Shown in pieces: positions 1 to 64,000 of a stretch of DNA of 64,000 bases. A model generated the notes under the pieces. It saw only the letters and a program-made list of their open reading frames with translations. It was not told the DNA's origin and searched no databases. Numbering within the stretch: the stretch's first letter is position 1; the number at the start of each line of letters is the position of its first letter. The DNA is from Antedon mediterranea (lineage: Eukaryota > Echinodermata > Crinoidea > Comatulida > Antedonidae). The position numbers and the translations under genes were made by a program. Location: NCBI RefSeq assembly GCF_964355755.1, contig NC_092673.1:20589001-20653000 (forward strand). The letters are read 5' to 3'.

Positions 1-413
1 ACTCTACATTGTAAAAGTGCCGACACGATCGTTTACTGACCACAATGTATTTTAAACGCACGTTCTATTAAGATGTAGGATGTTTAAACGCCCTTTGTTT
101 GTATCGGAGTTACATTGCGGTTTAGTTTGTTCAAACGATACACCATCGTTGTAATATAAATCCGATTAGGAATGTATTTTTTATTGCTGTTCTAACTTTC
201 TGAAACCGCGTTACATCGGAGGTCCATCCGAGTTCATGAAACACCGTAGTATAACTTAACATACTCAGTATGATTCGGATCAGCTTAACTCGGCTACTGT
301 AACGCAAGCGCGTGTGAACACGGCATGTGAAAAACGTGTTTGCCGGACGACAAACGGGATGAAATCATAGAAATAGCTTTCTTAATTGAACAAAATTACA
401 TGTTAAAACTCAC

Positions 414-3400
414 TAAATGTATTACTTGAGATAAAAAGAGTTTCATCGAAACGTTGGTTGAAGTATCTTTGTGATAAACCGGTCGGATATGTGACGTATA
501 ATTAGAAAACAGTCGTTCAAATAGCTCATAGTGCTCTTCCGTGCCAAGCGTTCCTGAAAAGAAAAACGTTCGTGTTAGTTTAATACGTGTGTTTTAACTA
601 TAGCTTAAAGATATACAGTACTGTCTCCAATAAAAGGATTTTTTTTTTTTCTTTTTTTGTTTTTTTTTTTCTTTCGTGGGAGTAACCCACCTTTATTGTA
701 CATTTTTTTAAAATATTTATATTAATTTTATCACCATACAATATCAATATCGGTACAAAATGCTTGAACCAATCCATATATATATATATATATATATATA
801 CAGTATGCATGGTACTGAGTACTTTCATATATATTTTACAATCGGTATAATTTTTACATTTTTTTATAACACATTTTTAAGCTTGTTTTAAAAATATTCT
901 ATGGCCAAAATAACAACATCAATATAGTTTAGTAATCAATATCTAGTGATATCCTTTTTTCTGCGGAAGTGATTAACTTGATTAAAACTACAAAATGGCC
1001 TATTCAAAGTCTTTTTAAAATTAATCCTCAATTGTCATGTTTTTGGTGAAAATAAAGGCCGCAGTATATGCGTTATTATATCAAACATTTTATTTGTACC
1101 TTTTTAGTCGCGTGGACACGACTCTATAGTTCACTATGTCGGTCGGTCGGTCGGTCGGTCTTTCGGTCTGTCTGTCTGTCGGTCTGTCGGTCCGGTATCA
1201 CTATGCGTTTTATCGCTTTTCTGTACTTTTTGAACTGTTTTATTTAACATAGGTCAAAAACCAAATAACATTTTAAATTGAAACTTTGCAAAAGTTTAAT
1301 TTATATCAGGCGCTAACTTTCTGTTGAAAAAAAATGTGTGTTTTACACAAAGTTACGTACGCACGCGCATTTAAAATTTTAAAATGCGCAAAATTAATTT
1401 TTAATCAACTTTCTACGCGTTTCTTGTCATTTTGAGCATGTCAAAACTTCCCATACGCGTGATTTATGTTTTTGCAGCCTTTTCTAATAATTTTACCAAC
1501 AATTTCGACTTAAAATTACGTCATACGAGCACGTCGAATTGGATAATTTGCGCACGTTTTTGATGAAAAAGTTCAAAAATTCGTCAAAATTATGCCTTTT
1601 TAGTCGCGTGTGGACGCGACTCTATAGTTCACTATGTCGGTCGGTCGGTCTGTCTGTCGGTTTGTCGGTCTGTCTGTCGGTCCGGTATCACTATGCATTG
1701 TAGCACGCGACTTAATGGCTGTTGGCCTTGTTCATTTTCTGTGTGGTCCCCAGATATGGTAACTATTACTGAAGGAAGTTCTAATTGCAGAAGTTTCCCA
1801 AACTCTGTATTTTACCATTTTAAAGAATATTCATGTTTTTATTTTTTAATTTGTATACAATAACTAAATATTTATGCCTGTATATTAGTGTGTAGTGAAT
1901 AAAGGTCTAAGTTGGTCAGATGTTTGCCCTCTGACGTAATTTTGTACTTTATGCTATTATTAGATACATCGCGAAGACTTTTTCGCAAGTAGGCCTAATT
2001 CTCTGTTTTTACTTTAATTTTAAGCAGGATTCAGATTATCATATTCAATCTTTTCCTGCTTACACACCAACAAGAATAAACATATTATTATTCTTGTCAT
2101 GGGACTACGTAGATATATATTATATATTTGTTTACAATATCAATGTAATAAACAGATATACAAATGTCGGAATTGTATAAATGTTACCGAACGGAATCCT
2201 CATTAGATCTGTTAATCCACCATTAAGGCATTAATAACCATCGACCATAACATATTGATTCCCAATTTACAAACACCTCATTTAAAAAAACGTGTTATAA
2301 CTTTCATTTTGTAGTAGATACAAACAATTATGACTAGGCACATTAAAGCGTGGTTCCCACTAGCGACGCAACACAAGGACGTAACGCAACGCAAGTGAAT
2401 TGACCAATCACAAGCGATGGCTTATTCGCTTGTGATTGCTAACTGTCTATACTTCGCTTGTCATTGGTTAAAACGCTTGCGTTGCGTTTACGTCCTTACG
2501 TTCTAGTGGGAACCAAGCTTAAGTTGACTGCTGACAACCGTTTGACATTGCGACGAAGACGGATGTGTTGATTTATCGGGCGTGGTTAGTTGCGCTTACT
2601 ATACGTCTTTGGGTTGCGTCCTATAGATACCAGTATTGTTAACTCTTCCTCTCTCTCTCTCTCTCTCTCTCAAAAAAATAATTTATTATCATTGTATTCA
2701 AACTAGACCTTCAAACTGTTTTTGTAATAACATTACTTTATATATAATTAGGCCTATATGCAAATGTATTTTTTCTTTTCGTGTTTGGATCTTTTGTGAC
2801 AAGAAATCTCTTATTTCATGATTTTTAATATTGTTTTACCATTGATTATAGAAACTAATAAATGTTGAATTATTATAGTGGAAACAAGTTTTAATGTTGT
2901 GATGACTGTACAGGATAGATTCCTTGCAATTCATTCGCTGGAAAGGAAATGATATGCGTTTCCCGAAGGATTAAGTCAGGTATTATTGTAATCTTATTCT
3001 TCCCTCATTAAATCTAAATTCACCACAAAAATTCCCCGTGTAAACAAATTAAACGTTTACACTCAGGCCTCAATCTACCGGAGGTGTACTCATAATAAAA
3101 CTTGTATCACGGATACTTACTATGCCTTCAACACACAAAATCAATTAAGCGAAAAGCATATTCGCCCATCCATTTCAGATTTAAATGATTTTGTTTTTAA
3201 AATCCGGATGTTAAAGGTAATTGAAGTTCAAACTTACTATAAAATATATACTTAGATGTCCTGGAGTACTTTTCATATTAATCATGGCGCATTATGTAAT
3301 CAAATTTTCTTTTTAGATATTTTTTAAATCTATATTTAAAGAATCTTCGTTCGTTTGTTCAATTTAATATTTATTACATGCCTTTATTGAATTAATATTT

Positions 3401-6400
3401 TACTTTATTTTGAATTATATGTGGAGTGTATTTGAATTATGTAATATTGAACGGAACATTGGACAAGGTTAGCACTTCATTTAAACATTTGTAAGCAATG
3501 TGTCCCTCCCGCTTCCCTCCCCTCCCCCACCATATATAGAGTTTATTCGAATTATGTACTATTGAACGGAACATTGGACAAGGTTAGCACTTCATTTAAA
3601 CATTTAAGCAATGTTTCCCTCCAAGTTGATCCGTGTGGCCGATATGATTCACTTGATTACTCAAACTGTAAAGAGTACCTTCGATGTCCGTTATGATCCG
3701 CTACATAACTGTTATCAATATTAAATGGATCTGGCATTAGACTACGACCACCAAAAGCCAATCTATGTAGAACTTATGAAGTCCTTTCTTGCAAATAATT
3801 ATGTACAATTCTAACGTTCGACGATAACTCTTTGCTGTCATTTTTATTTTGAATTTTAATCGTTTTAACAGTATTTTACAGCTACTAATTGCAATACTTA
3901 GAATACAATTTCTATAGGCCTAAATTAAATATTTAATACCTTTTACCATGTTTACACATTCTTATTAATGGTGTTAACTTATTTGTAAAAAGTAATGAAA
4001 AAAAAGAAGAAAAGGAGTGGAATTAATAAAGGTGGGTTGTTCACACGAAAGACAAAAAAAAGTATTTTACAGGGCCTATGGCGTTTTTGCAATCTGCATT
4101 TGTAATAGTAAATTCTTAACAGTATTTTAACAGCATTTTAACATAGGCCTATATTAATAGTATTTTAACATTGCCTTTTGCAATTTTTCTTTGTTCTTGT
4201 TTTTTTTTATTGTCTTAATTATGCCAAGCAAAACAAATTTCCATTTTAAAGTGGACAAATAAAATTTCATAAATCTTAATAAGGAATTTGTTGAATTATT
4301 TGGTACATTAATTTAAAAATGCAAATTCTATTTTTAGAATCGAAGGATCTAATATTCAGAGAGTTCGTAATTGCTTTTTAAATATATAAAAACAAGTTTA
4401 TGATGTTTATTAGCATTTAGATTGTTAAGTTATTCAAAATTATCGGGTGATTAAATTAATCACCTTTTAATATTGATGGAATATGATTAGCCTGTGTAGT
4501 GTTGGTCCATTGGATATGAAAGAATGAATCCTGGCTAAGTATGTCCTGTTCCTATCCTGACTAATATAAAATCCTAATCATACATTGTTATACATAAATC
4601 TTAGGAGCAAGTAAACCGACAACATTCTAACCTTTTCTCTTTCTGACACTTTCGTTTGGAAGATACATAAAGATATATAAAAAGAATACGCAATTAATTA
4701 CATTAATTAACTGATTAATTCATTCAAAGCATTTCATTCAAAGCATTTCATTCAAAAAATTTCATTCAAAGCATTTCATTCAACAACTTTCATTCAACAA
4801 CTTTCATCCACATATCGCGTTCTAAAATGTATAATCATCGGAAGGTTGTGTAAACGGCGTTCCATAGGCGAAAGACCATGTTTAGAAGCTACATATATTA
4901 AGCTACATATACAGTATTATGTATAAACAACATACATGAGTGGGTCTAAATACACACACCCATTTGTGTAAGTCTTTTATATAAGCCTAAACTGTTTAAT
5001 TATTTTCTTTTATAATTTAAAGAAAACCCGACATTTCCTTATTATCTGTGTATCCTCCTAGGAGTATGAAAACTAAACAGACAATGAGTTATTACATTAA
5101 ATGAAAAAACGTCAGATTGAGTTTAATTTGTAACATTTTGATTCTCTTGTTGACACTAAAAAACAGTTATTTTTACGAAATTATAACCGTGACATCATGT
5201 TGCATGTATTATATTTATTATTTTTATTATTTCATTGTGCCTTACTTCCTTTTGAGTTGTTTGCATATCTCTATCGTTCAGGCTACTACCAAGTAATTTA
5301 TTCATATTTTAATAATAACTAATCATTTAATTTGTATATTTTTTCTAATTTTTAGGATTTTTTTTACTGTATACTGAGACTTTCAGCATAATGATTGCTA
5401 ATATACAGGAGTAACCTGAATTATTTATTGTATTAAGCTATAGCACCAAAAACAATATGAGTTGTTGAGATGTTCCATTTTTGACGGAATTTTACTCAAT
5501 GCTAATCCTGCTATCTGCACGGCATACCGGGCAAATAGCCACTTCCATCATCACCCGCTATAATGTTTAAATGTTATGTTCATGTGATGTATATATATAT
5601 TTATATAAGTAAAAAAAAAGTTTTAAAAAAGAGAAAAGGGAAGGGAAAGGAAGAAAGAAGAAAAAGAGAAAGAAAAGTGAAAGAAGAAAATATGGAAAAA
5701 AAAAAAAAAAAATTATAATTATCATAAAAAAATAAGAGAGCCAGTTTCTCTCTGTAAAAGAATGAATAAATAGAATAACACCACACAACCAAATACAGTA
5801 GAGCTAGCAAAACAGAGTTGGAGGAGCAGAGTCTTCACATCTGAAGTTGGCTCCAAATAAGAAGAAGAAGAAAAGGAATAGATACATTATAAATGATGTC
5901 ACGACCTTGTAATATTCGTATATTAAATAACCTTTACTTTAAACACCAATTAAATAGTAAAATGTTTATAAAGGTCGATTATAATATATATTAGTTTTAA
6001 TTCAATGTGCGTTGATTAAGTCAAAAACTATAGTACTATACCGGGAATGGTTATTTAGCTAAACTAGGTTACGTAATCACCATTTAAATTACATCATATC
6101 AGTTATTACAAGAAAAACATTAATGGGAAATTGGAAATCGTTATGTTCAATTCTATTAAATGTCAAATTGTAATATTATTTATTATTATTATTATTATCA
6201 GATTCCTGGAGGTTTGAGACCTGAAGCCCACGGGCCCTTATTTATATTTTTCGGATACAATATTAATTCATCATATCCATTCTAATATTATTTTCATTAT
6301 TATGTGAATAATATATATGAATGTATGCATTATATATTCTATCGTAAACTGTAGGCCTCAAATATCATGAGTTTAACGTGATATGATTCCGGATGCTATT

Positions 6401-9400
6401 TTTCTCCCGTATATAAGTTTGGGACTCCTTATGTGAAAGATAGCCGACCTACTTTCTAAATATATAACTCAACCTATAACCCTATAAATAATCTCTCTCA
6501 CACACTATATAAAGTAAAATGAAGTTGCTCATGGGATTCGAACATCGTCATGCTAAGTCCATAGTCTAATCCATTCGACTATACAGATGGCTCGACGGAA
6601 AGTGTTTGAATTCTAGCTATCTAATTCTTATACGTCTACCTTGTGAATATGATTAATGAAATATTCATGTTTATTATGTGACGTTTCATGACAAAATCAA
6701 ATATCGTGTCCGGGATCCTCCTCGACCAGACCCCCACCCGCTAATATGTCTGAACTCGACCAATACCGTTTCATTTAACCTGACTTGTTACAAATTGGTG
6801 GTTTTTTTTCTGCTCATCTTTATACGTTTATGCATAAATCTCCTATCTATCTATGTAGCAAACATAATTAGTTTATCATTTATTAAATATCTATTTATTA
6901 TTCAACATGTCGTTTTGGAATTGCCACAAAATCCCAGTTGTACATAATGTAAAATCCCAGGTGTACATAATGTTCGAGAAAACACATGTCATAATTCACT
7001 TCGATTATATGAGCAGCACGAATGGCATTCATTTATATTTGATTATCCTCTTCAATCATATTATATAGTCAAGTCTAATCGATGGCCATATAATCATACC
7101 AGAATTTATTTATTTATTAACTTGTGTTTTATCACATAGCACATCATCACAGACAACATTGCACATATTACAAATAAAATACAAAATAAAACAATAAAAT
7201 GATTAAATAAGTGGCAAAGAAGAAGAAATAGAAAATAAATAAATGTAGGAAGAATCATAATAAACATAATCACTTGTCTTTATCATGTAACGTGCATACA
7301 TGTATACTATAAATTACATGAAACATGATTTATTAAATCATAACATAGAACCGTTTCATATCCTGAAACAGATATTTTTTTATTCTTAAATTAGGCACAT
7401 TTTCAACAAGGATAAACATTTTTATTTTATGTCTTTAGGCAATGTGGCCAAGGATTACCAATAGTCAATGTATCTGATACAGGGGCTATTTTGTGAACCA
7501 GTTCACCGGGGTATCCCACTACTAATAATAATGAACTGGGTTTTTTAAACAGGTTGTAACTGTGTACACTGGACCTACGGTTTATAGTCCTTATCCGAGA
7601 AGACTAGTTCATCCACCAGAACTATAGAAGCGAGTCGGCCTCGAACCCTTGCCGATGTTGTTGGTTCTTTAGGTACGGTAAACGGCGCCCCTACCTTAAC
7701 CGCTCGGCCATTTAACTCGCTCACATTGACTATATCTTTCTGAAAGGTTCCAACCCTGACAAACATACACACACACACACGATGCTCTATAGTCTTATAA
7801 CTTACATTTTAACTTACAGCTTTTTGAGAGTTTACTTGTTAGTTGTCATACGGAAAAATCATGACATCTGACAGGATTTGAACCCGGATCCCTCTGGGAT
7901 ATTATTTTATTTATTTTTATTTTGTTAAACCTTTATTTACTTCCAATGTCATGGTAACAAAATAAAGGTGATACATAATATGACAAAGTAACATTGATCC
8001 CAATGAAGGAGGACTTGTGTTGGGCAAGCATGAAACATAATATAATTAAGGGCAATACATAATTTGAATGACCAACCACTCATATTACTATATGGACACA
8101 TTTCGTCCCGATGGGTCCACTTAATCGAGGTTCTTAATTTAACAAACCATTATATATTCTTCTACTAAACCTTTCTAAAGTAATTTGTATTAGAGTCTAC
8201 ACATAAAATGTTTTCATGAATTATTTATTAAGGAATGCATTTGTATCAAATAAACCGCGTAGTCGAGAGACTCGTTACTTCACAAGTGTTGCCCGTGGTT
8301 ACATACAACTATTTTATGATTATTATTTGTGAAATTAGGTTAGCCTGTGGTGAAAATACTATTTTTGTTGAATAAGTTTACAAATAAAAATGTTTTAATT
8401 GAATTAATTATACCTAATGACATAGGCCTACGTAAATTTATTACCAAATGTTATGTGTACCATTACCCTCAGGCGCGCCTTTGTGATTAATGTTTACTTA
8501 TTAAAAATAATATCATAACCTGAAATACAAATTGGCTTTATTTCGAAATATGTCAGACTAAACATTAGCGGGTTTAGAAACTTTTCAAAGTCCTACTAGT
8601 TTAACAAAAAGATGTATGTAGACGGTGCAGAATTTGAGTCTTGCAATGTTCAAATTTTTATGGTTGCTTCGAACTCCAATTCATCATCATTAATTTTACT
8701 GTATACCATTATAATGCATTAGTATGATTTGTTTTTATTTTTTTTTAATGCGCCTTGAGCACTCTTGAGTGGTATATGTGCGCTATAAAAATTCTGTTAT
8801 TATTATTATTATTATTCTTATATTATAATTAACTAGTTAATTATCATAACGTTATGGCGTAAATATAATTAGAGCACTTTGAGATCATTGAAAGTATATG
8901 CTAATAACAATGCCTTGCATTTGCTGCTGAAGCAGCCTAGAAATTGTAGAGCTGACGTGTTGTTAGATTTAAATGATGTTCCATCATTCGATGAGTTCAT
9001 GAGTAAGTCAGTTTTTAGTTTCAAAAATCGTGTGAATGCAAGTGTTTATTCTTTTGATCATGGTTATTAAACGCCACGTTATTATCAAGATTACATCATA
9101 TACAGTGGAATGCCTTCTTACAATATTGACTATGTATATTTTTATTTTTTATTTATTTATAACCTTTGACTGGTCTCCCAGAGAGCCTAGTTATGATCAG
9201 TGGATGTGTGTGTATACCGGGGTAACCTCCTACTCGTCTCGAAAGCTCTATGTGCTATATGTGTACACTGGACCTACAGTTTATAGTCCTTGTCCGAGAA
9301 GACTTGTTCTACCACCACCAGAACCTTGCCGATATTAGGGCAACGTAATTACTGTTCAACTGTCTTATTGTAATATGTACCACCTTAAAGGCCCATTTAC

Positions 9401-10619
9401 ACTAGGACGATAACGATCGACGATACATAGATAAGCATGCATTTTTCTTACATAAAACAAAAGAATTTAGTAAGCATTATAGAATACTCATTTATGCTGT
9501 ATTTGATAAAGTAATATTTTCAACAAATCATATAAAATGACGTCATGATCAATAAAACAAAACCGTTGTATGGTCACGAAGATATTGCTCTTACTAATCA
9601 TGACGTCATTTTCATCAAAGGAAGCATAGATGGTTCATTAATAGTTCTAGAATAAAAACTTTTTAGATTTATTGTTTTCCTGTTTTATGTATGAATAGGC
9701 CTAATGCATATTTGTTTATTTATCGTCGATTGTCATCGTCCTAGTGTAAATGGTCCTTAAATTGTCTTTGTTATCTGTAGAATGATGCTTAGATTACGTT
9801 TTTTCCCTATAGATATTATGTGATCATGGAATTCCAAAATTTTAAATGAATAAATAAATTAGAATTGGTACAGGTATTGGTTTCATTTTGACGAATACAA
9901 TTTTCTTAATAATAGTGTGCAATGGGAAGAGGAATGTGTAACTTCCCTACGGATTGCATTTTTATTCCCTATTTATAAAAAGATTGTTTCTTCCTGGTTT
10001 GCACTAATGTGAGTCTTCACTTGTTTTATTTATTTATTTAACAACATATTTGGCCTACACAATCAGGTAAATACATTGTGATCCTGTCTTAAATACAAAA
10101 TAAATAAGTGTTAGTTTTGTGAAAAGAAAAGAGATCGATATCTAGCTTTAAAATGAATCAATTGCTGGAGAATATTTAAACAAGAAATATTTCTTACAAA
10201 AACACGCCGCTCGACTTGTTAACGTAACAGTTTTAATTATTGTTCTTTATTCTGAAATAATGATTTATTATCAATTTTTAATTTTTGTTTAACAATCAGT
10301 AGTAAACATTTGTTGGTCTAAAGTAAATATAGTCTGGCCTACTGTACAGAACAACAATATCATTATAAAGTAAACTATATAGGCCTAGTATTAGGCCTAC
10401 ATATTTCAGGGTAGGGGCGTGATTAATTAAGATCCTGATTTATATCTGTTGTGGCTGTTTGTACTGCCCTGGCATAGAATAAAATCTGGTCGCGGGATCA
10501 GTCAAATGCAACATCATAATGTTTAAGATTACACAAAAAATGAAAGTTGTCTTACCTTTAAATATTATCGCCACAAATATAATAATAAAATATTTGAAAT
10601 ATCTTGTTCTCTTCATCAT
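414..10619 (-). CDS. nicotinic acetylcholine receptor-like (Cys-loop) subunit, first two exons only
   Basis: Exon 1 is 10619 down to 10556: Met-Met-Lys-Arg, a hydrophobic signal peptide (core YFIIIFVAIIF), then a GTAAGA donor in phase 1. An in-frame TGA 12 bases upstream fixes the start. Exon 2 is 553 down to 414 (140 nt), with acceptor TTTTCAG, donor GTGAGT, entered in phase 1 and left in phase 0. It reads GTLGTEEHYELFERLF, then SNYTSHIRPV and MKLFLSQVIHL. The spacing of the Leu-rich N-terminal helix, the Y-x(5)-RPV block and the LSQ-hydrophobic strand is the start of the ligand-binding domain of nicotinic receptors. Exon 2 of alpha7-type genes has, as I recall, the same 140-nt size and phases. 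The subunit would be a plasma-membrane pentameric cation-channel component. Exon 3 onward (Cys loop, membrane segments) should lie left of base 1; I could not find it in 1-413. Another Cys-loop class is possible. Intron 1 is ~10 kb and full of repeats. Confidence 0.8.
598..830. repeat. simple-sequence tracts (poly-T and TA)
   Basis: T-rich runs at about 640-675 and an alternating TA tract at about 777-800. The open frame across it is only low-complexity sequence. Intronic. Confidence 0.7.
1106..1735 (+). mobile_element. Helentron-like non-autonomous elements, second end-type, nested pair
   Basis: Two 5' end modules are visible, each a hairpin built on AGTCGCGT/ACGCGACT (1106-1123 and 1602-1621) followed by TCTATAGTTCACTATG and a (CGGT/CTGT)n microsatellite. 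Between them, 1240-1600 is homologous to the body of the large 32.7-57.4 kb array: same CpG-rich ACGCACGCGC block, and the segments around TACGTCATACGAGCACGTCG. The second module begins inside the T run of the motif ATTATGCCTTTT, so it looks inserted into the first. A subterminal ACGCGACT at about 1713 would pair with the 5' hairpin and may mark the 3' end, but the following stem is weak. Sits in intron 1 of the receptor gene. Confidence 0.6.
2345..2521. mobile_element. MITE, family A (TIR GTGGTTCCCACTAG)
   Basis: A ~175 bp palindromic element: the left end reads AAAGCGTGGTTCCCACTAG and the right end is its inverted copy ending AACCAAGCTT. Internal blocks ACGCAACGCAAG and GCTTGTGATTG also recur inverted. 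A second full copy lies at 17246-17433, and partial ones at 18806-18915 and 30413-30550. No coding capacity; a short non-autonomous DNA transposon. Superfamily not determined. Confidence 0.8.
2647..2672. repeat. (CT)n microsatellite
   Basis: About 13 CT units followed by a short A run. Intronic. Confidence 0.9.
3421..3622. repeat. ~90 bp direct tandem duplication
   Basis: The block starting GAATTATGTAATATTGAACG at ~3434 recurs at ~3549 with few changes (both contain GGACAAGGTTAGCACTTC and end in a TCCCTCC run). A C-rich spacer at 3507-3530 separates them. Only these two copies were seen. Confidence 0.85.
4721..4808. repeat. minisatellite, ~15 bp unit
   Basis: About six units of CATTCAAAGCATTT with variants AAAAAATTT and CAACTTT. 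Intronic. Confidence 0.85.
5610..5712 (+). repeat. polypurine (G/A) tract
   Basis: Roughly 100 bases almost entirely purine on the plus strand, ending in a run of about 17 A. The minus-strand open frames here are Phe/Leu/Ser-rich artefacts of the tract. Confidence 0.85.
6524..6592 (-). repeat. tRNA-like SINE head or tRNA pseudogene
   Basis: On the minus strand an A box (TAGTCGAATGG) and a B box (GTTCGAATCC) are spaced as in tRNAs. The 7-bp acceptor stem does not close, so this is a retroposon head or tRNA relic, not a working tRNA. Confidence 0.55.
7105..7265 (-). repeat. probable LINE 3' tail
   Basis: Read on the minus strand, A/T-rich sequence with repeated AATAAA-type motifs ends in (AAATAAAT)n at about 7105-7125. 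It resembles the ends at 7895-8040, 10015-10110 and 29715-29945. Family unknown. Confidence 0.4.
7562..7720 (-). repeat. tRNA(Ser/Leu-like)-derived SINE
   Basis: The minus-strand head (7720 to 7630) has an A box TGGCCGAGCGG, a B box GGTTCGAGGCC, and ends GCGAGTT/GACTCGC that can pair. The T stem is poorly paired, so this is a SINE head, not a functional type II tRNA. The 3' part (7629-7562) recurs at 9255-9315 in the same orientation. A short open frame over it is incidental. Confidence 0.65.
7895..8040 (-). repeat. probable LINE 3' tail
   Basis: Minus-strand A/T-rich end with AATAAA motifs and a terminal (AAATAA)n-like run at about 7900-7915. The element 5' of it is not recognisable. Low confidence. 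Confidence 0.35.
8745..8817 (+). repeat. SINE 3' tail with (TTA)n
   Basis: The motif GCGCCTTGAGCACTCTTGAG, then GTGCGCTATAAAA and a (TTA)n tail. The same tail occurs at 16361-16424, so this is a 5'-truncated SINE family with a TTA-repeat end. Confidence 0.7.
8879..9070 (+). pseudogene. LINE reverse-transcriptase ORF, C-terminal remnant
   Basis: A 63-codon frame containing LLLKQPRNCRADVLLDLNDV followed by PSFDEFMSKSVFSFKNRV. This order (Leu-x-x-PR-x-C, a short acidic stretch, then a lone amphipathic helix ending in Phe-x-x-RV) is common at the C-terminus of non-LTR retrotransposon ORF2 proteins. The rest of the ORF is absent. Recognised by eye from family pattern; lies in the receptor intron. 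Confidence 0.6.
9213..9330 (-). repeat. SINE fragment, second copy of the 7562-7629 tail
   Basis: Contains GTGTACACTGGACCTAC, TTTATAGTCCTTGTCCGAGA and a run of ACC triplets, matching 7562-7625 closely. Confidence 0.65.
9386..9760. mobile_element. MITE, family D (TIR CATTTACACTAGGACGAT)
   Basis: A ~375 bp element with ~38 bp imperfect terminal inverted repeats, both beginning TTAA(A)GG and containing ATTTACACTAGGACGAT. The interior is AT-rich and non-coding. A related element with ends AAAGGCCAATTTACACAG lies at 30687-30888. Confidence 0.8.
10015..10110 (-). repeat. possible LINE 3' tail
   Basis: (TTTA)n run followed by A/T-rich sequence similar in make-up to 7105-7265. Weak call. Confidence 0.3.
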
Positions 10620-10960
10620 GATCGCAACCCGTCAGGACTAAGTCATCAAAGATGGCATCTACGTATAACGTACGTGTTGTGCATGCACTGTGTACACTTC
10701 TCAGCGAAGGAACGGCGCTAAATGATTCATTTAGCGAGTTTACTTAACCAATGCTGTCTTCGTCGCCGCAGCGATTGTTACCAATTACATCTGTACGCTC
10801 TGTATTGTTATTAGTTGGCTGTATACGACTTGGTTCTTCGATCATTGCAATCATGGGATTGAACATAAACTATTTCGGATTTCCATTACCACTTAGAGCA
10901 ATAAAACGATACACATATAGCTATTGGTGATAACGACAAACGGTCATTTAATATCTATTC
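10620..10960 (-). promoter_or_regulatory. presumed 5' UTR/promoter region of the receptor gene, with palindrome
   Basis: This lies directly upstream of the receptor start codon and is less AT-rich than its surroundings, with several CpGs. It contains a perfect inverted repeat at 10716-10736 (arms CGCTAAATGA and TCATTTAGCG around one T). No clear TATA box was found. The promoter role is inferred from position only. Confidence 0.4.
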
Positions 10961-13900
10961 GATTAATTTGGCTAACATTTAGTTCCGGAATCTTGTCTCA
11001 TATTTTTTTTAAACAGAATATCTCCAATAAATCATTCGAACCATAACTAAATTTACTGCTGTAAACACAATTTTTGGATTTATCTAAATTTATATTTAAG
11101 TTTCAGAATTCTATTAATTCTAAAACTAATGACAATAATTGAACTTGAGAAATGCAATAAGAGCAACATAATTTTTTGGAAATCATATTCTTAAACGAAT
11201 GCAAGGAAAAAAACTTGATAAATGTCAATCAACCAAAACAATTTTGCATCCCTATTTCGTCAAAACGTCAGACAACTTTTGATAGGTGCTACATATAAGA
11301 TAAAGATACGTAGAGGTGGGGTAGAGGGGGAGTGGGTGGGGGAGGGGAGAATGCAGAGCCATATAATGACATTTGTCATGAATGTATGTTGTCGTGTGAG
11401 ATTTAAGAAGGTCAAATTGGAATGAGAGGGGGGAAGGGGACACAGAGAGAAATATTAGTAATGGTGAAATGGAAAAACATTAATCAAACAGAAGAATAAA
11501 TATATATATATATATCACGTCACAGGTTCATTAAAACTATGGATTCAAATTTATATAAATCACTTCCAATGGTATTATATAACGATTAGTGTAATATTGA
11601 TGTAGTTTAGCTGTTAATGTCTCAATTAAGTAATCCGCACCCGTTGGCATCCAAAGTACGTTAACTATACCCTGAAATATCTCGTTATAACAATTTACAC
11701 AATAATAATAATGTCCACTATAAGCGTACATTTACAGCACGAATATAATCCTTTAGGATGTGTTTATACTTGTGCAGACCGTTTGATATTGCTGAAGGTG
11801 ATAAAAGTAATTCTAGCAGTCTTGCGAAGATTATCTATTGATTCATTATGGCGAATATAGTTATATTTGAAATATACACGTGTCAAATATCTAATTGGCC
11901 CAATATTGATTTTAGATACACAATTCAAAAATCCAATTTATATTAAAGTTATTTTTTAGATGTTAAGATGTGAATACCTGCAGCAAAGATTATATACTAC
12001 AAGAAAACAATCTTCAGAATCCGATGTATCGATATTAAACATGCACACGTTATACGACCATAAAAAACATTATCAATATGTAGGCCTAATGGTACATTCA
12101 TGCATTATAGCGCACCTTCTTATGGTAATTTGTTCAGCGTTATTAATAGCATTATTTTAATGTGAAATCTCCGATATTTGTTTTATGAACGGGCACTTAA
12201 ATAATAATGGTATGTATGAATGTAGTATCGTAGCTGATGTTAATCAGCAACATGGTATTTCTTTAATGTGATGCAGTAACGAGATACAAAACACAACGTT
12301 CATGAATGGTTATCGCGAAATATGACAAGGCAAAGGTTTATTATTGAATATTGTCATATACATGTTATCAGCAACAGCTGCAGCCGGACTCCTATAATTG
12401 TTAATCACAGATTGTTATTTTACTCATAATGCCTTATAACTATAACTATCGATTGATAACATTCTTTCAACTTAGATACTACACAATATGTCCTCCTCAT
12501 GACATGAATGTCTTCGAGCGAAACATTACGCTATATGCTTTTCATAGAATGTATTTGTCATGTATAAACACAACGATGACAACACGATTGTCGGATAATG
12601 GCGACGAAGGTTGTTGTACGGTATCTTTGGGTGTTGAATTTTTAGGGACTTTTAATATATCTATACCTTGCATTCACCCACAGGGAGTGGTCTCACTCCA
12701 AGGAAGGTAATGATAGGCCTACAATGTTGCCTCCAAGCTAAATAATCAACAAGTAAATTGCAACAATTGTGAGATGTATTCGTATTGTGAGTGATGTAAA
12801 TTATAATCAATATCATAATTGTATAAATAAATAAAGATGACATTATATCATATCATTGCATTTCCCACCTGGGAATTGAATACGTTTGACAACCATCTGA
12901 TTTGGCCGTCCTCGGGGATTTGTTAACCTTTTGTACAGAAAAAAAAGATTTTTATTTTTTGTTTACGATCACGTAAAATTCTATATGTTTTTATATCAAA
13001 CACATTGTGTTATAGCTTTATACGCAATGGTTAGGTGCAAAGCCGTCCGTGTAGTGTCAATGGTCAAGTGTCCTTGCGTTACGTCCTAGTGTGGAAGCGT
13101 TATGAACGGTATTCTTTCCATAATAACACCCCTTTATGGCACCTTGTTTGTTAAATTCCTCATGAAATAACAAATACAATCAATTTCGAAATTAAAGTAA
13201 CAATTGTAAATGCATATGATGACGAAGTGTGAAGGTATACGGTACGGTTAATAATCATTTGTAACACTTCAGAATTAACTTCTGAATTTTAAATCTATTT
13301 TAACATTTAAAAAAAATATTTTCAACGACATTCAATTATATTTATTTGATCACGTATTCAATAATATTTGATTAAATATCATGGAATAAATCGATAACCA
13401 ATCAATAATCGATCAATAACTCGATGGATCATTCAATTACTGAAATGTTAGCAAATCAATAATACAATTAGACCTAATACTATTATTGGCATCTTCCAAA
13501 ATCAATGAATAATCGGTGGAAGGAATAACCGAGCACGGGAACCATTAGTCGATTTTTACCAAGAATCGCTCAATGAATAAATTACTAAAAAAGGTTATCC
13601 AATAAACAATATTGTATGAACAGGTATACAGTGATCACGAACCGAACAATCTCTACCAATACAATTTCCAGATAAAAGCAATGACATTACTTGGAAAACG
13701 GTATTTTAGCGCTTCGCTGACTGCAACCCGTAATTGTTTTTCGATAATCATTATTTGTATTCACAATAATCCCTAAACCACAACACTGTGAGAGATCAGC
13801 CATGGGGAAGATTGCGGTGTTTACGCTTGTGTAATTAAAGCGGCCGGCGGAAACATTACGTCGCGCGGCTGTTACAGGCGAAATGATGTTCAAATCAAGT

Positions 13901-15398
13901 AGTTAATCATTATTATCATTATATTATCTTTATTCCGTATGCCTCTAGAGCAATCTAATCAATTAAAATAAACTTTTGCGTTTTATGATCAAACTTATGA
14001 AATGGGGCCAGTACACATTATTTAACAAAATAGTAATGTTTGTACGTGGCGATGATACAACGTCTTAAACAATGTATACCGCATTTAATCGAAAAAACGG
14101 GGCGGTTATTGTTCAGGGGGGTTTTTAGAGGGACGTTTATTCGGAGGAGGATTTATTTTTTGGTATGGTATTGTGTATAGTAAATAAACACCCTCTAGAT
14201 ATTAAAAAATACAACACAATTAATATAAAAAATTGATAAAATACGGTAAAATTGTATCAAAATCTCGGTAATTTGTAGATTATATGAATGAATTCTACTA
14301 CAAATATACATGTGTTGAATATGTGGATGTGGCAGGGCGTTTATTCAAAATGATGTTCTATGCGGGGGAGGGGAAGTTCATTCAAAGTTTATTCGAATAA
14401 ATACGGTACCGGTATATAATATAATAAAAACATTTATAATGCGCCAAATATTCAGTAAAAAGTTATACAATAATTCAAAATGATTACAAAAGTTATTATA
14501 GAATGTCGATTCGTTATCAAGATTTATGGATTTACTCCAGTATATGATTTAGTAATTTTACATGGTAGGGCCTATATCTGATCAAATGGAGTATAAAATA
14601 TTTTAATTAGTAATTTATTAAATATAAAATACATATAGAGTCGAGATATTTGGGAAGCCTGTTTCGATTTCCAAACCCAAATATACCCATTCACACATTT
14701 GTGAATTTAACCTTTGGATCTAAATCGGTTCTTAGAACCTAAAATGAAATCATCGTGACCTTTGAATTGAAAAGAATACTAAAGATGCTTATTTAAATCA
14801 GAATTTTAATCTTGTTGTTACAAAAATGTATCTATCTATTAATAATATTTATTATATCCAATATTAGTGTAGGGGATACAGATCTCCGTACTGTGAGGGC
14901 TGCAGAAGTATTATGTGGATAAGAGGGGAGATTGCGCGTGCCTATTCGGATTCGCCACTCTTGTATATACTGTACCCTCTTTATATTCATGAATTTGAAT
15001 TGCAACGTATTTTTGATTTTTACCCTGTTTGCAATCTGATACCGGAAATAGGTGTACTGTTTCACAAGAATACGGATGTTTCATTGGTTAAAAGTTTAAT
15101 TCGTCATTAGGTAAACATGACATGTGGTTTTTTTTATTATGCAATAAGAATAGATACGATAATATATCTTGTTTCCGGTACAGGCAAAAATTACTAACGG
15201 TAGCAATTATATAGTAATTAGTTAAATATGGCGTGTTGGTTGTTTACTGCACCAATGGGCCTAGACTCTTCAGCTTTCCCTAATTTTTGTTTATGTAACA
15301 TTTAAAGCCTTTTATCTGTCTTTTACTCTTAATAAATGAGATAAATGGCCACAAATAGTTTGAGGATGGTTAACAATCAAAATCTGACAACCTTGTAC
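10961..15398. other. intergenic region without a supported gene
   Basis: AT-rich sequence between the receptor promoter and the next gene. It holds a G-rich strand at 11310-11440, a TA microsatellite near 11500, a partial family A MITE end at about 13070-13100, a relatively CpG-rich patch at 13690-13890, and a repeat around GGGCGTTTATTC (14100-14410) related to 58350-58400. Short open frames (11537-11731, 12429-12710, 14913-15110) show no recognisable protein. Confidence 0.5.
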
Positions 15399-15408
15399 TA
15401 TATAAAAG
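15399..15408 (+). promoter_or_regulatory. TATA box of the helical-cytokine-like gene
   Basis: TATATAAAAG, a near-ideal TATA element 89 bases before the start codon. Transcription would start near 15430, giving a ~65-base leader. Position and match support it; no start-site data. Confidence 0.7.
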
Positions 15409-15496
15409 AAGGGAACATGAATAACTTTCAAATAGTTTATCCAGAGCAGTTTTTGAGACAACTTATTTGTTAAGTATACCACATTTGTTAATAAAC

Positions 15497-18439
15497 ATGA
15501 AGTTAACCATCAGTATTATTGGTAAGAACATTTTTATTTACCAGTTTGTGTTTTTTTGTTTTCTATTGTAGAATTGGCAAATCATTTTTTGTTATTTGAT
15601 ATAATTTATTTTTATTTCAACCATCTTTAAAGAGGACAACCCTTCAAGTTTAGCCCAGTGGGTCAACTGATATTTTAATCATAATTATCATAATTGTTTT
15701 TCATAGTGCTATTTTTCTGTAAGTGTTTTAATCATTTAATTCTGGGTAATATGGTATACATTTTTTTATAGATTTTTTTCAATCAGTAAATAAAGGTACT
15801 TAAATATGATATTTTATCAAATACAGAATACATTATTTTAGGAAATTTGTAGTCAATCGTGGCTTGATGCGCATTGAAGATAAAAGTTCAAACATTATAC
15901 GAAACTATACGCTTTAAAACAAATGGTTCTCCAATCGTTTTAACTCAAAAAAAGTTTAAAATATTTTTCATTCAGTCCTTCTTCATATAGAAGATCTCTC
16001 ATCTGTCTACTATTTGTTTATTAGGAACTTAGGCTTAAAAGGACAGTTACATTTGCAACGTTATATTTGGCGGGTTAATGTGCATCTTTAGTCATACTTT
16101 TTGACAATTGACTTTCCACAAGCGATATACTTAGTCCGGAAATAAAATAATTAGTCTAGGTTGTGGTCCGAAATGAGTAAAAAGATAAATATTTTGGCAC
16201 ATATGGCGTTTCATACGTATAATACTTTTGTATAGTTTTCAGACAAAAATCGAAAAACCGACTGGTGGACAAACATAAAATAGACTACAACACAGACTTG
16301 GGGCACTAGTTTATAAAGCAATCTGACCGATAGATTAGAACCAGGGAAAAGGGTAGCCTTATGCGACTTGAGCACTCTTGAGTGGTATGTGCGCTATAAA
16401 AATCCTGTTATTATTATTATAAATATGTTGCGCTTAATGTCTTACGTGTATACACTCCATTATTATACGCGACTAAGTTGAAAGCCTTTCGAGCACAAAG
16501 TTGCAAAATACTGAGCATTGTAGTATGATGATTATACATTACAGCATTGGTATTCACTATGGTGACGGCCACTATTCCATCAAACCTGACACAATCTTGT
16601 CAAATCGAACTTGCACCGGACAATCTCTATCAACTTTATGCCAAGTTGAACTCTACCATATCAACTGTAAGTAGACATTATGTATCTCTATAATTATACT
16701 TCTAAATTAAGGAAAAAATTAATCTATATCAGTGATCAAAAATAATATTAATAACATCGAATATGTGGGCTTAGATAAATAAAAATCTATTTGGTTAATT
16801 TGAAATATATAAATATATATAAGAATTGTCATGGATCGGGGCACTTACAACAATTTTCATTTGCTCATATGCATAATTATACGATTGTAATGGATTGAAG
16901 CACTAACAGTTGTCATTATAATACTTTTCTTCCCAAAGAAGAACCGGTATTGTCGACTAATAATATATTACTGAATAACTATTTATAAATTAGATCATCT
17001 CCAGGCTTATTTGAATACATTTCACAAAAGTTTCTTAAAACTTGGTTCTCTTGACGCAAAGTGATGTATTTAATCGATCAATTCACATTTATTTACTGAC
17101 ATTTTATTACTGATTGCATAATCACAAGTGAGAATCGATGACGCAACAGTGCTGCTTTGATTTCACGCAGGCGGGGGAAAACACAATAATTAAAAGGGCA
17201 TTTTCTTGCGTTGCGTTGCGTCGCTAGTGGAAACCAAGCTTTGCTTAAAGCTTGGTTCCCACTAGAACGTAACGCAAGGACGTAAACACAACGCAAGCGT
17301 TATAACCAATGACAAGCGAAGTTATTATATAGACAGTTAGCAATCACAAGCGAATAAGCCATCGCTTGTGATTAGTCAATTTACTTGCGTTGCGTTACGT
17401 CCTTTTGTTGCGTCACTAGTGGGAACCACGCATTACGCGTACAGTGCGCTTGCGTTGCGTTCAGTGGCAACCAAGTTTTATGGGAGGAGAGAGGTTTTAT
17501 AGAGTTAAGATTTTTATGCCATGTTTAATCAAACCACAAAAGGTAGCTATACATACATCTGTACGTATCCGTGAAAGTTCATCTGTCTACGTGCTAATTA
17601 TTATTATTTTTTTTGTTTATTAGACCAATGGTTCAATTCGGCATTTTCGATTTCTTCAACGTCTAACGAACATAAGTAATCCTTGTGTAAGTACCGTACA
17701 ACACATTTCATTTGTGACTATATTTTAATTCAATCTGTATTTCCGGTCTTCAAATGTTCGCTATAAAAGTTTTATTGTTAAAGTCGTTTACCACCATAAG
17801 AAATATAATTTTGTGAGTGACATGACATTGGTATATTTCCTAATTATTTTACTAAGCTCAGAGAGGATAAAATTATTTTATTGTTGACCATTTCTCTTTC
17901 AGCGAGGATTGAAGAGGTATCATCAACATTTCACAAACACGCTATTCTTGGTTTCCTCTCCAAATAATGAGATTGTTAAAATGCACACAGTAACCAATTG
18001 CATTAAACGTTGGGTAAGGTGTTATCTGATTATCGTCAATTTCAATCAAAGATTTTATGCACATCAATTAAAATAATATTATTTCGATAATAACACTATA
18101 GGAGAATTATCAATCACACGTATGGTGTGGAAACGTGTTGGGTTGCCGTCAATGACGCCACGAATATTTGGCGCTCGCCGTTCAAACATTGTTGAATCAT
18201 TTTACGAGTTTTATTCGCGCGCGCGCGCATATCACTCGATATTGCATAGTAATTTATTTATTTTATTCCTGCAGATCAATTTGAAAGACATTACATACAC
18301 CTTTAACGCTACCACTAATAGTACATCGGTGAACGCTACTGTTAATGACGTAATCATCTTCGATCGCCTTCTCAAGTTTCTCGCAGGGTTGGTAATGGAA
18401 GTTGGTTCTCTGATGACGTCGACTAATTTCTGCTTTTAA
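15497..18439 (+). CDS. secreted four-cysteine helical glycoprotein, class I helical-cytokine-like
   Basis: Five coding exons: 15497-15521, 16545-16666, 17624-17686, 17903-18013, 18275-18439; all borders GT/AG, intron phases 1, 0, 0, 0. Product: 161 residues. Residues 1-18 are a signal peptide (MKLTISIIALVFTMVTAT). The mature part is ~143 residues with Cys27, Cys70, Cys103 and Cys160, so two disulfides are possible. N-glycosylation sequons are at Asn 22, 44, 51, 65, 118, 122 and 127. Helix-like stretches fall near 29-48, 53-66, 71-107 and 130-153; the last, IIFDRLLKFLAGLVMEVGSL, is clearly amphipathic. Family knowledge: EPO, IL-6 and growth hormone genes share five coding exons with phases 1-0-0-0, a tiny first exon and a short third exon. 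I recognise no sequence homologue, so cytokine function is inference from architecture. It has its own TATA box and lies ~860 bp upstream of PBDC1 on the same strand. It could instead be another secreted helical protein. Confidence 0.75.
16361..16424 (+). repeat. SINE 3' tail with (TTA)n
   Basis: Contains ACTTGAGCACTCTTGAGTGG, GTGCGCTATAAAAATCCTG and a TTA run; a copy of the tail at 8745-8817. In intron 1 of the cytokine-like gene. Confidence 0.7.
17196..17480. mobile_element. MITE family A, complete copy flanked by partial copies
   Basis: The complete copy is 17246-17433, starting AAAGCTTGGTTCCCACTAG and ending ACTAGTGGGAACCACGC. It is flanked by single ends of the same family at 17196-17240 and 17434-17480, so one copy may have inserted into another. 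Intron 2 of the cytokine-like gene. Confidence 0.75.
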
Positions 18440-18569
18440 AACTAGAACGGAACCATATTTTGTATTTACCTTGATATGTTGTTGTATATAATTATAATAT
18501 AGTGTATAACTCTATACTCATAAAGAAGCTTAAAACAAAATTATTTTTTTCACTAATTTTATTGTATAT

Positions 18570-18651
18570 AGAGACACAACGGAATTATTCGTGACTTTCG
18601 CTGGCGTTGTAGTCTTTGCATTGTACTTGAGTATCGAGAATATTAATTAAA
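18570..18651 (+). other. possible alternative terminal exon and poly-A signal downstream of the cytokine-like gene
   Basis: After an acceptor-like TATATAG at 18564-18570, one frame stays open for 25 codons and encodes the hydrophobic run LFVTFAGVVVFALYLSI before a TAA. If used with a weak donor inside exon 5 it would replace the last residues by a membrane-type tail. ATTAAA at 18646-18651 is a candidate poly-A signal. More likely this is simply 3' UTR. Confidence 0.25.
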
Positions 18652-19295
18652 AACAAGATAGGCTCTTCTAAATTCTATAGTAATAATTTAATAATGTAGT
18701 AGGCCTAGCCTAACTAAGTTAAGCCTTAAGTAATTTTAAATATAATAATTAATCATTAAATGCTTTTACATTTTATAATTTTATTATATCCATGTTGGTT
18801 TACAATAGAGACGTGACACAACACAAGGACGCATAGCGCATTTATTCGCGAACTGCCGTTTGCGTTGCGTCTACGTACGTCGTCTTTGCATTGTTTCCAA
18901 GTTTGAACCAAGCTTTATCCAGTAGAATAGAATGTACGTACCATAATAAGATACTAAAATGAATTAAATGTTTGATTCCTAAAAATATTTATTTTATTTC
19001 TGTGTTTTATAGTTCCAATTAATAATCTTAATTAATGTTGATGGCATTATGAGGAAGATTATTATTTATATACATATCAATTATATTGATAGAAATTATA
19101 CTTATTAATATTAATAATGATGACGAATGATGAGGCGACAGAGTACACGAGTACACTGTGCAGAGCCATTGAATATTATGGCTCTGACACATTGCAGTAG
19201 CGCCCTCTGTTTCTTTCGTTTTTGTCCCATGCTTGCATACCAACCACCCACACATGTGTATTCCTTGTATAAAAAGTTGATTGAAATTGAAAAAG
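18652..19295. other. intergenic: PBDC1 upstream region
   Basis: Contains a degraded MITE family A copy (18806-18915) and a small hairpin (AGAGCCAT/ATGGCTCT) at about 19162-19186, close to the presumed PBDC1 start of transcription. No TATA box was recognised. Minus-strand open frames here are not supported as genes. Confidence 0.4.
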
Positions 19296-22200
19296 ATGTC
19301 AAATGACCAAATTGAAGCACTGGTAAGGAAAGGTATTTTATATGCATGAGAAGTGGTCAGTTACCGTGCATAAGCCTAAATAATATTCAGTAACTGTAGT
19401 TAAGATAATTCGGATAACTGGCTAGGCTAGGCCTACTTACTACTACTTAATAGCTAGCTAAGCCTAAGAAGCTAGCCTAGGCCTAGCTAGTATAGTAGGG
19501 CCTCCTAAGGCTAGCTAGGCTACTAACTAGCTAGGCTAGAGTAGTAGGTAGGCTAGCCTGCGTCAACGTTGTATCACTACTACTAACTAGGGGCCTAGAG
19601 TAGAAGTCTGGGTTACGATTTTTTTTTCCGTACGAGAGTTTCTCCATCGGTTCGTTTCGGACTCAATCGACTCTCTTCGGTATTTGGTAAAGTCAGCTCA
19701 CTGATGCGTGACAACATAATACAATTTACATTTACAAACCGCAAGCTAATACAGCCTCAGGCTCTCATAATAGTAAAATGAATCTACACTAATACAAGTT
19801 TTGATGACATTAATTAACTAGGCCTACTTAGTAATTACATTAAGAACCCAAACCAATAGCATATTAAAGATATTTAGGTCTACGACCCAATAGTAGGTCG
19901 TATCAGATATTATTTTTTGAAGTTGAACGACCTTTTGTCACGAACGAGGCTCTTTTCTTATCGTTATGGTATTGTAGATATATGACCAAAGCGGCCACGA
20001 GCGAAAGCGGCCGCCAATAGAATCTACGAAACGCCAAGTACGTCATACAAATAGTTGGGGCAGTCACCAATGTAGCCTGCATGTCATTGTAGTACTGTAT
20101 TATTAGGTTATTATTTTGGTACCGTTCTCGGGTATATTTAAAGGTCTCAACTGGTTCAGAAACAAAAAGGTGTTAATTTTAAATATTATGCCTTGAATGG
20201 ACACATTATAATCATATCTCTGTATTGTATAAATGAATACAGTATATCATATATTACGGATATAGATCACAGTATCTAGAAATCCTTTAAAAAATATTCA
20301 ATATCCGACCTGTGAAAAGGAAATAAAGATAAATGCAGTAGGCCTACTATATAATATATAACTTCTGTTATTATATAAGTTCTGTTTTATTTCTGCAGCA
20401 TTCAGAGAAATGCATGCTTTTTTAGCCCATGGCTAGCCTTGCCAAGCTTGTGTAGGCCTATGCAATGTATTACGTTTGAATTTAAAATGATTATGTACAG
20501 TAGGAATTCCTATGCACAGTGTATGTTTTTTATACCTTTTAAAATAATATTAAATTAATATTTATATTGTAAGGTAATGGAAATTTTACGTTAAAGATGT
20601 ACGTATTATCCCCAATCATGAAAAATAAAGATTTCAGACTTTTAATAATAGGCCATTTTGGAGTTTTAATTAAGTTATAGGCCTACAACTAATATTGTTG
20701 TTTATTATGTGTATATGTAATTTGGAAAATCATAAAAAATACATGCAAAGTAAAAACATTTTATTACGGTACTGACACGACTACAAATACGTTTTTAATA
20801 ATAACACATTTTCCAGGAAGCTTATATGTGATACTATCATCTTATGAAGATCGGTTTTCTGTATTCCATATTCTTGATTTTATTTTTTTTATTATGGTTT
20901 CTGAAATTAATTTAAAAAAAAAAATTGTTCATTTTATTTCAACATTTCCACCGGCCAAGATATCAATATTATTAAATTAACACAAAATTAAACGCTTTAT
21001 AAGCAAGCATGTGTTTCTATACATTACAACTTACAAGAATACATGTTGCTAGGCCTATAATGTATACAATTTTTCAAATGTTACACTTTAATAAAAACCT
21101 GAAGAAAATTGTAATTTTCTTGATAAAAACATCTGTTAGTGTTACTGTACATATAATTTCTAACCTACTACTTCATTTTATTAAAATAAAAAATAGTACT
21201 GTAGATAGAAATGTACTACATTGAAGCACACGTACGAAGGGCTAGGCTAGCTAGGCCTTGCTTGTGTGACGACCAACAAAGTGCTGCTGCTGTGTGTGTG
21301 TTACTGTTTGTGAATCTGATGACCTACATACATTGGTTTGTGGCTGCCTATACAGTATTATATTATTAAAATTCTAGGCCTATTATTATTACAATGATGT
21401 TCAGTACTTCTATCAATATTTATTATATTTACAGTGAGTATAGTATACTGTAGTATGTATAAATCTGTCACTCGTGCAAAAAAGCTGCTCACGTTTTGTC
21501 TTGGGGATGCTGTCACGCATCAGTGAGAATCGGAGGCTTACCGAAGAGTCGATTGAGTCCGAAACAAACCGATGGAGGAACTCTCGTACGGAAAAAAAAA
21601 TCGCGTCCGGGTCTGGCCTAACCTAGTTTCGTTGGCTTGTTTGTGGCCGGATCAACACCTTCGGCCTAAAGGTTTTTTAAATTACTGCTGGCTAAACTTG
21701 TTTTTAAAGTTGGGCTATGATGGGCTAACATTTCACAGTACTTTTGAGAATAAGTTAATAAAAAAAACGTAGGCCCTTCCTATATTTTATTAAATATTAT
21801 ATATAGTTTAATAATTTAAATTGTTTAATATTTACGCCGTAATATTTAAAATGTAATAATTGGTACTAGGCCTATATAATCATTATTAAATGCTTTTTTT
21901 ACATTGTTTTGTATAAATTAAAGTTACGGACATTAGTTGTCCAAATATGCATACAATAATAAGATGATCAATTACTGATTGTTTTATGCTTTTTTGTTTT
22001 ACTTTTAAATCAGTCTCTAATATCAATAAAGATATATTATTTAAAGGGGTTAAAAAACAACAATTTATTTTTACTTTACATAGGGGGCTGGTGGAGCACT
22101 CGCAGCAAAAAATGCACTCTCACAGCCAGCAGAGAATTATGTCAATGATGTAAGTACAATATGTAATGACATCCAGTTAACTAGAGTGTTCACAGAATCA

Positions 22201-25200
22201 ATTGCCTGAGGTTAGAATGGTAACCATACATTTATGTAGGGCAACTAAACCTAAAAAGGCAACCTTTCTGTCCTTTTGAGTAAAAATCTTTAAAATAGTT
22301 TTATAAATAAAGGTGAAGAAATTCAGGAGGAAGGACGATAAACTAAACAATTGGAAGGACAGCCATTCCAGGGAATTTTACGAGCACTGAGTTATACAAA
22401 TCCTTATTGATATGAGATAATATGATGATTTGATTTCAACAATTTGTTTTAATTTTATAAATGTAACTTAAAAGTAAATTTGTTTATCCAATCTTTATGG
22501 GTGTGTAGCGCAGTGTGTTGGACTACGAATCGTGGGTTCGAATCCAACTCTCGTCGCATATCCTTGGGCAAAACACTTTACTTATGTTTGCCTCTCTCCA
22601 CCCAGGTGTACAAATGTGTACCTTGTATTAAGGTCAAGACACAACTTTGCACTGATTACTAGCTACATTATGCCACACTGTAGTATGTTTCCAAACATGT
22701 TTGATCCAGAAATTACCGGGGTAATAAAATATCGCTTAGAGGTTGCAAGACCTTAGGCACTTTATATTAAATCCAAGATATTATTATTATTAAAATCATT
22801 TAATTGTTTGTTGATTGATCTAAATCTTTTAGGCAAATATTGAAATGCAGTGGGCAATGAAGGCATTCAAACACGCAGAGGTCTATTACAATGTAAGTTA
22901 ACAGTTAAATAGTGAACAATAGAGAGAAATGGCGAACCGACGTCTAAAATCCGAGTGGGTATAAAATCATAACAAACCGTTGAGGGAGGCACATTTCCTA
23001 TGTTTATACACGTGAATCATGGAGTCGTCTAACCAATGTTGTTGCTGTAACGCATAATTCTTTTTCTATTTGTGTATTTAGTCATCCATCATTCACAATC
23101 ATATTCCTAAAAATATCTCATATCTGTAGGTCTACATTAGACTAGGCCTATAGTATTATAGTAGAATGGTGTTATCAAATATTCATTACTGGCGGTAGCC
23201 CCCCTGCAGGAAGCATCACTTACACTAGCCACATAACAAAAAAATGGCAGTTGTCAAGCTGAAACTACGTCTACTAGAGATGCTCTATTTAGTCTTATAG
23301 CTAAAGTAGTAGTGGTACAGAGCTGGGTACAGTATATAACAAAAACGCGTCTTAATTCAATCCAAATTGAAATAAAATATGTTAAGATTTGCCCATATAA
23401 CATTAAAATTGTTAAGGGTGTTGAAAAAAAAAAAGATACTGCTATTATGTGTGTTTTAAACGTTCTTTTCTAACTACCTTTTTAACTCAACCCATCGGAA
23501 TTTCCCATATAAAAACATGTGGCGAAATGGTTTGTTTACAATCTATACCCACTCGGTGAAATTTGAGTGATGTCATCGCGGTTCGCCATTTCTCTCTATT
23601 ATAAACTACATTCAATGGCATTTCTTAAACTTGGTCTACACTGTCAAACTTTATTTACTAATTTACTTACAAAAAAAAAACATGATGTGCCCATGTATGG
23701 ACATGATGATGTCTCATATCACTACTATATTTGGGCATACCGCCACCATATTTGGGCATATCGCCACCATATTTGGGCACATCACATTTTGTTTGTCAAA
23801 CTAGTTTGATGGTGTAGACAGAGCTTTAGATCAATTTTAACATAACTATTTTTTCAACAGTTAATATCTTCAGTTGATTCTACAAGTCTAAAACTTACAA
23901 AACATGACGATGAAATTTTGGAGAATTTCAAGAAAGATTTTCCAGATTTTAAAATTGATAAATTTGAAGAAGGTGACTTAAAATCAGATACTGCTAAATC
24001 TGTAAGTATTTTATCAATCAACGAGTAAAGATAGCCTGTCATTTTTGCGAACATTTTATGTCCGTATTCATATATACAGTAGATATAAGTTGAGTTATGA
24101 ATAATTCCTTTTTGAATTTTTTAAAAACGATTACTTTGATTAAAACACTACAAAAATATTAATTGTAATGTTATATATTATTCCTGAGGACTTTCAAAGC
24201 ATATTGATTGAAACGTCGAGAAACTCAACAGTTCTTTTCAGAACTAATACAGGTGGTGCACCGCAAACTTTATCAACATTTGATTTCGCCATGCAAACCA
24301 AATTCACTTAAAATATATTTATATATTTTTTTAACATAGAACTGTTACTCTTAAATATATTTTCAAAAATTCTACTTATAGCAAATTTCATAACTCCGAT
24401 TTGCTTCGTTGAAATATAACTTTTATTATTTACCTCATGTTATTATTTTTACCATTTTCCACTCATCAACATTCATTATATGTTTGATATTTTTTATCAA
24501 GCACTTTAGTTTTATCTATTTGTACAGTATATGTAATTGTAAATAATGTTGTCATTAGAAATGGAGGCCATTTTGTAATCATTTTGATGGTACAGTGGAA
24601 GATTTCAACTATGGAACCCTTTTACGGTTAGACTGTACTAAGGACTACTCGGAAGAGAATTCGACTTTAGGTAAATATTTTATCTCTGTTACGATTTTTA
24701 TTAGCTAACAATGCTAAGGATGTCAGAATTGTGTTCTCACAGCAAAAACAAATCAAATTGCAAGGTAAGATTGTTTTCACCTATATTAAAAATGGTAGCT
24801 TTGTTTAAAATGGACCTGAAATGGACTTTCGATTTTCAAGAAATTCACACATGTTATTTAAATGTATCAAATTAACACAAACCCATACAAATAAAAACAA
24901 AATTTATAGTATTTTGAGTAAAAACGAAATTTTAAGATACTATTGTAAATTAGCGAAAATTACTCACGCCATTGAAATATTCTATTTCAACGGCCGTCGG
25001 GAAGCCTCTATATTCACGACGTCACATATACAGGGTCGATGATATCGAGAGCATGTATGCCGCCCGATAGTCAGTGAATGATCGACGGCCTGGAAAGATA
25101 CGCGAAGCGTTGACACTAATACTAATTTATTCAATATCTGATGTTGTTGAAATATAGGTCCCTAAAATGTACTTCGTTTGTTCTAAAACCCGAATTTAGA

Positions 25201-26455
25201 AGGCCTACCTCCCAAACCTTTACCTAGGCCTAGGCCCCCAATCCACATCATGCGGCGAGGCTCCGTTTCATGTGCATCCAAGGACCAAAGCGATATCAAC
25301 AACTTGCTGCGCTCATTGTCAAGCCAAAGTAAAATATGAATAAAATTCGTTTTCGAACTGCCTGATTCGTGACAAATAAATTATCATCTCATATTACTAA
25401 TTTAATTCTGCTAAACTAAAAACTAAAGAAACTAACACATTTTAGCAGTATAAATTACGAACGATATACAAAATACACGAACGGAAAATATGGATACGCA
25501 TCATTGCGCACGGAGCTGTATCCCGGACAACGTTGCCAGGCCAACTTCGGTATTGCCAGAAAAAAACCGTTGATTTTAAGATTTTAAATCGTCATTTACT
25601 CGATGAATAACCGTTTATACGGTAATAATTTTATCTAAAAAAATTCTAAATACGTTTCTGCAAATGCACAAGCATTTTTTAGAAAATACCCCATAGATTT
25701 CAAGAGTTATAGCCAAAAAACTGCAAATTGTCCATTGGAGGGATAGGAATATATTCGCAAAGTGACGTCACCCGCGAATTTTTTTGATTTTCAAATGGGG
25801 CTTTCCCCAAAAGGGCCAATTTATATTTTGTAACAATATACATTCTAGCAACACCTAATAGCCCCCAAAACATCATTCTAAAATGAAAAAAATCGAAAAT
25901 CCATTTCAGGTCCATTTTAACTATTTATTTTAAATGAAACAGATTTTAAAACATAGAGGACTTGTTAAAATTAATTTGGACTATTGACAGCTACTTAAAA
26001 AAAATAATGAAATTCATGTTCCATGCTTAAACTGCACTCTGAAGCTCTGTCTACACTATCAGACTAGTTCAACAAAAAAAGTTTGATTTGCCCAAATATG
26101 GTAGTGATATGCTTAAAATATGGTAGTGATACAATATTCTTAAAATGTGGTAGTGATATGCTTAAATATGGTAGTGATATGCTTAAATATGGTAGTGATA
26201 TGACATCATCAGGCATCATGTCCATATATGGGCACATCACATATTTTTGTCACATATAGTACTGTAGTGTAGACAGTGCTTTTAAATTCATCATGGTTAC
26301 ATTGTCGTCATAGTTGCTCCTTTGCTTTTTCAGCCACAAAGATTCAGTTTTATGCGATTGAAATTGCAAGAAACAGAGCAGGTCTAAACTTAATAAATAG
26401 GAAGAAATTGGAATCAAAGCAAAATGAGATGACAAGAGAAGAAAGCAAATCATAG
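19296..26455 (+). CDS. PBDC1: PBDC1 (YPL225W/Chp1 family protein)
   Basis: Six coding exons, all GT/AG: 19296-19322, 22084-22149, 22833-22892, 23861-24001, 24559-24670, 26334-26455 (stop included). Phases are 0, 0, 0, 0, 1. Product: 175 residues. Family landmarks recalled from human PBDC1 are all present in order: LSQPAENYVND, then IEMQWAMKAFKHAEVYY, LISSVDSTSLKLTKHDDEI, KWRPFC, VEDFNYGTLLRLDC, YSEEN and IQFYAIEIARNR. The long charged tail of the human protein (about 233 residues) is reduced to about 25 residues. The yeast relative has been reported as a chaperone for translation factor eEF1A, so a cytosolic role in eEF1A biogenesis is the best guess. The gene is complete, but introns 1, 2, 3 and 5 each hold a repeat element. 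The first exon (nine codons) was chosen for its in-frame ATG and GTAAGG donor. Confidence 0.93.
19420..19600. repeat. CTAG/AGGCCT-rich cryptic simple sequence
   Basis: Dense, irregular mixture of CTAG, GCTAGGC, AGGCCTA and TACTA steps without a fixed period. A similar tract occurs at 59304-59480. In PBDC1 intron 1. Confidence 0.7.
19605..21618. mobile_element. ~2 kb element with ~110 bp terminal inverted repeats
   Basis: Left arm 19605-19711 and right arm 21511-21618 are inverted copies. Both contain TTTTTTTCCGTACGAGAG, a Phe-type block CGGACTCAATCGACTC, and CACTGATGCGTGAC. The interior has no substantial reading frame, so it would be a non-autonomous DNA transposon or two opposed copies of a smaller repeat. 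A stretch at 20622-20687 also resembles 60049-60110 (shared AATAGGCCATTTTG and TCATGAAAAATAAA). No target duplication identified. In PBDC1 intron 1. Confidence 0.65.
22496..22796 (+). repeat. tRNA-derived SINE
   Basis: Head with an A-box-like TAGCGCAGTGTG and a perfect B box GGTTCGAATCC, then a central domain containing CTTGGGCAAAACACTTTAC and CCTCTCTCCACCCAGGTGTA, then a tail ending in (TTA)n at about 22780-22796. The head does not fold as a complete tRNA. Full-length SINE in PBDC1 intron 2; short open frames across it are incidental. Confidence 0.8.
22919..23600. mobile_element. ~680 bp inverted-repeat element
   Basis: Ends are inverted copies: AATAGAGAGAAATGGCGAAC at the left and its complement at the right, with a second matching block around CGAGTGGGTATA about 40 bases inside each end. 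No coding capacity. In PBDC1 intron 3, next to a family B MITE. Confidence 0.75.
23630..23826. mobile_element. MITE family B (TIR GTCTACACTATCAAAC)
   Basis: Begins TTGGTCTACACTGTCAAAC and ends GTTTGATGGTGTAGACAGAG. The interior has repeated ATATTTGGGCATACCGCCACC units and a GGACATGATGATG block. Other copies: 26043-26283, 26617-26731, 31911-32002. In PBDC1 intron 3. Confidence 0.8.
24809..25916. mobile_element. 1.1 kb inverted-repeat element flanked by TTAA
   Basis: Terminal inverted repeats of about 28 bp start AATGGACCTGAAATGGA at both ends and are bordered by TTAA on each side (24805-24808 and 25917-25920), consistent with a TTAA target duplication as made by piggyBac-type transposases. 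No transposase frame inside. In PBDC1 intron 5. The superfamily is inferred only from the target. Confidence 0.7.
26043..26283. mobile_element. MITE family B with internal 21-bp amplification
   Basis: Ends AGCTCTGTCTACACTATC and its inverted partner GTAGTGTAGACAGTGCT. The inside carries about five tandem units of ATATGGTAGTGATATGCTTA, where other family members have one or two. In PBDC1 intron 5, just before the last exon. Confidence 0.8.
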
Positions 26456-26616
26456 CACTTGAATAAAAGACAACAAAATTTAGTAGTAATAATCATGTCA
26501 CGTTTATTAAGTATACAATGTATATTTACGGTAAATCATTGATATATCTACCTATGGCAGTAGAACCTGTTACAGGGGCGGGTCTAGGATTTTGAAATAA
26601 GGGGGCTCAGACACTT

Positions 26617-26731
26617 GAGCTCTGTCTACACTATATAAAAAAAACTGTGATGTGCCGAAATATGGTAGTGATATGACATCATCATGTCCATATATATGAC
26701 CACACAAATCACAAAGTTTGATAGTGTACAG
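26617..26731. mobile_element. MITE family B, short copy
   Basis: Starts GAGCTCTGTCTACACTAT, ends GTTTGATAGTGTACA, with a single ATATGGTAGTGATATGACAT unit. It sits just downstream of PBDC1. Confidence 0.75.
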
Positions 26732-27147
26732 TACATTTGAGCCGCATGACCTAAAGCATGTTTATCCTTAAGTTTAAGTCGCATCGGATTTAAGGCGACA
26801 CCTTCAGGACCAAACAAAGTTTCCCCTGAACAGGGGGGTACTCTGAATAGAGGTGTGGCCTTGTGTTAGAACATATATTCTCCCTCATTCATTTAATAGC
26901 AAAGTGTCCCCTTAATACTACTGTAGTTCTTACATAATTGAAGATTATGCATAATGAAAACCCTTATCTTTATTTATTACACCCGTTATTGCATTCGTGC
27001 AATTTTATTTGGAATTCGCTCTATCTCATGGAAAAGTGATATCTAATGGTGATAATGAACAGTATGCCTCGTTAAAATAGAGCAGTCAATTTTTCAACTC
27101 ATGAAATATTTTCAGTATTCAACTCATAAACATTAATTATTTGTATA

Positions 27148-27333
27148 CAGTCAACTCTCCCAATACCGGACACCTTTGGGCCGGCCAAATAAGTCTGGTT
27201 TTCCGGAAAGTCTGGTATTCGGAATGTGTTTTTAATGGTAAAAATAAATTTGGGACCTTTTGGTCCTCAAAAAAAGTCTGGTATTGGGAGAGTTTCTGGT
27301 TTTCAGAGAGTCCGGTATTGGGAGAGTTGACTG
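27148..27333. mobile_element. 186 bp TA-flanked MITE, pogo/Tigger-like
   Basis: Perfectly inverted ends CAGTCAACTCTCCCAATACC, flanked on both sides by TA. Inner copies of TCTGGTATTGGGAGAGTT repeat the motif. The TA target and CAGTC start fit Tc1/mariner-pogo elements. Non-coding. Confidence 0.8.
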
Positions 27334-27578
27334 TACTATTGAACTTCTTGTAGATTTCATTAGATATGATATCACTTTGATGAGCGCCCTCATTGGTTAA
27401 ACGTTTATACAGTGTAATGTACAGTCTGTATAGGCCTTTTAAATGTGTATAAAATTTAAACTCCAGTAAGAAATAATGGTATAGGAAAGTATATTTGTTT
27501 AGTACAAATTATTATACAAAGAGTATGTATCATCTACATAGTATAATTGTAGTTATATTAAAAAAAACATCCATAGCA

Positions 27579-27584
27579 TTTATT
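27579..27584 (-). terminator. candidate poly-A signal of the 405-residue gene
   Basis: AATAAA on the minus strand about 165 bases past the stop codon. Confidence 0.45.
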
Positions 27585-27746
27585 TATGAGCACCTCTGTA
27601 CATTGCTTTCATAGCACCGTGTCCGTATTGAAATCTATTCAATTAGTAAATGAAAAACAGAACTAAAAAATCATGAATATGCGCTACTAGTACTACTGGA
27701 AAAATGTGAAGTTCAAAATTGGTGGTTTCTGCATTAATGTTAACAA

Positions 27747-28964
27747 TTACAAATTTGGTTTTCCTTTTTTTGGATACGGTGAAATCAAGAAATCCCACCG
27801 ATCCTCTGCTAATTCCAAATCACATGTTACAGTGTCTGTATTCGGTAAAATCTTTTCGGCTGTTGTTGACGTAGATGAGTGATGCTTGCACTCTGCACTT
27901 TCTAATGTTTTTAACCAATCACGGCAGCGCTGCTCGTTTTCCGCCATGTACAAAATATCGTCAAATTCTGAGCCCCTTAATAATCGAATTTCATGTGGTT
28001 TACCTTCCGCCAATGGTATGACGAGATTTGATGCTTCCGGCATTTCCGATGCATCGATAACCATACTATGTGTTCTGTGGATATTCGAACGTAATCGTTT
28101 GTCTTTGGCTTCAATTCTCAACTTTGACCTATTCACTGAACTCAAATCAAGCTTTGATCTTCCGTTATCTGGGGGTACCTCTACAACAGTGAAGTTTTGC
28201 CAAGATGGCGGCTTCGGACGATTGTTGGGATATCTTTCTTTGCTATTCTCCTTTCTCCTTGTTTTCGATTTTTCTGGAGTTTTTTCTCGATGTTTCGAAG
28301 ATCTTTCATTTTGGTTGGCATCGTACAGTTCATTATCGTTAACTTTGCGGGGTTGATGCGCATCCCGTTTGCATTTTGATGTATCGAAAGTTTTTCCCAT
28401 TGTCTGTTTAGCACACTTTCTAAAGTTATCTCCAGTTGTTGGCACACATACCTTCAACCTATCGCTTTGCTGTAAAGATGGCCACGAATACGAATGTTTT
28501 ATAAGCCTAACATTTACCTTATCGTCTTCCTGGTACTCGTTTAAATACGGTAAACTGCTAAATTCATTTCTACCATTGAAGTTTGTAATGCGATATCTAT
28601 CAAAGATCTTTGTGAATTCATAAAATCGTTTTAGATTTTTCAGTTTTGCACGATCACGTCCTGAAGTCGTCTTTGGAGTCGATGGAACGCGCTTTTTGTC
28701 GTCTCTCTGTATATGCCTTGCGTGTTTATTTCTATACACGTTGTTAGACGACAACAAACGTTCGTTTTCTTTCGTAGTAGGCCTACCTGCAATTGGATCA
28801 AGCCTGTTCTTTGATGATTTACGTGGCAACTGTTGACCGTATGTTTCATCCGGTGACCGTACGGTTATTTTGTCGAACTGCGTTACCAGATTTTTAGTCG
28901 GTATTTTGCCGATTCTAGTTAGGTCCTTGCATGCACTGTTCTTCGCAACACGCCGAACACTCAT
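27747..28964 (-). CDS. uncharacterised basic 405-residue protein, single exon
   Basis: An open frame of 405 codons without introns, far longer than anything else nearby. The start used is the first Met (MSVRRVAKNS). I do not recognise the family. The protein is strongly basic and looks largely disordered for residues 1-250, rich in Lys/Arg/Asn/Ser/Asp. A KPPSWQNFTVVEVPPDNG stretch sits in the middle. The last ~130 residues look more ordered: HEIRLLRGSEFDDILYMAE, CRDWLKTLE, and an acidic-aromatic end ELAEDRWDFLISPYPKKG. No signal peptide or membrane segment. A TATA box lies ~170 bases upstream and AATAAA downstream, so it looks like a real gene, perhaps retrocopied or lineage-specific. The overlapping plus-strand frame at 27886-28356 is a shadow. 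Confidence 0.75.
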   Translation of the reverse strand: MSVRRVAKNSACKDLTRIGKIPTKNLVTQFDKITVRSPDETYGQQLPRKSSKNRLDPIAGRPTTKENERLLSSNNVYRNKHARHIQRDDKKRVPSTPKTTSGRDRAKLKNLKRFYEFTKIFDRYRITNFNGRNEFSSLPYLNEYQEDDKVNVRLIKHSYSWPSLQQSDRLKVCVPTTGDNFRKCAKQTMGKTFDTSKCKRDAHQPRKVNDNELYDANQNERSSKHREKTPEKSKTRRKENSKERYPNNRPKPPSWQNFTVVEVPPDNGRSKLDLSSVNRSKLRIEAKDKRLRSNIHRTHSMVIDASEMPEASNLVIPLAEGKPHEIRLLRGSEFDDILYMAENEQRCRDWLKTLESAECKHHSSTSTTAEKILPNTDTVTCDLELAEDRWDFLISPYPKKGKPNL

Positions 28965-29133
28965 ATCTTTTCAGCCTACTATCGGAACAACAATCCAATC
29001 TTGCGATTCATTCCTAGAATAAACAAGAATAAACCCTCAATATCGGAATACATATAAAGCTTACAATTAACAATATAGCTTCAATTATCCACCTAAACCA
29101 CTAGACAATGCTCACTGTACACGTGTTTTGTGT

Positions 29134-29141
29134 TATTTATA
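29134..29141 (-). promoter_or_regulatory. TATA box of the 405-residue gene
   Basis: TATAAATA on the minus strand, about 170 bases before the start codon, with an ACACGTGT E-box-like palindrome just downstream at about 29120-29127. An acceptor-like TTTATTCTAG at about 29015-29024 leaves room for a leader intron. Confidence 0.5.
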
Positions 29142-29714
29142 CCGTACACAATGGGCTTTACGTGAAAAGTACTTTAATGCTTGTTGAAATATAAAGAAAG
29201 AAAGCCTTGGCGGATCTCGCCACATTTTTTTCAAACAAATAATGGATTTATTTATTATTTTCATCCGTTCCATAGCATTAACATTCAACAGGTAAATAAC
29301 AGTTTATAAAAGATCATCCTGAAATGGTTTGCTGTGTGAAAAATACTTTAAACAAGCTGATGAGGTCTTAAACATGTTAAAGTGTATCCAGGAATGTGGA
29401 AGTGGTTGTTTAAGCAAAGTCATAACAGTTAAATGTATATAAAAATGACAAATTAAATATGATGATGCTAATAAAAATCAATTTATTCCATCAAGGAAAA
29501 ATACAAAATTAAGCTCTAATAGAAAAAAAAAATTATACTGGTACAGGCCTAAACATAATATATTATAAATATCTTATTATACAAATCAGGCAAATTACTG
29601 AAAAATGACAATGCTCTGGGTATCAGTGGCTGGATCTCAATGGAGATACAAAATCATAAGCAAAAACCTAAATCAAATCGATCGGATAAAGTAAAACTTT
29701 CGTGCATCAGTTAT

Positions 29715-29945
29715 TATTATTATTTATTCAGGCAAAAGATACATTTTACAAAATATAATACAAATCAACAAATTAAACAAACACAACGCAAGAAGAAAAT
29801 ATAAAATCAGTCACTAGCTGCCAGGAAAGCACAAAAGCAGCCTAGGCCACTGTCACCAATTAGGTGTGTACCTCCAACAAGTGACATGTTCGTGTTATTA
29901 TTTATTATTATTATTTATTTAGGCAAAAGATACATTAGTTTATAT
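29715..29945 (-). repeat. two copies of a LINE 3' end with (TAA)n tail
   Basis: On the minus strand both copies read AAAATGTATCTTTTGCCT, then GAATAAATAATAATAA, the usual form of a non-LTR element 3' end with poly-A signal and TAA repeat. Copies are at about 29712-29850 and 29893-29945. Confidence 0.65.
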
Positions 29946-30412
29946 ATTTTAAAAATATGTTATTGCAACAAAATTGTTACCTAATTCTTTGTTACATAAA
30001 ATACGGTATCGGAAATGGAACAGATTTACGTGCCCCGAAACCAAAAACGACCTGAATTTACTATAAGAAATCCAACCGTAGCTCCAGGTGCACCTTCGGC
30101 TCCACTCAAAATGCTGACCCTGCTGCCTACGCCTATTAAAACTATTACTTGTTGCTGTTGGTTAATCAACTCTTCTTATGTCTGGTGTCAAACGCTTGAC
30201 CGTTTTTTTTGTGGACTAAATTGAAGATTATTTATCTTATATAGTACTTGAATTAGATGACAGAGGACACTTAAAGTTAAAATGTATTATACAGTACTTG
30301 GAATTTCTGTATCTTACCGATGACGTAACGACTAACGTCAATCATCAAAATTACTTACCGGGGATTTGTAAATACTGCAACCATGGCTCCCTGGTTATAC
30401 CAAAAATGTGTA

Positions 30413-30550
30413 CGTACCACTGTCGACGCAACGCAAGGACAACGTCATACTCGCAACACAATTACGCAAGTTGAGTAGACCAATAACAGGCGACAATTCC
30501 GATGACCGCGTCCTGTCGTCAAATGACTTGCGTTGATGTTGTGTTTTTTT
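30413..30550. mobile_element. MITE family A, degraded copy
   Basis: Contains ACGCAACGCAAGGACAACG, CAAGTTGAGTAGACCAATAA and a distal ACTTGCGTTGATGTTGTG, the family A internal inverted blocks. The outermost ends are eroded. Confidence 0.6.
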
Positions 30551-30686
30551 TATATACATACGGTACATTGTCGTCGTAGTAAAATATTTTGTTGTAATAA
30601 TCGATTAAATCTCATTGTACTGAAAATACATTTTTATAGAATACTAAAATAGTTATCTGGCAGGTGGCCAACAAAATAAACAAAAG

Positions 30687-30888
30687 TATAAAATCCAATT
30701 TACACAGACGAGCGATAATAACGATAATAAAAATATAGAATATATTCCTTTTGACCACTTCACACAACGCGGAGAAGCGGTCGACTGGGCGGTTCCGCTC
30801 AGGATAGATACAGATTCCACGTGGGACATTCACAAGCTACACGGTTTCCGCTTACAGTTTACCGCTCCTGTGTAAATTGGCCTTTATA
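30687..30888. mobile_element. ~200 bp MITE related to family D
   Basis: Ends TATAAAATCCAATTTACACA and, inverted, TATAAAGGCCAATTTACACA. CpG-rich inner ends (AGCG/CCGCT). Non-coding. Confidence 0.7.
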
Positions 30889-31910
30889 GAAAAATCACAC
30901 TGTAATTCTCGTGCCAACGTGCTAAACTGGAACAGTGCCATTTTGCTTTCCCTTGGGTGCGTGGGTAGTCAATTGCTGATAGGCCTACTACCCCAGGACC
31001 GTATGTAGTGCGATTTTCAGCTAAAATCGCTAACGGAAATTCAACTTCAAGAATAATCTTAACCTCGATAGATCGATGCTTCTAAATTAACAAATTCACA
31101 CACTTTTATTTTCTGAGAACTATACCACCCACCTGGTTTGATAAAAGATGTATTGTCCCCCGGAAAAATAATGTTTTCACTTAAGCCCCTTTCTCACAGA
31201 GCTGTGTGCCAGGAATGTTGCGGGAATATACCATTACTATGCCGGTATGGTTTTCTTTCAAAATAAACGGTTAAATTCAATCAAAAACCAATTGGCTGGC
31301 AGCCAATTTGACTATTATTGTTGCTCTGTTTTTTAAGATGTTTTTTTTTCTCGATCAAGTTGTTAGTAAAAAGTGAATAACTATTAATTATGTAACCTTA
31401 AATTGCATATTATTATTCAACCAAAATTAGTGACATATTGTTTTAAGGTGGACAATAGGCCTACATCTTTAAAACTTGACAGTCGTATGAGAACTAGTAT
31501 CTTTATACAAAACTGAAACAAAGTTTTAGTTTACATCCAAAATATTCCAGCGCAACGCAACGGAGGATCATTAATACAGAGTGGAAGGGGAAATGGGGCA
31601 GGGCAAACTAAACGTCATTGGAAAATAAATTGCGGATTGTTTGATTGCATTTGCCGAAAATTTAGAGGTCCAGGTGTGAGGGAGGTTCCCCACTTCGTCT
31701 TGCTTAGTGCAAGGAGGTATACACATTCTTTTATACCTCGACCCTGCTTAGTGTAGTATGATGTGTAGAAATTGCAAAACAACACGTACCATGTCAATGG
31801 ACCTGAATGAACTTTATATTGATTTAAAAACGTAGCTTTTTACAACACCCTAGTGAACTTCTCATCGTGTACGTTGTTATGTATTTACCATTCATACCAA
31901 CTGTGTGTAA

Positions 31911-32002
31911 AGCTCTGTGTCCAAATATGGTAGTGATATGACATCATCATGTCCATATATGGGCACATCACATTTTTTTTTGTCACATAAAGTTTGATAG
32001 TG
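31911..32002. mobile_element. MITE family B, degraded copy
   Basis: AGCTCTGTGTCC at the left, one ATATGGTAGTGATATGACAT unit, a GGGCACATCACATTTTT block, and AGTTTGATAGTG at the right. Confidence 0.65.
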
Positions 32003-32733
32003 ATATTGAATAATTACCATGAAAAAAAGAGGCATCTTACGGTACTATGCGCGCGTAAATATATAAATGATGCATAAAGCCCCGATATAGGCGGCCCCTC
32101 ATATTATTATTCATCTTTAAACAACTGTGAAATAAATACGTCATAAAAATGAACTACTAAAATCAGAACGTGTACTTACAAGTGACATTTCGAGAATTAA
32201 TTGTAGTACTGTAAGGCCTAGTTAGTGACAATACTGTGTTTACACGCTAAGCTTCCTTTACCTGCCTGTGACAAGACAAGCGAACAGAATAAAAGATGAA
32301 CAGACAACGAAGAAGAAGCAATAGAGGCGACACAAAGGTACATCAATGGCTAGATTCATTTATGTGCGTATAATAGTAGGTTTCGAGGTGGTGAAGAGGA
32401 CAAATTACCAAAGATCTGGCCTACTACAGCGCTCAGTCGCATTAGGTCTCACAAAATACTGAAATATAAACACTGAATCCAAGATTCTTCACCCCAGGCC
32501 TTGATACCTAATCTGAACTCGAGTCAAATTACAAAGTGATGATGGTGGAGAAGAATCGCTCGCCGGGCGCTGACGTTTTGGTTTTTGATTTCTTTTTTAG
32601 GTTCAACATTTATTATTTTATCATACACACTAACATACACTTAACATTCTCTTATTTAGGCCTCAACTCTGAAAAATATTGTTTTGGTCTATTAACTTTT
32701 ATGTCTATCAATGATGATGTTTTTCCTCTTTTT

Positions 32734-33069
32734 AGTTATCCGCTTGGTATACCAAGCGGATAACTCCTTGTGATTGTATGAGATCAACAGTTTTTTTCTG
32801 TATTATTAGTTATCCGCTTAGTAGCGGATAACTCCTTGTAATCGTCCTGGATCTTTTTTTTTTTTTTCTTTATTAGTTATCCGCATTCAGCGGATAACTC
32901 CTTGTAACTGTCCTGTTTCATCATCTTTTTAGTTATCCGCTTAGTAGCGGATAACTCCTTGTGATTGTAGTGGATCAATATTTTTTTTTTAGTTATCCGC
33001 ATTGAGCGGATAACTCCTTGTAACTGTCCTGTTACTTTTTTTTAGTTATCCGCTTAGTAGCGGATAACT
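32734..33069 (+). repeat. stack of six 5' end modules opening the array
   Basis: Hairpins at 32734-32765, 32808-32833, 32875-32899, 32931-32956, 32991-33015 and 33044-33069, each AGTTATCCGC, a short loop, GCGGATAACT, then CTCCTTGT and a T run broken by the next module. Only the last continues into a body. The loops and the bases after CTCCTTGT differ, so these are different elements, not one amplified unit. Modules 4 and 6 are identical in the post-hairpin stretch. Confidence 0.85.
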
Positions 33070-34627
33070 CCTTGTGATTGTAGTGGATCAATATTTTTTT
33101 TTTTTTTTTCTGTATTCTTCTTATTTCTTTCCCATTTTTTTGTGAGTCACGTTTCTCTAAAATGTGTAAACATAACATTTTATAACTTTGACAACATGTG
33201 GGCATTTACGTGAAGTTGTGCATCTCCTATTTTGAATGACGTCAGAGTTGCGCAACGTGACTTGCGCGCGATTTTATGATTTTTAATGATTGATCATAGC
33301 TTAAAAACCAAGAGTAATTTTTTTTTTACCCTTTATGAAAATTTAAGTCATATCAAGGGCAAATTGTTAGTGCACTAAAAATGGCATGTTTTACAAAAAG
33401 TTACGCGTGCACGCGCATTTAAAATTTCAAAATGCGCAAAATTAATTTCTAATCAACTTTCTACGCGTTTCATGTCATTTTAAGCATGTAAAAAATTCCC
33501 ACGCGTGCGCACATTTTTGCGTGTGCGGTGCGCACGTAGCATTAAAAACATATTTTTTTCGAGTGATTTATGTTTTTCCAGCCTTTTATAGTAATTTTAC
33601 CAACTTTTAAACACTTCCGACTTAAAGTTACGTCATACGAGCACGTCGAATTGGACAATTTGCGCACGTTTTTGATGAAAAAGTACAAAAATTTGTCAAA
33701 ATTATGCCTTTTTTTAAACAGTCGTAATTTCTAAACTACACGGTCAACTTTTTGTGGATGACATATTCCGGAAGTTGATGAGTTGTAGATATCAGATCAT
33801 GTATTAATATGGCTAACCGGACATTTTAACGTCATCGTATGGCCACGCGAATATAAAATTGAGGATTTTTGTATCTTTCGTCATAGCTCATCACATTTAA
33901 TAGAGCCATTCTCCACTTATCCATTTTCCATTTTCACCCCGATTTTGATATTGTCTAGGTCAATCAACTATCTTTCGCATGAGTTAAAAATATTTTAATT
34001 ATTATGACGTCATCATGCCTAAAAATTTAAATTACATGTGGCATTAATTTCATCTTTACAGAAAATTTTAATCTGTTATAGCTCGTAAGAATAAAATGTG
34101 ATAATCACGATTAAAACGTTTTCTGGAAGATATTGGATTGTAGATACAAAATCATGTAAACATTTGGCAAATCGGATGTTGTGACGTCATCATATGGCCA
34201 GTTAAATAAAAAAAGTCGTATTTTCATATTTTGCGTCATAGTTCATTACATTTAAAAGAGCGCGCATTAATATTTCACGTATTAAAATTTCTTCTACACG
34301 TTAATATGTTGTTGCTGAGATAATTTCCTTCCGAAATTGCTATATCAGTGTTTCATTTTCATACCGTCACCATGTTAAAAATTGGAATAAATGACGGGAC
34401 CCGTAATTTCGCCTATCCTACACTGTAATAATATGTATACAGATTATACTATGTATACTGTAAATAGTATATGACACAAAATATACAGCATTTAGCACTA
34501 ACAACATATTATACTCTTCAGTTCATGTCAATATGCCATAATCTTTTTCTGTGTCCAATATATGACGTGCACGTGGCGTTTGTCGTGCGGATAACTAACT
34601 CGTCAAAGTGACGAGTTTCATGTCTAG
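33044..34627 (+). mobile_element. array unit E6, complete
   Basis: Uninterrupted element from its 5' hairpin through T run and body to CTAG at 34624-34627. The body is nearly identical to 42030-43540. Confidence 0.8.
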
Positions 34628-34653
34628 TATTTTTTTTTTTTTTCTGTATTATT

Positions 34654-36249
34654 AGTTATCCGCTTAGTAGCGGATAACTCCTTGTAATCGTCCTGTTTCA
34701 TCATATTTTTTTTTTTTTTCTGTATTATACTTCTTTCCTTCTGTCATTTTTGTGCGTCGTGTTTCTCTAAAACGTGTAAACAGAACATATCGTAACTTTC
34801 TCAACATATCGACATTTACGTGAACTTGTGCACCTCCTATTTTTGAATGACGTCAGAGTTGCGCAACGTGACTTATGCGCGATTTTATGAATTTCAATGA
34901 TTGATCATAGACTAAAAACCAAACATAATTTTGTTTTGACACTTTGTGAAAATTTAAGTCATATCAAGCGCAAACTTTCTATGGATTAAAAATAGCATGT
35001 TTCACAAAAAGTTACGCGCGCACGCGCGTTTAAAATTTTACTATGGGAAAAATCAACTTCTAATCAACTTTCTATGCGTTTCATGTCATTTTGAGCATGT
35101 CAAAAATTCCCACGCGCGCGAAAATTTTTACGCACGCGGTGCACACGAAGCGTTAAAAACATATTTTTTTTGCATGATTTATGTTTTTTCAGCCTTTTCT
35201 AGTAATGTTACCAACTTTTAAACAATTTCGACTTAAAATTACGTCATACGAGCACGTCGAATTAGATAATTTGCACGCGTTTTTGGTGAAAAAGTTCCAA
35301 AATTCGTCAAAATTATGCCTATTTTTAAACAGTCATAGATTCTAAACTACATGGAGAACTTTTTTTTAATTACATATTCTGGAAGTTGATGAGTTGTAGA
35401 TATCGAATCATGCATTAATATGGCTAACCGAACATTGTGACGTCATCGTATGGCCACGCGAATATAAAATATAGGATTTTTGTCTCTTTCGTAATAGCTC
35501 ATCACATTTAATAGAGCGCATCTCCACTTATTTTTTGTCCATTTTCACCCCGATTTTAATATATTCTAGGTCAATCAACTATCTTTTGCATGAATTAAGA
35601 ATTTTTTAATTTGTTTAACGTCATCATGCCTAAAAATTTAAATTACGTTGGTCATTAATTTCATCTTTACAGTAAATTTTAATCTGTTATAGCTCGTAAG
35701 AATAAAATGTGATAATCACAATTAAAACATTTACAGGATGCTATTGTATAGTAGATACAAAATCATGTGAAAATTGTGCCAATCGAATGTTGTGACGTCA
35801 TCATATGGCCAGTTGAATAAAAAAAGTCGTATTTTCATATTTTGCGTAATAGTTCATCACATTTAAAAGGGTGCACATCTATATTTTACGTATTCAAATT
35901 TCTTCTACACGTTAATATGTTTTTCCTGAGATAATTTCCTTCTGAAATTGCTATCTAAGTGTTTCATTTTGATACCGTCGCCATGTTAAAAATTGGAATA
36001 AATGGCGGGTCCCGTAATTTCACCTATTCTACACTGTATGTAATATGTATACAGATTATAATGTTTGCATGTATATACTATATGACACAAAATTGACAGA
36101 ATTCAGCACTAACAGCATATCTTATTCTTCAGTTCTTGTCATAATGCCATAATCTTTATCTGTGTGCAATATTCCAACGTATGACGTGCACGTGGCGTTT
36201 GTCGTGGTGCGGATAACTAACTCGTCAAAGTGACGAGTTTCATGTCTAG
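34654..36249 (+). mobile_element. array unit E7, complete
   Basis: 5' hairpin 34654-34679, post-hairpin TAATCGTCCTGTTTCATC, 3' end CTAG at 36246-36249. A leftover T run at 34628-34651 belongs to the element it entered. Confidence 0.8.
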
Positions 36250-37758
36250 TACTTCTTTCCTTCTGTCATTTTTGTGCGTCGCGTTTCTCTAAAACTTGTA
36301 AACAGAACATATCGTAACTTTGTCAACATATCGACATTTACGTGAACTTGTGCACCTCCTATTTTTGAATGACGTCAGAGTTGCGCAACGTGACTTACGC
36401 GCGATTTTATGAATTTCAATGATTGATCATAGACTAAAAACGAAACATAATTTTGTTTTGACACTTTGTGAAAATTTAAGTCACATCAAGCGCAAACTTT
36501 CTATGGATTAAAAATAGCATGTTTCACAAAAAGTTACGCGCGCACGCGCGTTTAAAATTTTAGAGTGCGAAAAATCAACTTCTAATCAACTTTCTATGCG
36601 TTTCATGTCATTTTGAGCATGTCAAAAATTCCCACGCGCGTGAAACTTTTTACGCACGCGGTACACACGTAGCGTTAAAAACATATTTTTTTCGCGTGAT
36701 TTATGTTTTTTCAGCCTTTTATAGTAATGTTACCAACTTTTAAACAATTTCGACTTAAAATTACGTCATACGAGCACGTCGAATTAAATAATTTGCACGC
36801 GTTTCTGGTGAAAAAGTTCAAAAATTCGTCAAAATTATGCCTATTTTTAAACAGTCATAGATTCTAAACTACATGGAGAACTTTTTTTAAATTACATATT
36901 CTGGAAGTTGATGAGTTGTAGATATCGAATCATGCATTAATATGGCTAACCGGACATTGTGACGTCATCGTATGGCCACGCGAATATAAAATATAGGATT
37001 TTTGTCTCTTTCGTCATAGCTCATCACATTTAATAGAGCGCATCTCCACTTATTCGTTGTCCATTTTCACCCCGATTTTAATATATTCTAGGTCAATCAA
37101 CTATCTTTTGCATGAATTAAAAATTTTTCAATTTTTTTAACGTCATCATGCCTAAAAATTTAAATTACATTGGTCATTAATTTCATCTTTACAGTAAATT
37201 TTAATCTGTTATAGCTCGTAAGAATAAAATGTGATAATCACGATTAAAACGTTTTCAGGAAGCTATTGTATAGTAGATACAAAATCATGTGAAATTTTGC
37301 CAATCGAATGTTGTGACGTTACCATATGGCCAGTTAAATACAAAAAGTCGTATTTTCATCTTTTGCGTTATATTTCATTACATTTAAAAGAGCGCGCATC
37401 AATATTTCACGTATTCCAATTTCTTCTACACGTTAATATGTTGTTGCTGAGATAATTTCATTCTGAAATTTCTACTTTTGCATTTCATTTTGAAACCGTC
37501 AAGATGTTAAAAATTACAATAAAATACGGGTCCCGTAATTTCACCTATTTTACACTGTTTGTGATATGTATACAGATTGTACTGTGTATACTATATGACA
37601 CAAAATAACAGAATTCAGAAATAACAACATATCATATTCTTCAGTTCAGGTCATAATGCCTTAATATTTTTCTGTGCGCGATATTGTAACGTATGACGTG
37701 CACGTGGCGTTTGTCGAGCGGATAACTAACTCGTCAAAGTGACGAGTTTCATGTCTAG
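36250..37758 (+). mobile_element. array unit without own 5' module
   Basis: Starts directly at TACTTCTTTCC after the previous CTAG; ends with CTAG at 37755-37758. Possibly the displaced body of module 5. Close to identical to 50235-51748 (shared variants such as AAAACTTGTAAACAG). Confidence 0.75.
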
Positions 37759-39280
37759 TACTTCTTTCCTTCTGTCATTTTTGTGCGTCGCGTTTCTCTA
37801 AAACGTGTAAACAGAACATATCGTAACTTTGTCAACATATCGACATTTACGTGAACTTGTGCACCTCCTATTTTTGAATGACGTCAGAGTTGCGCAACGT
37901 GACTTACGCGCGATTTTATGAATTTCAATGATTGATCATAGACTAAAAACGAAACATAATTTTGTTTTGACACTTTGTGAAAATTTAAGTCACATCAAGC
38001 GCTAACTTTCTATGGATTAAAAATAGCATGTTTCACAAAAAGTTACGCGCGCACGCGCGTTTAAAATTTTAGAATGCGAAAAATCAACTTCTAATCAACT
38101 TTCTATGCGTTTCATGTCATTTTGAGCATGTCAAAAATTCCCACGCGCGCGAAACTTTTTACGCACGCGGTACACACGTAGCGTTAAAAACATATTTTTT
38201 TCGCGTGATTTATGTTTTTTCAGCCTTTTATAGTAATGTTACCAACTTTTAAACAATTTCGACTTAAAATTACGTCATACGAGCACGTCGAATTAAATAA
38301 TTTGCACGCGTTTCTGGTGAAAAAGTTCAAAAATTCGTCAAAATTATGCCTATTTTTAAACAGTCATAGATTCTAAACTACATGGAGAACTTTTTTTAAA
38401 TTACATATTCTGGAAGTTGATGAGTTGTAGATATCGAATCATGCATTAATATGGCTAACCGGACATTGTGACGTCATCGTATGGCCACGCGAATATAAAA
38501 TATAGGATTTTTGTCTCTTTCGTCATAGCTCATCACATTTAATAGAGCGCATCTCCAGTTATTCGTTGTCCATTTTCACCCCGATTTTAATATATTCTAG
38601 GTCAATCAACTATCTTTTGCATGAATTAAAAATTTTTTAATTTTTTTAACGTCATCATGCCTAAAAATTTAAATTACATTGGTCATTAATTTCATCTTTA
38701 CAGTAAATTTTAATCTGTAATAGCTCGTAAGAATAAAATGTGATAATCACGATTAAAACGTTTTCTGGAAGCTATTGGATTGTAGATACGAATTCATGTA
38801 AACATTTTGCCAATCGGATGTTGTGACGTCATCATATGGCCAGTTGAATAAAAAAAGTCGTATTTTCATATTTTGCGTAATAGTTCATCACATTTAAAAG
38901 GGTGCGCATCTATATTTTACGTATTCAAATTTCTTCTACACGTTAATATGTTGTTTCTGAGATAATTTCCTTCTGAAATTGATATTTAAGTGTTTCATTT
39001 TGATACCGTCGCCATGTTAAAAATTTGAATAAATGGCGGGTCTCGTAATTTCACCTATTCTACACTGTATGTAATATGTATACAGATTATACTGTTTGCA
39101 TGTATATACTATATGACACAAAATTGACAGAATTCAGCACTAACAGCATATCATATTCTTCAGTTCTTGTCATAATGCCATAATCTTTATCTGTGTGCAA
39201 TATTCTAACGTATGACGTGCACGTGGCGTTTGTCGTTGTGCGGATAACTAACTCGTCAAAGTGACGAGTTTCATGTCTAG
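37759..39280 (+). mobile_element. array unit without own 5' module
   Basis: Same TACTTCTTTCC junction, same body type, CTAG at 39277-39280. No spare 5' module matches it, so it may be a tandem duplicate of its neighbour. Confidence 0.75.
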
Positions 39281-40811
39281 TTTTTCTTTCCTTCTCCCCC
39301 ATTTTTGTGTCTCACGTATCTCAAAAACTTGTAAACATAACATGTTATAACTTTGTCAGCATGAGGGCATTCACGTGAAGTTGTGCACCTCCTATTTTTG
39401 AATTATGTCAGAGTTGCGCAACATGACTTACGCGCGATTTTATGAATTTCACATATTTAACATAGGTCAAAAACCAAATAACATTTTAAATTGAAACTTT
39501 GCAAAAGTTTAATTTATATCATGCGCTAACTTTTTGTTGAAAAAAAAATGCGTGTTTTACAAAAAGTTACGCGCGTACGCGCATTTAAAATTTCAAAATG
39601 CGCAAAATTAATTTCTAATCAACTTTCTACGCGTTTCATGTCATTTTGAGCATGTCAAAAATTCCCATGCGCGCGCAAATTTTTACGCGCGCGGAGCACA
39701 CGTACCGTTAAAAACAGATTTTTTTCGCGTGATTTATGTTTTTTCAGCCTTTTCTAGTAATTTTACCAACTTTTAAACAATTTCGACTTCAAATTACGTC
39801 ATACGGGCACGTCGAATTGGATAATTTATGTGCGTTTTTGATGAAAAAGTTCAAAAATTTGTCAAAATTTGTCAAAATTATACCTTTTTTTAAACAGTCG
39901 TAGTTTCTAAACTAAACGGTAAAAGTTATTTTTATTACGTATTTTGGAAGATGATGAGTTGTAGATCATGTATCATGCATCAATACGGCTTACCGGACAT
40001 TGTGACGTCATCGTATGGCCATGCGAATATAAAAAATAGAATTTTTGTATCTTTCATCATAGCTCGTCACATTTAATAGAGCGCATCTCCAATTATCTGT
40101 TTTCCATTTTCACCCCGATTTTGATATTGTCTAGGTCAATCAACTATATTAGCATGAGTTAAAAATATTTTAATTTTTATGACGTCATCAAGCCTAAAAA
40201 TTTAAATTACGTGTGGCATTAATTTCATCTTTACAGTAAATTTCAATCTGTTATAGCTCGTCAGAATAAAACGTGATAATCATGATTAAAACGTTTTCTG
40301 GAAGCTATTGGATTGTAGATACGAATTCATGTAAACATTTTGCCAATCGGATGTTGTGACGTCATCATATGGCCAGTTGAATAAAAAAAGTCGTATTTTC
40401 ATATTTTGCGTAATAGTTCATCACATTTAAAAGAGCGCGCATCTATATTTTACGTATTCAAATTTCTTCCACACGTTAATATGTTGTTGCTGAGATAATT
40501 TCCTTCCGAAATTGGTATCTTAGTGTTTTATTTTGATACCGAAGCCGTGTTAAAAATAAGTATAAACGGGGGGACCCGTAATTTCACCTATTCTACACTG
40601 TATGTAACATGTATACAGATTATACCGTTTGCACTGTATATACTATATGACACAAAATTGACAGAATTCAGCACTAACAGCATATGATATTCTTCAGTTC
40701 AGGTCATAATGTCATAATCTTTTTCCGTGTGCAAAATTCCAACGTATGACGTGCGCGTGGCGTTTGTCGTGCGGATAACTAACTCGTCAAAGTGACGAGT
40801 TTCATGTCTAG
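39281..40811 (+). mobile_element. array unit, divergent body
   Basis: Begins TTTTTCTTTCCTTCTCC. Positions 39440-39610 match the element at 1240-1380 (ACATAGGTCAAAAACCAAAT), linking the two element groups. CTAG at 40808-40811. Confidence 0.7.
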
Positions 40812-40819
40812 TTTTTTTT

Positions 40820-42029
40820 GGTTATCCGCACTTGGCGGATAACCCCTTGTTATTGTCAGGATCTTTTTTTTTCTTTTTTTTTTTCTATCTTATTCTTCTT
40901 TCTTTCCCGGAATTTTGTTCGCAGCGTATCTCTAATTCTGGCCAATATAAGATTGTGTAACTTTGTCATAAGATTGACCTCTAGCTGTAGATGTGCAGGA
41001 CGTTTCGTTTTTTAACTTTAGAGTCGCGCAGCGTAAGTTACGCGCGATTTTATGAATTTCAATGATTGATCATAGCTTAGAAATCAAAAGTCATTTTGTA
41101 ATGAAACTTGGTGAAAATTTAAGTCATATCAAGCGCAAACTTTCTATGGATTAAAAATGGCAAGTTTGACAAAAAGTTACGCGTGCACGCGCGTTTAAAA
41201 TTTCAAAATGCGAAAAATCAATTTCTAATCAACTTTCTACGCGTTTCATGTCATTTTGAGCATTTCAAAAATTCCCTTGCGTGCGCAATTTTTTTACGCG
41301 CGCGTGCGCACGTAGCCCAGAAACATCTTTTTTTTGCTTGATTTTTGTTTTTTCAGCCTTTTCTAGTAAGTTTATCAATTTTAAATCAATTTCGACTTAA
41401 AATCACGTCATACGAGCACGTAGAATTAAACAATTTGCGCGCAATTTTGATGAAAAAGTTCAAAAATTTGTGAAAATTATGCCTTTTTTTAAACAGTCAT
41501 AGATTCTAAACTACGTCGTAAACTTTTTTATATTTACATATTCTGGTAGTAGATGAGTTGTAGATATCGAATCATGTATCAATATGGCTATCAGGACATT
41601 GTGACGTCATCGTATGGCCACTCGAATATAAAATATAGGATTTTTTTCTCTTTCGTATAGCTCATCACATTTAATAGAGCGCATCTCCACTTATCCGTAT
41701 TCCATTGCCCTCCATTTCTTTATATTGCCTATGTCAATCAATTATCTTTCGCATGATTCACCATTTTAAAAATTGTTATGACGTCATCATGTGCAAAAGC
41801 CTCAATAACTTTGGTCACTTATTTTCACCTATTCTGAACTGTATGTAGTACGTATACGGTATATAGTGTATACCGTATACACTTTGACGTGACACAAAAT
41901 AGAGAGCGCACTCACATTTTTTCAATGGCATAATCGTTTTTCTGCGCGCAATATTCCAACGTATGACGTGCACGTGGCTTTAGGACTGCGGATAACCTAA
42001 CTCGTCCGTAGTGACGAGTTCAAATCTAG
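40820..42029 (+). mobile_element. array unit E8, complete, subfamily B
   Basis: 5' module GGTTATCCGC/GCGGATAACC at 40820-40844. 3' end has GCGGATAACC, hairpin AACTCGTC/GACGAGTT with loop CGTAGT, and TCTAGT; CTAG at 42026-42029. Shorter than subfamily A (~1.2 kb). Confidence 0.8.
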
Positions 42030-43540
42030 TTCTGTATTCTTCTTATTTCTTTCCCATTTTTTTGTGAGTCACGTTTCTCTAAAATGTGTAAACATAACAT
42101 TTTATAACTTTGACAACATGTGGGCATTTACGTGAAGTTGTGCATCTCCTATTTTGAATGACGTCAGAGTTGCGCAACGTGACTTGCGCGCGATTTTATG
42201 ATTTTTAATGATTGATCATAGCTTAAAAACCAAGAGTAATTTTTTTTTTACCCTTTATGGAAATTTAAGTCATATCAAGGGCAAACTGTTAGTGCACTAA
42301 AAATGGCATGTTTTACAAAAAGTTACGCGCGCACGCGCATTTAAAATTTCAAAATGCGCAAAATTAATTTCTAATCAACTTTCTACGCGTTTCATGTCAT
42401 TTTAAGCATGTAAAAAATTCCCACGCGTGCGCACATTTTTACGTGTGCGGTGCGCACGTAGCATTAAAAACATATTTTTTCGAGTGATTTATGTTTTTCC
42501 AGCCTTTTATAGTAATTTCACCAACTTTTAAACACTTTCGACTTAAAGTTACGTCATACGAGCACGTCGAATTGGACAATTTGCGCACGTTTTTGATGAA
42601 AAAGTACAAAATTTGTCAAAATTATGCCTTTTTTTAAACAGTCGTAATTTCTAAACTACACGGTCAACTTTTTGTGGATGACATATTCCGGAAGTTGATG
42701 AGTTGTAGATATCGGATCATGTATTAATATGGCTAACCGGACATTTTAACGTCATCGTATGGCCACGCGAATATAAAATTGAGGATTTTTGTATCTTTCG
42801 TCATAGCTCATCACATTTAATAGAGCGCATCTCCACTTATCCATTTTCCATTTTCACCCCGATTTTGATATTGTCTAGGTCAATCAACTATCTTTCGCAT
42901 GAGTTAAAAATATTTTAATTATTATGACGTCATCATGCCTAAAAATTTTAATTACATGTGGCATTAATTTCATCTTTACAGAAAATTTTAATCTGTTATA
43001 GCTCGTAAGAATAAAATGTGATAATCACGATTAAAACGTTTTCTGGAAGATATTGGATTGTAGATACAAAATCATGTAAACAAATCGGATGTTGTGACGT
43101 CATCATATGGCCAGTTAAATAAAAAAAGTCGTATTTTCATATTTTGCGTCATAGTTTATTACATTTAAAAGAGCGCGCATTAATATTTTACGTATTAAAA
43201 TTTCTTCTACACGTTAATATGTTGTTGCTGAGATAATTTCCTTCCGAAATTGCTATATCAGTGTTTCATTTTCATACCGTCACCATGTTAAAAATTGGAA
43301 TAAATGACGGGACCCGTAATTTCGCCTATCCTACACTGTATTAATATGTATACAGATTATACTATGTATACTGTAAATAGTATATGACACAAAATATACA
43401 GCATTTAGCACTAACAACATATTATACTCTTCAGATCATGTCAATATGCCATAATCTTTTTCTGTGTCCAATGTATGACGTGCATGTGGCGTTTGTCGTG
43501 CGGATAACTAACTCGTCAAAGTGACGAGTTTCATGTCTAG
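42030..43540 (+). mobile_element. array unit, displaced 3' part of module 4 (E4)
   Basis: Resumes in the middle of the motif TTCTGTATTCTTCTTATTTC, exactly where module 4 at 32931 was interrupted; uninterrupted E6 shows the joined form. CTAG at 43537-43540. Confidence 0.75.
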
Positions 43541-43542
43541 TT

Positions 43543-43692
43543 GGTTATCCGCACTTGGCGGATAACCTCTTGTTATTGTCAGGATCTTTTTTTTTTTTTT
43601 TTTTTTTTTTTTCTATGTTATTAGTTATCCGCTTAGTAGCGGATAACTCCTTGTAATCGTCCTGTTTCATCATATTTTTTTTTTTTTTTTTT
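43543..43692 (+). mobile_element. 5' fragments of units E9 (subfamily B) and E10 (subfamily A)
   Basis: E9 module: hairpin 43543-43567, then a ~24-base T run ending CTATGTTATT. It is broken by E10 (hairpin 43623-43648, TAATCGTCCTGTTTCATC, T run), which is broken in turn by E11 at 43693. Their bodies resume at 51749 and 45280. Confidence 0.8.
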
Positions 43693-45279
43693 GGTTATCC
43701 GCAACTTTAAGTTGCGGATAACCCTTGTGATTGTAAATATCTTTTTTTTCATCTTCTTCTTTGTTATTCTTCTTTCTTTCCCGGATTTTTGTGCGTCGCA
43801 TATCTCTCATCCTTGTCAACATAAGATTGTATAACTTTGTCAAAAGATTGACCTGTAGCTGTAGATGTGCAAGAAACTTTGTTATATGACGTTAGAGTTA
43901 CGCAGCGTAAGTTATGCGCGATTTTATGAATTTCAATGATTGGTCATAGATTATAAACCAAAAGTCGTTTTGTATTGACACTTGGTGAAAATTTAAGTCA
44001 TATCAAGGGCAAACTTTCTATGGATTAAAAATGACATGTTTCACAAGAAGTTACGCGCGCACGCGCATTTAAAATTAAAAAATGCGCAAAATTAATTTCT
44101 AATCAACTTTCTACGCTGATCATGACATTTTTAGCATGTCAAAAATTCCCACGCGCGCGAAAAAAATTACGCGTAAGGTGCGCACGGAGCATGAAAATCA
44201 TGTTTTTTTTTCTTGAATTATGATTTTACAGCCTTTCTTAGTCATTTAAAAAAAGATTTATATCATTTCAAATTAAAATGACGTCATACGAACACGTTGA
44301 TTTAGACAATTTGCGTGCGTTTTAGTTGCAAAAGTGACAAAATATTGTCAAAATTATGCCTACTTTGAATCAATTATAGCTCCTCAGGATCAACCGTTAC
44401 CCCCAATTTTTTTAATATAATATGTAAGCAGATATGTTGTAGATATGAATTCATGCAGAATCTTTACCCCTCGGATGTTATGACGTCATCGTATGGCCAC
44501 ACGAATGTAAAATATTGGATTTTTGACTGTTTCGCTATTGCTCATTACATTAAATAGAGCGCATATCGCTTATACGTATTCCATTTCCTCAGATATTTTA
44601 ATACTGTCTAGGTCAATCAACTATCTTTCGCATGAGTTAAAAATATTTTAATTTTTATGACGTCATCATGTCTAAAAATGTAAATAACGTGGGTCACCTA
44701 TTTTCATCTTTACAGTAAATTTCAATCTGTTATAGCTCGTCAGAATAAAAAGTGATCATCATGATTAAAACGTTTTCTGGAAGCTATTGGATTGTAGATA
44801 CAGATTCATGTGAATATTTTGCCAATTAGATGTTGTGATGTCATTATATGGCCAGTTGAATACAAAAAGTCGTATTTTCATATTTTGCGTCATAGTTCAT
44901 CACATTTAAAAGAGCGCGCATCTATATTTTACGGATTTAAATTTCTTAAAATTTGTATTAATGTAATTATTTAGATACTTATCTTCTAAAATTGTTATCT
45001 TTATACGTCGATTTGATGACGTCATCGTGTTAATAATTGGATTTCAAAGATGGGTCTCGTAATATCGTCTATGCTACACTGTATATAACATATACAGCGT
45101 ATTCTGTAAATACTGTAATATGATGTATGCTACAAAATAGGTACAATTCAGCACTGTAAACATATTTATTTCATGTCATAGGATGGAATAATAATTGTCG
45201 AGGTTCATATGGTTAAGTTTGTGCATGTTGCGTTTGCGCGGATAACCCGAACTCGTCAAAGTGACGAGTTCAAATCTAG
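43693..45279 (+). mobile_element. array unit E11, complete, hybrid end type
   Basis: Long 5' hairpin GGTTATCCGCAACTT/AAGTTGCGGATAACC. The 3' end combines the A-type stem (AACTCGTCA/TGACGAGTT) with a B-type terminus CAAATCTAGT; CTAG at 45276-45279. The body is the most divergent of the array. Confidence 0.8.
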
Positions 45280-47517
45280 TTTTCTGTATTATACTTCTTT
45301 CCTTCTGTCATTTTTGTGCGTCGCGTTTCTCTGAAACGTGTAAACAGAACAAATCGTAACTTTGTCAACATATCGACATTTACGTGAACTTGTGCACCTC
45401 CTATTTTTTAATGACGTCAGAGTTGCGCAACGTGACTTTACGCGCGATTTTATGAATTTCAATGATTGATCATAGACTAAAAACCAAACATAACTTTGTT
45501 TTGACACTTTGTGAAAATTTAAGTTACATCAAGCGCAAACTTTCTATGGATTAAAAATAGCATCTTTCACAAGAAGTTACGCGCGCACGCGCGTTTAAAA
45601 TTTTAGAGTGCGAAAAATCAACTTCTAATCAACTTTCTATGCGTTTCATGTCATTTTGAGCATGTCAAAAATTCCCACGCGCGCGAAACTTTTTACGCAC
45701 GCGGTGCACACGTAGCATTAAAAACATATTTTTTTCGCGTGATTTATGTTTTTTCAGCCTTTTATAGTAATGTTACCAACTTTTAAACAATTTCGACTTA
45801 AAATTACGTCATACGAGCACGTCGAATTAAATAATTTGCACGCGTTTCTGGTGAAAAAGTTCAAAAATTCGTCAAAATTATGCCTATTTTTAAACAGTCA
45901 TAGATTCTAAACTACATGGAGAACTTTTTTTTAATTACATATTCTGGAAGTTGATGAGTTGTAGATATCGAATCATGCATTAATATGGCTAACCGGACAT
46001 TGTAACGTCATCGTATGGCCACGCAAATATAAAATATAGGATTTTTGTCTCTTTCGTCATAGTTCATCACATTTAATAGAGCGCATCTCCACTTATTCGT
46101 TGTCCATAGCGGATAACTCCTTGTAATCGTCCTGTTTCATCATATTTTTTTTTTTTTTTTTTTTCTGTATTATACTTCTTTCCTTCTGTCATTTTTGTGC
46201 GTCGCGTTTCTCTGAAACGTGTAAACAGAACAAATCGTAACTTTGTCAACATATCGACATTTACGTGAACTTGTGCACCTCCTATTTTTTAATGACGTCA
46301 GAGTTGCGCAACGTGACTTACGCGCGATTTTATGAATTTCAATGATTGATCATAGACTAAAAACCAAACATAACTTTGTTTTGACACTTTGTGAAAATTT
46401 AAGTTACATCAAGCGCAAACTTTCTATTTCAATTTCATATTTTTTTCGCGTGATTTATGTTTTTTCAGCCTTTTATAGTAATGTTACCAACTTTTAAACA
46501 ATTTCGACTTAAAATTACGTCATACGAGCACGTCGAATTAAATAATTTGCACGCGTTTCTGGTGAAAAAGTTCAAAAATTCGTCAAAATTATGCCTATTT
46601 TTAAACAGTCATAGATTCTAAACTACATGGAGAACTTTTTTTTAATTACATATTCTGGAAGTTGATGAGTTGTAGATATCGAATCATGCATTAATATGGC
46701 TAACCGGACATTGTAACGTCATCGTATGGCCACGCAAATATAAAATATAGGATTTTTGTCTCTTTCGTCATAGTTCATCACATTTAATAGAGCGCATCTC
46801 CACTTATTCGTTGTCCATTTTCACCCCGATTTTAATATATTCTAGGTCAATCAACTATCTTTTGCATGAATTAAAAATTTTTTAATTTTTTCAACGTCAT
46901 CATGCCTAAAAATTTAAATTACGTTGGTCATTAATTTCATCTTTACAGTAAATTTTAATCTGTTATAGCTCGTAAGAATAAAATGTGATAATCACGATTA
47001 AAACGTTTTCAGGAAGCTATTGTATTGTAGATACAAAATCATGTGAAAATTGCTCCAATCGAATGTTGTGACGTCATCATATGGCCAGTTAAATACAAAA
47101 AGTCGTATTTTCATCTTTTGCGTTATATTTCATTACATTTAAAAGAGCGCGCATCAATATTTCACGTATTCAAATTTCTTCTACACGTTAATATGTTGTT
47201 GCTGAGATAATTTCATTCTGAAATTTCTACTTTTGCATTTCATTTTGAAACCGTCAAGATGTTAAAAATTACAATAAAATACGGGTCCCGTAATTTCACC
47301 TATTTTACACTGTTTGTGATATGTATACAGATTGTACTGTGTATACTATGTATATGACACAAAATAACAGAATTCAGAAATAACAACATATCATATTCTT
47401 CAGTTCAGGTCATAATGCCTTAATATTTTTCTGTGTGCAATATTCTAACGTATGACGTGCACATGGCGTTTGTCGAGCGGATAACTAACTCGTCATAGTG
47501 ACGAGTTTCATGTCTAG
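45280..47517 (+). mobile_element. array unit E10 body with internal duplication and deletion
   Basis: Resumes as TTTTCTGTATTATACTTC, continuing E10. At 46107/46108 the body breaks off and restarts from the right arm of a 5' hairpin (AGCGGATAACTCC) plus T run. The restarted copy lacks ~290 bases at about 46428-46438. Only one 3' end, CTAG at 47514-47517. Confidence 0.75.
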
Positions 47518-47519
47518 TT

Positions 47520-48727
47520 GGTTATCCGCTCTTGGCGGATAACCTCTTGTTATTGTCAGGATCTTTTTTTTTTTTTTCTATGTTATTCTTCTTTCTTTCC
47601 CAAAATTTTGTGTCACGTGTATCTCAAATTCTGATCAACATTACATCGTATAACTTTGTCAGAAGATTAACCTCTATGTGTAGAAGTGCAGGACAGCTCG
47701 TTTTTTTACTTTAGAGTCGCGCAGCGTAAGCTACGCGCGATTTTATGAATTTCGCGTATTTAACATAGACTAAAAAGCAAAAGTCATTTTGTAATGACAC
47801 TTGGTGAACATTTAAGTCATATCAAGGGCAAACTTTCTATGGATTAAAAATGGCATGTTTGACATAAAGTTACGCGCGCACGCGCGTTTAAAATTTCAAA
47901 TTGCGAAAAATTCATTTCTAATCAACTTTCTACGCGTTTCAGGTCATTTTGAGCATTTCAAAAATTCCCAGGCGTGCGCATATTTTTTACGCGCGCGTGC
48001 GCACGTAGTGCAAAAACGTCTTTTTTTTGCTTGATTTTTGTTTTTTCAGCCTTTTCTAGTACATTTACCAATTTTCAATCAATTTCGACTTAAAATCACG
48101 TCATACGAGCACGTAGAATTGAACAATTTGCGCGCGTTTTTGATGAAAAAGTTCAAAAATTTGTGAAAATTATGCCTTTTTTTAAAAAGTCATAGATTCT
48201 AAACTCCGAGGTGAAAATATTTAAAATTTCAGATTCTGGAAGTAGATGAGTTGTTTTTCTCGAATCATGCATTGATATGGCTAACCAGACATTGTGACGT
48301 CATCGTATGGCCACCCGAATATAAAATATAGGATTTTTTTCTCTTTCGTCATAGCTCGTCAATTTAATAGAGCGCATCTCTACTTATCCTTATTCCATTT
48401 CACTCAATTTTTTTATATTGTCTAGATCAATCAATTACCTTTCGCATGATCCACCATTTTAAAAATTGTGATGACGTCATCATGTTCAAATGCGTCAATA
48501 ACTTTGGTCTCTTATTTTCACCTATTCTGCACTGTATGTAGTACGTATACAGTATATAGTGTTATACCGTATATACTTAGACGCGACGCAACATAGAGAG
48601 CGCACTAACATTTTTCAATGCCATAATCGTTTTATTTTTTTGCGCGCACTATTCTAACGTATGACGTGCACGTGGCTTTTGCGCTGCGGATAACCTAACT
48701 CGTCCGTAGTGACGAGTTCAAATCTAG
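47520..48727 (+). mobile_element. array unit E12, complete, subfamily B
   Basis: 5' hairpin 47520-47544; 3' end with GCGGATAACC and loop CGTAGT; CTAG at 48724-48727. The body is almost identical to 51749-52890. It supplies the uninterrupted sequence CTATGTTATTCTTCTTTC used to read the E9 insertion point. Confidence 0.8.
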
Positions 48728-50234
48728 TACTTCTTTCTTTCTGTCATTTTTGTGCGTCGCGTTTCTCTAAAACGTGTAAACAGAACATATCGTAACTTTG
48801 TCAACATATCGACATTTACGTGAACTTGTGCACCTCCTATTTTTGAATGACGTCAGAGTTGCGCAACGTGACTTACGTGCGATTTTATGAATTTCAATGA
48901 TTGATCATAGACTAAAAACCAAACATAATTTTGTTTTGAAACTTTGTGAAAATTTAAGTCATATCAAGCGCAAACTTTCTATGGATTAAAAATAGCATGT
49001 TTCACAAAAAGTTACGCGCGCACGCGCGTTTAAAATTTTAACGTGCGAAATATTAACTTCTAATCAACTTTCTATGCGTTTCATGTCATTTTGAGCATGT
49101 CAAAAATTCCCACGCGCGCGAACATTTTTACGCACGCGGTGCACACGTAGCGTTAAAAACATATTTTTTTCGCGTGATTTATGTTTTTTCAGCCTTTTCT
49201 AGTAATGTTACCAAATTTTAAACAATTTCGACTTAAAATTACGTCATACGAGCACGTCGAATTAGATAATTTGCACGCGTATTTGGTGAAAAAGTTAAAA
49301 AATTCGTCAAAATTATGCCTATTTTTAAACAGTCATAGATTCTAAACTACATGGAGAACTTTTTTTTAATTACATATTCTGGAAGTTGATGAGTTGTAGA
49401 TATCGGATCATGCATTAATAAGGCTAACCGGACTTTGTGACGTCATCGTATGGCCACGCGAATATAAAATAGAGGATTTTTGTCTATTTCGTCATAGCTC
49501 ATCACATTTAATAGAGCGCATCTCCACTTATTCGTTGTCCATTTTCATTCCGATTTTAATATATTCTAGATCTATCAACAATCTTTTGCATGAATTAAAA
49601 ATTTTTTAATTTTGTTAACGTCATCATGCCTAAAAATTTAAATTACGTTGGTCATTAATTTCATCTTTACAGTAAATTTTAATCAGTTATGCCTCGTAAG
49701 AATAAAATGTGATAATCACAATTAAAACGTTTTCAGGAAGCTATTGTATTGTAGATACAAAATCATGTGTAAATTGTGCCAATCGAATGTTGTGACGTCA
49801 TCATATGGCCAGTTAAATAAAAAAAGTCGTATTATCATCTTTTGCATTATATTTCATTACATTTAAAAGAGCGCGCATCAATATTTCACGTATTCAAATT
49901 TCTTCTACACGTTAATACGTTGTTGCTGAGATAATTTCATTCAGAAATTTCTACTTTTACATTTCATTTTGAAACCGTCAAGATGTTAAAAATTACAATA
50001 AAATACGGGTCCCGTAATTTCACCTATTTTACACTGTTTGTGATATGTATACAGATTGTACTGTGTATACTATATGACACAAAATAACAGAATTCAGAAA
50101 TAACATATCATATTCTTCAGTTCAGGTCATAATGCCTTAATATTTTTCTGTGTGCAATATTCTAACGTATGACGTGCACGTGGCGTTTGTCGAGCGGATA
50201 ACTAACTCGTCAAAGTGACGAGTTTCATGTCTAG
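48728..50234 (+). mobile_element. array unit without own 5' module
   Basis: Starts TACTTCTTTCTTTCTGTC, A-type body, CTAG at 50231-50234. Confidence 0.75.
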
Positions 50235-51748
50235 TACTTCTTTCCTTCTGTCATTTTTGTGCGTCGCGTTTCTCTAAAACTTGTAAACAGAACATATCGT
50301 AACTTTGTCAACATATCGACATTTACGTGAACTTGTGCACCTCCTATTTTTGAATGACGTCAGAGTTGCGCAACGTGACTTACGCGCGATTTTATGAATT
50401 TCAATGATTGATCATAGACTAAAAACGAAACATAATTTTGTTTTGACACTTTGTGAAAATTTAAGTCACATCAAGCGCAAACTTTCTATGGATTAAAAAT
50501 AGCATGTTTCACAAAAAGTTACGCGCGCACGCGCGTTTAAAATTTTAGAGTGCGAAAAATCAACTTCTAATCAACTTTCTATGCGTTTCATGTCATTTTG
50601 AGCATGTCAAAAATTCCCACGCGCGTGAAACTTTTTACGCACGCGGTACACACGTAGCGTTAAAAACATATTTTTTTCGCGTGATTTATGTTTTTTCAGC
50701 CTTTTATAGTAATGTTACCAGCTTTTAAACAATTTCGACTTAAAATTACGTCATACGAGCACGTCGAATTAAATAATTTGCACGCGTTTCTGGTGAAAAA
50801 GTTCAAAAATTCGTCAAAATTATGCCTATTTTTAAACAGTCATAGATTCTAAACTACATGGAGAACTTTTTTTAAATTACATATTCTGGAAGTTGATGAG
50901 TTGTAGATATCGAATCATGCATTAATATGGCTAACCGGACATTGTGACGTCATCATATGGCCACGCGAATATAAAATATAGGATTTTTGTCTCTTTCGTC
51001 ATAGCTCATCACATTTAATAGAGCGCATCTCCACTTATTCGTTGTCCATTTTCACCCCGATTTTAATATATTCTAGGTCAATCAACTATCTTTTGCATGA
51101 ATTAAAAATTTTTTAATTTTTTTAACGTCATCATGCCTAAAAATTTAAATTACATTGGTCATTAATTTCATCTTTACAGTAAATTTTAATCTGTTATAGC
51201 TCGTAAGAATAAAATGTGATAATCACGATTAAAACGTTTTCAGGAAGCTATTGTATAGTAGATACAAAATCATGTGAAAATTTTGCCAATCGAATGTTGT
51301 GACGTTATCATATGGCCAGTTAAATACAAAAAGTCGTATTTTCATCTTTTGCGTTATATTTCATTACATTTAAAAGAGCGCGCATCAATATTTCACGTAT
51401 TCCAATTTCTTCTACACGTTAATATGTTGTTGCTGAGATAATTTCATTCTGAAATTTCTACTTTTGCATTTCATTTTGAAACCGTCAAGATGTTAAAAAT
51501 TACAATAAAATACGGGTCCCGTAATTTCACCTATTTTACACTGTTTGTGATATGTTTACAGATTGTACTGTGTATACTATGTATATGACACAAAATAACA
51601 GAATTCAGAAATAACAACATATCATATTCTTCAGTTCAGGTCATAATGCCTTAATATTTTTCTGTGTGCAATATTCTAACGTATGACGTGCACGTGGCGT
51701 TTGTCGAGCGGATAACTAACTCGTCAAAGTGACGAGTTTCATGTCTAG
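50235..51748 (+). mobile_element. array unit without own 5' module
   Basis: A-type body, near-duplicate of 36250-37758, CTAG at 51745-51748. Confidence 0.75.
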
Positions 51749-52890
51749 TTCTTCTTTCTTTCCCAAAATTTTGTGTCACGTGTATCTCAAATTCTGATCA
51801 ACATTACATCGTATAACTTTGTCAGAAGATTTACCTCTATGTGTAGAAGTGCAGGACAGCTCGTTTTTTTACTTTAGAGTCGCGCAGCGTAAGCTACGCG
51901 CGATTTTATGAATTTGGCGTATTTAACATAGACTAAAAAGCAAAAGTCATTTTGTAATGACACTTGGTGAACATTTAAGTCAAAGCAAGGGCAAACTTTC
52001 TATGGATTAAAAATGGCATGTTTGACATAAAGTTACGCGCGCACGCGCGTTTAAAATTTCAAATTGCAAAAAATTCATTTCTAATCAACTTTCTACGCGT
52101 TTCAGGTCATTTTGAGCATTTCAAAAATTCCCACGCGTGCGCTTATTTTTTACGCGCGCGTGCGCACATAGCGCAAAAACATCTTTTTTTTGCTTGATTT
52201 TTGTTTTTTCAGCCTTTTCTAGTACATTTACCAATTTTCAATCAATTTCGATTTAAAATCACGTCATACGAGCACGTAGAATTGAACAATTTGCGCGCGT
52301 TTTTGATGAAAAAGTTCAAAAATTTGTGAAAATTATGCCTTTTTTTTAAAAGTCATAGATTCTAAACTCCGAGGTGAAAATATTTAAAATTTCAGATTCT
52401 GGAAGTAGATGAGTTGTTTTTCTCGAATCATGCATTGATATGGCTAACCAGACATTGTGACGTCATCGTATGGCCACCCGAATATAAAATATAGGATTTT
52501 TTTCTCTTTCGTCATAGCTCGTCAATTTAATAGAGCGCATCTCTACTTATCCTTATTCCATTTCACTCAATTTTTTTATATTGTCTAGATCAATCAATTA
52601 CCTTTCGCATGATCCACCATTTTAAAAATTGTGATGACGTCATCATGTTCAAATGCGTCAATAACTTTGGTCACTTATTTTCACCTATTCTGCACTGTAT
52701 GTAGTACGTATACAGTATATAGTGTTATACCGTATATACTTAGACGCGACGCAACATAGAGAGCGCACTAACATTTTTCAATGCCACAATCGTTTTATTT
52801 TTTTGCGCGCACTATTCTAACGTATGACGTGCACGTGGCTTTTGCACTGCGGATAACCTAACTCGTCCGTAGTGACGAGTTCAAATCTAG
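51749..52890 (+). mobile_element. array unit, displaced 3' part of E9, subfamily B
   Basis: Resumes as TTCTTCTTTCTTTCCC, the exact continuation of the E9 5' fragment that stops at CTATGTTATT (43621). B-type 3' end; CTAG at 52887-52890. Confidence 0.8.
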
Positions 52891-54437
52891 TTTTTTTTCT
52901 GTATTCTTCTTTCTTTCTGTCATTTTTGTGTCTCGCGTAACTCAAAAACGTGTAAACATAACATTTCATAACTTTGTCAACATGTGGGCATTTACGTGAA
53001 ATTGTGCACCTCCTATTTTGAATGACCTCAGAGTTGCGCAACATGACTTACGCGCGTTTTTACGAATTTCGCGTATTTAACATAGATCGAAAACCATATA
53101 ACAATATATTATGAAACTTAACAAAAGTTTAAGTTATATCTTGCGCTAACTGACTATGGAGAAAAAATGGCATGTTTCACACGAAGTTACGCGTGCACGC
53201 GCGTTTAAAATTTCAAAATGCGAAAAATCAATTTCTAATCAACTTTCTAGGCATTTCATGTCATTTTGAGCATGTAAAAAATTCCCAAGCGCGCGCATTT
53301 TTTTACGCGCACGGTGCGAACGTAGCGTTGAAAACAATTTTTTTTGCGTGATTTATGTTTTTTCAGCCTTTTCTAGTACTTTTACCAACTTTTAAACAAT
53401 TTCGACTTAAAATTACGTCATACCGGCACGTTGAATTGGATAATTTACGTGCGTTTTTGATGAAAAAGTTAAAAAATTTGTCAAAATTCGTCAAAATTAT
53501 GCCTTTTTTTAAACAGTCATAGATTCTAAACAACGAGGTGAACTTTTTTTTAATTACATATTCTGGAAGTTGGTGAGTTGTAGATATCGGATCATGAATC
53601 AATATGGCTAACCGGACATTGTGACGTCATCGTATGGCCACACGAATGTAAAATATAGGATTTTTGTCTCTTTCGTTATTGCTCATCACATTCAATGGAG
53701 CGCATCACGCTTATCTGTATTCCTTTTTCTCCTACATTTATATATTGTGTAGGTCAATCAACTTTCTTTAGCATGAGATAAAAATATTTTAATTTTTATG
53801 ACGTCATCATGCTTAAAAATTTCAATTACGTGGGTAATTAATTTCATCTTTACAGTAAATTTTATTCTGTAATAGCTCGTAAGAATAAAATGTTATAATC
53901 ACGATTAAAACGTTTTCTGGAAGCTATTGGATTGTAGATACGAATTCATGTAAACATTTTGCCAATCGGATGTTGTGACGTCATCATATGGCCAGTTGAA
54001 TAAAAAAAGTTGTATTTTCATATTTTGCGTAATAGTTCATCACATTTAAAAGGGTGCGCATCTATATTTTACGTATTCAAATTTCTTCTACACGTTAATA
54101 TGTTGTTCCTAAGATAATTTCCTTCTGAAATTGCTATCTAAGTGTTTCATTTTGATACCGTCGCCATGTTAAAAATTGGAATAAATGGCGGGTCCCGTAA
54201 TTTCACCTATTCTACACTGTATGTAATATGTATACAGATTATACTGTAGTGTTTGCATGTATATACTATATGACACAAAATTGACAGAATTCAGCACTAA
54301 CAGCATATCATAATCTTCAGTTATTGTCATAATGCCATAATCTTTATCTGTGTGCAATATTCCAACGTATGACGTGCACGTGGCGTTTGTCGTGGTGCGG
54401 ATAACTAACTCGTCAAAGTGACGAGTTTCATGTCTAG
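52891..54437 (+). mobile_element. array unit, probable 3' part of module 3 (E3)
   Basis: Resumes in a T run (TTTTTTTTCTGTATTCTTC), as expected for module 3, which was interrupted in its T run. CTAG at 54434-54437. Pairing inferred by order. Confidence 0.65.
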
Positions 54438-55854
54438 TATTATTCTTCTTTCTTTCTCCTCCATTTTTGTGTCTCGCGTATCTCAAAAACTTGTACACAT
54501 AACATTTCATAACTTTGTCATCATATGGACATTTACGTGAAGTTGTGCACCTCCTATTTTTTAATGACGTCAGAGTTGCGCAACGTGACTTACGCGCGAT
54601 TTTATGAATTTCATTGATTGATCATAGGATAAAAAATAAAAGTTATTTTGTATTGACACTTGGTGAATATTTAAGTCATATCAAGGGCAAACTTTCTATG
54701 GATTAAAAATGGCATGTTTTACAAGAAGTTTACGTGCACACGCGCATTTCTCCTCCATTTTTGTGTCTCGCGTATCTCAAAAAAGTGTAAATATAACATT
54801 TCATAACTTTGTCAACATATGGGCATTCACGTGAAGTTGTGCACCTCCTATTGTGAATGACCTCAGAAATGCGCAACGTGACTTACGCGCGATTTTATGA
54901 ATTTCGCGTATTTAACATAGATTGAAAACCATATAACAATTTAATTTGAAACTTAGCAAAAGTTTAAATTATATCTTGCGCTAACTTTTTGTGCACTAAA
55001 AATGGCATGTTTTACACAAAGTTACGCGCGCACGCGCATTTAAAATTTAAAATGCGCAAAATTAATTTCTAATCAACTTTCTACGCTGATCATGACATTT
55101 TGAGCATGTCAAAAATTCCCACGCGCGCCAACAATCTTACGCGCGTGGTCCGCACGTAGCGCTAAAAACATCTTTTTTGCGTGAATTATGTTTTTTCAGC
55201 CTTTTATAGTAATTTTATCAACTTTTAAAACAATTTAGAATTAAAATTACGTCATACGAGCACGTCGAATTGTACAATTTGTGCGTGTTTTTAATGAATA
55301 AATTCAAAAATTCGTCAAAATTATGCCTTTTTTTAAACAATCATAGATTCTAAACTACGAGGTAAACTTTTTTTTTCACTTACATTTTCTGGAAGGTGAT
55401 GAGTTGTAGATATCGGATCATTAAACAATATGGTTAACCGGACATTGTGACGTCATCGTATGGTCACACGAATGTAAAATATATGATTTTTGTCTCTTTC
55501 ATTATTGCTCCTCACATTAAATGGAGCGCATCACCGTTATCTGTATTCCTTTTTCTCCGAGATTTTAATATTGTCTAGGTAAATCAACTATCTTAAGCAT
55601 GTGTTTAAAATTTTTAATTTTTATGACATCATCATGCCTAAAAATTTAAATTAGGTGTTATACTGTGTACTTTAAAATGTATATATTATATGACACAAAA
55701 TAGACAGAATTTAGCACTAACAACATATCATATTCTTCAGTTCAGGTCATAATGTCATAATCTTTTTCTGTGTGCAACATTCCAACGTAAGACGTGCACG
55801 TGGCGTTTGTCGAGCGGATAACTAACTCGTCAAAGTGACGAGTTTCATGTCTAG
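54438..55854 (+). mobile_element. array unit, probable 3' part of module 2 (E2), rearranged
   Basis: The body starts, breaks at about 54748 and restarts at TCTCCTCCATTTTTGTGTCTC, so ~300 bases are partly duplicated. The restarted copy is deleted at about 55652 before the distal segment. CTAG at 55851-55854. Confidence 0.65.
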
Positions 55855-57383
55855 TTCTTCTTTCCATCCTTCCTTTTTGTGGATCGCGTTTCTCTAAAAT
55901 GTGTAAACATAACATTTCTTAACTTTGACAACATATGGGCATTTACGTGAAGTTGTGCACCTCCTATTTTTGAATGACGTCATAGTTGCGCAACGTGACT
56001 TACGCGCAATTTTATGAATTTCAATGATTGATCATAGATTAAAAACCAAAAGTCATTTAGTATTGACACTTTGACAAAATTTAAGTCATATCAGGGGCAA
56101 ACTTTCTACGGATTAAAAATGGCATGTTTCACAAGAAGTTACGCGCGCACGCGCATTTAAAATTTCAAAATGCGCAAAATTAATTTCTAATCAACTTTTT
56201 ATGCGTTTCTTGTCATTTTGAGCATGTCAAAAATTCCCACGGGCGCGCAATTTTTTACGCACGTGGTGCGCACGTAGCGTTAAAAACATATTTTTTTCTC
56301 TTGTATTATATTTTTCAAGCCTTTCCTAGTAATTTTGAAAACAATTTAGACCTTTTCCAATTTAAATAACGCCATACGAACACGTTGAATTAAACATTTC
56401 ATGTGCGTTTTTTATGAAAAAGCTTAAAAAATCGTCAAAATTTTGTCTTTTTTTAAACAGTCATAGTTTCTAAAGTAAACCGTGAACCGTTTATTTTTAT
56501 TACAAAATCTAGAAGTTGATGAGTTGTAGATAACGGATCATGCATCGATAAGGCTAAAAAAACATTGTGACGTCATCGTATGGCCACACGAATGTAAAAT
56601 ATAGGATTTTTGTCTCTTTCGTTATTGCTCATCACATTCAATGGAGCGCATCACGCTTATCTGTATTCCTTTTTCTCCTACATTTATATATTGTGTAGGT
56701 CAATCAACTTTCTTTAGCATGAGATAAAAATATTTTAATTTTTATGACGTCATCATGCCTAAAAATTTCAATTACGTGGGTCATTAATTTCATCTTTACA
56801 GTAAATTTTATTCTGTAATACCTCGTAAGAATAGAATCTGATAATCACGATTAAAACGTTTTCTGGAAGCTATTGGATTGTAGATACGAATTCATGTAAA
56901 CATTTTGCCAATCGGATGTTGTGACGTCATCATATGGCCAGTTGAATAAAAAAAGTTGTATTTTCATATTTTGCGTAATAGTTCATCACATTTAAAAGGG
57001 TGCGCATCTATATTTTACGTATTCAAATTTCTTCTACACGTTAATATGTTGTTCCTAAGATAATTTCCTTCTGAAATTGCTATCTAAGTGTTTCATTTTG
57101 ATACTGTCGCCATGCTAAAAATTGGAATAAATGGCGGGTCCCGTAATTTCACCTATTCTACACTGTATGTAATATGTATACAGATTATACTGTAGTGTTT
57201 GCATGTATATACTATATGACACAAAATTGACAGAATTCAGCACTAACAGCATATCATATTCTTCAGTTCTTGTCATAATGCCATAATCTTTATCTGTGTG
57301 CAATATTCCAACGTATGACGTGCACGTGGCGTTTGCCGTGGTGCGGATAACTAACTCGTCAAAGTGACGAGTTTCATGTCTAG
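55855..57383 (+). mobile_element. array unit, probable 3' part of module 1 (E1), outermost element
   Basis: Resumes TTCTTCTTTCCATCC and ends the array with CTAG at 57380-57383, followed by host sequence TTTATTTATT. Pairing with the outermost 5' module at 32734 is inferred by order. Confidence 0.65.
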
Positions 57384-59094
57384 TTTATTTATTTTTGTTT
57401 TAGGCCGATAGCAATACCCACCCCAGGGCGGGTTTTAAAATTTTAAAGTAGTAGGCCTACATAACACCCTACGCCAGTAGGCCTACCTCCCCATTCTCAC
57501 CAACTCCCACCCATCTTCAAAAACACCCCACCCCTCTTCAATAACACCCCATACTCTTTTAAAAAAACAAATTCTTCCCAGTACAAATTCAATTCAACTT
57601 CAGCTTCAAATTGAGAGGGTATACATAGCTACGATAGGCCTATGGTTTAAGTATAGGTGGTAAACTGTGTAAATAAATAGGTGTCATATTGGCTGATAAT
57701 TAAACTATCTAATTTTGAAACTGCGGCCCCCTAGCCTTCTTTCTCCTCTCACCATCCAAGCCACAATCAACAAACCTAACTCCTCCCCTGGACTGTTCAA
57801 ATGTAGTAACTTTTCCTATTACAATTCCATTCCAATCCTAATATAGACTACAGTACGCCAGTATTTCCGCTCCTCCCTCCTCCCTCCCAACACACCCCAG
57901 ATTCTGGGTGATTTAAGAAGATTCCAGTAAAAATTATGTTAGCCATCACTCCCACCCAACCCATAATCCCTCAGTGGCAGTTTTCAAAAGTAGTTTAAAA
58001 CACTCCCTAAAGTTTCGGTCATGGTGATAGGCCTACATCCTCACCGCAATCTCACAATTGTCTGTTAATTGTTTTAATGGCATTTTTGTTTGTTTAGTGT
58101 TAGGCCTACTACTATTGTATTGCTTTTCCTTGTGTGTGCTGCACATTAAATGTTAATGTTTTAATGTTTGATATTTTTAGTATCTACATACAACATGCTT
58201 TTTTTATACCGAAATATATATAAATAGGGCCTGCCTACTACCGATGATAAGAAAGTGATGAAATTGTATCAAAATGCTTGGTAAGTTGTAGACTAAATGT
58301 CAATCAGGGGAATGACGTGAGGGGAGGGTGGGGGTATATCATATTTCAAGTCTATTCGAGGGGAGCGTTTTATTCTAGGCGGGGCGTTTGTTCGAATAAG
58401 TATAGGCCTAACGGTTTAATTTTCTTGCGACTCAAAACAAAACGCCCGTGTATGCCTACTAGTGACCAATACATAATGACAACATGTGCGAGTTCAGTGT
58501 ACAATACAATTTTGACAATAAACATGAACATTATTATACAGTTGAAAAAATTCGGAATAAAATTAAGAATTAGAAATAAAATAAAATGTGAAATGTAAAG
58601 ATGTAGGCCTATTAAGAGATCTATGTAGACGATCATTGTTATTAGGATACGACCCGATTCCCGACAGATTGAATCTTGGCCGTAATCAGCCCACAATGAA
58701 ACCTTTGGCTTTTAAAATGAATAAACTCTGGGTCTTATTATTTTATTTTATTGTCTTTCTTTTGAGGTATTTATGATTGACAAAAATCGTAAATACATTT
58801 TTTGCACCAGGCCCACCACACTACGTCACTTCGTAGAGTAGCCATCAATATGCCTTATTGTAATATTGCAATATGGTACAGTAGTAGTATACAGTAGTAA
58901 AATACATAATTCTGTAACGATTAAATTTAATATGCATTTGTCATCATGATGGTGGGTAGAAGAGGTTTAGAAATGCGTGCTTAATACTTTATTTTAATAG
59001 TTTTTTAAACATCTGGTCATGTGTCAAATAATTACGCCCCCAATATCAACAATAAATCAATCTGAACTTTGGTATCTGGCCGGCCGGCGGCGGC
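57384..59094. other. intergenic region upstream of the aminotransferase gene
   Basis: C-rich and CA/CCCAC-rich on the plus strand (57460-57560, with a degenerate CTTCAATAACACCCCA unit), several TAGGCCTA motifs, and a GGGGCGTTTGTTCGAATAA repeat (58350-58405) related to 14330-14410. The overlapping open frames at 58278-58776 are not recognisable proteins. The last ~30 bases are GC-rich (GGCCGGCCGGCGGCGGC), plausibly the core promoter. Confidence 0.45.
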
Positions 59095-59178
59095 ATGCTG
59101 ACAGCAGAGACGTTTCGCGACGACGACACACAGAGCACACAGTGTACCATACATAGCAGAAAAAAGGGTAAAAAAGTC

Positions 59179-62139
<2,961 letters not shown>

Positions 62140-62924
62140 GTAAGACACTCAAGCAATGTACTCCGTTAAATGTCATATAGTAGGTACATTATCTATCAAT
62201 CTAATTCACACATGATCGAAACTCATGCACGTTTTCCAATTACGTTTAATTGACACGTTTGAAACACACGCGAGACCATCGTTTACATGAGCTAGTACAC
62301 TGTGTCAAACGTGTAATAATTACAGAATCAAACACAATCGTAGAGAATTTACTGTTTTCTGGATGATAGACAACAAAAAATAAAAAGGTAAAAATGATTA
62401 GTGGATTCTAAGTCAATTTTAACACATCAATAATGTACAGTAATGGGTGCAATTTATAGAAAAAATTATTTTACACGATCAATAAAGGGAACTGTGTAAA
62501 AGGAGTTTAAACAGAAGAACTGTATATTAAGGGATACAGAATAATAAATAGGTGTTCTACATATGATAGCGTTTATACTCAGTCGATACATCAGTTTTTA
62601 TAAAGAAGAATTTGACTTAATGCTCAAAAGTTCTATACACAAAAAAACCGGAAATTATCACAATTATAAGCATGATCTGGCTATTAAATGGGGTAAGAAT
62701 TTGGATTGGGGAATTTTACTAAAAGTGTTACAGTATATAACAAGATATATGTATGTTACTGTAGATGTTCTACATCAGACAGCATTTAGGATTCAGTCAA
62801 TACAGCAATAATAATTGGGGCGATTTATATACAAGAATTTTACAAGATCTGGAAGGGGACTATTACTGCACATGATCTGTAGTGTAAAGGAAATGAAGCT
62901 AAATTATAATTTGAAAACTAACTT

Positions 62925-63850
62925 TTATTCAAATTCAAATTATTCAAATATTCTTTATTCATCCTCAATCATGAAAATATACAACAACAATATATGAGAA
63001 CATAAAAAAGATGAAAAGGAAACACATAAAAACTCAAAAGAGCTTGATTAGTTGTGTCCCCCTACGTCCCTAACTAGCCTAAAAAACTAAAACATAAATA
63101 ATAAAAAGCTAAATCCTGCAACAAGTATTATTTTAAAAATTATTTGTAAAATGATAATAAATGTTCTTTAAACAATGATTTAAATATATATATTGATTTG
63201 GTACTTTGTAGTTCGTAATTCAAGTCATTCCACAATTTGGGTCCCACACATGACACAGTAAAACTAGTAGAAGTACGATTACGTTTTCTGAGTCTCATTT
63301 TGTCCTTAGATCTTGTATTATAATTATGGTAAGAACCATTTTTAATAAAGAGCGATGAAAAACGCACGTCCTGATTAGTAGTAACATTATACATGAAAAG
63401 CCCAATTTGGTACTTATTGATATCCGCAATTTTAAGAAGTTTATAAAATTTATAGAAACATTCAGTCATAAACTTTGACCATGTTATAGCTCGTAATGGC
63501 TGCCCTTTTCTGGAGTTTAAATAACTCATCTAGATAACTTGGAAATGTGCTACACCATATTATGTTGCAATAATTTAATACTGGTTCAATGAGTGATTTG
63601 TATATTGTCCAGAGAGCATAGGTTGGTTAAAAATGTCTTACTTTATATAGTATGCCTACATATCGAGATATTTTCCTAGCTGTAACATTGATGTGATTCT
63701 TATATGTGAGAAATTCATCAATATGTACTCCAAGGAATTTAGTCGATTTAACTCTATCTATTCTTTTATTGTTGACATAAATATTTACATTCTCTAAATT
63801 ACTTGGGTTTTAACATATTAAGAATCTAAATTTATAAACCTGTACAAATA
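62925..63850 (-). pseudogene. non-LTR retrotransposon (LINE) reverse-transcriptase relic and 3' end
   Basis: The minus strand from about 63850 encodes, in pieces broken by stops and frameshifts, VKSTKFLGVHIDEFLTYKNH, then RKISRYVGILYK, LIEPVLNYCNIIW, and a 129-codon open frame (63529-63140) with INKYQIGLFMYN, NYNTRSKDKMRLRKRN and VGPKLWNDLNYEL. This order is the C-terminal third of a LINE reverse transcriptase (jockey/CR1-like). The 3' UTR follows, with GAATAAAGAATA and an (ATTTGA)n-type tail at about 62925-62960. The catalytic domain is missing. Opposite strand to, and inside intron 4 of, GOT1. Confidence 0.8.
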
Positions 63851-64000
63851 TTTTCATGATTCATTGTACACAACAACAGAGAACATAGGCCATGATCTTT
63901 GTTGGCTTAACTTCATACTTGTTTTTAAAACAATTCCCACAGTCATAATTCTTTATTTCTTAGAATTATTATGAAGTAAAACACAAAGAAATCCAGTGAT

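Follow-up and report, generated by a model that had tools for sequence, protein, structure and literature searches.

Does the genome of the crinoid Antedon mediterranea contain a gene for a helical cytokine of the kind known from vertebrates? The question is raised by five short exons on contig C4, in a stretch of 64,000 nucleotides that is referred to here as the window (C4:20589001-20653000, in a genome of 354 Mb in 18 contigs). An initial annotation had joined these exons into one gene with the architecture of the long-chain class I cytokines.

Gene model and genomic context

The five exons occupy letters 15497-18439 of the window on the + strand. They have GT/AG borders throughout and intron phases of 1, 0, 0 and 0, and they join into a secreted frame of 161 residues. 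Exon 1 (15497-15521, 25 nt) holds the start codon and the first part of the signal peptide, and ends in phase 1. Intron 1 (15522-16544, phase 1) has a GC content of 0.304 and contains a dispersed repeat at about 16145-16319. This repeat has 43 scored matches elsewhere, with 78-94% identity, 40 of the 2,328 first-look candidates having been scored. Exon 2 (16545-16666, 122 nt) encodes the remainder of the signal peptide, Cys27 and a proposed helix A. It is followed by intron 2 (16667-17623, phase 0), in which TTGCGTTGCG-type stretches, repeated and partly inverted, can be read around 17200-17450. Exon 3 (17624-17686, 63 nt) covers the proposed A-B connection and an amphipathic stretch, with Cys70 at its end. 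After intron 3 (17687-17902, phase 0, 216 nt), exon 4 (17903-18013, 111 nt) carries Cys103 and is proposed to encode helices B and C, joined by a short turn. Intron 4 (18014-18274, phase 0, 261 nt) leads to exon 5 (18275-18439, 165 nt including the stop), which encodes a glycosylated C-D loop with three sequons, the proposed helix D, and Cys160 as the penultimate residue.

All four introns have the donor sequence GTAAG, of which the + strand of the window has 42 occurrences. A TATA-box-like motif, TATATAAAAG, lies at 15399-15408 on the + strand, 98 bases upstream of the ATG. It is the sole copy on that strand of the window, with one further copy on the opposite strand; the looser form TATAWAARR has 16 sites on the + strand. 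Downstream of the gene, no AATAAA is found from 18431 to 19200, and the first ATTAAA is at 18646. The predicted protein has cysteines at 27, 70, 103 and 160 and seven sequons, at 22, 44, 51, 65, 118, 122 and 127. A hydropathy reading places a signal-peptide-like stretch of nine uncharged residues, with a mean hydropathy of 3.0, near the N-terminus. On all of these points (the five-exon model with its borders and phases, the 161-residue frame, the cysteine positions, the seven sequons and the TATA motif) the initial annotation is exact, letter for letter.

The genes for EPO, IL-6, G-CSF and growth hormone have five coding exons with phases 1-0-0-0. The candidate shares with them this number of exons and this phase pattern, a tiny first exon that splits the signal peptide, a last exon of about 165 nt that ends in a long helix, and EPO-like cysteines near both ends of the chain. 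It differs in having no detectable sequence similarity to them and in its shorter chain of 161 residues, and its fold is a proposal. Its exon 3 is also shorter than in the vertebrate long-chain genes, which counts against a class I ligand. Short-chain class I cytokines such as IL-4 and GM-CSF resemble the candidate in their compact size, and the two long-range disulfides proposed below are similar to the 3-127 and 46-99 pairs of IL-4. However, the short-chain genes have four exons in phase 0, unlike the candidate.

The surroundings include two ordinary neighbours, namely an exon of PBDC1 at 23846-24025 of the window and an exon of cytosolic aspartate aminotransferase at 59756-59971. Apart from these neighbours, a Pfam scan of ten frames from the window gave one more match, below its cut-off. 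Between 33500 and 57400 of the window, frames that resemble each other return at intervals of several kilobases (near 33789, 42709 and 49400, and near 34958, 41123, 47816 and 51979), and this region is probably a large repeat array. An open frame of 405 residues at 27747-28964 of the window, on the - strand, has no Pfam match at E 0.01. The sequence of the genome supports an echinoderm host: two tektin fragments have much higher scores with a chain of PDB entry 8snb, the sea-urchin sperm doublet, than with any other chain listed (174.7 against 136.2 bits, and 211.3 against 134.9), those other chains being mainly from vertebrates. COX1 was not found in the assembly. Genome matches fell on C1 to C11 only; taken with the total size, this would suggest, as a guess, some eleven large chromosomes, a number found in crinoids.

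Similarity searches and predicted fold

The candidate protein has no cytokine match in Pfam up to E 10. Three weak and unrelated matches were returned, the top one being to carnosine N-methyltransferase (E 0.02, far under its cut-off). Nor is there a cytokine match in the PDB up to E 10, where the lone match is to the unrelated FAP279 (E 0.49). A second copy in the genome was sought with the whole protein and with exon 5 alone, the best first-look candidates being scored in both searches; the first found none, and exon 5 found only itself. A possible distant paralogue at C10:24290233 (residues 20-84, 28% identity) was rejected, as the match crosses two exon borders without an intron and contains an internal stop; its E value of 0.39 fits chance. 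The profile of the growth hormone family (PF00103) found no convincing member in the genome, its one match, on another chromosome, having 15.4 bits and E 2.89. The lack of a cytokine match and of a visible paralogue counts against a class I ligand. Sequence similarity across families is, however, absent in many accepted class I cytokines too.

Six segments of the protein were analysed for periodicity of hydrophobicity, and four of them (52-67, 71-88, 92-110 and 130-157) have peaks at 100-115 degrees, which is the alpha range. The proposed helix A (28-48) has its peak at 180 degrees, outside this range, which speaks against the class I reading, and the C-D loop segment has no alpha-range peak. 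Shuffle tests on single segments are modest, with P values from 0.017 to 0.144 for the four alpha-peaking segments on one scale. Taken over the whole chain, alpha periodicity exceeds beta periodicity: two hydrophobicity scales give P 0.0017 and P 0.0043 against 3,000 concatenations of open frames, and 0 of 400 and P 0.007 against shuffles of the candidate's own composition.

Structure predictions were made for two of the exons. Exon 5 folded alone is predicted to form a loop and then a helix over residues 130-157 of the protein (exon residues 23-50), with block pLDDT values of 81 and 90 over exon residues 21-40 and 66 over 41-50. In this model, the helix looks as the last helix of such a bundle would be expected to look. 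For exon 4 folded alone, AlphaFold2 predicts a beta hairpin at low confidence (mean pLDDT of 67). This result is evidence against helices B and C, and so against the class I reading, but little can be learned from folding a fragment of 37 residues with no alignment. With the helices arranged as proposed, Cys27 and Cys160 would come together at one end of the bundle, and likewise Cys70 and Cys103, so that the geometry would be consistent. In EPO, TPO and IL-4 the terminal cysteine pairs connect helix A to helix D, and the proposed arrangement matches the pairs of EPO and IL-4.

These results bear directly on the alternative that best withstands the evidence, namely that the gene is real but encodes a secreted glycoprotein unrelated to cytokines, helical or not, such as a lineage-specific immune or reproductive protein. 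Such a protein would explain why no family is matched and why exon 4 is predicted as beta, and phase-1 introns near signal peptides are common among secreted proteins. It would not be expected to show, all together, the five-exon 1-0-0-0 plan, helical periodicity and a last exon that carries a long helix, and on balance we regard it as unlikely, if still a reading to be reckoned with.

Receptor-like genes, JAK and STAT

The initial annotation had proposed a search for a partner receptor with class I cytokine-receptor modules. Such a search, as far as prediction from sequence can take it, finds gp130-like genes together with JAK and STAT fragments in the same genome. The IL6Ra-bind profile gave three matches in the genome. 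The best of these (L009) was rejected, as there is nothing recognisably receptor-like in it, and the two weakest led to gp130-like genes: a match of 15 bits led to a gene on C4 (L023, C4:27158001-27168000) and to a near-identical one on C6. When three pieces of the gp130-like gene were used as a query, four copies matched all three pieces, one on C4 (L023) and three on C6 (L024, L026 and L027). They are close mutual matches and account for 12 of the 14 matches; the query also found two further weak places.

The first module of the gp130-like gene used for this query has the pattern CX9CXW, followed by a frame with an 'NALG' element. This pattern agrees with CX9-10CXW, the beginning of the class I receptor motif as given in a passage of PMC1963337. 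The second module has a degenerate WSXWS (NKWSDIVV), which counts against the class I ligand reading, and is followed by further fibronectin-like (fn3-like) frames and a membrane span. The top Pfam match of the first module is IL6Ra-bind, with 17.9 bits against a cut-off of 24.3. The PDB matches are to IL-13 receptor alpha-1 (E 0.02), collagen XX (E 0.45) and GM-CSF receptor alpha (E 1.2 and 1.4).

In L027 (C6:27430501-27439500) the membrane span is followed by the sequence FMKPLPEPKF, which we take to be a convincing Box1-like motif, and by a frame that may represent a long tail. No such motif is present in the listed frames of L023 and L024, and the stretch of L026 stops before the membrane span. 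L023 and L024 differ after the membrane span. The genome also contains a JAK fragment (E 2e-4, under its Pfam cut-off) and a STAT fragment (E 4e-12, over its cut-off). The receptor and JAK pieces, being under their Pfam cut-offs, were judged by motif, and STAT by score. Read in this way, the genome appears to possess the signalling half of a class I system.

The EpoR_lig-bind profile gave ten matches, none of them over the cut-off. The four that were read are not cytokine receptors: three (L005, L007 and L008, on C10) form a cluster of Ig-type membrane proteins, and the fourth (L006) is a Gli-like transcription factor. The proteins of the C10 cluster (C10:18.08-18.11 Mb) are like each other as Ig-type membrane receptors, with long open frames and differing cytoplasmic tails.

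Class I or class II

IL3 and IL21 are class I cytokines. A literature passage describes their genes as having the five-exon plan likewise, with codons unsplit by introns, and describes the codons of the IL-10-family and IFN-lambda 1 genes, which are of class II, as unsplit as well. The genes for the class II ligands IFN-lambda 2 and 3, as set out in a passage of PMC2654155, start with a first exon of four residues and a phase-1 intron, and continue with phase-0 introns. Since a phase-1 start is found in IFN-lambda 2 and 3, and unsplit codons in IL3 and IL21, phase alone cannot separate the two classes. The initial annotation had held that the phase-1 first intron points to class I. The phase itself stands, and the candidate does not follow the phase-0-only plan of class II genes; the exclusion of class II was too strong, in view of IFN-lambda 2 and 3 and of class II receptor-like pieces in the genome.

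These pieces came from a search with the Tissue_fac profile, which gave 11 matches, five of them over the cut-off. All five lie on C3, and their open frames have lengths of 1,022 to 1,332 residues. Of these, L029 (C3:26544674) was read and was rejected as a class II receptor; it combines fibronectin-type modules with a GTPase-like part. Four of the six matches below the cut-off were read (L032-L035), and two of them, on C7 and C9, look receptor-like. The first (L032, C7:20584501-20585300) is a piece of 48 residues that scores 27.3 bits against the Tissue_fac cut-off of 27, and 25.7 bits in the genome search. Its PDB matches are, in order, IL-20 receptor alpha (E 5e-4), myosin-binding protein C (E 0.005) and IFN-lambda receptor 1 (E 0.03). 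The second (L035, C9:871601-872400) scores 23.2 bits, under the cut-off, and its first PDB match is again IL-20 receptor alpha (E 0.44). Both resemble the first modules of class II cytokine receptors. The presence of such pieces counts against the class I reading.

A class II-type helical cytokine of the interferon or IL-10 kind, with an extra first exon like that of IFN-lambda 2 and 3, is the next alternative. The ligands of the IFN-lambda and IL-10 families are likewise small, helical and encoded by several exons. The tiny first coding exon and the phase-1 and then phase-0 introns of the candidate are matched in IFN-lambda 2 and 3 (in the same passage of PMC2654155), and class II receptor-like pieces occur in the same genome, the one on C7 just over the Tissue_fac cut-off and the one on C9 below it. 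In addition, the second exon of IL-10-type genes is short, and the exon of 63 nt is in keeping with this. On the other side, IFN-lambda 2 and 3 have one intron more than the candidate (PMC2654155, same passage), the IL-10-family and IFN-lambda 1 genes have no phase-1 intron, and neither family gives a sequence match. A pair of cysteines near the two ends of the mature chain is, moreover, a class I habit. Given how many introns there are, the length of the last exon and these cysteines, the last two being features generally associated with class I, class I is more likely than class II, and a class II ligand has a rather small chance of being the right answer.

Gene or chance

The candidate is the sole chain of its kind on either strand of the window, that is, of chains with five exons sized like its own, phases 1-0-0-0 and a signal peptide. 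In the search for such chains the thresholds were the weakest splice scores of the candidate, and the pattern was set after the candidate had been seen. Resampled windows contained such a chain in 16 of 800 cases with a third-order model, and in 1 of 40 with a second-order model in an earlier version. The pattern was chosen post hoc, and 2% per window across a genome of 354 Mb would yield about a hundred such models by chance, so that a gene is not proven by its architecture alone. A count over 81 phase patterns gave 12 exon-2 acceptors in the real window, against 0, 0, 2, 2, 0, 0, 0, 0, 3, 3, 0 and 3 in 12 resamples.

Two features of the protein lay outside this search, and for that reason add weight. 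One is the density of sequons: seven in the mature chain were reached by only 2 of 20,000 length-matched concatenations of random open frames, in which the mean was 1.1, and the P value against shuffles of the candidate's own composition is 0.016. The other is the helical periodicity of the whole chain described above. Both are signs of a protein under selection.

Codon usage does not clearly support the status of a gene. The first test gave P 0.37, with a training set in which 4 of 10 tektin pieces had in-frame stops. In a cleaner test, synonymous choice gave P 0.03, inside the range of 12 coding pieces from this genome, while the full model gave P 0.19. On the full model the candidate scores -0.168 bits per codon, under all 12 coding pieces (the lowest of which scores -0.087), which also counts against the class I ligand. 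The protein is rich in threonine and asparagine (21 Thr and 16 Asn in 161 residues), a composition that would depress the full-model score in a genuine gene too. The GC content of its exons is ordinary for open frames in this genome (P 0.19).

That there is no gene here, only chance frames linked by chance splice sites, would suit the number of such chains expected in a genome of this size, the two full-model codon results and the lack of a detected homologue, but it is improbable given a sequon density of 2 in 20,000 and a helical periodicity of P 0.002-0.004, both outside the criteria of the chain search, and the synonymous codon test. The candidate is very probably a real gene.

Discussion

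Our preferred reading is that the candidate is a gene, apparently present only once in the genome, and that its product is a secreted four-helix ligand of the class I cytokine kind, small and heavily glycosylated. We put the probability of this at about 0.48. Its transcription, bundle topology, disulfides and receptor pairing are what we infer. On this reading the ligand would be secreted by means of a signal peptide that is split by the first intron. It would fold into four helices, A at about 28-48, B at 71-88, C at 92-110 and D at 130-157, in which A would be linked to B and C to D by long connections but B to C by a short turn, and would be held by disulfides from Cys27 at the start of A to Cys160 at the end of D, and from Cys70 at the start of B to Cys103 in C. 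The ligand would then bring the gp130-like receptors of the same genome together, and the Box1 of the receptor would carry JAK and so pass the signal to STAT. We do not claim proven membership of a cytokine family, as sequence similarity was sought and none was found. The locus probably holds a gene for a ligand resembling the helical cytokines, in a genome that also has candidate receptors and downstream components.

The closest known parallel in function among invertebrates is the Unpaired/Domeless system of Drosophila, in which a secreted ligand acts on a gp130-like receptor and JAK/STAT (as outlined in a passage of PMC13203501). This is the role proposed for the candidate. The likeness is one of role, and the candidate has no Pfam match to any cytokine family.

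In its passages on IL6, a 2026 survey (PMC13203501) restricts IL6 itself to vertebrates, and records from sea urchin, hemichordate and sea squirt receptors that are IL6R-like. The survey is described as using BLAST with thresholds of E 1e-5 and an identity of at least 30%, and would for this reason miss a fast-evolving ligand. In the passage concerned, PMC9465101 counts IL-6 among the invertebrate interleukins, citing the IL-6-like molecule from a sea star of Beck and Habicht (1996). A passage of PMC4172062 states that echinoderm signal molecules corresponding to the helical cytokines of the fly have been described, and names none there; this statement counts against the novelty of the candidate ligand. 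An echinoderm class I ligand gene was not found in the open-access literature, as judged by titles and the starts of abstracts. New here are the gp130-like class I receptor genes of this genome, one copy of which has a Box1-like motif, and its JAK and STAT fragments.

A larger proposal can be put forward only tentatively, and we think it more apt to fail than to hold. It is that the gp130-like receptors of echinoderms have their missing ligand in the candidate, a class I cytokine outside the vertebrates that has kept the 1-0-0-0 plan, so that ligand, receptor, JAK and STAT would have been together already in the ancestor of the deuterostomes. A helical cytokine of vertebrate type outside the vertebrates would, if true, be a surprise. 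With a ligand gene recognised by its intron plan and not by its sequence, the age of class I cytokine signalling could be tested directly, and recognition by intron plan would provide a search recipe for other invertebrates.
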